Source of the DNA: a virus
Virus record (IMG/VR): IMGVR_UViG_3300005295_000594
Span: 1-40,395 of that record
DNA length: 40,395 nt
Direction: 5' to 3' (one strand)
Positions 1 to 40,395 of this stretch are shown here, piece by piece. The notes under the pieces were generated by a model that worked only from the letters and a program-made list of their open reading frames with translations, was not told the DNA's origin and did not search any database. Made by a program: the position numbers and the translations under genes. Positions within the stretch are counted from its first letter, which is position 1; each line of letters begins with the position of its first letter.

Positions 1-1158
1 ATGTCGAAACGAGGAACGCCAGGACTCAAGAAGCGCTTCCGGGCGAATGGTGCGTTCGAGTGGCATATCGATAAACGCATCAAGCGATACGGACGCCTTT
101 GCGAAGGCACTGGCACGAGCGACGAAAGCGAAGCCGCGAGGTATCTCGCGCGGCGAATCGAAGAAATTCGCGAGGCCGCGATCTATGGAACGCGGCCGCG
201 ACGAAAGTTCAGAGAAGCCGCAACTCGGTACCTGACGGACTTTGCGTGGAAGAGAAGCATCGAGCGTGACGCACGGGCCCTGAAGGATCTGGACCCGTTT
301 ATCGGAGACTTATGGCTGGATCGCGTGCACAACGATTCGTTCGAGACCTACATCGAGGCTCGACGTCACCCAATGGATGGGCGACGTCCACTCGTTGCGG
401 GTACGTTGAACCGCAATATCGCGGTGGCTCGGCGAATCCTGAACCTTACCGCACGCCTTTGGCGGGACAAGGGATCGAATGTCACCTGGCTCGCACAAGC
501 CCCGCTCATTCAGCTCGACAAGAACGGGTGTGCTCGCAAACCGTATCCGTTGGATTGGTCGGAGCAGCACTTATTGTTCGAGGAGCTGGCACCGCACTTA
601 CAACGAATGGCCTTGTTCGACGTGAACACAGGACTTCGTGTGGAGGAGTTGTGCGGCCTGAAGTGGGAATGGGAGCAACGGATTCCGGAACTCGACACCC
701 CCGAGATCAAGCGGAGTGTGTTCGTTCTTCCCGGAGCCGTGACGAAGAACGGCGAGGCTCGCGTGGTCGTGCTGAACGACGTCGCACAGTCCATCGTCCA
801 GGAAGTGCGTGGCCAGCATCCGGTGTACGTCTTCACTTGGTTGAACCGAAAAGGAGAGCGCACGCGCGTCGCGCGCATGACGAACTCAGGATGGAAGGCA
901 GCACGAAGACGTGCTGCGGCTCGCTACGAGAAAGAACTCAAGAGAGCGTTGCCACCTGCCTTTCGGCGGGTGCGTGTGCACGATCTGCGTCACACGTTCG
1001 GTCGCAGGCTGCGAGCGGCGAGCGTGGGTCTGGAAGATCGCCAGGATTTGCTGGGGCACAAGAGTGGTCGAATGACGACGCACTACAGTGCGGCCGAGAT
1101 CGGCAACCTGCTGGCTGCCGTCAATCGTCTGGCAAATGTGGGGCGACGGATGGTTTGA
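1..1158 (+). CDS. Tyrosine-type site-specific recombinase (phage/island integrase)
   Basis: A 385-residue integrase that would catalyse site-specific strand exchange through a 3'-phosphotyrosine intermediate. The catalytic set is visible: Arg213 in TGLRVEELCGLKW, His327 and Arg330 in HDLRHTF, His353 in LLGHKS and the nucleophile Tyr362 in THYSA. The first ~65 residues are basic and resemble an arm-type DNA-binding region, and the core-binding domain follows. The length is normal for the family, so it looks intact. The window opens exactly on its ATG, so no upstream signal can be judged. Mu-like phages integrate by transposition and do not need such an enzyme. It therefore most likely belongs to host-side DNA (another prophage or island) next to which the Mu-like element inserted. 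No tRNA gene or att core was seen beside it. Confidence 0.93.
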   Translation: MSKRGTPGLKKRFRANGAFEWHIDKRIKRYGRLCEGTGTSDESEAARYLARRIEEIREAAIYGTRPRRKFREAATRYLTDFAWKRSIERDARALKDLDPFIGDLWLDRVHNDSFETYIEARRHPMDGRRPLVAGTLNRNIAVARRILNLTARLWRDKGSNVTWLAQAPLIQLDKNGCARKPYPLDWSEQHLLFEELAPHLQRMALFDVNTGLRVEELCGLKWEWEQRIPELDTPEIKRSVFVLPGAVTKNGEARVVVLNDVAQSIVQEVRGQHPVYVFTWLNRKGERTRVARMTNSGWKAARRRAAARYEKELKRALPPAFRRVRVHDLRHTFGRRLRAASVGLEDRQDLLGHKSGRMTTHYSAAEIGNLLAAVNRLANVGRRMV

Positions 1159-1551
1159 AGGCTTTCCGGGAAGAGGCCGGATAAGCTGGGAAGAAATGGG
1201 AAACTCTGAGAAATAAGGCTTTTTCAGCCTCTCGTGGCCGCGGAGGAATCCACTACCGCGTGACACTAGGTTTGCAGTTTCAGGCCCGCCAAAGCCCTGG
1301 TAAGCCGTTTAATAGCCAATCAGTCTTGAGCGCAGAATTCTGCGAAAATACATGTGCTTATCGGCGTAAACCGGTGGGCTAGTAGTTCCGCCGAAGTGTT
1401 CAGATCACTGCCGTCGTTGAACACTTCAAAGACGGCCAAGTACCTGATTCCTTGAAGGTCGCGAAAAAGGTAGTGCGAGCGGAAGTGTTCACCAAAGTGT
1501 TTATTTTTGTTAGGAAGTTTTACCTAACGCACACTGCCGATCGACATGTCG
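1159..1551. other. Gene-free junction holding the probable left end of the Mu-like element
   Basis: No convincing gene in about 390 bases. The right half carries the repeated GAAGTGTTCA motifs described separately, and an inverted repeat GTTAGG/CCTAAC at 1509-1528 with an 8-base loop. That hairpin has T residues before it rather than after it on the plus strand and an A-run after it on the minus strand, so it does not look like an intrinsic terminator. The host/prophage boundary should lie in here. Confidence 0.6.
1393..1503. repeat. Repeated GAAGTGTTCA motifs, candidate transposase end-binding sites
   Basis: GAAGTGTTCA occurs at 1393-1402, its perfect reverse complement TGAACACTTC at 1418-1427, a second direct copy at 1482-1491, and a degenerate copy AAAGTGTTTA (8 of 10) at 1494-1503. 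In Mu the left end carries three MuA binding sites within about 170 bases, in mixed orientation, beyond the distal end of the repressor region. Position, spacing and mixed orientation fit that arrangement. The alternative is repressor operators. Assignment is inference from position and repetition. Confidence 0.55.
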
Positions 1552-1824
1552 TCACGTGAGGAAGCGGTACGCAAGATATCCTAACGAGACAATTACGATG
1601 CTGCCGATGACAAGCATCAGCGTTTTAGAGCGGCACCACCATCCTGGACACGCCACAAGCCGCGAGTCGTACTGGACCACCACCAGATTGTGATTGCCGA
1701 CTATATGAGGGAAGCCGCCAGTGGACCTGGCATCTGAAGGTGTCCTGTCACGTTTTGCAGGAATGGCATCGCGGAGAATGTCCTGAATTCTCGCTTTGAC
1801 ATCGCGATCGTCCTTGCTTTCCAC
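1552..1824 (-). CDS. Small membrane-anchored protein downstream of the repressor
   Basis: A 90-residue protein read from a GTG start that has a good Shine-Dalgarno sequence (GGAGAG, about 5 bases upstream). Residues 1-65 are soluble and charged, with Cys59 and Cys64 in the stretch CPGWWCRSK. Residues 69-88 form one hydrophobic segment (LMLVIGSIVIVSLGYLAY), so it is probably a tail-anchored or single-pass inner-membrane protein. It starts 22 bases after the repressor stop and is surely cotranscribed, so it should be made in the lysogen. No family was recognised. A superinfection-exclusion role would fit its place and topology but is only a guess. Confidence 0.6.
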   Translation of the reverse strand: MESKDDRDVKARIQDILRDAIPAKRDRTPSDARSTGGFPHIVGNHNLVVVQYDSRLVACPGWWCRSKTLMLVIGSIVIVSLGYLAYRFLT

Positions 1825-1846
1825 GACTCTCTCCGTTTTGTCGTAA

Positions 1847-2329
1847 TCATGGCCGCGCTACTAGCCTAATTAAGCGAACTACCTTGGCTTTATCCATTCC
1901 GCGCTCCTTAAAAGAGTCGTAGAGCTCAACTACGATTTCTGCGCGTTTGGCAGCTGAAATTTCAATTTTCTCCGAATCGAGGTATTCCTCAACGTACTGG
2001 ATCACACTCGTCAGCAAAGCATGGTTCAGCGGCACTGCTTCCACATCCGCAGGTTTTGTGTTAACGGCGCTCGATGTTGCTTGCTCTCCGCGTGCGTAAA
2101 CCAACCACTCGAGTCTCGTGCCGGTAACGGTGCAGATTTCGATTAGGTCATCGACTCGCGGCTGCGTCTCTCCAGATGCCCAGGCGCGAACGGTGCTTTC
2201 CGGTAGCCCCAGTTTTGCGGCCAACCCGCTGATGCTGCCATAGCTGTTTTTTGCGAGATATGAAAGCCGGCCACCGAATGACCCGAGGTCATACAGATCG
2301 GCGTTTTTCGCCTTCTTTTTAATAACCAT
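1847..2329 (-). CDS. XRE-type repressor (Mu c-like immunity repressor)
   Basis: A 160-residue protein with an N-terminal helix-turn-helix of the XRE/lambda-cI class at about residues 28-70 (SISGLAAKLGLPESTVRAW, then a PRVDDLIEI helix). A short linker leads to a helical C-terminal part (about 95-160), likely for oligomerisation. It is transcribed divergently from ner across a 94-base gap, the arrangement of lytic/lysogenic switches in transposable phages. It should silence the early promoter in the lysogen. There is no LexA-like Ser/Lys protease signature, so RecA-triggered self-cleavage is not suggested. Its own promoter is weak by eye. Confidence 0.85.
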   Translation of the reverse strand: MVIKKKAKNADLYDLGSFGGRLSYLAKNSYGSISGLAAKLGLPESTVRAWASGETQPRVDDLIEICTVTGTRLEWLVYARGEQATSSAVNTKPADVEAVPLNHALLTSVIQYVEEYLDSEKIEISAAKRAEIVVELYDSFKERGMDKAKVVRLIRLVARP

Positions 2330-2386
2330 ATAAGGCCCCTTTTTACCTTATTGACGGCAGTCCCGCCACAAATTCGCAGTTTTCCG

Positions 2387-2416
2387 TTGACTATCTCGCT
2401 GAAATCCGCGTATTTT
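2387..2416 (+). promoter_or_regulatory. Predicted early promoter driving ner-A-B
   Basis: TTGACT at 2387-2392 and TATTTT at 2411-2416, separated by 18 bases, form a sigma70-like promoter in the repressor/ner gap. Transcription would begin at about 2423, essentially at the ner ATG (2424). The ner mRNA may therefore be leaderless, consistent with the absence of any Shine-Dalgarno sequence before ner. Confidence 0.55.
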
Positions 2417-2423
2417 TGTCGCC

Positions 2424-2723
2424 ATGACAACAAGTATATCGCAGATTCCCACGACGCCCTTTGCACGCCGCGCGTGGATTAAATACCAACTCGAGCTTCG
2501 AGGACAAACGCTGGGGAAAATCGCGTCTGCGCATGGGGTCACTCGCGCCACCGTCCAAAAGGCGCTGCGTACTGGCTACCCCAAGATGGAACGTCTCATC
2601 GCGAAAACTATCGAGCTTGCTCCTCAGCATCTCTGGCCAGAACGCTATGACGCGCGCGGCGAGCGGCTCGCCAAGCGTGGACGTCCATGCAAAACATCCC
2701 TACCTGCCGCGGCGGTCCTATGA
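2424..2723 (+). CDS. ner: Ner-like DNA-binding protein
   Basis: A 99-residue protein of the Ner/Nlp family, the early negative regulator of Mu-like phages that shuts down the early and repressor promoters after lytic commitment. Features matching the family are ARRAWIKYQLELRGQTLGKI, the recognition helix region VTRATVQKALRTGYPKMER and the signature APQHLWPERYD at about residues 68-78. The tail is basic and proline-rich. It is the first gene of the early operon, directly behind the predicted promoter. Its stop overlaps the ATG of the transposase gene (ATGA), implying translational coupling. No ribosome-binding site is visible. Confidence 0.9.
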   Translation: MTTSISQIPTTPFARRAWIKYQLELRGQTLGKIASAHGVTRATVQKALRTGYPKMERLIAKTIELAPQHLWPERYDARGERLAKRGRPCKTSLPAAAVL

Positions 2724-4912
2724 AGGAATGGTTTTCCGCATCGGAACTGACCGGCCTGCCTGGGATGCCACGGTCGAAAGCGACCGTTCTCAAGCGCGCA
2801 GCGGATGAACAGTGGATTTACAGGGACGCTATCAACCGCGGCGGTCCCCGCCGCGAGTACGGGTTCTCAGCCCTGCCCGAAATCACCCGCACATTTTTGC
2901 AAACCAATGCGGCTCAGCGCGTTCAAGAATTGTCCAATGCTGCGCGGGCCGGATCGGTTGAAGGCGCTCGGATAACCCTGCGTGAGACGTTGGACGGCAG
3001 CGCTCGCCACAACAGGCGCGCGGAGCTGCTGAAGGACTCCCTCTCACTGCCGGCCGCGGCACAAGCGAGACTCGATACCAAACTTGAAGCGTTGCGCCTT
3101 TGCGATCTCTATCGTGAAGCGCACGGAATTACCCTCACGCAAGCGACGCATGCTTTCGCTGAAGCCTACAACCAGGGACGGCTTGCCATTGACGAACAGC
3201 TGCGCGCAAAGCTGCCGAAGGTATCTGCAGCAAGCCTGCAGCGATGGCGCTTGCAGATGAAAAACGACGGTATTACCTCACTTGCTGGCCAGTATGGAAA
3301 CCGCAAAGGGACATCAAAGATCGATCAACAGCCAGAGATGCGCGATTTTATTTTGGGCGTCCTGGTTAAAAGTCCCCATGCCCGCGGGACTCATATCATG
3401 CAAGCACTGCGAGCGCGCTACCGCGACACCGAGGATGTAGTGCTGCCATCGCTGCGGCGACTGGAAGCCTGGCTCAAAGGTTGGAAGCGCAATAACAAAC
3501 AAACACTAGCCGCGATAGCCAACCCTGACGCCTGGAAAAATAAGTACATGGTGGCGCAGGGATCTGCCTCTGAGAGCATTGTTCGGCTCAATCAGTTGTG
3601 GGAGATGGATTCTACTCCCGCCGACATCATGCTGACAGACGGCCGCCATTCGATCATCGGCAACATCGATGTCTGCTCAAGACGTGGGAAATTGCTCGTT
3701 AGCAAAACATCAAAAGCGGTCTCCGTAGCGACATTGATTCGGAATTCACTTTTGGATTGGGGAACGCCTGAGGGAATAAAGACTGACAACGGTCAGGACT
3801 ATACGGCGCACCATACCGAGCGCGTGCTGCAGGGCCTCGACATCCATCATGAGCTATGCCCTCCTTTCCAGCCTTGGCGAAAGCCGCATATCGAGCGCTT
3901 TTTCCGTACATTTTCGCACGATCTGGTCGAGCTGCTCGATGGATTCATCGGTCACAGTGTCGCCGAGCGCAAGAGTATTGAGTCGCGCAAAACCTTTGCC
4001 GAGCGGCTAATGGCCCGCGGCGACGTGATCGAAATCACGATGTCCTCCGCCGAATTTCAATACTTCTGTGATCGCTGGTGCGAGGACATCTACCAGCATC
4101 GCGAGCATAGCGGGCTGCACGGACACTCTCCTTTCCAGATTGCCGCAAATTGGAAGACGCCGGTTCGCCGTATTGACGATGAACGCGCACTCGACTTGCT
4201 GCTGGCGGAAGCGCCGGGAAACGGCATCCGCGTTGTTCAGAAAAAGGGTATCGCGCTCGACGACACCTGGTTTATTGCACCGGAACTCGAAGCTTACGTG
4301 GGCCATCCGGTTCAGGTGCGCATGCTCCCAGATGCCGGCCGTATCGTCATTTACGGCGGACCAGATATGAAGTTCATCTGTATCGCCACATGCCCGGAGC
4401 GGGCCGGTATCGATCGCCAGGAGATTGCGGCTAAAGCTCGCGAGACCCAGAAACGTCGAGTGCAGGCGGAGCGTGCTGCGTTACGGGCCATCGCGAAAAA
4501 GGCCAAGACGGATGACATTGTCGGCGAGATCCTCCGTGACCGCGCCGTGCAAAGCGGGAAGCTCGCCTTTTTCCCAAAGCGAGCCGACGCGCACGATACT
4601 CCCGCCCTTCGCGCTGCCGCGGAAGCTGCCACGGCGCTGGCGCCGCCGATTCGCAGTACCTCGGAATTGATGACATCCGAAGACTTTGCTGCCGCGCGTA
4701 AGCGAATCGATGAAGAGGCAATGGTGCCTCAGCCAGTTTTCGACACGCCGTTTCAACGCGCTTATTGGCTCTCTCAACAGGCATATACACGCGCGCTGTC
4801 AGGCGAAGAGCAGGATTTTCTCGCTCACTTCCGCATCACTTATCCGCGTGAAGCACAGCAAATGGACATGACGATGGAACAGCGATTCGGCATACGGGAT
4901 GCCAAAGCATAA
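2720..4912 (+). CDS. A: Transposase A subunit (MuA-like DDE recombinase)
   Basis: A 730-residue DDE transposase that would cut and join the prophage ends during integration and replicative transposition. The N-terminal winged-helix DNA-binding region (WFSASELTGLPGMP...) matches the Mu transposase N-domain. The catalytic triad is visible as Asp297 (LWEMDSTPADI), Asp356 (IKTDNGQDY) and Glu392 (KPHIERFFRTF). The C-terminal 200 residues include a basic coiled stretch (QKRRVQAERAALRAIAKKAK) typical of the region contacting MuB. It is somewhat longer than Mu A (663). I chose the ATG at 2720 over one at 2687 because it forms an ATGA overlap with the ner stop and begins right at the conserved domain. 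Confidence 0.97.
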   Translation: MKEWFSASELTGLPGMPRSKATVLKRAADEQWIYRDAINRGGPRREYGFSALPEITRTFLQTNAAQRVQELSNAARAGSVEGARITLRETLDGSARHNRRAELLKDSLSLPAAAQARLDTKLEALRLCDLYREAHGITLTQATHAFAEAYNQGRLAIDEQLRAKLPKVSAASLQRWRLQMKNDGITSLAGQYGNRKGTSKIDQQPEMRDFILGVLVKSPHARGTHIMQALRARYRDTEDVVLPSLRRLEAWLKGWKRNNKQTLAAIANPDAWKNKYMVAQGSASESIVRLNQLWEMDSTPADIMLTDGRHSIIGNIDVCSRRGKLLVSKTSKAVSVATLIRNSLLDWGTPEGIKTDNGQDYTAHHTERVLQGLDIHHELCPPFQPWRKPHIERFFRTFSHDLVELLDGFIGHSVAERKSIESRKTFAERLMARGDVIEITMSSAEFQYFCDRWCEDIYQHREHSGLHGHSPFQIAANWKTPVRRIDDERALDLLLAEAPGNGIRVVQKKGIALDDTWFIAPELEAYVGHPVQVRMLPDAGRIVIYGGPDMKFICIATCPERAGIDRQEIAAKARETQKRRVQAERAALRAIAKKAKTDDIVGEILRDRAVQSGKLAFFPKRADAHDTPALRAAAEAATALAPPIRSTSELMTSEDFAAARKRIDEEAMVPQPVFDTPFQRAYWLSQQAYTRALSGEEQDFLAHFRITYPREAQQMDMTMEQRFGIRDAKA

Positions 4913-4936
4913 CCCGGATCATTACGGAGCTCTTCA

Positions 4937-5653
4937 ATGCGTACCAAGATGGCTATAGTCAAAAACGTCGTGAATTTACAGACGGCCTATGCGTCGCTCA
5001 GCAACCGCGATCACGGCATTCCAGGGATGGGGCTCGTGTATGGCTTCACCGGCGCAGGCAAGACCACCAGCATTGCGTGGCTCATCAACCAGGTTAACGG
5101 CGTCTACGTGCGAGCCAACGCCACCTGGACGCCTACGTCCATGCTGGGCTCGATCATGACAGAGCTCGGGGCTGCGCCACTGCATCATGGCGGAGCCAGG
5201 ATGGTCGCTTACATCGTTGAGAAGCTTGCTCTCGACAATCGACCGCTTTTTGTCGATGAGGCCGACTATTTGCTTCAAAACACGAAAATGATCGAGACGC
5301 TACGCGATATTCACGACATCTCCGGTTCGCCTGTCGTGCTCATCGGAATGGAAGGTATCGAGCGAAAACTTGTGCATCGCCTGCAACTCGCTCGTCGCGT
5401 TTCGCAGTGGGTCGAATTCTTACCGGCTGATCTTGAAGATGCACGAACCTTTGCGACTACCGTGTGTGAAGTTGAAATCGCGGATGATCTCCTGCGACAT
5501 CTGCATGACGAGACTAAGGGCAGCATGGGTTTGATGGCTGTTGGACTCTCACGCATCGAAACGCTCGCAAAGACAAACGGCTGGCGTACAGTTGATGTCA
5601 AGCAGTGGGGCGGGCGGCAGCTCTTCCTCTCGCGCGCGCCGAAAGTGCGCTGA
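4937..5653 (+). CDS. B: Transposition target-capture ATPase (MuB-like)
   Basis: A 238-residue AAA+ ATPase that would bind target DNA, activate the transposase and give target immunity. Walker A is GFTGAGKTT (Gly36-Thr44, Lys42) and Walker B is PLFVDEADYLL (Asp107-Glu108). A sensor-like stretch VVLIGMEG follows. It is clearly shorter than Mu B (312 residues) and starts almost directly at the ATPase core, so the N-terminal helix-turn-helix appendix of Mu B is missing, as in the shorter B proteins of other transposable phages. A Shine-Dalgarno-like GGAG precedes the ATG. It lies 24 bases after the transposase gene. Confidence 0.95.
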   Translation: MRTKMAIVKNVVNLQTAYASLSNRDHGIPGMGLVYGFTGAGKTTSIAWLINQVNGVYVRANATWTPTSMLGSIMTELGAAPLHHGGARMVAYIVEKLALDNRPLFVDEADYLLQNTKMIETLRDIHDISGSPVVLIGMEGIERKLVHRLQLARRVSQWVEFLPADLEDARTFATTVCEVEIADDLLRHLHDETKGSMGLMAVGLSRIETLAKTNGWRTVDVKQWGGRQLFLSRAPKVR

Positions 5654-5666
5654 GGACTGCGCCGCC

Positions 5667-6005
5667 ATGCCTCGCGTGAAAGGCGCTCGGGACAAGGTCG
5701 CTGCCGCGGACAATGTTCGCGCGCACGCCTGGCGATCGATGCGGATTCTCCGCCGCTTTACCCGCCCGCAGCTCCAGACCACAGTGACTGGCCTGACAGA
5801 GACGAACGCTGCCAAGTTCATCCGCACGCTGCGTCGAGCTGGCTATCTGCGGGTGACTCAGGAGCACGTAAGCGGGCGTTCAGGCAGCTACGACGTCTTC
5901 CAGCTCATTCGCGACACCGGGCCGTTGTGCCCAGTGTGCTGGGGTGACGGGCAAGTCTACGACCTGAATACCAAACAGACTTTCGGAGAGGCGCGCAATG
6001 AATAA
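5667..6005 (+). CDS. Early winged-helix-like protein of Mu-like phages
   Basis: A 112-residue protein, begun at the ATG 13 bases after gene B, with GAGGA upstream. Residues 20-75 read as a winged helix: SMRILRRFTRPQLQTTV, TETNAAKFIRTLRRAGYLRV, then a short wing RSGSYDVFQLIRDTG. The C-terminus has a CPVCWGDGQVYD segment with one CxxC pair. This pattern is common directly downstream of B in B3-type transposable phages, where it is uncharacterised. It likely binds DNA as a regulator. Its last 8 bases overlap the next gene, indicating coupled translation. Confidence 0.8.
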   Translation: MPRVKGARDKVAAADNVRAHAWRSMRILRRFTRPQLQTTVTGLTETNAAKFIRTLRRAGYLRVTQEHVSGRSGSYDVFQLIRDTGPLCPVCWGDGQVYDLNTKQTFGEARNE

Positions 6006-6342
6006 GTGCAGGCGTGATGAGGATTGGCTTGAAGCACTTCGAGCAGAGACCGCCCGTACTTCACAATCGCGCGCGGCTCACCGCATTGGCATGTCAGCCA
6101 GCGTCGTAAACCAAGTTTTAAAGGGCATCTACAAAGGCCGCGTTCAGCGTGTGGCGGAGCGCGTCCGTGGCGCGTTGATGAATCAGAAAGTCGTATGTCC
6201 AGTGCTTGGAGAAATTAGCTGTAAGCGCTGCCAGGATGAACAAGGTCGGCCGTTCGGCTCGACAAATCCCCTGCGCGTGGCGGTATACAAATCATGTCGC
6301 TCCGGTTGCTCTCACAGCAAGCATGGAAGATTAATGCCATGA
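5998..6342 (+). CDS. Early HTH protein with C-terminal cysteine cluster
   Basis: A 114-residue protein. Residues 7-60 form a helix-turn-helix-like region (ARTSQSRAAHRIGMSASVVN, QVLKGIYKG) followed by a conserved VAERVRG stretch. The C-terminal half contains CPVLGEISCKRCQ and CRSGCSHS, five cysteines that could bind zinc. Proteins of this architecture recur in the early region of Mu-like phages but have no assigned job that I know of. It is coupled to the gene before (8-base overlap) and after (ATGA). A transcriptional role is inferred from the HTH only. Confidence 0.75.
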   Translation: MNKCRRDEDWLEALRAETARTSQSRAAHRIGMSASVVNQVLKGIYKGRVQRVAERVRGALMNQKVVCPVLGEISCKRCQDEQGRPFGSTNPLRVAVYKSCRSGCSHSKHGRLMP

Positions 6343-6707
6343 CCGTGGAAACGACGACCACGTTTTCAGATGAATATCTCGAATTCTATGCGGATCGCTA
6401 TGTGCGTGCTGGGATTGGTATCCGTGGCGTAACGCTGCTTCAGTACCTGGTTAACCCGCACCGCTATGACAATTTCGATCCAGATCTCGATCCACTTCCG
6501 TTACTCGGAAGCCAAAGTCGAATCGCCAATCGTTTACTTGAACCTCATTCATTGGGCTGCGTGTGCAACGAGCGTGGCTGGATCATCCAACGCGTCGAGC
6601 GCAGTGCTGATGATTTCCTGCCGCGCCGGAGTAGCGCCATTGTCGAGCCCTTGGAACGCCGTCCTACGATAGCGCTTCGTGCCATTCGGCGCCAAGTGCA
6701 ATCATGA
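6339..6707 (+). CDS. Early-region protein of unknown function
   Basis: A 122-residue protein, begun at the ATG that overlaps the upstream stop (ATGA) rather than an upstream in-frame ATG at 6294. Its own stop overlaps the gemA start in the same way. It is mostly helical by eye, with YLEFYADRYVRAGIGIRGV near the N-terminus, an acidic NFDPDLDPLPLL patch and an arginine-rich C-terminal third. No domain was recognised. Position between the small HTH gene and gemA says only that it is expressed early and translationally coupled. Confidence 0.7.
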   Translation: MTVETTTTFSDEYLEFYADRYVRAGIGIRGVTLLQYLVNPHRYDNFDPDLDPLPLLGSQSRIANRLLEPHSLGCVCNERGWIIQRVERSADDFLPRRSSAIVEPLERRPTIALRAIRRQVQS

Positions 6708-7147
6708 GCACTCGCATTGACGCCCGCACCGACCGCCGTAACGCGGAACTTGCGAAGATCCACATCGCGCAGAAACAACTGGCTCTCGACGATGCCACAT
6801 ACCGGGCGATGCTCTGGTCCATTGCCGGCATACGTTCTGCGAAGGAATTAGATGGTAATGGTCGAAAGAAAGTGCTTGAACACTTGAAAGCATGTGGTTT
6901 CAAAGGCAGGCAACGTACTGTTGGCACTTATCCTGGCCGCCCACACAACATCGAAACCAATCCGCAACTTCAAAAGGTCGAAGCACTGCTTGCCGATGCC
7001 GGACGTCCCTGGAAGTACGCCGATTCGATGACGCAGCGGATGTTCAATGTGGATCGCGTTGCCTTCTGCAATCCAGATCAGCTGCAACGGCTCATTGCGG
7101 CACTGACATACGATCAACAGCGCAGAGCTCACAAGCCAAACCCTTAA
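6704..7147 (+). CDS. gemA: GemA/gp16-like regulatory protein
   Basis: A 147-residue member of the Mu gp16/GemA family (DUF1018). Diagnostic stretches are AKIHIAQKQLALDDATYRAM near the N-terminus, LEHLKACGFKG in the middle and VEALLADAGRPWKYADSM followed by RMFNVDRV in the C-terminal half. In Mu, GemA alters host gene expression and DNA supercoiling-related functions, but its biochemical role is not settled. It overlaps the previous stop (ATGA) and is followed after 16 bases by mor, as in other Mu-like phages. Confidence 0.9.
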   Translation: MSTRIDARTDRRNAELAKIHIAQKQLALDDATYRAMLWSIAGIRSAKELDGNGRKKVLEHLKACGFKGRQRTVGTYPGRPHNIETNPQLQKVEALLADAGRPWKYADSMTQRMFNVDRVAFCNPDQLQRLIAALTYDQQRRAHKPNP

Positions 7148-7163
7148 GACAGATGAGTCAGTC

Positions 7164-7517
7164 ATGAACGACGCTGCGCAAAAGTATCCAGAAATCATTG
7201 CTGATCTTGCCGACACGCTTGCCGCAGAACTGGTTGCCACAGGCATACCTGTAGAGAAAGCAGGGCAAATTGGACACAAGCTCGCTGAGCATATCCGTGT
7301 ACATTGGGGCGGGCGGTATATCTATATCGCCAAAGGGCTGCATTACGACCTGTCGAATCGTGACATGCAGATCTGGCGCGACTTCACAGGGAACAATGTA
7401 TCCGCGCTCGCAGGCAGATATGGCCTCACTGAGATTCACATTTACCGCATCCTTGCACGCGCCCGCAGCCTAGAGCAGCAACGACGACAGCCCGAGCTCT
7501 TTCCCGCCCCACGCTGA
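7164..7517 (+). CDS. mor: Mor-family middle transcription activator
   Basis: A 117-residue Mor protein, which in Mu binds a dyad upstream of the middle promoter and recruits RNA polymerase. The N-terminal dimerisation helices (about 5-50) are followed by the strand motif GGRYIYIAKG (about 50-59), the linker helix RDMQIWRDF, and the C-terminal helix-turn-helix NVSALAGRYGLTEIHIYRIL (about 78-97). Only one Mor/C-family gene is present, so this protein may have to serve both middle and late promoters. It is the last gene of the early operon and converges with the minus-strand XRE gene 32 bases away. Confidence 0.92.
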   Translation: MNDAAQKYPEIIADLADTLAAELVATGIPVEKAGQIGHKLAEHIRVHWGGRYIYIAKGLHYDLSNRDMQIWRDFTGNNVSALAGRYGLTEIHIYRILARARSLEQQRRQPELFPAPR

Positions 7518-7549
7518 AATAGCTACGCACGGCGATTTCTTCCCCATTA

Positions 7550-7813
7550 TCACCACCGCAGTATTCGGCGGAGCAGTGTTTCCGGGTCCACGTTGAGCGC
7601 CTTTGCAATCATAATCATATCGCTCGCGTGAATCGCTCTCCGCCCATGTTCAATATTCACGACTTGACGATGAGTGAGACCGAGACGGTCGGCTAACTCC
7701 TTCTGAGTTACATCCGCATCGTCTCGCGCTGCCCTGATAACCGTCAGGATCGCGCGATTCCACCGCTCGCGATCTTTCTGTTTTGCAGCTTTCTTCTTAG
7801 CCAGCTCTGACAC
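7550..7813 (-). CDS. Small XRE-family transcriptional regulator
   Basis: An 87-residue protein from a GTG start. A basic N-terminal leader (AKKKAAKQKDRERWNR) precedes a canonical Cro/CI helix-turn-helix at about residues 25-80: ILTVIRAARDDADVTQKELA, LGLTHRQVVNIEHGRR, then MIAKALNVDPETLL. It consists of nothing but the DNA-binding domain, so it probably acts as a dimer on a palindrome. It is divergent from csrA across a 167-base gap that contains two inverted repeats. It is a second regulator, separate from the immunity repressor. Autoregulation and control of csrA are inferred from this layout. Confidence 0.85.
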   Translation of the reverse strand: MSELAKKKAAKQKDRERWNRAILTVIRAARDDADVTQKELADRLGLTHRQVVNIEHGRRAIHASDMIMIAKALNVDPETLLRRILRW

Positions 7814-7814
7814 A

Positions 7815-7840
7815 TGCGCCCCCGAAATTTGGCGGGCGCA
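7815..7840. repeat. Inverted repeat TGCGCCC/GGGCGCA before the XRE gene
   Basis: TGCGCCC at 7815-7821 and its exact complement GGGCGCA at 7834-7840, with a 12-base spacer. It begins 2 bases upstream of the GTG start of the minus-strand XRE gene. It could be a regulator half-site pair or an mRNA hairpin covering the start region. No poly-T tract follows, so a terminator is unlikely. Confidence 0.5.
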
Positions 7841-7873
7841 CTATTTACACAATGGAACCTCAATTCGGGGAAA

Positions 7874-7893
7874 AGTGACCACGTAAGGTCACT
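7874..7893. promoter_or_regulatory. Palindromic operator AGTGACC-N6-GGTCACT
   Basis: Perfect 7-base arms at 7874-7880 and 7887-7893 around ACGTAA, in the XRE/csrA divergent gap and directly upstream of the predicted csrA -35 box. It is centred about 45 bases before the expected csrA transcription start. That is close to the position of the Mor dyad in Mu Pm, so either Mor or the neighbouring XRE protein could be the ligand. Confidence 0.6.
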
Positions 7894-7894
7894 A

Positions 7895-7922
7895 TTGACC
7901 TTCCAGGGTAATAGCTTAAACT
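7895..7922 (+). promoter_or_regulatory. Predicted csrA promoter
   Basis: TTGACC at 7895-7900 and TAAACT at 7917-7922 with a 16-base spacer, giving a start near 7929 and a leader of about 50 bases before csrA. The leader holds a small hairpin GCACA-CGT-TGTGC at about 7940-7952. The operator palindrome abuts the -35 box. Confidence 0.55.
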
Positions 7923-7980
7923 TTATCAGTAGCATGGCAGCACACGTTGTGCGACACATCACAATGGAAGGAGAGAAGAA

Positions 7981-8166
7981 ATGCTCATCCTGACTAGGCG
8001 GGCGGGTGAGGCCCTGATGATCGGCGACGACGTCAAGGTCGCGGTACTAGGGGTCAAAGGCAACCACGTGCGTATCGGCATTCATGCGCCAAAAAGCGTG
8101 CCAGTGCACCGCGAGGAAATCTACGAAGCGATCCATGGCGAACATAAATCGGTGAACTCAGGGTGA
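7981..8166 (+). CDS. csrA: CsrA-family RNA-binding regulator encoded by the prophage
   Basis: A 61-residue, full-length CsrA/RsmA homolog, a dimeric RNA-binding protein that recognises GGA in hairpin loops and usually blocks translation. The key RNA-contact residues are conserved: Leu4 and Arg6 in [10 protein letters not shown] and Arg44 in [10 protein letters not shown]. The beta strands [17 protein letters not shown] are intact. The Shine-Dalgarno sequence GGAAGGAGAG is very strong and itself contains overlapping ANGGA motifs at 7964-7968 and 7968-7972, suggesting self-repression. CsrA is normally a host chromosomal gene. Here it sits between mor and the cargo genes, divergent from an XRE regulator, so it may adjust host or phage mRNA during lysogeny or the middle phase. 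Confidence 0.95.
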
Positions 8167-8255
8167 AGAGCCTGCCGATAGCGTGGGCTTGACTTTTAAT
8201 GTTGAACCTGATTACGTAATGGCTATTAGAAAAAGGAAGCTAGGGAGTGGGTCTA

Positions 8256-8408
8256 GTGGTCGCACGCATCGTTATTAAGCGAAGCGTCATTCTTGAATTC
8301 GCGTTCGGCCGTGGCATTAGGGCTGAAAACGAGCTGCTAAGTAAGGATTGCTGCGCCGCAATACGTGGCTGCATCGGTTCGCAGGCGCTAAATTCGCATG
8401 CCGTTTAG
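8256..8408 (+). CDS. Possible small protein after csrA (uncertain)
   Basis: A GTG-started reading frame of 50 codons with a purine-rich GGGAGTGGG just upstream. The product would have four cysteines (KDCCAAIRGC) and an IKRSVILEFAFGRG segment. It overlaps the start of the following lipoprotein gene by 11 bases. No family was recognised and the call rests only on the open frame and a plausible ribosome-binding site. If it is not real, 8167-8397 is simply a 230-base non-coding spacer. Confidence 0.25.
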   Translation: MVARIVIKRSVILEFAFGRGIRAENELLSKDCCAAIRGCIGSQALNSHAV

Positions 8409-8949
8409 CCACCTGCCTCAGAAGAATTTACGCCGCGATGTAAGTCATCGTGTTCGCGTCATACCTGCATTAATCGCAATTTCCTTGCTGCTGATATCGG
8501 GATGCGGCCATTACTTCAACCCTTTTGCTGTTCTAGTTGTAAGCCCGAAGGACTCTGCGGAAAGCAGTGCAGTACAGGCAACCCTGGCAGAGTTTGCGAA
8601 GCACAGGAATTTAAGGCGAACACCCTCATACCAATCTTCAAGTGATTCGCCGGAATTAAAGCAAGAAAAAGAACGCACGATTTATTATATATCGGACCGC
8701 GGATTTTATTTTGCGGTCTATGCGGCTCCCCCGGAATGCATAGCGATCCAATTCATAGAGCGTGCGCGGGATTGGACACCTCAATCGCTCGCTAGTCTGG
8801 AAGAGCTGCGCGGAACGGTCATGAAGATTTCCGGGGATCGAGTCCGTTTAGCGAGTGCTCCTAGCGAGTGGAAGACTGTTAAAGCGAAGCTGGGAGCATA
8901 TTGCACGAACAAGGAGTCACTGGACCCAAAAAGAGAGGACAAGACATGA
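8398..8949 (+). CDS. Predicted outer- or inner-membrane lipoprotein of unknown function
   Basis: A 183-residue protein with a basic N-terminus, a hydrophobic stretch VIPALIAISLLL and the lipobox LISGC with acceptor Cys36. The signal is therefore a type II signal peptide and the mature protein is a lipoprotein of about 148 residues. The n-region is unusually long (about 20 residues), but no better start is visible. The mature part has a central TIYYISDRGFYFAVYA strand pair and no recognised domain. Its last bases form an ATGA overlap with the next gene, so both are made together. It begins the exported-protein cargo cluster. Confidence 0.75.
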   Translation: MPFSHLPQKNLRRDVSHRVRVIPALIAISLLLISGCGHYFNPFAVLVVSPKDSAESSAVQATLAEFAKHRNLRRTPSYQSSSDSPELKQEKERTIYYISDRGFYFAVYAAPPECIAIQFIERARDWTPQSLASLEELRGTVMKISGDRVRLASAPSEWKTVKAKLGAYCTNKESLDPKREDKT

Positions 8950-10022
8950 AGCGTAGTCAGATCATCGCTGTTGGCGTTGCCTTTATTGTTACCCTGCTAG
9001 TGGTTTTCCAACAATACAAATCAAAGTCTTCGCGAAAAGACCAGCCATCGACTGCCGCAATTCAGATCAACTCCATCTCTGCATCTGAAGCATCAGGGGC
9101 AAAGGACATACTTACCGAGATTCAAGGTCTGAAAATACCGCCGGCTGCCGCTAAACAAATGGTTGCTGCATATTTCGAGTGGAAAGTGGCCCCTCAGTCA
9201 TCCATATACCCCTACTGGCAGTCACCCGCAGTTCGCGACGCCCGTAATCGCATCACAAGATACCAAATCGACGAGGCAAAACGACAAGCGCTCATTGCAG
9301 CATTTGGGCAATCCGTTTCTGATGATCCAGACTTCGCCTCTATCTTTCAACCTTACCGCGATAAGTACCCTTTTCTCTCAACAGCGAAACAGTTGGAGAT
9401 AGAGCGGCTCTCCTTAGAAGTCGATCGATCTCTGCTTAATTCAGGCAGCACGCCCATCCAAGCACAAAGCATTCTCACAAAAGCTCGACAGGTATTCACG
9501 GCAGCGCTTGAGACTCTCTTGACTAAAGAGGAGTTCGCCCAATATCAACTCCGAGAGTCGCCCGCTGCAAAAATGCTCGCAAACAGCGGCTTTAATTTCA
9601 ATCAGAACGAATTTGATGCGATTTATCCCACGATCCCTAATGACGACGGACCGATAGGATTAAGACGTCTTGATGCGGAAACCATGGAGCGCGCTCGTGG
9701 CGTGCTGGGCGAAGAAAGGTTTATTGAATATCGAAAAGATCAAGATCCAATGTTTCATCTGCTCAGCACAATTGTCGTCGCGCATGGGCCCGCCAACGCT
9801 GACATAAACGCAGCCTATAACGCGGTTTATCAGAACCAGCAAGAAGAGCGAGAACTTGGGCACGCTGGTCCGGCGCCAAGTTTTAATGGGTATGAAAAGA
9901 AAGAGCAGTTAAAAGCCGACCTGAAAACAAAATTAACAACACTAATCGGCAATGATGCTACAGATATCTTCCTGCGCAGCATGGAAGCTAATAGTGGCCT
10001 GATGAAAACGAAATTATTCTAA
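8946..10022 (+). CDS. Membrane-anchored periplasmic protein of unknown function
   Basis: A 358-residue protein begun at the ATG overlapping the lipoprotein stop, with GAGAGGA upstream. Residues 6-22 (IIAVGVAFIVTLLVVFQ) form one N-terminal membrane anchor or uncleaved signal. The remainder is helical and charged. Repeated phrases such as LTKEEFAQYQLRESPAAKML and LGEERFIEYRKDQDP resemble a family of uncharacterised bacterial exported proteins in which 'EYRRxQDP'-type helices recur. No enzyme motif was seen. Being coupled to a lipoprotein and followed by two secreted proteins suggests a shared envelope function. Confidence 0.75.
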   Translation: MKRSQIIAVGVAFIVTLLVVFQQYKSKSSRKDQPSTAAIQINSISASEASGAKDILTEIQGLKIPPAAAKQMVAAYFEWKVAPQSSIYPYWQSPAVRDARNRITRYQIDEAKRQALIAAFGQSVSDDPDFASIFQPYRDKYPFLSTAKQLEIERLSLEVDRSLLNSGSTPIQAQSILTKARQVFTAALETLLTKEEFAQYQLRESPAAKMLANSGFNFNQNEFDAIYPTIPNDDGPIGLRRLDAETMERARGVLGEERFIEYRKDQDPMFHLLSTIVVAHGPANADINAAYNAVYQNQQEERELGHAGPAPSFNGYEKKEQLKADLKTKLTTLIGNDATDIFLRSMEANSGLMKTKLF

Positions 10023-10057
10023 CTATCCGCGAACGTTCAAATTTTGGGAGCATAAAA

Positions 10058-11437
10058 GTGAAATCATATCTGCGCGGTCTAGGATTATTATTTTTACTGA
10101 TCTCGTCTTTCGCCCAAGCCAGCGGTTTTGACGGCAGATATAGCGTGCGGACCGGTGATCTCAATAGCGATGGGCGCACCGATATTTATCTGCGATATAT
10201 GCCTCGAGTTGTGTTGATTCCTGTTGGCAACACTCAAGCACCAATACCGATCCCGTCAGATGTCGGTGAGTTTGTCTTGCAGCAAAACAGTTCGGGCGAT
10301 TTCACTTTACTTACCTCGCTTACATCAACGCAGAAGAATACGGTAAATCAATGGGCAACCCAAGCAGCTATCAGTATCCTTACAAAGGACTACAATCTCG
10401 ATAATGTAGTCGATATCCTATTAAAAGGAATTGGAGCGGTTATTTCCGGGGCGCATAACGTTATCGTCTATGCATCATCGACGAAGGGCGCACCACCGTC
10501 AGTTGTAGCGAATGTAAACGCTTCATTGACTCAGTTTATTACCGATGTCGGCGGGTTTTCCGATAATCCCAACTACTTCGCAAGTGGCGTTTCCGTTCAG
10601 TGTCAGTGGGTATATATCTACACGCTGCACTATGATCCCGAGATTGGCTATTACTATACGTCTGATCCATATTTGATCTGCCAATTTGTGTTTGACCCGG
10701 GTAGCTTCAGCATTCCTGCCATCAATTTTTTGAACCGTTTCGTGCCGGCGGCAAATGCTGGGGAAATCATCGCTCAGAGTAGCGATGCAACTTCCATGTC
10801 ACAAATTCTTCAACAAATCTTTGGCACCCCGTTCTTTAAAGGAACATTGGAGTTCGGCGGTACCGGTGATGCGGAAGGGTGCCAGGTAATCCCGCCGCAA
10901 GCGATTGATGCTTGCCTTAAATACGAAAGGCTCGCGCGCCTAGTTGACGTTTTGGCAGATCTATCAATACAGTCATTGGCCACCTCTCCATGCTCTGATG
11001 GCGAGACTCACCATTATGATTTGAACCCTTCCAATACGTTTTCGATTTGCCCAACCAATGGAAATCACTGCTCGACATCCAATGTCTATTGGGAACAACT
11101 AACACATCCAGCCCCTGGTTATTTCTATAACAACACTCCAATTTACAATGGCCAACCAGGTACTGCTTGGACGCAGCCAATCGTCTTTCATGTCAACAAG
11201 CCGATTCTCTGGCATCAGAATGAAACACTTCCGGGCCATGTATTCGACCCTGGAACTGTTACTCGACAAACGATTATCAGTGGAAATTCAATATTCATAA
11301 CCACGGTCGGTACAGGCACTGGCAAGTGCAAAACATTTAATGAAATTATTGGCCCTGCATTGTTTCGATCTCTTGATGCGCAGATCGCGAATCACGTAAA
11401 TTTTGGCATAACTGCAAGCCATGACCCGATTCCATGA
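10058..11437 (+). CDS. Large secreted protein with FG-GAP-like calcium motif
   Basis: A 459-residue protein from a GTG start with GGGAG seven bases upstream. A classical signal peptide (LGLLFLLISSFAQA) is probably cleaved after residue 21. A DLNSDGRTDIYL motif at 34-45 and a second DYNLDNVVDILL around 115 are calcium-binding, FG-GAP/VCBS-like loops. The rest is aromatic and has several cysteines, and no catalytic domain was recognised. Base composition is lower in GC than the phage core: in sampled 60-base lines 43% here against 58% in the sheath gene. This is consistent with separate acquisition. It is probably periplasmic or extracellular. Confidence 0.78.
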   Translation: MKSYLRGLGLLFLLISSFAQASGFDGRYSVRTGDLNSDGRTDIYLRYMPRVVLIPVGNTQAPIPIPSDVGEFVLQQNSSGDFTLLTSLTSTQKNTVNQWATQAAISILTKDYNLDNVVDILLKGIGAVISGAHNVIVYASSTKGAPPSVVANVNASLTQFITDVGGFSDNPNYFASGVSVQCQWVYIYTLHYDPEIGYYYTSDPYLICQFVFDPGSFSIPAINFLNRFVPAANAGEIIAQSSDATSMSQILQQIFGTPFFKGTLEFGGTGDAEGCQVIPPQAIDACLKYERLARLVDVLADLSIQSLATSPCSDGETHHYDLNPSNTFSICPTNGNHCSTSNVYWEQLTHPAPGYFYNNTPIYNGQPGTAWTQPIVFHVNKPILWHQNETLPGHVFDPGTVTRQTIISGNSIFITTVGTGTGKCKTFNEIIGPALFRSLDAQIANHVNFGITASHDPIP

Positions 11438-11490
11438 CCGAGTTTATTGTTTATCTAAAAACCTGATGAGCTAAATGGAGGAGAATGAAA

Positions 11491-11871
11491 ATGAAAAAAG
11501 TATCTTTACGAGTGAGTTCGATGGCGGCTGCGGCGCTGATAGTTGGTCTGTTTTGCTCAAACCCTGCTTTTGCAGTAGGCGTTTGGGATGACAACGTAAC
11601 GCTTCTGGGGGTGAGTCCCAATGGAGAATGGTCAACAGGAGACGATGTGCGAATCAAAAAGGCTGCCGGTGGTTCCGGGTGTACGGTGGTGAAATTTCGT
11701 CCTGGCTACGGGAGTATTCCGGCAACCAGTGTCGGCATTGATGTAAGAAACCGCATCTACGCTACAGCCCTTGCGGCTTATATAGCCGCCAAACCCGTGT
11801 CTATTTGGGTTTATGACATCCCTAATTGCTATGGGGTGGCGTTGATATTTACTAATAGCAGTGGGTTCTAG
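11491..11871 (+). CDS. Small secreted protein of unknown function
   Basis: A 126-residue protein. I chose the second of two nearby ATG codons because GGAGGAG lies 7 bases before it, whereas the first ATG (11485) is only 1 base from that site. The signal peptide ends in SNPAFA, leaving a mature protein of about 98 residues with two cysteines (SGCTVVKF and IPNCYGVALIF) that could form a disulfide. The C-terminal half (IYATALAAYIAAKPVSIWVY) resembles small exported proteins whose family I cannot name. It is the last gene before a strong terminator and probably belongs with the three preceding exported genes. Confidence 0.75.
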   Translation: MKKVSLRVSSMAAAALIVGLFCSNPAFAVGVWDDNVTLLGVSPNGEWSTGDDVRIKKAAGGSGCTVVKFRPGYGSIPATSVGIDVRNRIYATALAAYIAAKPVSIWVYDIPNCYGVALIFTNSSGF

Positions 11872-11915
11872 CTCGTTTGAAGAGCGCTATTCTTTTTTGA
11901 AGTAATTCATGATGC

Positions 11916-11945
11916 ATAAAGCCGGCGCCCGTGCGCCGGCTTTAT
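11916..11945. terminator. Strong intrinsic terminator, probably bidirectional
   Basis: A 13-base perfect stem (ATAAAGCCGGCGC and complement) with the 4-base loop CCGT, followed by TGTTTT on the plus strand. The symmetric A/T flanks also give a U-tract on the minus strand. It ends the exported-protein cluster and faces the convergent oxygenase gene. Confidence 0.88.
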
Positions 11946-11996
11946 TGTTTTCGATGAACCTCGAAAGGAGAAGAAGTGCTGTGGCAATGCTCTGCG

Positions 11997-12806
11997 TTAT
12001 TCACGCTTATCCGTCTTGGGCTGTTGCGCGTCATCCATTCTGTAAACCCTTTCAGAAGTCGTAACATCAGACCGCAGCCGCACAATTTCAGCCACTCTTG
12101 GATCGTCCTTCTGAGATTCTCGCGGGGCAAACAACGCTCTGTTTCGCTGATTCGCGTCCTTTTCCGGATCACACAGGTAGTAGATCGCCAAGCTCTTGCG
12201 ATAGATGCCCTCGGGCTGCGTCAGAGGCCGGCTCAGTCCATGCCAGGAATTCTGCATGGTGTTGAACAATATCGCACGATTGAATTTTGGCTCGATTTCA
12301 CTGACCAGCTGACCCAGGTGGTTGGTTTTCTCGTCGTGCGCCCACAGCCCAAGATGTCCGCCATACTCGGCGCGCATTTCAGGAGACAGATAAATGATCA
12401 GATTCAGCATGCGCTGCAACCGCAGCTTTGGATGAATCGAGTAATCCAGGTGGGGGTTAAGATTGCCGCCGGGTCCGTGTATGTGCCACCCGCCGCCATG
12501 CAGGCCGTGATCGATGTATATCTTCTTACCCAATGCCTCTTCAATAACACCCACCACAGCAGGCGACTGCAACAAGGCGAGCACCTGATACGTCAACGGA
12601 GGATATGCGTTCCAATCGTTGAGCGCCTTCTTGTCCTCGATCGGATTTTTATATGTGAACCATCTCGGCGAATCGTAGCTCAAGAACTCCTGGCTCAGCT
12701 GCGCAGCGACCTCGGGATCGAAAAAATCGTCGATTACACAGTGATCGAACGGTGTGTTTCCGATAAAAGAATTCAATGCTCTCTTGAGCGATTCTATCGC
12801 AATCAT
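11997..12806 (-). CDS. Fe(II)/2-oxoglutarate-dependent oxygenase
   Basis: A 269-residue dioxygenase of the prolyl-4-hydroxylase-like 2OG superfamily, which couples 2-oxoglutarate decarboxylation to hydroxylation of an unknown substrate. The iron ligands are His119 and Asp121 in NPHLDYSIHP and His189 in NSWHGLSRPL, and Arg203 in YRKSLAIYYL would bind 2-oxoglutarate. I set the start at the ATG preceded by GAGGA. A TTG 48 bases upstream would add 16 residues. It lies 98 bases downstream of the glycosyltransferase on the same strand, and the two look like one operon. The pairing suggests modification of a glycan or glycan precursor, though protein hydroxylation cannot be excluded. Confidence 0.88.
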   Translation of the reverse strand: MIAIESLKRALNSFIGNTPFDHCVIDDFFDPEVAAQLSQEFLSYDSPRWFTYKNPIEDKKALNDWNAYPPLTYQVLALLQSPAVVGVIEEALGKKIYIDHGLHGGGWHIHGPGGNLNPHLDYSIHPKLRLQRMLNLIIYLSPEMRAEYGGHLGLWAHDEKTNHLGQLVSEIEPKFNRAILFNTMQNSWHGLSRPLTQPEGIYRKSLAIYYLCDPEKDANQRNRALFAPRESQKDDPRVAEIVRLRSDVTTSERVYRMDDAQQPKTDKRE

Positions 12807-12904
12807 ACGATCCTCGAGGTTGTAGTCAGTGGGCTCAAATGCAAAATCCTGCAATCGTCGTTCTTTAGAAAATTATAAGCGAAAATGCCGGTATTTTTTA
12901 AGAA

Positions 12905-14080
12905 CTATTGCAGGTGCCGCTCCGCATGCCGCTGCAGTGTCTTTTGCATGTTCTTTTCCAGCTGCAGGGAGGCTTTTCCCCAGGTCCAACATTCCAGCGC
13001 CCGCTGCCGGCCACGCGTACTCATGTCCGCCCACAAAGCCTGATCCTCAATAAGTCGCTTGATCGCCTGACCGAACTCACGCGGATCGCGCTCGGTCAGC
13101 AAGCCGGTTTGGTTGTGAAGTACCGTTTCGCGCACACCGGCTTCGGCAATGCCTACCACCGGAGTACCACAGGCCATTGACTCCAACGCAACCAAGCCAA
13201 GAGGTTCGAGCAAGGTGGGAGTTACGGTCAGAATGGCCTGGTTATAAGCGCTGGCTAAGGCATCGTCCGTCACCAAACGATCAAACGAAACCGAAACGTC
13301 AAGTTTCTCCGCCAGCCGCACCAAGTGCGATTGATACTCCGCCGCGCCGTATGCGAAGTTGTAAATAAACTTGATGGGAAGTCGCTGACTTAAAGTTCCA
13401 ACGCTCTTGATCACGAAATCCTGACCCTTTGCGGCATTGAGCGCGCCGACGCACAACAGTACGGGTTCCCGCTGCAGACCAAGCGGACGAAAGTGCTCCG
13501 TATCGACCCCCAGATAATTCAGGCGCGGGTAGATGCCGTAATTGCGATAAAGGTTCTCGCGCGAATACAGCGAACTGGTGCAGATCAATGTCGCACTGAC
13601 TGCGTTAGCGCGATCAATCGACATAGCCCGATGCAGCATCAATTTTTTCAAGCAAGCCAGACGGCCATCCTGCGCGTGCCCTCTGTAATGTGGTTCCATT
13701 ATTTTGGCCGAGGGCTCATGGCAGAAATAAAGAGAAGGGATGCGCAAGTGGCGCAGCAAGAATGGGCTGTTCGACACCTTGCATTGCATTACCAGAGCGA
13801 GATCGTAACCTCCGTCATTGATTAGCTTTGCAGTTTCTTGCGAGGCCTTTCGTACGCGGGAAAGTGAAACTAATCGACCGATGCCGCTGGCACCGGCAGT
13901 TTCGCCTCCTTCCACGAAGATCGTATTTCGAATCAGCGGCCGCAGATCCATGAAGTCTTCGGCCTTCGTATCGTACAGATACAGATCGACCTGATGGTTT
14001 TTTGCAAGGTATTTTACGAACTCGAACGCTGTTCGCTTGGCACCGCCTGAAGGCAGATTGTGGAAAAAGGCGATACGCAT
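12905..14080 (-). CDS. GT4-family glycosyltransferase (GT-B fold)
   Basis: A 391-residue retaining glycosyltransferase. The N-terminal Rossmann half opens with MRIAFFHNLPSGGAKRTAFE, where the GGA..R loop is typical for acceptor binding. The C-terminal half has VGALNAAKGQDFVIKS and the EX7E donor-binding motif with Glu292 and Glu300 (LEPLGLVALESMACGTPVVG). It would move a nucleotide-activated sugar to lipopolysaccharide or another glycan, probably at the cytoplasmic face. It heads the minus-strand cargo operon with the oxygenase and is divergent from a WbuC-like cupin, a protein common in O-antigen loci. A surface-altering lysogenic-conversion role is inferred. Confidence 0.92.
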   Translation of the reverse strand: MRIAFFHNLPSGGAKRTAFEFVKYLAKNHQVDLYLYDTKAEDFMDLRPLIRNTIFVEGGETAGASGIGRLVSLSRVRKASQETAKLINDGGYDLALVMQCKVSNSPFLLRHLRIPSLYFCHEPSAKIMEPHYRGHAQDGRLACLKKLMLHRAMSIDRANAVSATLICTSSLYSRENLYRNYGIYPRLNYLGVDTEHFRPLGLQREPVLLCVGALNAAKGQDFVIKSVGTLSQRLPIKFIYNFAYGAAEYQSHLVRLAEKLDVSVSFDRLVTDDALASAYNQAILTVTPTLLEPLGLVALESMACGTPVVGIAEAGVRETVLHNQTGLLTERDPREFGQAIKRLIEDQALWADMSTRGRQRALECWTWGKASLQLEKNMQKTLQRHAERHLQ

Positions 14081-14289
14081 ATGGCTGTTAGATTTTTTAC
14101 GAGTAACCGTTCTCGACCATTTACTTTGCTATTGTATCATTGGAGCTTGGGCTGGGCGGGAACAGCGGAACTGTCACTACACGATTTCGATAATCTCAAG
14201 CCTTACAGTTGCGATTGAAGTAAGGCATCTCTTTTCGATCCAGCACGCCACCAAGCGCTAATAGAGGCACTGCGGCAGGAGTTCACTGC

Positions 14290-14748
14290 ATGAAAGTTTT
14301 CTCGCAAGCACTACTCGATGACATAGCTGTCAAGGCTACGGCAAGTCCGCGTCAACGCGCGCATCAAAACATGCACAGCTCTACCTCGGATCTCGTGCAA
14401 CGGTTTTTTGTCGCTGCCAATCGGAGTACCTATTTCCGCCCGCATCGCCACCACACGAAATCCGAGATGGCGCTAGTGCTGCGCGGTACTTTTGATGTCA
14501 TCACCTTCGATGACGCCGGGACGATCGCGGCGCGTTACGTGATTGGGGAGGGGACACCGAATTTCGGTTATGAAATGCCTCAATTGACTTGGCACGCTCT
14601 CATCGCGCACGAGGATGGAGCTGCTTTTGTCGAAGTTAAGGAAGGTCCTTACGATCCAGCGACGGCCACGGAGTTCGCCCCCTGGGCGCCGGCTGAAGAC
14701 GATGTATCCGCCGCGCAATTCCTGGAGCGCTTGCGGGTCGGCAATTGA
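14290..14748 (+). CDS. WbuC-like cupin-fold protein
   Basis: A 152-residue cupin similar to WbuC, a small putative metalloprotein common in O-antigen clusters. Conserved phrases are ASPRQRAHQNMH, the metal-binding strand YFRPHRHHTKSEMALVLRG (His52, His54, Glu59) and the second histidine strand LTWHALIAHEDG (His102). The C-terminal signature EVKEGPYDPATATEFAPWAP also fits the family. AGGAG lies well placed before the ATG. The gene points away from the glycosyltransferase/oxygenase pair, with about 210 bases between them for both promoters. The chemistry of WbuC is not established, and a role in sugar tailoring is inferred from its usual neighbours. Confidence 0.88.
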   Translation: MKVFSQALLDDIAVKATASPRQRAHQNMHSSTSDLVQRFFVAANRSTYFRPHRHHTKSEMALVLRGTFDVITFDDAGTIAARYVIGEGTPNFGYEMPQLTWHALIAHEDGAAFVEVKEGPYDPATATEFAPWAPAEDDVSAAQFLERLRVGN

Positions 14749-14889
14749 CTCCATTTGAAGGTTCGCGGTCTCTGATAGGTCCGATAATTTCCGCCGCGAT
14801 CAGCGCCCTTTATTTTGACCGACCTCGCCCTCCTTTAGTCAATCAATATTAACGGGCATTAGCAGACCATTCCGAGTCGCATCTTTACG

Positions 14890-15432
14890 ATGCGAAGCGT
14901 GAATACAACGTGTGTTTGTCCTCCCGGAATTGATGTCAGTCAGCTGCGCGAGTACGTCGTGCGGCCGGCTCTACAGCGTATCGAGCCGATCATTCCTTGG
15001 TCGCGAGCAGCCGAAAACCTCGTGATTGGTACAGGTCTCCACGAGTCTCGGATGCGATACGTGGATCAACTTACTGTCGGTCCAGGGCCGGCTTACGGCT
15101 TCTGGCAAATGGAGCGGCTCACCTACGAAGACCTTTGGAAGACGTACGTGCCCGTCATAGAAGGGCTCAAAACAAAACTGCTCGATCTTGCCGGTTTCGA
15201 TGAATTGGCTTTTCCGCCAGTCACGGAGCTTCATGGCAATTTGTTCTTCGCGAGCACCATGTGTCGAGTGTTCTACCGCAGGATTTCCGCGGCGCTCCCC
15301 GCAGCAGACGATGCATTAGCGCAGGCTAAGTACTGGAAGCGTTATTACAACACATACGTAGGCAAGGGCACCGTGGAACAGGCTCTACCGGCATTTGAGA
15401 TCGCGTGCGCCGTAACAGGCAGGGAAAGCTAA
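14890..15432 (+). CDS. Phage lysozyme-like endolysin
   Basis: A 180-residue protein with a lysozyme/transglycosylase-like core. IGTGLHESRMRYVDQL supplies a likely catalytic Glu in the HES motif, and GPAYGFWQMERLTYEDLW matches the GxxGxxQ-type substrate strand of lytic transglycosylases. The C-terminal YWKRYYNTYVGKGTVEQAL is typical of phage versions. There is no signal peptide, so release would depend on the holin encoded next. The start is uncertain because no good Shine-Dalgarno sequence precedes it. It is first in the late operon, where Mu has its endolysin gene. Confidence 0.82.
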   Translation: MRSVNTTCVCPPGIDVSQLREYVVRPALQRIEPIIPWSRAAENLVIGTGLHESRMRYVDQLTVGPGPAYGFWQMERLTYEDLWKTYVPVIEGLKTKLLDLAGFDELAFPPVTELHGNLFFASTMCRVFYRRISAALPAADDALAQAKYWKRYYNTYVGKGTVEQALPAFEIACAVTGRES

Positions 15433-15435
15433 CGA

Positions 15436-15864
15436 ATGGCGATTCAAATTCCAGTAATTAGCGGCTTACTTGACATCGGCGGCAAGCTCATCGACAAGCT
15501 GATCCCCGATCCCGAGGCAAAGGCCAAAGCCCAGCTTGAGCTTATGCGCCTGGAGCGCGACGGGCAGCTGGAGGATCTCAAGGCACGCATGAGCGCGATC
15601 ATGGCGGAGGCACAGTCCTCGGACCCGTGGACGTCACGCGCACGACCGACGTTCATGTATGTATTTTACGGCGTGATCATTGCGCTCGTACTCATCGCGC
15701 CGGTGGCGGGCATATTCGCACCGATGCAGATGGAGACCTTCTTCGCGAACGTGGGCAAGGGCTTCCGCGCCATACCGGAAGAACTCTGGTGGGTATTCAC
15801 CGCTGGGTATCTCGGCTACACCGGCTTCCGAAGCTACGAGAAGAAAATTGGCGTAGTGAAATAG
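15436..15864 (+). CDS. Holin of the three-transmembrane (HP1/GTA-like) type
   Basis: A 142-residue protein. The N-terminal part has a short amphipathic stretch (IPVISGLLDIGGKLIDKLIP) and a charged helix LELMRLERDGQLEDLKARM. Two clear membrane segments follow, FYGVIIALVLIAPVAGIF and LWWVFTAGYLGYTGF, then a basic tail. The sentence-like string SDPWTSRARPTFMYVFYGV is typical of the holin family found in Mu-like phages and gene-transfer agents. It would form the inner-membrane holes that let the endolysin out. It lies 3 bases after the endolysin gene. Confidence 0.82.
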   Translation: MAIQIPVISGLLDIGGKLIDKLIPDPEAKAKAQLELMRLERDGQLEDLKARMSAIMAEAQSSDPWTSRARPTFMYVFYGVIIALVLIAPVAGIFAPMQMETFFANVGKGFRAIPEELWWVFTAGYLGYTGFRSYEKKIGVVK

Positions 15865-15867
15865 CGC

Positions 15868-16314
15868 ATGGGCACGGCGACTACCATCACCATTGAACTG
15901 TGGGCGCTGATCGTGTTTCTAGCGACGTTGCTGCTCGCCTTCTTCGGTGCCGTATGGGCGTTTGCGCGGTTGGTCTTGAAGCAGTTCAGCGCATATCTCG
16001 ACCAGAGGTTCAAGGCTCGCGATGAGCGTTTAGCTGAAAACAACAGGGCAATTACACAACGGTTCGATGATCACTCCAGAAAACTTGCGAAGGTGGACGA
16101 GCATAGCCAAGACATCGAGCGCGAAATCCTGAGACTGCGCGCCGAGCTACCCGAAAACTATGTCCGGCGCGAGGACTGGATCAGGTTCTCGGCCACCATC
16201 GACGCCAAGCTGGATTGGTTACGGACGCACTGCGAAGACACAAGACGGCTGATTGTCGGCGTAAGCGAACAAGTTAAGTCTCTGCGTCCTGGGGGAAAGC
16301 CAGATGGTGGGTGA
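15868..16314 (+). CDS. Membrane-anchored coiled-coil protein in the lysis cluster
   Basis: A 148-residue protein with one N-terminal membrane segment at about 9-37 (LWALIVFLATLLLAFFGAVW) and a long heptad-rich helix (about 45-100: RFKARDERLAENNRAITQRF and following). Mu-like phages carry a comparable anchored coiled-coil gene (DUF2730-like) at this place. Function is unknown; an i-spanin-like or holin-accessory role is possible. It sits 3 bases after the holin gene and overlaps the next gene by 11 bases. Confidence 0.72.
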   Translation: MGTATTITIELWALIVFLATLLLAFFGAVWAFARLVLKQFSAYLDQRFKARDERLAENNRAITQRFDDHSRKLAKVDEHSQDIEREILRLRAELPENYVRREDWIRFSATIDAKLDWLRTHCEDTRRLIVGVSEQVKSLRPGGKPDGG

Positions 16315-16618
16315 AATCGACATGGAGAAAGCCCAACGTGAAGAAGCGCGCTGGCGGATTCTGCGCGCGCTCGATGCAGGGCGGCCGCGGCCCGTGTCGG
16401 AGACGATTCTCCTACGCACGCTGCAGGACATCGAACTTCCGATTACGCCGCACGGTTTGCGAAGAGAGCTTGATTATCTGCGCGACCGTAGCCTTATCTC
16501 GATTCATGGCGAGGAAACATCGACATGGACAGCTGAACTCACCCGCTATGGCGTTGACGTCGTCGAGTACACGATCAACTGTGAACCCGGCATCGCCCGG
16601 CCGAGAAAATGGGACTGA
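16304..16618 (+). CDS. Small winged-helix protein (Mu gp26-like position)
   Basis: A 104-residue protein reading as a winged helix: RWRILRALDAGRPRPVSETI, LRRTLQ-like helix LLRTLQDIELPITPHGLRRE, LDYLRDRSLISI, then a wing TWTAELTRYGVDVVEYT. Comparable ArsR/MarR-like small proteins occur between lysis and terminase genes in Mu-like phages. It probably binds DNA, but its target is unknown. GGGGGA lies 7 bases before the ATG, and a second in-frame ATG is six codons later. Confidence 0.78.
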   Translation: MVGEIDMEKAQREEARWRILRALDAGRPRPVSETILLRTLQDIELPITPHGLRRELDYLRDRSLISIHGEETSTWTAELTRYGVDVVEYTINCEPGIARPRKWD

Positions 16619-16620
16619 GC

Positions 16621-16809
16621 ATGGGAGCCAGAGTATTGTTCGTTTGGCTCGCCTGCATCACCGTACCTTGGGTGGTGACGCTTACTCTGATCTTTGGCCT
16701 GCACTACTGGTTCAGCGTGGCATGGATTTTGTCTATCCTGCTCGGCTCTGTGATTGCGACTTGCCTCCTTATAGCAATCTTCTTCAGTCTTCTACGCTGG
16801 CGCGGATAA
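16621..16809 (+). CDS. Small two-segment membrane protein
   Basis: A 62-residue, very hydrophobic protein with two membrane segments (about 3-25 and 30-56) separated by a short HYWFS turn, and an arginine-rich end. An ATG four codons upstream (16609) is an alternative start that would overlap the preceding gene. Size and topology resemble a class II holin or antiholin, and it lies in the lysis/packaging transition. The true holin call is given to the 15436 gene, so this may be its partner. Confidence 0.62.
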   Translation: MGARVLFVWLACITVPWVVTLTLIFGLHYWFSVAWILSILLGSVIATCLLIAIFFSLLRWRG

Positions 16810-16814
16810 GATAC

Positions 16815-17336
16815 ATGCCTGCGCGCTCGAAGGTGTTGCAGCTGCCCGAACAGGTCCGCAGTGAGCTCGACAGCCGTTTAGTCCAAGGAAGTTTCGCGGG
16901 CTATGAGGCAATGTCGGCCTGGCTTGCCGTGCAAGGCTTCGAGATTTCCAAGTCCTCACTTCATCGCTATGGCGCGCAGTTCGAGGAACGCGTTTCGGCA
17001 CTCAAGTTTGCGACAGATCAGGCACGCGCAATCGTGGCCGAGTCGCCGGACGATGAAGGCGCGATGAGCGAAGCCCTTATGCGCCTGGTGCAAGAACGGC
17101 TCTTTTCCGTACTTCTTGAAATCGATGTTGATCCAAGCAAGGCCAATCTTAACAGCCTCGCGCGTTCGATCGCCGAACTCGGCAGAGCTAGCGTTACGCA
17201 GAAAAAATATGCGCAGGAAGTGCGTGAGCGTACGAACGCTGCCGCCGAGGCAGCAGAGAAAATTGCCAAGCGCGGCGGGCTGTCTGATGAATCCGTGCGC
17301 GAAATCCGCTCGGCCATCCTGGGCATCACGAAATGA
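16815..17336 (+). CDS. Small terminase subunit-like protein (Mu gp27, DUF3486)
   Basis: A 173-residue DUF3486 protein. The N-terminal DNA-binding part reads SKVLQLPEQVRSELDSRLVQ, GSFAGYEAMSAWLAVQGFEI and SKSSLHRYG, which is highly characteristic. The remainder is a long helical/coiled region (about 60-160) for oligomerisation. In Mu this gene precedes the large terminase and acts in packaging initiation from the prophage left end. The start at 16815 is chosen because the conserved domain begins there, although the frame is open far upstream. It has an ATGA overlap with the next gene. Confidence 0.9.
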   Translation: MPARSKVLQLPEQVRSELDSRLVQGSFAGYEAMSAWLAVQGFEISKSSLHRYGAQFEERVSALKFATDQARAIVAESPDDEGAMSEALMRLVQERLFSVLLEIDVDPSKANLNSLARSIAELGRASVTQKKYAQEVRERTNAAAEAAEKIAKRGGLSDESVREIRSAILGITK

Positions 17337-18853
17337 GCTTCGCGCCTCTTGCCAATGATGCGACGAATCGCAATGCGCCGCCACCAGTCCTGCTGCCGTA
17401 TCAGCAGACGTGGATCGCAGATGAGTCGCCTCTAAAAATAGCCGAGAAATCGCGACGCATCGGTCTCACCTGGGCGGAAGCCTGCGACGACGTGCTGATC
17501 GCGGCCAAGGCCGGCGGCACGAATGTGTTTTATATCGGCCCCACACAGGACATGGCGCTCGAATTCATCGAGGCGTGCGCGATGTGGGCGCGTGCGTTCA
17601 ACCAGGTAGCGACGGAAATCGAGGAAGGAATCTTCGAAGATGGTGGCGAGAAGGAAATCAAAACTTACAAGATCGATTTCCCCGGTAGCGGCCGGCGCAT
17701 CGTGGCACTTTCCTCGCGCCCGACGAATCTGCGCGGCAAGCAGGGCGTGATCGTTATTGATGAGGCCGCGTTTCATCCGGACTTGAATGGCCTGTTGAAG
17801 GCTGCTTTAGCGATGCTCTTGTGGGGGGATCGCGTGCGCATCATCTCGACGCACGATGGCGTCGACAACCCGTTCAACGAACTTATCCAGGAGATCCGGG
17901 CCAAGAAGCGCAGGGGCGAGGTGCATCGATACACGTTCCGTCAAGCCGTCGAGCAGGGGCTCTATCGGCGGGTGTGTTTGCGCCGTGGCATCGAGTGGAC
18001 AGCCGAAGGCGAAGCGGCGTGGGTTGCAGACGCATACGGCTTCTATGGCGACGATGCGGCAGAGGAGCTGGACGTCGTGCCGAGCCAGGGCGGCGGCGCG
18101 TTCCTGACGATGGCACTGATCGAGGCGCGTATGTCGCAAGACACTCCGATTGTACGGGGGCGGTGGAACGCCGAGTTCAATCTCCTGCCGGAGCTATTGC
18201 GGCGCCAAGAAATCGCGCAATGGTGCGAGGAGAATCTCGCGCCGGTGCTCGCACAGCTCGACGCGAAGCAGTGGCATGCATTCGGAGAGGACTTCGGTCG
18301 CGTGTCTGACTTGTCGTGCATTGCGGTGGGTGCCGAGGGCATGGACCTCGTCACGCGCGTCAAGCTCATTGTCGAGCTGTCGAACTGCCCGTTTCGCCAG
18401 CAGGAGCAGATCCTCTACTACATTGCCGATCGTCTGCCGCACTTTCGCGGCGGCGCACTGGACGCCACCGGTAATGGTGCGGCGCTCGCTGAATACGCTG
18501 TAGATCGCTACGGCGTGACGAGGATCGAGCAGATCAAGCTCAACGATCAGTTCTATCTGGAGAACTTCCCGCGCCTCAAAGGAGCGCTCGAGGATGGCAC
18601 GCTCGATGAGTTACCGCGTGATCGTGAGATTCGAGATGACTTGCGCGCGGTGCGTAGCATCGATGGCATTCCGAAGTTGCCAAAGACAAAGACTCAGAAA
18701 GCGGACGGAGAAAAGCTCGCGCGGCACGGCGACGCAGCGATCGCGCTCTTGATGCTGCACTATGCAATGAAGCGTGACGTCGTGCCAATTGAATTCCGCA
18801 GCACGGGCGTGGAACGCATCGGTATGAGCCTCACTGACTTTTTGGGTGGCTGA
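17333..18853 (+). CDS. Large terminase subunit (Mu gp28-like)
   Basis: A 506-residue packaging ATPase/nuclease. The adenine-binding/Walker A-like segment is EKSRRIGLTW at about 38-47, where the classical GKT is replaced by RRIGLT as in other Mu-type terminases. Walker B is VIVIDEAAF with Asp143 and Glu144, and SSRPTNLRG is upstream of it. The C-terminal RNase H-like nuclease shows FGEDFGRVSDLSCIAVG and GALDATGNGAALAE, with the expected acidic residues. It is coupled to the small terminase gene and 2 bases from the portal gene. Confidence 0.95.
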   Translation: MSFAPLANDATNRNAPPPVLLPYQQTWIADESPLKIAEKSRRIGLTWAEACDDVLIAAKAGGTNVFYIGPTQDMALEFIEACAMWARAFNQVATEIEEGIFEDGGEKEIKTYKIDFPGSGRRIVALSSRPTNLRGKQGVIVIDEAAFHPDLNGLLKAALAMLLWGDRVRIISTHDGVDNPFNELIQEIRAKKRRGEVHRYTFRQAVEQGLYRRVCLRRGIEWTAEGEAAWVADAYGFYGDDAAEELDVVPSQGGGAFLTMALIEARMSQDTPIVRGRWNAEFNLLPELLRRQEIAQWCEENLAPVLAQLDAKQWHAFGEDFGRVSDLSCIAVGAEGMDLVTRVKLIVELSNCPFRQQEQILYYIADRLPHFRGGALDATGNGAALAEYAVDRYGVTRIEQIKLNDQFYLENFPRLKGALEDGTLDELPRDREIRDDLRAVRSIDGIPKLPKTKTQKADGEKLARHGDAAIALLMLHYAMKRDVVPIEFRSTGVERIGMSLTDFLGG

Positions 18854-18855
18854 GC

Positions 18856-20445
18856 ATGCCAAAGAAGAAACCAACCAAATCCGAACTGACAAATGAAATT
18901 GCCACAATAGACAAGGCGATTCATCAACTAATTTTCTTTGGCGGTGGTCTGAAGCTCCTTATTAATGGCGACGATGTCCTGCGCACACGAAGTGCCAGCA
19001 AGGGCATCGCCATTTATGCGGACCTCGAACGCGACGCGCATGCAGGTGCTGTACTCGACAAACGCAAACGTGCCGTTACCGCACGCGAGTGGTACGTCGA
19101 ACCTGCCAGTGAGGATGCTGGCGACAAAGAAGTCGCCGATTTCGTGGAAAAGACACTCAAGAACCTGCGCTTCGATCGAATCACAAAAGATCTCCTAGAC
19201 GCCACTCTGAAGGGCTTCGCCGTCGTTGAGATCATGTGGGGCGTAGTCAATAACCGGCTTGTGCCCGTGAAAGTCATTGATCGCGACCAACGTCGTTTCA
19301 TCTTCGATATTGATCGAAACTTACGCCTGCTTTCGCAAGCTCGGCCGCTCGAAGGCGAAGAATTGCCTGATCGCAAGTTCATCTTGCATACGGTCGGCGG
19401 CAAGGACGGCACGCCATATGGTTTGGGTGTCGGACAGAGGATCTTCTGGCCGGTATTCTTCAAGAGGCAGAACCTGTCTTTCTGGCTCATCTTCAACGAG
19501 AAGTTCGGCACACCAACCGCGAAAGGCACATATCCACGTGGCGCTACCGAGCAGGAGCAGACAAAACTTCTGAACGCACTGCGCGCCATCAGCCAGGAAG
19601 CAGGCATCATCATCCCGGAAGGGATGGAAGTGGAACTACTCGAAGCTGCACGCACCGGCAGCGCCGATGGATATGAACGTCTCTGCGCGTACATGGATGC
19701 GCAGATTTCGATAGCCGTGCTGGGCGAGACGTTGACGACCACGGTGGGCAACACCGGCGGCAATCGCGCCCTCGGAGAAGTGCATGAAGAAGGCCGCATG
19801 GAGCTCGCGAAGGATGACGCGGACGAACTCTCAGCGACTCTTAACGATACCCTCATTCGCTGGATCGTTGAGTACAACTTTCCAAGCCGCCCGCCGCCCG
19901 CTGTGTGGCGTGACTTCGCCCAGCAGGAAGATCTCAACACGCTCGCCGAGCGCGATAAAAAACTCAGCGAGATCGGCTTCGAGCGCACGCCTGAGAGCGT
20001 GCTTGAAATATACGGACCCGGCTACGTCAAGATCGAACGTGAGCCGCCGACTGCAAATCCCAACGGGCACAGTTCTGTCGCAACGCAACCCCACCAAGCT
20101 ACTGCGCAATTCAGGGAACCGACAAGGGGATTTCTGTCGCGATTGAGTGCAGCACTCGCTCAAGTGCTCGGCTTTGCTGAAGGCGGGATCGAGGATCAGC
20201 GGGCGCGCAACCGCGACGACCAGAGAACCATTGCCCAAGCCAGCGAGCAGCTCGCAGGCGAGTGGGCGAAATTCATCGGCCCTCGCGTAAAGGAACTGCA
20301 GGTGCTGCTCGATGAGACGCAGGATCTCGCCCTCTTCCGCGAGCGCCTGACGCAACTGCTCGATGCTGACCCGTCAGTGGACTTTGTTGAGACACTGACC
20401 CGCGCGACATTCGCGTCGCATCTCGCCGGCCGTCTTCCGCGGTAG
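18856..20445 (+). CDS. Portal protein (Mu gp29-like, DUF935)
   Basis: A 529-residue DUF935 portal, the dodecameric vertex through which DNA enters and leaves the head. Typical stretches are LERDAHAGAVLDKRKRAVTA, ATLKGFAVVEIMWGVVNNRL, WLIFNEKFGTPTAKGTYPRG and ALGEVHEEGRMELAKDDADE. The last third (about 400-529) is more variable and helical. The order terminase, portal, F-like protein is that of Mu. Confidence 0.94.
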   Translation: MPKKKPTKSELTNEIATIDKAIHQLIFFGGGLKLLINGDDVLRTRSASKGIAIYADLERDAHAGAVLDKRKRAVTAREWYVEPASEDAGDKEVADFVEKTLKNLRFDRITKDLLDATLKGFAVVEIMWGVVNNRLVPVKVIDRDQRRFIFDIDRNLRLLSQARPLEGEELPDRKFILHTVGGKDGTPYGLGVGQRIFWPVFFKRQNLSFWLIFNEKFGTPTAKGTYPRGATEQEQTKLLNALRAISQEAGIIIPEGMEVELLEAARTGSADGYERLCAYMDAQISIAVLGETLTTTVGNTGGNRALGEVHEEGRMELAKDDADELSATLNDTLIRWIVEYNFPSRPPPAVWRDFAQQEDLNTLAERDKKLSEIGFERTPESVLEIYGPGYVKIEREPPTANPNGHSSVATQPHQATAQFREPTRGFLSRLSAALAQVLGFAEGGIEDQRARNRDDQRTIAQASEQLAGEWAKFIGPRVKELQVLLDETQDLALFRERLTQLLDADPSVDFVETLTRATFASHLAGRLPR

Positions 20446-20460
20446 TTGTGAGGATAGTAC

Positions 20461-21231
20461 TTGGCGCTTTCCTTCAGCTTCGATCTCTCGCCTGAAGCGG
20501 CTCTGAGGTTCTTCCGCAAGAAAGGCTTACAGACCTCATTCGCTTGGCAAGATATGTGGCAGCAAGAGCACGATGCGGCATTCACCGTTGCGAAGATGAT
20601 GGATATCGATTTGCTGCGCGACGTGCGCGTAGCGGTCGACGAGGCCATCGCCAAAGGCACGACGCTTCAGGCGTTCCGCGCCCAACTCGAACCGCTGTTA
20701 TTGAAGCAAGGCTGGTGGGGCCGTGCAGAGATGATCGATCCCATAACTCACGAACCCCAGCTCGTGCAATTGGGTAGCCCGCGGCGGCTTGAGACGATTT
20801 TCCGGGTGAACATGCAGACGGCTTATGTGGCCGGCGATCAGGAACAGATCGAGGAGACGGCAGACCAGGCGCCCTTCCTCATGTATGACGCGGTCGATGA
20901 CAACAAAGTGCGTCCACAGCACAAGGTATGGGATGATACGGTGCTTCGCTGGGACGATCCCTGGTGGAACACGCATCGTCCACCCAACGGCTGGAACTGC
21001 CGATGTTCAGTGATTCAACTATCGCAGCGGGATCTGAATCGGGAAGGCTTGCAAGTCGCACCAAAGGCGCCAGTCGTCACGACACGCGAGTACACAAATA
21101 GGCGTACCGGCGAAGTTTCGCGCGTACCCGTAGGGATTGATCCCGGCTGGGCTTACAACGTGGGAAAAAGCCGGCTCGAACATCTGCGGGCAGAACTAGC
21201 CGAGAAGCGCCGGGCGTTCAACGATGACTGA
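20461..21231 (+). CDS. F: F-like minor head / head morphogenesis protein (Mu gp30-like)
   Basis: A 256-residue protein from a TTG start with GAGGA upstream. The C-terminal half carries the diagnostic Mu F motif: DDNKVRPQHKVWDDTVLRWD and then PPNGWNCRCSV (Trp178 to Cys182). The N-terminal half (SPEAALRFFRKKGLQTSFAW) is also family-typical. In Mu, gp30 is a minor capsid protein needed for head assembly. It is shorter than the Mu protein (about 430 residues), with the extra C-terminal region of Mu absent. It overlaps the next gene by 8 bases. Confidence 0.92.
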   Translation: MALSFSFDLSPEAALRFFRKKGLQTSFAWQDMWQQEHDAAFTVAKMMDIDLLRDVRVAVDEAIAKGTTLQAFRAQLEPLLLKQGWWGRAEMIDPITHEPQLVQLGSPRRLETIFRVNMQTAYVAGDQEQIEETADQAPFLMYDAVDDNKVRPQHKVWDDTVLRWDDPWWNTHRPPNGWNCRCSVIQLSQRDLNREGLQVAPKAPVVTTREYTNRRTGEVSRVPVGIDPGWAYNVGKSRLEHLRAELAEKRRAFNDD

Positions 21232-21754
21232 CATTCGCTACGAGATCGACGATCACGAAATCCGCAGCGCGATCAAATCACTGCTCGGCCGCACGATCCC
21301 CGGCGGTATGCGCAGTGTGTTTCTCTCAATCGCAAGCTACGGCAAAACCAGCACGCAGTTGCGCTTCAGAAAACAAATCGCACCCGATGGCAAAGCGTGG
21401 CTGCCCAGTCAACGCGCGATGCGCGATGGCGGTCAGACATTGAGACTTACTAGCCGTCTGCGAAATTCCATTTCCTTTATCGCAACGAATAAAAGCGCGG
21501 AATGGGGAACAAACGTCGAGTACGCAGCGACGCACCAGTTCGGACGGGAGGGGCCGGAATCGGTGTCCGCTCATCCCCGGCTTATCCGCAAAGCATTCGG
21601 ACGCCGCCTGCGTTTCGGCGTGTGGCAGACCGTGACGGCCCATACCCGCAACCAGAATATTTCGGCTCGTGCTTTTCTCGGCCTGGACGCGGCGGATCGG
21701 GCGGAAATTTTGACCATCATCGCTGACGACCTGATTCGCTCGCTGCCCAAGTAG
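21224..21754 (+). CDS. G: Virion morphogenesis protein (Mu G, gp31-like)
   Basis: A 176-residue member of the phage virion morphogenesis / tail-completion family. Typical phrases are TSTQLRFRKQIAPDGKAWLP, TLRLTSRLRNSISF and EYAATHQFG. It probably works at the head-tail interface or in tail completion, as Mu G does. It ends the first block of head genes. In Mu the protease gene follows at once, but here about a kilobase of accessory DNA intervenes. Confidence 0.9.
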   Translation: MTDIRYEIDDHEIRSAIKSLLGRTIPGGMRSVFLSIASYGKTSTQLRFRKQIAPDGKAWLPSQRAMRDGGQTLRLTSRLRNSISFIATNKSAEWGTNVEYAATHQFGREGPESVSAHPRLIRKAFGRRLRFGVWQTVTAHTRNQNISARAFLGLDAADRAEILTIIADDLIRSLPK

Positions 21755-21837
21755 GGCTGCCCGCTCCCATGAAGGCGATCCTGACGGCCTATACGGGCAT
21801 TAAAGTCCATGGTCGGCATTCCAAGCCCCCAAATTCC

Positions 21838-21877
21838 TTAAACGCTCCTCCGTCGATTTAAACGCCTTTCCGCCGAT
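21838..21877. repeat. Tandem pair of 20-base repeats
   Basis: Two adjacent 20-base units, 21838-21857 and 21858-21877, both beginning TTAAACGC and ending in C-G-A-T, with 16 of 20 positions identical. They lie in the 247-base gene-free gap after G. Tandem direct repeats of about two helical turns here are candidate regulator sites for the following HTH gene. Confidence 0.6.
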
Positions 21878-21907
21878 TTCCGTGGGTTAATCGGGAAGTG
21901 CGTCACT

Positions 21908-21931
21908 ATTTCAGCCTATATCCACTGAAAT
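21908..21931. repeat. Inverted repeat ATTTCAG/CTGAAAT
   Basis: Perfect 7-base arms with a 10-base spacer, about 70 bases before the small ORF at 22002. No T-run follows, so it is more likely an operator or an mRNA hairpin than a terminator. Confidence 0.45.
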
Positions 21932-22001
21932 CGGTTGATAAATGGGTACAGACGCCGCCATGATTCTCTTACGGCATTGGGCCAGCAAGGAGAAAGCAGC
22001 C

Positions 22002-22235
22002 ATGACCCACAAACTTCACCTCGAATGTGATGACGGAGAGCTCCGTGAGCTGGAAGCCGCGCTCGCCGCGCATGCCGTTCGCCTGGAGCGCTTCCGCAAA
22101 AGAGAAGGCGGTAGACTCTGGAACGAAGCCAGTGCCGCCCTCGAATCCCTTGTCCGAAAAGTGGATCACGCCTGCCCGGTGACGCAAATCGGCACGCCAA
22201 ACTTTGGAAAACTCCAAGGCGTGGGTAATGGATAG
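22002..22235 (+). CDS. Small accessory protein of unknown function
   Basis: A 77-residue acidic/basic helical protein (LECDDGELRELEAALAAHAV, RLERFRKREGGRLWNEA). The start is fixed by AAGGAG eight bases before the ATG at 22002; an in-frame ATG 60 bases upstream lacks such a site. No domain was recognised. It lies directly before an HTH gene on the same strand, the pattern of a small regulated gene pair inserted between the Mu-like G and protease genes. A toxin-antitoxin-like pair is possible but nothing specific supports it. Confidence 0.6.
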   Translation: MTHKLHLECDDGELRELEAALAAHAVRLERFRKREGGRLWNEASAALESLVRKVDHACPVTQIGTPNFGKLQGVGNG

Positions 22236-22256
22236 CAGCAACCTCTGCACGTTTCC

Positions 22257-22682
22257 GTGAAACCTCGCCACCGCGCACGTGCGACACCGGAGCAAGTGCG
22301 CATGATTCGAGAGTCTTTCGGGCTCACGCAACGGCAAACCGCCATAGTGATGCGCTGCCATCTGCGCACTTGGCAACGCTATGAGACGGGAAAGCTTGTC
22401 ATCAAAGCCGCCCGACTCGAAACATTTCTAGAGCGTGCGCACGCATCGATATCGACACCGTCTCTCTCAAACCAAAGTACCGTTGACCCACAGACACGTC
22501 TGCGCGCTCTCATGCGTGAACATTGCATGACCTATCAGCAGTTAGCCGAGCTCGTGCATTGGAGTATCGACACAGTCAAAGCGAAACTCAAACCCATCTC
22601 CAGCCGCGGTCATCGACCGTTAACCGAACAAGACTTCGAATACGTCACGCTGAAATTAGCCGAACAAAAACGGCGAACTTAA
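22257..22682 (+). CDS. HTH regulator with two possible DNA-binding segments
   Basis: A 141-residue protein, apparently from a GTG start (an ATG at 22302 is an alternative). Residues 10-55 form an XRE-like helix-turn-helix (EQVRMIRESFGLTQRQTAIV, RCHLRTWQRYETGK). Residues 78-125 look like a second one (LRALMREHCMTYQQLAELVH, WSIDTVKAKLKP). Two HTH units in one chain suggest binding to a composite or palindromic site. A perfect 14-base palindrome lies about 50 bases downstream. The gene is not part of the Mu core, so this is accessory cargo whose target is unknown. Confidence 0.75.
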   Translation: MKPRHRARATPEQVRMIRESFGLTQRQTAIVMRCHLRTWQRYETGKLVIKAARLETFLERAHASISTPSLSNQSTVDPQTRLRALMREHCMTYQQLAELVHWSIDTVKAKLKPISSRGHRPLTEQDFEYVTLKLAEQKRRT

Positions 22683-22733
22683 TCACAGCTCTCTGCGTCG
22701 ACTTTTTCTACAACACTACAGCGCTGCATCCCC

Positions 22734-22747
22734 TAACGCGCGTTAGC
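22734..22747. promoter_or_regulatory. Perfect 14-base palindrome CTAACGCGCGTTAG
   Basis: A gapless palindrome in the 130-base gap between the HTH gene and the head protease gene. It has the form of a dimeric regulator operator. There is no poly-T after it. The upstream double-HTH protein is the obvious candidate ligand, and expression of the head genes would be the candidate target. Confidence 0.5.
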
Positions 22748-22812
22748 AGACTCCTCCTCGGATAGCGCAGCAACATCGTCATTACTGAGATGTTGACGAC
22801 TGTTCGGAGCAA

Positions 22813-23943
22813 TTGACGTTGAGGACGCGCCTGCAAATATTCCGCACCGGCAAGCACACGGCGGCCAGCGGGCAAACGCTCGAGTTCAGCGCGCAGATGC
22901 TGCGCGACTCGGTCGCCGTCTACGATCCGACTCTACACGAAGCGCCGATCGTGATCGGCCATCCACGCGAGGATGCCCCGGCCTATGGGTGGATATCCAA
23001 GCTCGCGTTCGTAGAAGACGGCCACATCGAAGCCGAGCCGCATCAGGTTGACCCTCAATTCGCAGAGATCGTCAGGGCCGGCCGTTACAAGAAAATCTCT
23101 GCGGCTTTCTACCTGCCAGATTCTCCGAACAATCCAAAGCCTGGCTCGCTGTATCTCCGTCATGTGGGCTTTCTCGGCGCACAGCCCCCGGCAGTCAAAG
23201 GACTCAAGAACATCGAGTTCGCAGCCAACGAACAAGGCGTTATCGAATTCACGGATTGGTCTGGCGTGACCGTCGCCCGCATCTTCCGCGGTATTCGAGA
23301 ACTCTTGATTAAGAAATTCGGCCAGGAAGACGCGGACAACGCCATCCCCGGCTGGGACATCGAGAACCTCACCGTTGAAGCGGCCGCAGGCGCGAAGACG
23401 CTATCACCGGCATATGCCGAGCCATCCACCCAGGAGCGGACGATGACGCCTGAAGAAATCAAACACAGAGAAACTGAACTTACGGCACGCGAAACGAAAC
23501 TTCAGCAGCAGGAAGCCGCGTTCGCTGAGCGCGAGACGAGGATCACGGTCACGGAGCTGACTACCCGCCGCGCTGAATGCGTCGCATTCTGCGATCAACT
23601 GATCAGCGAGGGAAAATTGCTGCCAGTTCACAAGGACGGTGTCGTTGCATTCATGGCTTCGCTCGATGCCCGAGGTGTCGTGGAATTCGGAGAGGGTGAC
23701 AAAGCCATCAAACAATCAGCGGCCGAATGGTTCCGCACGTTTCTTTCAGCTCAACTGAAAGTCGTAGATTTCAACGAGCGCGGTGGTGGCGATGCGGATC
23801 GTGGCACCGTGAGCTTCTCGGCTCCGTCAGGCTTCAGCGTAGATGAGGAATCCCATGGGATTCATCTCAAAGCCTGCGCTTACATGAAACAGCATCCCGG
23901 CACGGTCTATCTGCAAGCGGTAAAGGCTGTTTCAGCATTGTAA
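22813..23943 (+). CDS. I: Head maturation protease (Mu I, gp32-like)
   Basis: A 376-residue prohead protease-scaffold from a TTG start with GGAGC upstream. The protease half (about 1-190) has the family strings PIVIGHPREDAPAYGWISKL, RYKKISAAFYLPDSP and SLYLRHVGFLGAQPPAVKGL. The Ser in KKISAAF and the His in LRHVGFLG are plausible catalytic residues, though not proven. The second half is a charged coiled coil (EEIKHRETELTARETKLQQQ) followed by a compact C-terminal domain and acts as scaffold. An internal start for the separate scaffold is annotated on its own. Confidence 0.9.
   Translation: MTLRTRLQIFRTGKHTAASGQTLEFSAQMLRDSVAVYDPTLHEAPIVIGHPREDAPAYGWISKLAFVEDGHIEAEPHQVDPQFAEIVRAGRYKKISAAFYLPDSPNNPKPGSLYLRHVGFLGAQPPAVKGLKNIEFAANEQGVIEFTDWSGVTVARIFRGIRELLIKKFGQEDADNAIPGWDIENLTVEAAAGAKTLSPAYAEPSTQERTMTPEEIKHRETELTARETKLQQQEAAFAERETRITVTELTTRRAECVAFCDQLISEGKLLPVHKDGVVAFMASLDARGVVEFGEGDKAIKQSAAEWFRTFLSAQLKVVDFNERGGGDADRGTVSFSAPSGFSVDEESHGIHLKACAYMKQHPGTVYLQAVKAVSAL
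23443..23943 (+). CDS. Z: Nested in-frame head scaffold (Mu Z-like)
   Basis: An internal ATG in the protease frame, preceded by AGGAG six bases upstream, would give a 166-residue protein beginning MTPEEIKHRE. It covers just the coiled-coil and C-terminal part. In Mu, the scaffold Z is made from an internal start inside I, analogous to Nu3 inside lambda C. Both the strong ribosome-binding site and the domain boundary agree with that here. Confidence 0.75.
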   Translation: MTPEEIKHRETELTARETKLQQQEAAFAERETRITVTELTTRRAECVAFCDQLISEGKLLPVHKDGVVAFMASLDARGVVEFGEGDKAIKQSAAEWFRTFLSAQLKVVDFNERGGGDADRGTVSFSAPSGFSVDEESHGIHLKACAYMKQHPGTVYLQAVKAVSAL

Positions 23944-23971
23944 GCGCGCAACCCGATCACACGAGGATTTT

Positions 23972-24322
23972 ATGAGCCAACAATCGATACCTCTTTTAAC
24001 TCTGACGATCATCGCTGCAGGAGCGATTGCAGCACATCGGTTCGTCACCGCCGCGGGTGCGCAGGCGGGTGCAGATGCCAATGCGATCGGCGCATCGCGC
24101 AGCGCGGCCGGTACGGCGAGCGAAAAAATCCCGGTCGATGTGATCGGCACAACCGTTATTGAATCCGGCGCCGCCATCGCGGCGGGCGCGACACTCAAAT
24201 CGGATGCCAATGGACGCGCGATTACGTGGGCCGCCTCGGGTGCCCGGCTCGCCATTGCACTTCAGGCTGCGTCCGCGGCCGGACAGCTCATTGAAGTCCT
24301 ATTCATTCCCAACGCGGCGTAG
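23972..24322 (+). CDS. Head decoration/cement protein (Mu gp33 position, DUF2190-like)
   Basis: A 116-residue alanine- and glycine-rich protein. The pattern AAHRFVTAAGAQAGADANAI, VDVIGTTVIESGAAIAAGA and LKSDANGRAITW is typical of DUF2190 capsid decoration or cement proteins, which fold as a small beta barrel on the capsid surface. GAGG lies 5 bases before the ATG. It lies directly before the major head protein gene. Confidence 0.82.
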   Translation: MSQQSIPLLTLTIIAAGAIAAHRFVTAAGAQAGADANAIGASRSAAGTASEKIPVDVIGTTVIESGAAIAAGATLKSDANGRAITWAASGARLAIALQAASAAGQLIEVLFIPNAA

Positions 24323-24371
24323 CACGCGAGTAGCGGTTCAACACGTCAACAGATTCTAGGAGATAGCGACT

Positions 24372-25313
24372 ATGCCTCAGATGACCACCGCGCAAGCACG
24401 CGTTGTAGATCCGGTCCTGACGACCGTTGCACAGGGCTACAAGAACGCGGAGATGATTGGCTCCGTCCTGTTTCCGTATGCCCCTGTCGGGCAGCGCGGT
24501 GGCCGAATCATTGCCTTTGGTCGCGAAGACTTCCGTCTTTACGCAACCGGGCGCGCTCCGGGCACTAACACGAAGCGCGTGCAATACGGACACACGAGCT
24601 CGCCCTTTGCACTCGAGCAGCATGCACTCGAAGGCATGGTGCCCTTTGAACTGATGGAAGAAGCGAGCGCAGTGCCGGGTATCGATCTCGGCTCCGGCGC
24701 GGTGCGTAAGACACAGAACACCATCGCGCTTCGCACCGAGAAAGCACAGGCAGATCTCGCAACGACTGCCGCCAACTATGCAGCCGCCAACAAAGTTACG
24801 CTCGCCGGTGCCGATCAGTGGTCCGACTACAGTGGCACGAGCCATCCCGTTCAGGATATCGAAGCGGCGAAAGAAGCGGTTCGCGCGAAGACGGGCAAAC
24901 GCCCGAATACGGTCGTGATGGGCGCGAAGGTGTGGTCGAGCCTCAAGGAACATCCGGACGTCATCGAGCGCATCAAATACACGGGCCGTGATTCTGCGAC
25001 CAAGGAACTGATTGCGCAGCTCTTCCAGGTGCAGCGCGTGGAAGTTGGCGACGCCGTCTACGAAAACGATGCCGGCGCGCTGGTCGATGTGTGGGGCACG
25101 TTTGTCATCGTAGCGTATACGGAAATCGCCAGCGCCGCCGACTTGGGTGTCCCGAGCTACGGCTACACCTATCGCTTGAGCGGCTATCCCATCGTCGAAA
25201 TTCCATATCAGGACCGCAACGCGAAGAGCTGGATTTATCCTGTCACTGACGAAGTTTCGCCGGTCATCGCGGCAGCGGATGGAGGTTATCTAATTAGTGC
25301 AGCGGTTGCGTAA
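24372..25313 (+). CDS. T: Major head subunit (Mu T, gp34-like)
   Basis: A 313-residue HK97-fold major capsid protein of the Mu type. Characteristic segments are VDPVLTTVAQGYKNAEMIGS, LFPYAPVGQRGGRIIAFGRE, HALEGMVPFELMEEASAVPG and SHPVQDIEAAKEAVRAKTGK. The length is close to Mu T (305). GGAG precedes the ATG by about 9 bases. It should be the most abundant virion protein. Confidence 0.95.
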   Translation: MPQMTTAQARVVDPVLTTVAQGYKNAEMIGSVLFPYAPVGQRGGRIIAFGREDFRLYATGRAPGTNTKRVQYGHTSSPFALEQHALEGMVPFELMEEASAVPGIDLGSGAVRKTQNTIALRTEKAQADLATTAANYAAANKVTLAGADQWSDYSGTSHPVQDIEAAKEAVRAKTGKRPNTVVMGAKVWSSLKEHPDVIERIKYTGRDSATKELIAQLFQVQRVEVGDAVYENDAGALVDVWGTFVIVAYTEIASAADLGVPSYGYTYRLSGYPIVEIPYQDRNAKSWIYPVTDEVSPVIAAADGGYLISAAVA

Positions 25314-25333
25314 ACAATCAACGTGGACGCAAC

Positions 25334-25714
25334 ATGGCACGAAAGAACAAACAGCTAGGCGATCACACCGCAACGCTAGGTGCGGAGTCTGAAGAGCAGA
25401 CGGCAGCGCATAGCGATGCTGTTGGAAAGCTGAATCCAGGCGACGACGCTTCGGCCGTCGATGTCGTAGGACGAGGCCGCACTGCGGACGCGCAAAATCA
25501 AGCGTCGCCCACGCTGCACCCGGCAGCACCCCCAGCCAAGCAACAAACGAACTTAACTCCAAGCGCGCGATTCGTCGCCGTCTGGAATGTGAAGGCACGC
25601 GGCAGATACTACAAGCCAGGCACGCCGCTGCCGCATGACGCATTAACAACCGAGATGGCTCCGCAGCTCCAGAAGTGCGGTGCGATTACGCTGCTGGAAA
25701 CTACAACAACTTGA
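25334..25714 (+). CDS. Small head-region protein (Mu gp35 position)
   Basis: A 126-residue protein with a disordered, charged N-terminal 70 residues (EEQTAAHSDAVGKLNPGDDA, then SPTLHPAAPPAKQQ). The short C-terminal domain WNVKARGRYYKPGTPLPHDA, MAPQLQKCGAITLLE resembles small 'hDGkxyxPGdxi' proteins common after phage capsid genes. The function is unknown; a head-completion or capsid accessory role is likely from position. Confidence 0.65.
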   Translation: MARKNKQLGDHTATLGAESEEQTAAHSDAVGKLNPGDDASAVDVVGRGRTADAQNQASPTLHPAAPPAKQQTNLTPSARFVAVWNVKARGRYYKPGTPLPHDALTTEMAPQLQKCGAITLLETTTT

Positions 25715-25724
25715 GGTAATGACC

Positions 25725-26027
25725 ATGAAAGTCAATTGGACACAACCGACGACGATGGCGAACGGCGATCCGTTTACCGCTGCAATGTTCGCCGGTTGGG
25801 AATTATCGATCGATGACAAACCGGCGATTGCAGTTCCGCTTGTATGGGACGGCAAGCCAGACACTGTGTATTCGTTCGATCTTGAGGCGCTTTCGCTTAC
25901 GGAAGCGGTCCATAAGTTGACCATGCGCACGATTGAGAAAGATGGCGATAAGTCGGCACCGTCGCCGAACCTCTCATTCACTTACCGCAAGGTGCCCTCC
26001 GCCCCTTTGGTGCAATCGGTCGCTTAA
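25725..26027 (+). CDS. Fibronectin/Ig-like small structural protein
   Basis: A 100-residue protein started at the ATG with GAGG eight bases upstream. The reading WTQPTTMANGDPFTAAMFAG, WELSIDDKPAIAVPL and SFDLEALSLTEAVHKLTMRT, then SAPSPNLSFTYRK, has the strand spacing and 'W..P...DG.P' opening of an Fn3/Ig-like sandwich. Such domains decorate many phage heads and tails. It lies between capsid and DUF1320 genes and is probably a virion surface accessory. Confidence 0.68.
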   Translation: MKVNWTQPTTMANGDPFTAAMFAGWELSIDDKPAIAVPLVWDGKPDTVYSFDLEALSLTEAVHKLTMRTIEKDGDKSAPSPNLSFTYRKVPSAPLVQSVA

Positions 26028-26035
26028 AGGCGGCC

Positions 26036-26074
26036 GTGAAGAGACTGATCGAGCGGATCAAACAATGGCTGTGA
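26036..26074 (+). CDS. Possible 12-codon mini-gene (uncertain)
   Basis: GTG-started frame encoding V/M-KRLIERIKQWL and a stop, preceded by AAAGG. The peptide would be a strongly amphipathic basic helix. It fills the gap between the Fn3-like gene and the DUF1320 gene. It may be a chance frame or a translational relay in the operon. Confidence 0.22.
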   Translation: MKRLIERIKQWL

Positions 26075-26102
26075 AGGGCAACCGAGATACCGGGCGAGCT
26101 CA

Positions 26103-26534
26103 GTGACGTACACCACGCAACAAGACATGGTGGATCGATTCGGGCAAGTCGAGCTGCTGCAGCTCACCGATCGGGACAACACCGGCTCAATCGATACAAC
26201 CGTGCTGAATCGGGCGCTTGAAGATGCCGACACAGAGATCAACGGCCATCTCGAAGGACGTTACACGCTGCCGCTCGTAAGGACACCGGCAATCCTGGTG
26301 ACGTACGCGTGCGACATCGCGCGCTATCGGCTCTATGACGACCGAGCCACCGAACAGGTGACAAAGCGGTATGACACGGCGATGAAGTTCCTGCGCTTGG
26401 TCGCGGAAGGGCGGCTCTCATTGGGGCTCGACGATCAGGGAGAAGCGACGGCGCCAGCTGGCGGGCCAAGTCACGCATCCGAGGAACGTGTGTTCACACG
26501 CGACTCGCTCTACGACTACAACCGCAGCTGCTGA
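26103..26534 (+). CDS. DUF1320 head-tail connector protein (Mu gp36-like)
   Basis: A 143-residue DUF1320 protein from a GTG start. The family pattern is YTTQQDMVDRFGQVELLQLT near the N-terminus, then LNRALEDADTEINGHLEGRY, TPAILVTYACDIARYRLYDD and a TKRYDTAMKFLRLVAEGRLS helix. Proteins of this fold act as adaptor/connector between portal and tail. It is followed after 2 bases by the DUF1834 gene. Confidence 0.9.
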   Translation: MTYTTQQDMVDRFGQVELLQLTDRDNTGSIDTTVLNRALEDADTEINGHLEGRYTLPLVRTPAILVTYACDIARYRLYDDRATEQVTKRYDTAMKFLRLVAEGRLSLGLDDQGEATAPAGGPSHASEERVFTRDSLYDYNRSC

Positions 26535-26536
26535 GT

Positions 26537-27106
26537 ATGTCGCGCATCAGCACCGTTGAAGACTCACTCATCGAGCACATTAAAGAGGTGATGCAGAACC
26601 GCGTCCGCACCGTCGAGTGGGCGCCGCCAGATTGGGATGAGGATTTTTTCAAGCGGATATTGATCGCGCTGCCTGGCGTCTTCCTCATCTTTGGCGGCGG
26701 ACAGAACCCAGAGCAAGGCGCGGCAAGCGTGAAGCTCAAGACTATATGGACGATCGTCGCCGCGACACGGCATGTGCAGGAAGCAAAACAACGTGCCCGC
26801 GGCGACGCGCATGAGATTGGCTGTTACGACATTCTCGAAACCGTCATACCGGCCCTTGACGGCCACGTTGTTGAAGACGTCGGCACGTTGCAGTTCGTCG
26901 TCTGGGACAACGATGCCGCAATGAAACTTGAGAAGCAGGCGCTCATGGTGCAGTCGGCGCGCTTCGAGATGTTGATCGAGATCCCGCGAGTGATTCCCGA
27001 TGACGCGCTCGTGCCATTCGAGCGGTTCCACGGCACCTATGACATCGGTCAGCCGGAGGGTGCGCCAGTGACTGAGGACATCGTCGAACTTGAGCAAGAG
27101 CCTTAA
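26537..27106 (+). CDS. DUF1834 tail protein (Mu gp37-like)
   Basis: A 189-residue DUF1834 protein, the Mu gp37 family, thought to act in tail completion at the head-proximal end. Family strings are VEDSLIEHIKEVMQNRVRTV, ALPGVFLIFGGGQ, IWTIVAATRHVQ and GCYDILETVIPALDGH. It is followed by the DUF2635 and sheath genes, the standard Mu order. Confidence 0.88.
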   Translation: MSRISTVEDSLIEHIKEVMQNRVRTVEWAPPDWDEDFFKRILIALPGVFLIFGGGQNPEQGAASVKLKTIWTIVAATRHVQEAKQRARGDAHEIGCYDILETVIPALDGHVVEDVGTLQFVVWDNDAAMKLEKQALMVQSARFEMLIEIPRVIPDDALVPFERFHGTYDIGQPEGAPVTEDIVELEQEP

Positions 27107-27121
27107 CCCTTGGATTCCACA

Positions 27122-27358
27122 ATGACTAACAACACCGAACGCTTCTTGATCCCGAGCACTGGCATGCGCGTCGTCGATCCGGCCACGGGCAACGCGTTGC
27201 CTGCATTAGGCGCCATCGTGCGCGGCAATGAAATCCATTGGCTGCGTCGTCTCGCGGACGGCGACGTCACTGAGGGTATGGCACCAGCCGCGCCAGCAAA
27301 GCAGCGCGCCCGTAAGGCAAACGAAGAGCCGCGAACGGCGAAGGCGTCGCAGGAGTAA
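27122..27358 (+). CDS. DUF2635 small tail protein (Mu gp38-like)
   Basis: A 78-residue DUF2635 protein. The characteristic line is RVVDPATGNALPALGAIVRG, NEIHWLRRLADGDVTE, followed by a lysine/alanine-rich tail. I started at the ATG rather than a TTG four codons earlier. It immediately precedes the sheath gene. The function is unknown. Confidence 0.85.
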   Translation: MTNNTERFLIPSTGMRVVDPATGNALPALGAIVRGNEIHWLRRLADGDVTEGMAPAAPAKQRARKANEEPRTAKASQE

Positions 27359-27364
27359 GCAATC

Positions 27365-28846
27365 ATGCCAATCGCATTCAACAGCATCCCGATCAACATT
27401 CTCACGCCGGGCCAATACATCGAGTTCGACAGCTCGCGTGCGGTGCAGGGCCTGCCACTGGTGCCGCACAAGATCCTTGTGATCGCGCCGCGACTGGCGA
27501 GCGGCACAGTTCCAGCGCTCACGCCGACACGCATTCGCTCTGCTGCGGAAGGCGAGCTCGCGTGCGGTCGCGGTTCGATAGGTGCTGCGATGATCGCAGC
27601 TGCGAAGGCCGCGAATCCTTACACCGACCTTCACATGATCGGCGTTGCCGAGGCCGGCGCTGGCGTCGCAGCGACGGGCACGCTCACCTGCACGGGACCT
27701 GCGACGGCTGCCGGAACGATCGCGCTCTACATCGCAGGCCAACGCGTCGAGGTTGGCGTTGCTTCTGGCGATACGGCGGATGAAGTCGCAGCTTCGATCG
27801 TGGCGGCGATCACTGCTGACGCCAGTCAGCCGGTGACGGCCGCAGCCGGTGCAGATCCGAACGAGCATGTCGTTACTATCACGGCCCGCTACAAAGGCGA
27901 GACCGGCAATGCGATCGACCTGCGGCTGAATTACAACTTCGGGGAAGCACTGCCGGCCGGCGTCGGCATCGCGATCGTTGCAATGTCAACCGGCGCGACG
28001 AACCCGACGATGAGCACGACGCTCGCGGCGCTGAGCGATGTGCAATACCACACGATCATCACGCCGTTTACCGACGCGGCGAGCCTCACTTCGCTCGAAG
28101 GCTTTCTCCTCGATCGCTGGGGCGGGATGGTCATGAAGGAGGGACATGCTTTCGGTGGGGTCGCCGGCACGCACGGCGCAATCAGCACGGTGGTCTCCGC
28201 GCGCAATAGTCCTTTCCTCACACTCATGGGAGGGCAGAAGTCGCCATCGCCACCGTGGCTTTTCGCCGCGGTACTCGGTGCGATTGATGCACAGCAGGCC
28301 GAAGATCCGAGCAACTGCAATCGCCCGCGTCAGACGCTCGTCATGCGCGGGCTGCTGCCGCCGAAGGAAACCGACCGCTATACACGCGAGGAACGCAACA
28401 CACATCTCGCCGATGGCGCAGCCACGTTTGTCGTCGATGACGGCGGCCTGATTCGGGTAGAGCGTGTCGTCACGACCTACAAGACGGCGAACGGCGTGCC
28501 CGATACTTCCTATCAGGACATTGAGATCATGCGTGCGCTCGCGTACCTGCGCTTCTCCACGCGTGCGCGCATCGCGCTGCGCTATCCCCGGCACAAGCTC
28601 GCCGACGACCCATTCGAGATCCCGCCTGGCCAGCCGATCGCGACGCCGCGCTCGATTCGCGATGAGCTGATCGCGCTATTTCAGGACTGGATGCAGGTCG
28701 GGCTGGTCGAGAACTTGGAGCAATTCAAGCGCGACCTGCTGGTCGAGCGCGATGCGACCGATGCGAACCGCGTGAACGCCATCATCCCGCCGGACGTGAT
28801 CAACGGCTTCCGCGTGTTCGCGGGTCAGATCCAGTTCCGCGTGTAA
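27365..28846 (+). CDS. L: Tail sheath protein (Mu L, gp39-like)
   Basis: A 493-residue contractile sheath protein, showing that the virion is a myovirus like Mu. Recognisable parts are IAFNSIPINILTPGQYIEFD and SRAVQGLPLVPHKILVI at the N-terminus. The middle has an inserted domain of about 120 residues (GTLTCTGPATAAGTIALYIA, VASGDTADEVAASIVAAITA). The conserved C-terminal part has TRARIALRYPRHKLADDPFE and GFRVFAGQIQFRV. GGAG precedes the ATG. Confidence 0.95.
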   Translation: MPIAFNSIPINILTPGQYIEFDSSRAVQGLPLVPHKILVIAPRLASGTVPALTPTRIRSAAEGELACGRGSIGAAMIAAAKAANPYTDLHMIGVAEAGAGVAATGTLTCTGPATAAGTIALYIAGQRVEVGVASGDTADEVAASIVAAITADASQPVTAAAGADPNEHVVTITARYKGETGNAIDLRLNYNFGEALPAGVGIAIVAMSTGATNPTMSTTLAALSDVQYHTIITPFTDAASLTSLEGFLLDRWGGMVMKEGHAFGGVAGTHGAISTVVSARNSPFLTLMGGQKSPSPPWLFAAVLGAIDAQQAEDPSNCNRPRQTLVMRGLLPPKETDRYTREERNTHLADGAATFVVDDGGLIRVERVVTTYKTANGVPDTSYQDIEIMRALAYLRFSTRARIALRYPRHKLADDPFEIPPGQPIATPRSIRDELIALFQDWMQVGLVENLEQFKRDLLVERDATDANRVNAIIPPDVINGFRVFAGQIQFRV

Positions 28847-28868
28847 CACCTAACCGGAGCAACAAACA

Positions 28869-29228
28869 ATGCAATATCTCGGCAGGGTCAAAGTTACGGT
28901 TAACGGCGAAGTGCTTGACACCCGGCCAGGCGCGACGCTCGACTTGGGCGGCGTGCAGCGCGCCGATGTCGTCAACGACCAGGCGATGGGATATTCGGAA
29001 TCACTCAAGCCCTCGCGCATTGAGGTCGAAGTATCTCTTAGAAAGGGCCAAAGCATCGAAGCTCTGCGCCACTTACGCGATACAACTTGCGTCTTCGAGT
29101 GCGACACAGGTCAGCGCTACATCGTCAAGGATGCCTACACCGTCGATACAATCACGCTCACTGGCGGCGAAGGCGGCCGTGTGAAGTTGGTGTTGTCCGG
29201 TCAGCCTGCACAGGAAGTCGTCTCATGA
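28869..29228 (+). CDS. M: Tail tube protein (Mu M, gp40-like)
   Basis: A 119-residue Mu-type tail tube protein. The match runs YLGRVKVTVNGEVLDTRPGA, TLDLGGVQRADVVNDQAMGY, SESLKPSRIEVEVSL and DTGQRYIVKDAYTVDTITLT. It would polymerise into the rigid inner tube beneath the sheath. It starts 22 bases after the sheath gene and has an ATGA overlap with the first chaperone gene. Confidence 0.94.
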   Translation: MQYLGRVKVTVNGEVLDTRPGATLDLGGVQRADVVNDQAMGYSESLKPSRIEVEVSLRKGQSIEALRHLRDTTCVFECDTGQRYIVKDAYTVDTITLTGGEGGRVKLVLSGQPAQEVVS

Positions 29229-29572
29229 GCAAACCCAAATACTCACCTAAGTACGTACAGCCGGAGCGCAACGACAAGGGCCGGCTCGTTGCGAAAGGCA
29301 CGCTGAAGCATGGTCTCAAGATCGGCGATGAAGTGCATCGCGAGTTTGAAATGCAGGAGCCGAACACCGGCGATCTATTCGCGGCCGAGCAAGAAACTAC
29401 TGTGCAGAACGTGATGACGTTCAACGGTGCGCTCATGGCACGCCAGCTTGTGCGCATCGGGAGTTTTGCCGGTCCGTTCACGCTCGGCATGATCGGCACT
29501 CTACGCACAGTCGATTTCAATCTGCTGCGTGAAGCGCAGACGGAGCTCGATGTCCTGGGGGAAGCCGAGTAG
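29225..29572 (+). CDS. Tail assembly chaperone, short form (Mu gp41-like)
   Basis: A 115-residue protein equivalent to Mu gp41 and lambda G. The Mu-type core is VQNVMTFNGALMARQLVRIG, SFAGPFTLGMIGTLRTVDFN, LLREAQTELDVLGEAE. It wraps the tape measure during tail assembly. Near its 3' end a GGGGG run (29557-29561) lies where the ribosome could slip into the -1 frame to make a longer product. Translation is coupled to the tube gene. Confidence 0.9.
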   Translation: MSKPKYSPKYVQPERNDKGRLVAKGTLKHGLKIGDEVHREFEMQEPNTGDLFAAEQETTVQNVMTFNGALMARQLVRIGSFAGPFTLGMIGTLRTVDFNLLREAQTELDVLGEAE

Positions 29573-29721
29573 CACGGCAGTCGACGTTCCGGGACGCCGT
29601 GCTCTTGCTCTCGCTTAAGACGGGCTGGCCCCGTCGCGAGATCTTGGAACTGCCACCGGATGAGTTCTGGCACTACGTGAAACGCTTAGTGGAATCGAAG
29701 ACGGCAAATGGCGGATCGTAA
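29533..29721 (+). CDS. -1 frame extension of the tail chaperone (frameshift product)
   Basis: From 29533 the -1 frame is open to a stop at 29719-29721, overlapping the tape-measure start. It encodes FRDAVLLLSLKTGWPRREIL, ELPPDEFWHYVKRLVESK, a compact helical domain of the type found in the second tail chaperone (Mu gp42', lambda T-like). The likely shift site is CTG GGG GAA, where the glycine tRNA can re-pair on GGG one base back. No independent ATG exists, although a GTG at 29599 could start a separate short protein. The feature marks the extension only; the fused protein would begin at 29225. Confidence 0.72.
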   Translation, partial: SADGARCPGGSRVARQSTFRDAVLLLSLKTGWPRREILELPPDEFWHYVKRLVESKTANGGS

Positions 29722-31522
29722 TCTCACTCTGGCAATGCGGCTCTATGCCGACGCCGCGCGCTTTGTGCAGGGCTTGCAACAGAGCAGCAGTGCGGTCAGT
29801 AAATTTACGAGCGGTACGCGCAGAGAGTTCGACAAGCTGCGCAATTCGTTCCGTAGCGTCGAAAGCCGTCTCGCCGCGATCGGTATCACGATCGGTGCGA
29901 CCGCCACCATCATTCAATCGGCGCGACTCGACAAAAGCCTGACACAGATCGGACTTACAGCCGGCACCGGCCGCAACGACGTCGCAAAGCTGCGCAAGGA
30001 ACTTTTCAGGCTCGCGCAGGAGACGGGTCAGCCGGTCGAAGAACTGCAGCAAGGCTTCAACAACCTGATCCAGTCCGGTCTGAATTGGCATGAGTCGCTG
30101 CGGGTAATCGAAGCAACCAATAAGGCGATGGCCGTCACCAACGCGCAGGCCGATGCGCTCACCGGCGGCTTGAGTGTCGCGGCAACGGCGTTCGACTTCG
30201 ATCTTTCCAAGCCCGGCATGGCGGTCAAGCTACTCGATCAAATGGTGGTTGCCGGCCGCTTAGGCAATGCTGAGCTGGAAAATCTCTCCGGCATCTTCGC
30301 ACGCGTCGGCGTGAACTCGCGCGCCGCAGGCTTAGGTTTCCAGCAAACACTCGCATTCATTGAAGGCCTGTCGATGATCGAACGCCAGCCCGAGCGCCTG
30401 GCGACGCTCGCTGATTCGACCTTGCGACTGTTCACCAATGCGAACTATCGAAAGGCCGCGCAAAAGGCAACCAGCGTGCGGTTCTTCGATGATCAAGGCG
30501 CCGCGGGCGATCCATTGCAAGTGCTGCGCGACATGCGTACTGGGTTTCAAGCGATGAAGACGGATGCCGACCGGGCGCGTTTTATCAACAGCGCTTTCGG
30601 TCAAACAGATCTCGACACACAGCGCGGCTTGCGTACTTTGCTCACCGGCAGTTCGCTCGACCGCATCGGTCAATTCACCGACGACATAGGCAAGGCTGGC
30701 GGCAGCCTCGACCGCGATCTGCAAACCGCACTCGACAACTCGGTCAATCAGGTAGGCCGTCTTAAGGCTGCATTGCGCTCGGCAGCCGATGGATTCATTC
30801 AGCCGATCAACGCGGCAATCAATCATACGATCAAGAAGATGCTCGACAGTCGCGACAAGGGCGGCATGGGTTTAAGTGGCGGGCAAATTCTTGGTGGAGC
30901 GGCGGCTACGCTTCTCGGGGGCTATGCGCTCAAGCGTTTCGGTGGACCCTTGGTCAGCCGGCTGATCGGCGGCGCCGGCACTGTCGCCACTGGCGTTGCT
31001 GCGGGCAAAGCACTCGAAGTGGCTGCAGGCGTCACGCCAGTGTTTGTAACCAACTGGCCTGGAAACAGCAGTGGAGCCGCTGATGTGGCTGGGGGTGCTG
31101 CAGGAGCATTGGCAGCAGCGAAGGCTGCGAAGGTGTTTGGAGGTTGGCGTGCTGGCGCGGCAATCATTGCGGGGACACCTCTAAAGAATCTCGCAACACT
31201 GGGTGCCACTGGCATAGTGGGCGCCGCCGGAATGGCAGGTGCGGCGGGTGCTGCGGGTTATGGGGCCGGTTCCCTCATTTACAAAGCGATCGACTCAACG
31301 ACGTTTGCAGACAAGCTGGGTGAAACCATTGCCCGTGCGTTGTCTCTCGTTGGGAACGATTCTGCGCGCGAAGCGATTGCACTCCGCAAGCGCGATGCCG
31401 AGCTGAACGGCACACTCAAGATCGAGATTGACGATAAACGCTCGCGCATTACAGAAATGAGCACGAACCAGCGTGGCGTAACGATGGATGCCTTTGTCGG
31501 CCGACAGTGGGCGATGCCATGA
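29708..31522 (+). CDS. Tail tape measure protein
   Basis: A 604-residue tape measure, which sets tail length. The N-terminal half carries the TP901-like core (LRLYADAARFVQGLQQSSSA, FRLAQETGQPVEELQQGFNN, LINSAF-like RFINSAFGQTDLDTQRG). The C-terminal half contains long hydrophobic glycine/alanine stretches (about 390-530: GGAAATLLGGYALKRF, GIVGAAGMAGAAGAAGYGAG) that probably enter the host inner membrane. Its ATG lies inside the frameshifted chaperone frame, as usual. Confidence 0.94.
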   Translation: MADRNLTLAMRLYADAARFVQGLQQSSSAVSKFTSGTRREFDKLRNSFRSVESRLAAIGITIGATATIIQSARLDKSLTQIGLTAGTGRNDVAKLRKELFRLAQETGQPVEELQQGFNNLIQSGLNWHESLRVIEATNKAMAVTNAQADALTGGLSVAATAFDFDLSKPGMAVKLLDQMVVAGRLGNAELENLSGIFARVGVNSRAAGLGFQQTLAFIEGLSMIERQPERLATLADSTLRLFTNANYRKAAQKATSVRFFDDQGAAGDPLQVLRDMRTGFQAMKTDADRARFINSAFGQTDLDTQRGLRTLLTGSSLDRIGQFTDDIGKAGGSLDRDLQTALDNSVNQVGRLKAALRSAADGFIQPINAAINHTIKKMLDSRDKGGMGLSGGQILGGAAATLLGGYALKRFGGPLVSRLIGGAGTVATGVAAGKALEVAAGVTPVFVTNWPGNSSGAADVAGGAAGALAAAKAAKVFGGWRAGAAIIAGTPLKNLATLGATGIVGAAGMAGAAGAAGYGAGSLIYKAIDSTTFADKLGETIARALSLVGNDSAREAIALRKRDAELNGTLKIEIDDKRSRITEMSTNQRGVTMDAFVGRQWAMP

Positions 31523-32718
31523 GCTGGCGCGATCAGCTACGTCCGGCTCGCCTTGGCAACGCGCCTTTCCTCGTAGAGGGCGCCGAAGCACAGCTCGGCC
31601 GCAACACGCAGGTACATGAATATCCGCTGCGGGATATCCCATACGTCGAGGATCTGGGTCGGCGCGCGCGTCGCTTCACTATGGACGCCTACGTGATCGG
31701 CCCGAATTACATGGCGGCACGCGATGCACTGATCGCCGAACTCGAAGCACCAGGCATGAAGACGCTGGTGCATCCGTATCTCGGCGAGATGCGCGTCGGC
31801 GTGGTCGATTCCGCAGGGCCGCGCGAGTCGACACGCGAAGGTGGCATGGCGCGCTTCAATATTGTGGTGGTTGAGGCGGGCGAGCTGCGATTCCCCGCTG
31901 CGACGAGCGATACACAGCGGACTACCCAAGAGAAGGCCGATATTGCGATCGCCGCGGCCGAAGTGCAGTTCGAGGAGGACTTCAACGCCGGCCGGTTGCC
32001 GGCATTCATCCCGCAGGCCGCAACCGCACTGGTGCGCGATTTATCGACGCGGATGAGCGAGATCGCGCGGGCTGCGACGACCATTCCGGCAGAGATTACA
32101 GGCTTCGTAAACGACCTTTCCGCTCTGGCCGGCTCTGCCGCGCAGCTCGTGCTCGCGCCGCTCACGTTGGCGCGCAATGTCGGCTCGGTCATCGCGCAAC
32201 TGAGGACGATCGCAACCGGTCCACCGGAAGCATTGAAGCTGCTGCGGCAGATGTTTGGCTACGGAAATGGTCTGCCGGTCATCTCAACAGGCACCACAGC
32301 TCGCCAGCATCAAGTTGATAACCAAGCGGCGTTTTTATCACTCGTGCAGCAGGCATCCGTGATCGAAGCCGCTCGACTCACATCCGTCATGCAGTTCGTC
32401 TCGTTCGAGGACGCACTCGGTATCCGTGATGAGCTGATCGACGAACTCGACGCGCAAGGCGAAGCGGCGACCAGCGATTCGGTCTACTACGCCTTGGTGG
32501 ACGTCCGCACCGCGATGGTCCAGGACATTCAGGTGCGAAGCGCGGACCTCGCGCGAATCTTGCGGCTCACACTTAATGACAACGTGCCGGCGATCGCTCT
32601 TGCGTACCAGCTCTACGGTGATGCCACACTCGATCAGGATATAAGCGCCCGCAATGGCATCCGCGATCCGCTGTTTTTGCCAAGTGGCACGGCACTTGAG
32701 GTCCTGTCCGATGTCTGA
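31519..32718 (+). CDS. N: DNA circularisation / baseplate-proximal tail protein (Mu N, gp43-like)
   Basis: A 399-residue Mu N homolog. The N-terminal domain is diagnostic: MSWRDQLRPARLGNAPFLVE, EYPLRDIPYVEDLGRRARRF, KTLVHPYLGEMRVGVVDSAG. In Mu the protein is injected or tail-tip associated and promotes circularisation of incoming DNA. The C-terminal two thirds are helical. The start chosen is the ATG overlapping the tape-measure stop (ATGA). It overlaps the next gene by 8 bases. Confidence 0.93.
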   Translation: MSWRDQLRPARLGNAPFLVEGAEAQLGRNTQVHEYPLRDIPYVEDLGRRARRFTMDAYVIGPNYMAARDALIAELEAPGMKTLVHPYLGEMRVGVVDSAGPRESTREGGMARFNIVVVEAGELRFPAATSDTQRTTQEKADIAIAAAEVQFEEDFNAGRLPAFIPQAATALVRDLSTRMSEIARAATTIPAEITGFVNDLSALAGSAAQLVLAPLTLARNVGSVIAQLRTIATGPPEALKLLRQMFGYGNGLPVISTGTTARQHQVDNQAAFLSLVQQASVIEAARLTSVMQFVSFEDALGIRDELIDELDAQGEAATSDSVYYALVDVRTAMVQDIQVRSADLARILRLTLNDNVPAIALAYQLYGDATLDQDISARNGIRDPLFLPSGTALEVLSDV

Positions 32719-33751
32719 TGTGCAGCTCAAGATCGGATCGCGTGCATACAGTGGCTGGAAGACTGTTTCCGTCACGCGTGGCATCGAACAGATTGCAGGC
32801 AGCTTCGAACTTGGCGTCTCAGAGTTGACGCCCGATGGCAGCGCGGCGCGCGACATCGTGCCCGACAAGCGAGCATCGCTCTCACTCGATGGCGAACTCG
32901 TCATTACCGGCTGGATCGATGAGATCGAAATTAGCCATGCTGCACACGAACACACGATCACAGTGCGCGGTCGCGATGTCACGGGTGATTTGGTCGACTG
33001 CGCCGCCGTGCACAAGGTTGGACAGTGGAAAGGCCAGACGATGCTGCAGATCGCACAGGATTTGTGCGATCCCTTCGGCATCAAGGTCACGTCCGACACC
33101 GATGTCGGTAAGCCATTTGAAACATGGAGTATCGAGCCGAGCGAGTCCGTATTCGAGAACCTCGATCGCATGGCCCGACATCGGGCGGTCCTCTTAGTCT
33201 CAGACGGCCGCGGCGGACTGAAGCTTACGCGCGCTGGCACTCAGCGCATCAGTACCGCGCTGGAGCTGGGCGAGAACATCCTCGCCGGCACGATGACGCT
33301 CTCATTCCTCAACCGCGCACGAGACTATATCGTCAAGGGTCAGCGCCAGAGCGACGATGATAGCTTCGGCGACGAAGTCACGGAGAAGAAGGGCACCGCT
33401 CATGACAGCAACATCAAACGATACCGGCCACGCATAGAGCTGATCGAGGACAACGGCGATGCCGATGTGCTGCGCCGACGGGCCGAATGGCGTCGTAACG
33501 TCGAAGCTGCCCGCAGCGCACGTGCTGTGATCACGGTGCAGGGCTGGCGGCATGCCAAGGGACTTTGGCAGCCGAACACGCTCGTAACTGTCAATGATCA
33601 CCGGTTACGCATCGAGAAGCGGACGCTCCTGAACGTACAGAGCAAGTACACGCTCGACGGACAGGGCTCGCGTACAGAACTCACGGTGACGCTGCCGGAA
33701 GCGTTCAGCTTGTCAGCCATTCCAGAGCGCGAGGGATTCGATCTGAGATGA
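32711..33751 (+). CDS. P: Baseplate hub protein (Mu P, gp44-like)
   Basis: A 346-residue hub protein of the Mu gp44 / T4 gp27-like family, forming the trimeric ring on which the spike sits. Family strings are YSGWKTVSVTRGIEQIAGSF, ELTPDGSAARDIVPDKRASL, GRDVTGDLVDCAAVHKVGQW and DNGDADVLRRRAEWRRNVEA. The start at 32711 begins the conserved domain and overlaps the N-like gene by 8 bases. Confidence 0.94.
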   Translation: MSDVQLKIGSRAYSGWKTVSVTRGIEQIAGSFELGVSELTPDGSAARDIVPDKRASLSLDGELVITGWIDEIEISHAAHEHTITVRGRDVTGDLVDCAAVHKVGQWKGQTMLQIAQDLCDPFGIKVTSDTDVGKPFETWSIEPSESVFENLDRMARHRAVLLVSDGRGGLKLTRAGTQRISTALELGENILAGTMTLSFLNRARDYIVKGQRQSDDDSFGDEVTEKKGTAHDSNIKRYRPRIELIEDNGDADVLRRRAEWRRNVEAARSARAVITVQGWRHAKGLWQPNTLVTVNDHRLRIEKRTLLNVQSKYTLDGQGSRTELTVTLPEAFSLSAIPEREGFDLR

Positions 33752-34314
33752 GTAAAGAACTTCATGCGCTTGCTCGCAAGCTCCGTCTCCTCTTTGGTTT
33801 GGGGCTGGTGAGGCAATCCGACGATACGAAGCGATTACAGCGGATGCAGGTCTCACTCCTCGCCGACGAAGTACGCGATGACTGCAACCGATACCAGAAC
33901 TATGGCTTCGCTTCCCGTCCGCTCCCTGGCGCCGAGGCATTACTCGCGGCCGTTGGCGGTGCGCGCAACCACGTCGTCGTGGTCGTTGTCGATGACGGTC
34001 GCTATCGCAAGCGCGATCTCCAGCCAGGCGAGTCGGCGATGTATACGGATGAGGGTGATTACATATACCTCCAGCGCGGGCGCATCATCGAGGTCCAAGC
34101 TGGAACAAAGCTCAAGATCGATACACCGGCCGCGGAGTTCACCGGTTATGTCGATGTCACCGAGCACGTCAAGGTCGCCGGCGTAAAGGTGGTTGGCAGT
34201 CAAGGTGCGGCCGTGGCAGACGCCGCTGGCGGGGCGGTTGTCGATAGCCAAGCACGCGCGGCAATCAATACGCTTCTCGCGCGGCTCCGCTCGCATGGAT
34301 TGATCGAATCATGA
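33748..34314 (+). CDS. Baseplate spike protein (Mu gp45-like)
   Basis: A 188-residue homolog of Mu gp45, the membrane-piercing spike. The N-terminal OB-like part contains LQRMQVSLLADEVRDDCNRY, YGFASRPLPGAEALL and NHVVVVVVDDGRYR. The C-terminal beta-helix part reads KIDTPAAEFTGYVDVTEHVK, VAGVKVVGSQGAAVADAAGG. An iron-binding HxH tip motif is not evident. ATGA overlaps couple it to both neighbours. Confidence 0.92.
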   Translation: MSKELHALARKLRLLFGLGLVRQSDDTKRLQRMQVSLLADEVRDDCNRYQNYGFASRPLPGAEALLAAVGGARNHVVVVVVDDGRYRKRDLQPGESAMYTDEGDYIYLQRGRIIEVQAGTKLKIDTPAAEFTGYVDVTEHVKVAGVKVVGSQGAAVADAAGGAVVDSQARAAINTLLARLRSHGLIES

Positions 34315-34805
34315 GCGATATCGCACTCGTTTGGCATGAAACCCAAGCCGATGCGCAGCTCGCTGGCGCTGACCTGCTTGCCGAGGACGGGCTAGAGACG
34401 GCTGTCATCCTCTCACTCTTCTGCGACGCTCGCTTGCCATCCGGACAGGCCGTACCGGACGGAAGCAATGATCGCCGTGGTTGGTGGGCGGATCAGTTCG
34501 CAGATATCGATGGCGATGTGACGGGCTCTCTGCTGTGGACGTTACGGCGTGAAAAGCGGGTGCCGGAGACCTTGGAGCGTGCGCGTCAGTACGCGCAGAA
34601 CGCGCTCGCCTGGATAATCGAAGACGGCATTGCGTCCAGAATCCAGGTGCGGACCTCGTTTGTAAGTGCCCACGAGTTGAGTGACACAGCACGCTATCTG
34701 AACGAGTACGTGTTGGTTATCGAGATCGATATCGACCGACCGAGCGGCCTGACGTCGTTCCGTTGGGAATACAACTGGATGCAGCAGCTCGCGAAGAGAA
34801 CATGA
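34311..34805 (+). CDS. Baseplate wedge protein (Mu gp46-like)
   Basis: A 164-residue gp46/GP46-family baseplate protein related to T4 gp25. The conserved line is DGLETAVILSLFCDARLPSG, RRGWWADQFADIDGDVTGSL, LWTLRREKRVPETLERARQY. It lies directly before the J-like gp47 gene, as in Mu. Confidence 0.92.
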   Translation: MSDIALVWHETQADAQLAGADLLAEDGLETAVILSLFCDARLPSGQAVPDGSNDRRGWWADQFADIDGDVTGSLLWTLRREKRVPETLERARQYAQNALAWIIEDGIASRIQVRTSFVSAHELSDTARYLNEYVLVIEIDIDRPSGLTSFRWEYNWMQQLAKRT

Positions 34806-34806
34806 G

Positions 34807-35874
34807 ATGCCATTTAGCCGACCAACACTTCAAGAGCTGATAACGCGAGTTGAGTTCGATCTGACGAGCCGCCTGCAGATCGTCGGTGCGCTCGCGCGGC
34901 GCGCGATGGTACGTGTGTTGGGGCGCGTGTGGGCAGGCAGCGTACACAGTCTGCACGGGCATCTCGAATGGATCTCAAAGCAGATGCTCGCGATTACTGC
35001 CGACGCCGATCAGCTTGAGCGCTTCGGTGCCGAACTCGCAGTCAATCGCAAGCCGGCAGCATGGGCGGAAGGTGACGTTACCTTCACTGGCAGCAATGGC
35101 ACGATTATTCCTGCGGGTACACTCGTACAACGGCAGGACGGTGCGCAATACGAGACGCAAGCGAATGCGACAATTGCGCTGGGTACGGTTACGACGGATG
35201 TGCGTGCGATTTTGGCCGGCATTAATGGCAATGCGGATGCCGGCACAAATCTTTCTCTCGTTTCTCCGATCGTCGGTATCCAAAGCACCGCTACGGTGGC
35301 GGTTGGAGGCATCACCGGCGGCATAGATACCGAGACCAACGATGACTATCGCGGTCGCATCCTCGCCCGCAAGCGCCGGCCGCCTCAGGGCGGCGCTGAG
35401 TCCGACTACGAGAACTGGACGCTGGAAGTCTCGGGCGTCACCCGTGCGTGGATCTATGCCAACCATACTGGGTTAGGAAAGGTCGGCATTACGTTTGTGT
35501 TAGATAACGAAGAAGACATTATTCCAGATGGACCCAAGGTCGACGAAGTACAGGCATATCTAGTCGATCGGACGCGTAAGCCCATCACTGCGCAGATTAT
35601 CGTGTTCGCGCCGGTGGCTGTAGAGCTCGACTTGGAGATCGCACTCAACCCGAACACATTGGACGTACAGAACGCGGTGCGTGCGGAACTTGCGGACCTG
35701 CTCTTTCGAGATGGCGGTCCAGGCGAAACTATTCGCGTATCGAGAATTGGAGAAGCCATCAGCGTCGCAGCTGGCGAAGATCACCACGATCTGCTCAGTC
35801 CCACGGCAGACGTGCAGCATGATGCTACCGAGATTCCCGTACTAGGGGACATCACCTTCACCACCGATCCATAA
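34807..35874 (+). CDS. Baseplate J-like wedge protein (Mu gp47-like)
   Basis: A 355-residue baseplate J family protein (T4 gp6-like). Typical motifs are FSRPTLQELITRVEFDLTSR, WISKQMLAITADADQLERFG, GTLVQRQDGAQYETQANATI, then GGIDTETNDDYRGRILARKR, PPQGGAESDYENWTLEVSGV. It forms the wedge ring of the contractile baseplate. It is followed after 2 bases by the gp48-like gene. Confidence 0.94.
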   Translation: MPFSRPTLQELITRVEFDLTSRLQIVGALARRAMVRVLGRVWAGSVHSLHGHLEWISKQMLAITADADQLERFGAELAVNRKPAAWAEGDVTFTGSNGTIIPAGTLVQRQDGAQYETQANATIALGTVTTDVRAILAGINGNADAGTNLSLVSPIVGIQSTATVAVGGITGGIDTETNDDYRGRILARKRRPPQGGAESDYENWTLEVSGVTRAWIYANHTGLGKVGITFVLDNEEDIIPDGPKVDEVQAYLVDRTRKPITAQIIVFAPVAVELDLEIALNPNTLDVQNAVRAELADLLFRDGGPGETIRVSRIGEAISVAAGEDHHDLLSPTADVQHDATEIPVLGDITFTTDP

Positions 35875-35876
35875 AT

Positions 35877-36419
35877 ATGATTCCCACGACCGAACAGATT
35901 GCATCGCAGTTGCAGAAACTATTGCCACCCGGTGCGCTCGCCCGCGGTTCGCTTGCTGTGATTGGACGTCTGTTGTTCGGCTCGGCTGACGAGATCGCCC
36001 GTCTATACGCGCGTTTGATGGCGTTGCTCGAAGAGGCACATCCGGGCAGCACGACGGAGCTACTCGATGATTGGGAGGCTGAATACGACCTCCCAGATCC
36101 ATGCATTGAAAATCCCCAAACCATCGAGGAACGACGGGCTGCAATCCTGGCCAAGCTCAACTATGTCGGTAGTCAACCCGTCGCCTTTTTCTATCAGCTC
36201 GCCGCAAGCATAGGCATCACTATCAACATCACAGAGCACCATAGCTTTGAAATAGGTCGCGATGGGATGGGCGATTTCATTGGCCCGGACGAATGGAATT
36301 TCGTTTGGGAAGTTATTGCGAGCGATGACGTCGAGCAAGGACTTCGCAACGTCATGGAATGCAACTTCAAAAATCTAAAACCGGCACACACGCTGCCGCT
36401 ATTCACGTACGAGAGTTAG
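35877..36419 (+). CDS. Baseplate/tail-fibre linker (Mu gp48-like, DUF2313)
   Basis: A 180-residue DUF2313/YmfQ-like protein. Key phrases are TTEQIASQLQKLLPPGALAR, LLEEAHPGSTTELLDDWEAE, YDLPDPCIENPQTIEERRAA and ILAKLNYVGSQPVAFFYQLA. In Mu it links the baseplate to the fibre genes. It lies 4 bases before the tailspike gene. Confidence 0.92.
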   Translation: MIPTTEQIASQLQKLLPPGALARGSLAVIGRLLFGSADEIARLYARLMALLEEAHPGSTTELLDDWEAEYDLPDPCIENPQTIEERRAAILAKLNYVGSQPVAFFYQLAASIGITINITEHHSFEIGRDGMGDFIGPDEWNFVWEVIASDDVEQGLRNVMECNFKNLKPAHTLPLFTYES

Positions 36420-36423
36420 AACG

Positions 36424-38544
36424 ATGCATAAGGTCGATTCACTGGGCGCCACTGCTCAAAACGAATTCACGAACGGCAACCCGCAACTCGTCATTCCACG
36501 AACGCGGCTTGAAGCAAAGTGGATGAATGCGTTACAGCGCGAAGTTGTCTCGCCCATCGAGCAGGTCGGTATCGCCCTCGATGATGAGGATGACAAACAG
36601 CTCGTATCGAGCGTGCAGTTGCACGTCGGGACGATCACCGACCTACGTGCATTGCCTGTACCGCAGCTTCCAGCCGGCCGCACAGTGCTAATCTACGTCC
36701 GTGGTTACTATTCAGAAGGTGATGGCGGCGGCATATTCCGCTGGCAAGGTAACTCAAACGAAGACGATGACGGTGGACTCGTTATAGAGCCAGATTCGGA
36801 GCCTGCCACCGGTCGCTGGAAGCGCTGCATCGATGGAGGCATAGATATTAAGTGGTTCGGCGCCGTTGCGGGTGCTGACAATACCACCGCCATTCAGGCC
36901 GCGTGTGACTCGGCCACCGCTGGGGATACGGTGCGCCTGACGGTCGATGGCCTCATCAGTGCCCCGATCATCATCAGCGTCGGCGACATCCTAATCGATG
37001 GGTGCGGCCGGTCCCAGCAATTCCATCCGTCCTATGCACCAGACGTGGGCGAGGACTGGTCGTCCTACAACCAGATGTTTGTCGCTGATTCAGATCGCGT
37101 GTTCTTTAAACGCGTGCGCTGCCTGGGCAACATCGTCGATGGAGAAACTTACTACTTCAGCGGCTCGTTTATCTGGTTCGCCTCGGGGGTGAATGGCGGG
37201 GGCGTCGAGGAGTGCTACTTCAACAACCTGCGCTATGACACCAGCAACTCGGTGGCGATCCAGACTCGCAGCACCAGCATCGGGATCTCGATCAAAAAGA
37301 ACAGGTTCGTGGATTGTTGCGGCTCGGTGTCGCTACAGGGCTTCTACTCGCACTGCCACGACAATTTGACCGAAATCACGGATGCAGCGGGCGCGGCGCC
37401 GTTGACCGACCTGCTGGGTGTGACCGATCAGCCCTACGGGACGGACGGCTCCACCGGCTGCAGCGTCATCGGCAACAAGGTATTCCGCAGCGCCGGCGCT
37501 CCCTACAGCGGTGCGATCATCGGAGCCAACGTCGGCTCGACCGGCTTTGTGATCGCGAACAACCAGATTTTCGGCGTCAGGGGCGGCGTCGCCCTGTACA
37601 TCCGCGCCTGTACCAACGGGGTTGTCCACGACAACCTGGTCAACGGCCTGGGCCAGACGGCCGCCGCGGTGTGGAATTTGCTGAAGGTTGACGAGGGCTG
37701 CTCGGGCGTGAAGGCCCACAGCAACAAGCTGTTCAACCCACCGGTCAGTGGTTCGATCTTTGGCCGGATGCTGGTGGTAGCGACCGGCAATGATGCCCAC
37801 GACAATGTGGTCGATGGTGGCACGGAAACCCATGTCTTCGCGCAGGCCAACATCATCGAGGGCACGGTGCCTGGCCCGATGCTGTTTGCCCGCAATGGCC
37901 TGCGCGGCGCCAATATCGGCGTGCAGTTTGAAATCACCGATAACGGCGGGCACGTACTCCTCCTGCAGGAGAATCGCTACAGCGGCACGATGACTTCAGC
38001 TTACAACAACGGCAACACCGCGACCCGTAACACGAAGATGTGGCTGGAAAACGAGCGGTATCTAAGCGACTCGCTCACTTCCTTTTTCTGCGTGAACACT
38101 TACCGCTTCTTCCTCACCAACGATCAGGTCGGCAACCGGATGCCGTTCCGATACGGGCGCAATATCTCGGCGCACTTCGGCTCCGCGCCCAGCGGGTCCA
38201 ATGCGACGACGCTGCGCAAGGGGGACATTTTTTGGAATTCCACCCCAAACGTGGGCCAGCCCTTGGGCTGGATAGTCACCGCTTCGGGCACTTACGGTCC
38301 CGAGACCGACAACACCGGCGACACTGACGGCGCAACCGCAGTCATTACCGGCATGGCTGACACCAGCGACTTCTTTGTCGGGGATTTTGTGTCGGTCTCG
38401 GCGGGCTTCACCACCACCGGCCCCTTTGAAATCCTGAGCAAGACGGCCAACAGCGTCACCCTGAATACAGCCTCGAACGCGGCGCAATCCAACGTCACCG
38501 TCGCGACCGTGGACCCGGTAGTCACGGCGATGGCTAATCTGTGA
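36424..38544 (+). CDS. Tailspike/tail fibre with pectate-lyase-like beta helix
   Basis: A 706-residue receptor-binding protein. Residues 1-75 (LVIPRTRLEAKWMNALQREV, VSPIEQVGIALDDEDDKQL) form the particle-anchoring domain. Residues 80-165 contain GYYSEGDGGGIFRWQ, RWKRCIDGGIDIKWFGA and DNTTAIQAACDSA, the entry to a right-handed parallel beta helix as in pectate-lyase-3-like tailspikes. About 170-550 is a repeating, N/G-rich helix body (SVIGNKVF, GFVIANNQIFGVRGG, VVHDNLVNGLG). The end carries a GDIFWNSTPNVGQPLGWIVT module common in beta-helix fibres. It likely binds or cuts surface polysaccharide. No second fibre, chaperone or invertase gene follows, unlike the Mu S/U/gin region. Confidence 0.87.
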   Translation: MHKVDSLGATAQNEFTNGNPQLVIPRTRLEAKWMNALQREVVSPIEQVGIALDDEDDKQLVSSVQLHVGTITDLRALPVPQLPAGRTVLIYVRGYYSEGDGGGIFRWQGNSNEDDDGGLVIEPDSEPATGRWKRCIDGGIDIKWFGAVAGADNTTAIQAACDSATAGDTVRLTVDGLISAPIIISVGDILIDGCGRSQQFHPSYAPDVGEDWSSYNQMFVADSDRVFFKRVRCLGNIVDGETYYFSGSFIWFASGVNGGGVEECYFNNLRYDTSNSVAIQTRSTSIGISIKKNRFVDCCGSVSLQGFYSHCHDNLTEITDAAGAAPLTDLLGVTDQPYGTDGSTGCSVIGNKVFRSAGAPYSGAIIGANVGSTGFVIANNQIFGVRGGVALYIRACTNGVVHDNLVNGLGQTAAAVWNLLKVDEGCSGVKAHSNKLFNPPVSGSIFGRMLVVATGNDAHDNVVDGGTETHVFAQANIIEGTVPGPMLFARNGLRGANIGVQFEITDNGGHVLLLQENRYSGTMTSAYNNGNTATRNTKMWLENERYLSDSLTSFFCVNTYRFFLTNDQVGNRMPFRYGRNISAHFGSAPSGSNATTLRKGDIFWNSTPNVGQPLGWIVTASGTYGPETDNTGDTDGATAVITGMADTSDFFVGDFVSVSAGFTTTGPFEILSKTANSVTLNTASNAAQSNVTVATVDPVVTAMANL

Positions 38545-38617
38545 ACAAACAACACTGCCTTAAAGTAAGTAATTTGTACCAGCTGTTTTATTCCATCCAC
38601 TGCGCTAGGACGCTTAC

Positions 38618-39382
38618 ATGAAATCACTTCCGATAATTCCCTGGATTGGTGGAAAACGACGTCTGGCCGAGAAGATATTGCCCATGTTCCCTGAACACAC
38701 ATGCTACGTGGAGCCCTTTGCCGGCGGTGCGGCACTATTCTTCATGAAAGAGCCGTCCAAAGTTGAAGTTCTCAACGATATCAACGGTGATCTGATCAAT
38801 CTCTACCGCGTAGTCAAACATCATCTAGAGGAATTTATCCGCCAATTCAAATGGGCGCTCAGCAGCCGGGAGATGTTTCGCTGGCTGCAAATTACACCAC
38901 CCGAGACACTGACCGACATTCAGCGAGGCGCGCGCTTTTACTATCTGCAAAAGCTAGCATTCGGCTCTCGCGTGGAATCCCAAAGATTTGGCACAGCGAC
39001 TACCGCACCTCCAAAACTCAACCTGATCCGCCTCGAAGAAGACCTCAGTCAAGCGCATCTGCGCCTCTCGCGCGTATCGGTCGAGCAACTGAAATGGGCG
39101 GATTGCGTCGGTCGCTACGATCGGGAACACACTCTGTTTTTTATGGACCCGCCGTATTGGGGTACGGAAGGTTATGGGGTGCCGTTTCCGCTAAAAGAGT
39201 ACGGCCAAATGGCGGAGATGCTACGTGCCATGAAGGGCAAGGCGATCGTGACCGTAAACGATATTCCAGAGATGCGCAGCGCGTTCGCAGGTTTGCGCAC
39301 TAACCGAGTGCGCATTGCCTATACGGTGGGCGGCGCAAAGCGCGCGAAGCCGACTGTTGAACTGATTATTCGCAACTGGTAA
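38618..39382 (+). CDS. dam: Dam-like adenine-N6 DNA methyltransferase
   Basis: A 254-residue D12-class adenine methyltransferase. The N-terminal SAM-binding motif is PWIGGKRRLAEKIL and the second SAM segment YVEPFAGGAALFF. The catalytic motif IV is FFMDPPYWGTEGYG with Asp177. The small target domain (about 60-150) contains ARFYYLQKLAFGSR. GATC is the likely target but cannot be read from sequence alone. It is upstream of com and the cytosine methyltransferase. In Mu, host Dam methylation is needed to switch on the com-mom operon, so a self-encoded Dam-like enzyme here may replace that dependence or simply protect phage DNA. Confidence 0.92.
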   Translation: MKSLPIIPWIGGKRRLAEKILPMFPEHTCYVEPFAGGAALFFMKEPSKVEVLNDINGDLINLYRVVKHHLEEFIRQFKWALSSREMFRWLQITPPETLTDIQRGARFYYLQKLAFGSRVESQRFGTATTAPPKLNLIRLEEDLSQAHLRLSRVSVEQLKWADCVGRYDREHTLFFMDPPYWGTEGYGVPFPLKEYGQMAEMLRAMKGKAIVTVNDIPEMRSAFAGLRTNRVRIAYTVGGAKRAKPTVELIIRNW

Positions 39383-39389
39383 ATCTGCG

Positions 39390-39587
39390 ATGACGAAGGA
39401 AGAGATTCGCTGTCCTAACTGTGATAAGTTGTTGGCGAAAGGCGTGGTGACGACGCTTGAGATCAAGTGTCCCCGCTGCCATGCCATTCTTCAATTGAGA
39501 GCCTTGAGCCCCCAATCAGAGCGCCTCCGAGCGTCGCAAGAAGGAAACCTATGCGATGCTCAAAAAGAAAAACCCGACAATCGGTAG
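39390..39587 (+). CDS. com: Com-like zinc-finger translational regulator
   Basis: A 65-residue homolog of Mu Com, an RNA-binding protein that melts an inhibitory stem-loop to allow mom translation. The zinc site is IRCPNCDKLLAKG (Cys8, Cys11) and LEIKCPRCHAI (Cys27, Cys30), with the NCDKLL and LEIKCPRC spacing of Com. The tail is polar. It starts 7 bases after the dam stop. Its last 32 bases overlap the following cytosine methyltransferase gene in another frame, as com overlaps mom in Mu. The implied target is therefore the methyltransferase mRNA. Confidence 0.9.
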   Translation: MTKEEIRCPNCDKLLAKGVVTTLEIKCPRCHAILQLRALSPQSERLRASQEGNLCDAQKEKPDNR

Positions 39588-40395
39588 CTTGTTCGCCGGT
39601 ATTGGCGGTTTCGATCTCGGATTTGAGAAAGCGGGCTTTACAACCGTTTGGCAGGTCGAAATTGATCCTATCTGCCGGGCAGTCCTGCAAGCACGATTCC
39701 CGTACGCACGTCAGATCCCGGATGTGCGGGACTGCAACGCGCAAAACCTCGATCCCGTCGACGTCATTACGGCCGGCTTCCCATGCCAGGACGTTAGTGC
39801 GATGGGAAAGCGGCGCGGCCTCGCCGGGGAACGCACGGGCCTCTTCTGGGAAGTCTGTCGTATCATCACCGAACTACGGCCCGAATGGCTGGTGCTTGAA
39901 AACGTCGTTGGGCTGCTCACGAGCCATGATGGCCAGGACTTTGCGGCAGTCGTTAACGCGCTTGCCGACTGCGGGTATGTGGGACTGTGGCGGGTGCTTG
40001 ATGCTGCGGGTTTCGGAGTTCCCCAAAGCCGTCGCCGCGTTTTCCTGGTCGCAGGTCTTGGCGTCACACCCCCCATCGAGCTGTTATCTGACGCCGCACC
40101 AGTGGAAGGATTACCTCGCACGTTTGCGCCGCTCGAAAAGCCACGGCCAGCGGATGAACGCCCTGCCTATTGTCTACTTGCCCACAAAGCGGCCAGCCAG
40201 ATCGGCCTTGGCTGTGAGAATCTCATCGCTGTCGAAGGACGTCGGGATCAGATGGTTAAGCGGGCCAGAAGCGCTCAGGATGCAGGGCTTTGCCTCGGAC
40301 TGGATGCGGCCAACTTTGCGGAGATTAGGGGTGCCGGAAACGCCGTCGCCGTACCGGTCGCGGAATGGATCGCCCGCAAACTGATCGCCGCCTGA
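39556..40395 (+). CDS. C5-cytosine DNA methyltransferase, probably with two compensating frameshifts
   Basis: The open frame gives 279 residues. Motif I is GSLFAGIGGFDLGFEKAG, the catalytic motif IV is AGFPCQDVSAMGKRRG (Cys77), motif VI is LVLENVVGLL (Glu115), motif VIII is GVPQSRRRVFLV and motif X is AGNAVAVPVAEWIARKL. The stretch from residue 172 to about 258 lacks the expected target-recognition and motif IX features. The +1 frame over the same bases has them: SSCYLTPHQWKDYLARLRRS and, at 40250-40306, RWLSGPEALRMQGFASDW. The switch points coincide with CCCCCC (40069-40074) and GGGG (40328-40331). It occupies the place of mom. It overlaps com and probably depends on Com for translation. The only possible in-frame start is ATG 39556. 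Confidence 0.87.
   Translation: MLKKKNPTIGSLFAGIGGFDLGFEKAGFTTVWQVEIDPICRAVLQARFPYARQIPDVRDCNAQNLDPVDVITAGFPCQDVSAMGKRRGLAGERTGLFWEVCRIITELRPEWLVLENVVGLLTSHDGQDFAAVVNALADCGYVGLWRVLDAAGFGVPQSRRRVFLVAGLGVTPPIELLSDAAPVEGLPRTFAPLEKPRPADERPAYCLLAHKAASQIGLGCENLIAVEGRRDQMVKRARSAQDAGLCLGLDAANFAEIRGAGNAVAVPVAEWIARKLIAA

Follow-up and report, generated by a model that had tools for sequence, protein, structure and literature searches.

A com gene with a predicted RNA switch upstream of a C5-cytosine methyltransferase in a viral record that encodes a Mu-type transposase

The window analysed here is a whole viral record of 40,395 bases, in which domain searches identify a Mu-type transposase, an AAA protein and a homologue of Mu gp48. 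Its final base is also the end of a methyltransferase stop codon, which is where the view of the locus ends. The features considered below are the following:

38618-39382, plus strand: D12 adenine methyltransferase (PF02086, 3e-25)
39390-39587, plus strand: com, Mu-like zinc-ribbon translational regulator of 65 aa (PF10122, 7e-13; PHROG 6417, 3e-16)
39497-39512 (match 39496-39514), plus strand: predicted Com site 1, GAGAGCCUUGAGCCCC, an exact match to the SELEX consensus, with one A.C mismatch that weakens its stem
39519-39535, plus strand: predicted Com site 2, hairpin GA-GCG-CC-UCC-GAG-CGU-C, better paired than site 1
39529-39561, plus strand: predicted translation-inhibitory hairpin, in which GAGCGUCGCA (39529-39538) pairs with UGCGAUGCUC (39552-39561)
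39541-39545, plus strand: Shine-Dalgarno sequence AAGGA of the C5 methyltransferase, 10 nt before its ATG
39556-40395, plus strand: C5-cytosine DNA methyltransferase in frame 0, 279 aa (PF00145, 4e-57; TIGR00675, 3e-52)
about 39868-40320 (open 39461-40384), plus strand: protein-coding-like part of a nested +1 frame, with the motif-IX-like GIRWLSGPEALRMQGFASDW at 40244-40303

The product of com matches the Pfam family for the Mu-like prophage protein Com (PF10122) with 48.3 bits against a cut-off of 22.9, its PHROG match (6417) is annotated as 'translational regulator', and its four cysteines form two CxxC pairs (CPNC...CPRC). The gene overlaps that of the C5 methyltransferase by exactly 32 nt (39556-39587). 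An earlier sequence-only reading had described a recognisable Com overlapping a C5 methyltransferase by 32 bases, and the cysteine motif, both protein families and the extent of the overlap are all confirmed. Absent from that reading was the D12 gene, which ends 7 nt 5′ of com. D12 enzymes are the commonest type of gene controlled, or putatively controlled, by com, yet this one lies upstream of it and we found no full-consensus Com site before it. Near com, no terminator or promoter scored above shuffled sequences, the promoter scan covering the sigma-70 consensus only.

Com is known mainly from the mom gene of phage Mu. The openly licensed literature returned nothing relevant on com together with cytosine methyltransferases, nor an earlier description of a family-wide RNA element or of C5 attachment; com beside adenine or N4/N6 methylases had previously been annotated in phages B3, AP3, KS5 and SuMu. 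When viral contigs were scanned with the methyltransferase alone, com lay directly upstream of, and overlapped, the gene in seven of nine relatives. As the Com protein tree has too few columns for tracing client switches (we call the gene just downstream of com its client), we used a tree of C5 enzymes that included com-less relatives. With the quick method employed, the com label needs six changes on this tree and the well-supported branches force six, so that C5 enzymes either were linked to com on multiple occasions or gained and then lost the link. The recurrence in relatives and the C5 tree rule out a chance adjacency of the two genes, and C5 enzymes apparently became attached to com on several separate occasions.

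Nowacka et al. (2019; PMC6483171) selected RNAs by SELEX with the Com of Haemophilus sputorum and obtained NGAGNNCC(N)2-3GAGNNCCNN, interpreted as a hairpin whose loop carries CC(N)2-3GAG. Both predicted Com sites of the window stand in tandem 5′ of the methyltransferase start, and site 2 is the only full-consensus Com site on the plus strand of the window. Rfam held no match for this region, nor for Mu, H. sputorum and two other loci.

We surveyed viral contigs, phage records and one genome per bacterial or archaeal species by Com, which together with the loci from the C5 scan yielded 130 non-redundant com loci. The client is a D12 adenine methyltransferase in 71, a beta-class N4/N6 methyltransferase in 13, a C5 methyltransferase in 13 (a share that is inflated because five of these came from the C5 scan), Mom in six and a small-protein/ABC-GNAT operon in six. 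No client was recognised in the other 21, some of which are truncated at the edge of a contig, while others probably do not encode a true Com. The C5 pairing is a rarer variant than that of com with an adenine or N4/N6 methylase. The window client was originally presented as standing 'instead of mom', and it is indeed not Mom; this is not exceptional, Mom being the client in only six of the 130 loci. The sequence-only reading had also held that com homologues without overlap to modification genes would count against it. Among 101 called client starts, which were set by rule and not by data, 83 overlap com and 18 lie at or past its stop codon; overlap is thus not an essential feature, since the non-overlapping clients, for example in Pasteurellaceae, retain a Com hairpin before their start.

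Examples of the loci without a recognised client that are probably not Com are zinc ribbons of Bacillota, including Syntrophomonadaceae, which are Com-like, are encoded 5′ of thiolase-like genes and lack Com hairpins (L172, L174, L175, L179 and L163). These are probably a different family caught by the Com searches.

When the cores of Com sites were taken without any stem requirement, 84 non-redundant loci had a site 2, in 40 of them accompanied by a site 1 that nearly always lies 22-23 nt further 5′. The three stem pairs of site 2 are formed in 99, 93 and 96% of loci, compared with 86, 56 and 68% in permuted data (z about 9-10), a conserved A.C mismatch follows them, and the complete hairpin is found at 76 of the 84 loci. 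The density of complete hairpins is 9.79 per kb in com tails but 0.104 per kb in the remainder of these loci, a roughly 94-fold enrichment. In two alignments, one per loop length, 97.3 and 98.7% of cells are paired and 39 and 32 are compensatory, counts that no shuffle reached and that collapse when the partners are slid; because these alignments preferred complete hairpins where a choice existed, the stem-blind test of 84 loci is the unbiased one. Some ABC-GNAT loci have G-C in place of the closing C-G pair, which adds another compensatory change. The hairpin, whose consensus is GAsssCC(N)2-3GAGsssC, is present in 12 of the 13 C5 loci and usually lies 18-28 nt before the client start across com loci; in Pasteurellaceae and a few others com stops before the hairpin, which still precedes the client by 20-35 nt. 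Sequence comparison thereby strongly supports the com target hairpin as a covarying, family-wide RNA element.

Such repeats might instead stem from a DNA operator or from conservation of the Com protein, given that site 2 falls in one reading frame relative to com in 55 of 74 cases and that a PERxRAS-like pattern recurs in the Com tail. Synonymous re-encoding of Com tails, however, removes the hairpins (from 127 to 5.6), and hairpins also occur in other frames and outside com. Moreover, sense-strand G-U pairs number 25 versus 10 for A-C, and the loop is asymmetric and matches a motif selected as RNA. The re-encoding and frame evidence led us to reject a protein-coding explanation of the hairpins, and we find a protein or DNA origin of the motif, taken together, barely credible compared with an RNA structure.

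One locus, L166 (Haemophilus influenzae HI-5290), has between com and its D12 gene a Com site, GAATGACTTGAGCATC, whose core CC is changed to AC, unlike the copies in H. aegyptius (L158 and L159). This natural variant could serve to test the site.

In the window, a predicted fold of ten pairs (z −4.2 and −3.8) buries the methyltransferase AUG at 39556 and holds the Shine-Dalgarno sequence in its loop. The 5′ arm of this putative lock contains the GAG and the 3′ stem of Com site 2, so that lock and Com hairpin are mutually exclusive, and imposing the Com hairpin raises the predicted accessibility of the start from 0.00 to 0.99. The lock is favoured over the Com fold by about 9 kcal/mol, a cost that would have to be paid by Com binding or by co-transcriptional folding.

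Over the 84 loci, pairing of the site-2 arm is stronger with the start of its own client than with the starts of other clients (0 of 20,000 permutations as extreme, z −6.6), and for C5 clients own and cross pairings come to −9.3 and −5.8 kcal/mol. Client starts are also more structured than 262 other starts from the same loci (mean z −1.51 versus 0.14, p = 2.5e-16), a score to which the nearby Com hairpin may add, and less accessible (0.35 versus 0.55, p = 2.7e-9), which is the more direct measure. Imposing the Com hairpin at 89 loci clearly opened the start in 23 and worsened it in five; as opening is clear in a minority, the exact rearrangement varies, with the window among the clearest cases. 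For Mu, this simple model predicts no opening when the Com hairpin is imposed, and the rearrangement there must therefore involve more than the modelled hairpin.

These pairings bear on the possibility that the C5 methyltransferase is a constitutively expressed passenger in a cargo hot spot beside com. In its favour, Mu-like phages vary at their right end, and one D12 gene that lacks a Com site does lie beside com; yet C5 clients keep both the distance from site to start and the complementarity between the arm and their own start, and all but one of the 13 C5 loci have the hairpin. We regard the passenger explanation as very improbable.

Instead, we propose that com, with the RNA sites in its 3′ half, would act as a self-contained translational switch for the gene just downstream. 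Without Com, the arm GAGCGUCGCA would pair with UGCGAUGCUC and bury the methyltransferase start codon. Accumulating Com would then bind the CC(N)2-3GAG loops of the tandem hairpins and stabilise the short hairpin that uses the same arm, whereupon the inhibitory pairing would break and the AUG be freed. The enzyme would then be made with a delay and would methylate phage DNA, most likely against host restriction. We assign a probability of roughly 0.82 to this model as a whole, in which com with its own RNA sites controls the start of the C5 client. The domains, the overlap, the target motif, the covariation, the constant spacing, the alternative pairing and the exchange of clients are computed features, and alongside them we infer binding by the window Com, activation in vivo, timing and the anti-restriction purpose.

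Ribosomes translating com cross the hairpin, however, and could open the lock without Com. In the simplest form of such translational coupling they would unwind the hairpin and reinitiate, and the Com protein would have no role in client translation. This agrees with the layout of the window, where com is translated through the hairpin and stops beyond it at 39587, and with the 83 of 101 client starts that overlap com. Coupling has no need, though, for hairpins that match the sequence selected by Com, and certain loci, those of Pasteurellaceae among them, keep the site and the start hairpin at the same spacing although both come after the com stop. In Mu, the Com protein is reported to bind mom mRNA and to activate its translation (PMC6483171). 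Coupling that dispenses with Com thus appears unlikely to us, and we retain the Com-dependent switch.

The comparison with Mu com-mom points the same way. In both, the gene for a Com zinc ribbon overlaps a modification gene, and a CC(N)3GAG hairpin immediately precedes a start codon that an inhibitory hairpin sequesters, at a distance from site to start of 19 nt in Mu and 24 nt in the window. Whereas Mu has one strong Com site, the window has two, and its client, a C5 methyltransferase (PF00145), is unrelated to Mom (PF25680), for which reason the locus is not a com-mom operon. The sequence-only reading had proposed comparing the folded mRNA with the mom translation-inhibitory stem-loop; a hairpin that buries the start and has the Shine-Dalgarno sequence in its loop is predicted, as in Mu, but the likeness is incomplete because the window lock overlaps the GAG itself. 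Overall, strong comparative evidence suggests that the window locus would work like the Mu com-mom switch.

Phages B3, SuMu, AP3 and KS5 and Haemophilus prophages likewise place a DNA methyltransferase, and not Mom, in the position after Com, with Com sites at the same spacing, whereas their enzymes are adenine or N4/N6 methyltransferases (D12 or beta class) and not C5. A 2012 paper reportedly described the adenine enzymes Hia5, Hin1523 and NMA1821 at the mom position. Enzymes of this adenine methyltransferase group are mentioned in PMC5399793. Its own target hairpins and a start lock accompany com at no fewer than five unrelated enzyme types, and it therefore resembles a transferable on-switch for the DNA-modification genes of phages. 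The suggestion, made from the letters of the window, of a portable Com switch reattached to another enzyme is in this respect strongly supported, through the SELEX motif, the covarying hairpins, the sequestered start, the constant spacing and the unrelated clients.

Alignment of the window C5 enzyme with its relatives places motifs I, IV (PCQ, catalytic), VI (ENV), VIII and X in frame 0, where motif IX was not found in either the window enzyme or the relatives, and the match to M.HhaI is limited to residues 11-166. In the window family, the +1 frame has 0-2 stops per roughly 275 codons compared with 8-21 in +2, the third codon position is no longer the most variable from residue ~105 on, and at residues 216-250 conservation is ~0.7 for the +1 protein against ~0.5 for frame 0. 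Most relatives have at these residues a motif-IX-like stretch in the +1 frame, GIRWLSGSERLxMMGFAxDWMRPTL; the nested frame was observed in the window, L091-L098 and L157. A frameshift or sequencing error was rejected, as frame 0 and the open +1 frame are both retained in relatives, and a single-sequence structure prediction of the methyltransferase was uninformative (pLDDT 35).

This division resembles that of M.EcoHK31I (YGGCCR), whose large chain has motifs I-VIII and X and whose small chain has only motif IX (PMC3404938). The likeness is drawn from the published description of its motifs, and the window enzyme differs in being phage-borne and Com-linked. We regard it as a putative two-chain enzyme of the M.EcoHK31I type, with a predicted second chain in the +1 frame. 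One candidate start for this chain is the ATG at 39551, so near the frame-0 ATG (5 nt before it) that, speculatively, the lock might gate both chains. The +1 frames of two further com-linked C5 groups (L002/L020 and L026) match PHROG 1008, 'DNA methyltransferase', and nesting may therefore be common. A split C5 enzyme is also seen in Mycobacterium phage Goose (L426, 998-1991), where two genes annotated as DNA methyltransferases share 182 nt that they read in different frames.

In the ABC-GNAT group (L006, L011, L021, L043, L067, L153 and L186), the genes after com encode a ~55-aa protein (PHROG 28816) and a fusion of ABC-ATPase and GNAT (PHROG 11143), neither PHROG having an annotated function; several of these loci have a Com hairpin 15-24 nt before the small open reading frame. 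The two genes are a candidate DNA-modification operon of a new type.

It seems to us fairly probable, if less so than the switch at the window locus, that com is a one-gene transferable switch, such that any gene placed 18-28 nt past the second hairpin would become a client. It would have been attached repeatedly to unrelated enzymes, including several nested two-frame C5 lineages (whose chains would perhaps be released together) and the operon of the ~55-aa protein, ABC-ATPase and acetyltransferase, which may make an unknown DNA modification. The element would suggest how phages exchange anti-restriction enzymes while retaining one control device, and provides a signature by which phage modification genes of unfamiliar type can be found. 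Its precise consensus across the family makes the questions of Com-RNA recognition and switching testable on many natural pairs.

Some com genes with Com hairpins precede genes of no known family, namely in L031 (6170-7189), L055 (6184-7431) and L140 (3104-4027), and the same holds for L073 (6188-6532) and L143 (3185-3595), whose downstream genes both match the unannotated PHROG 4513. These five genes are possible clients other than methyltransferases.
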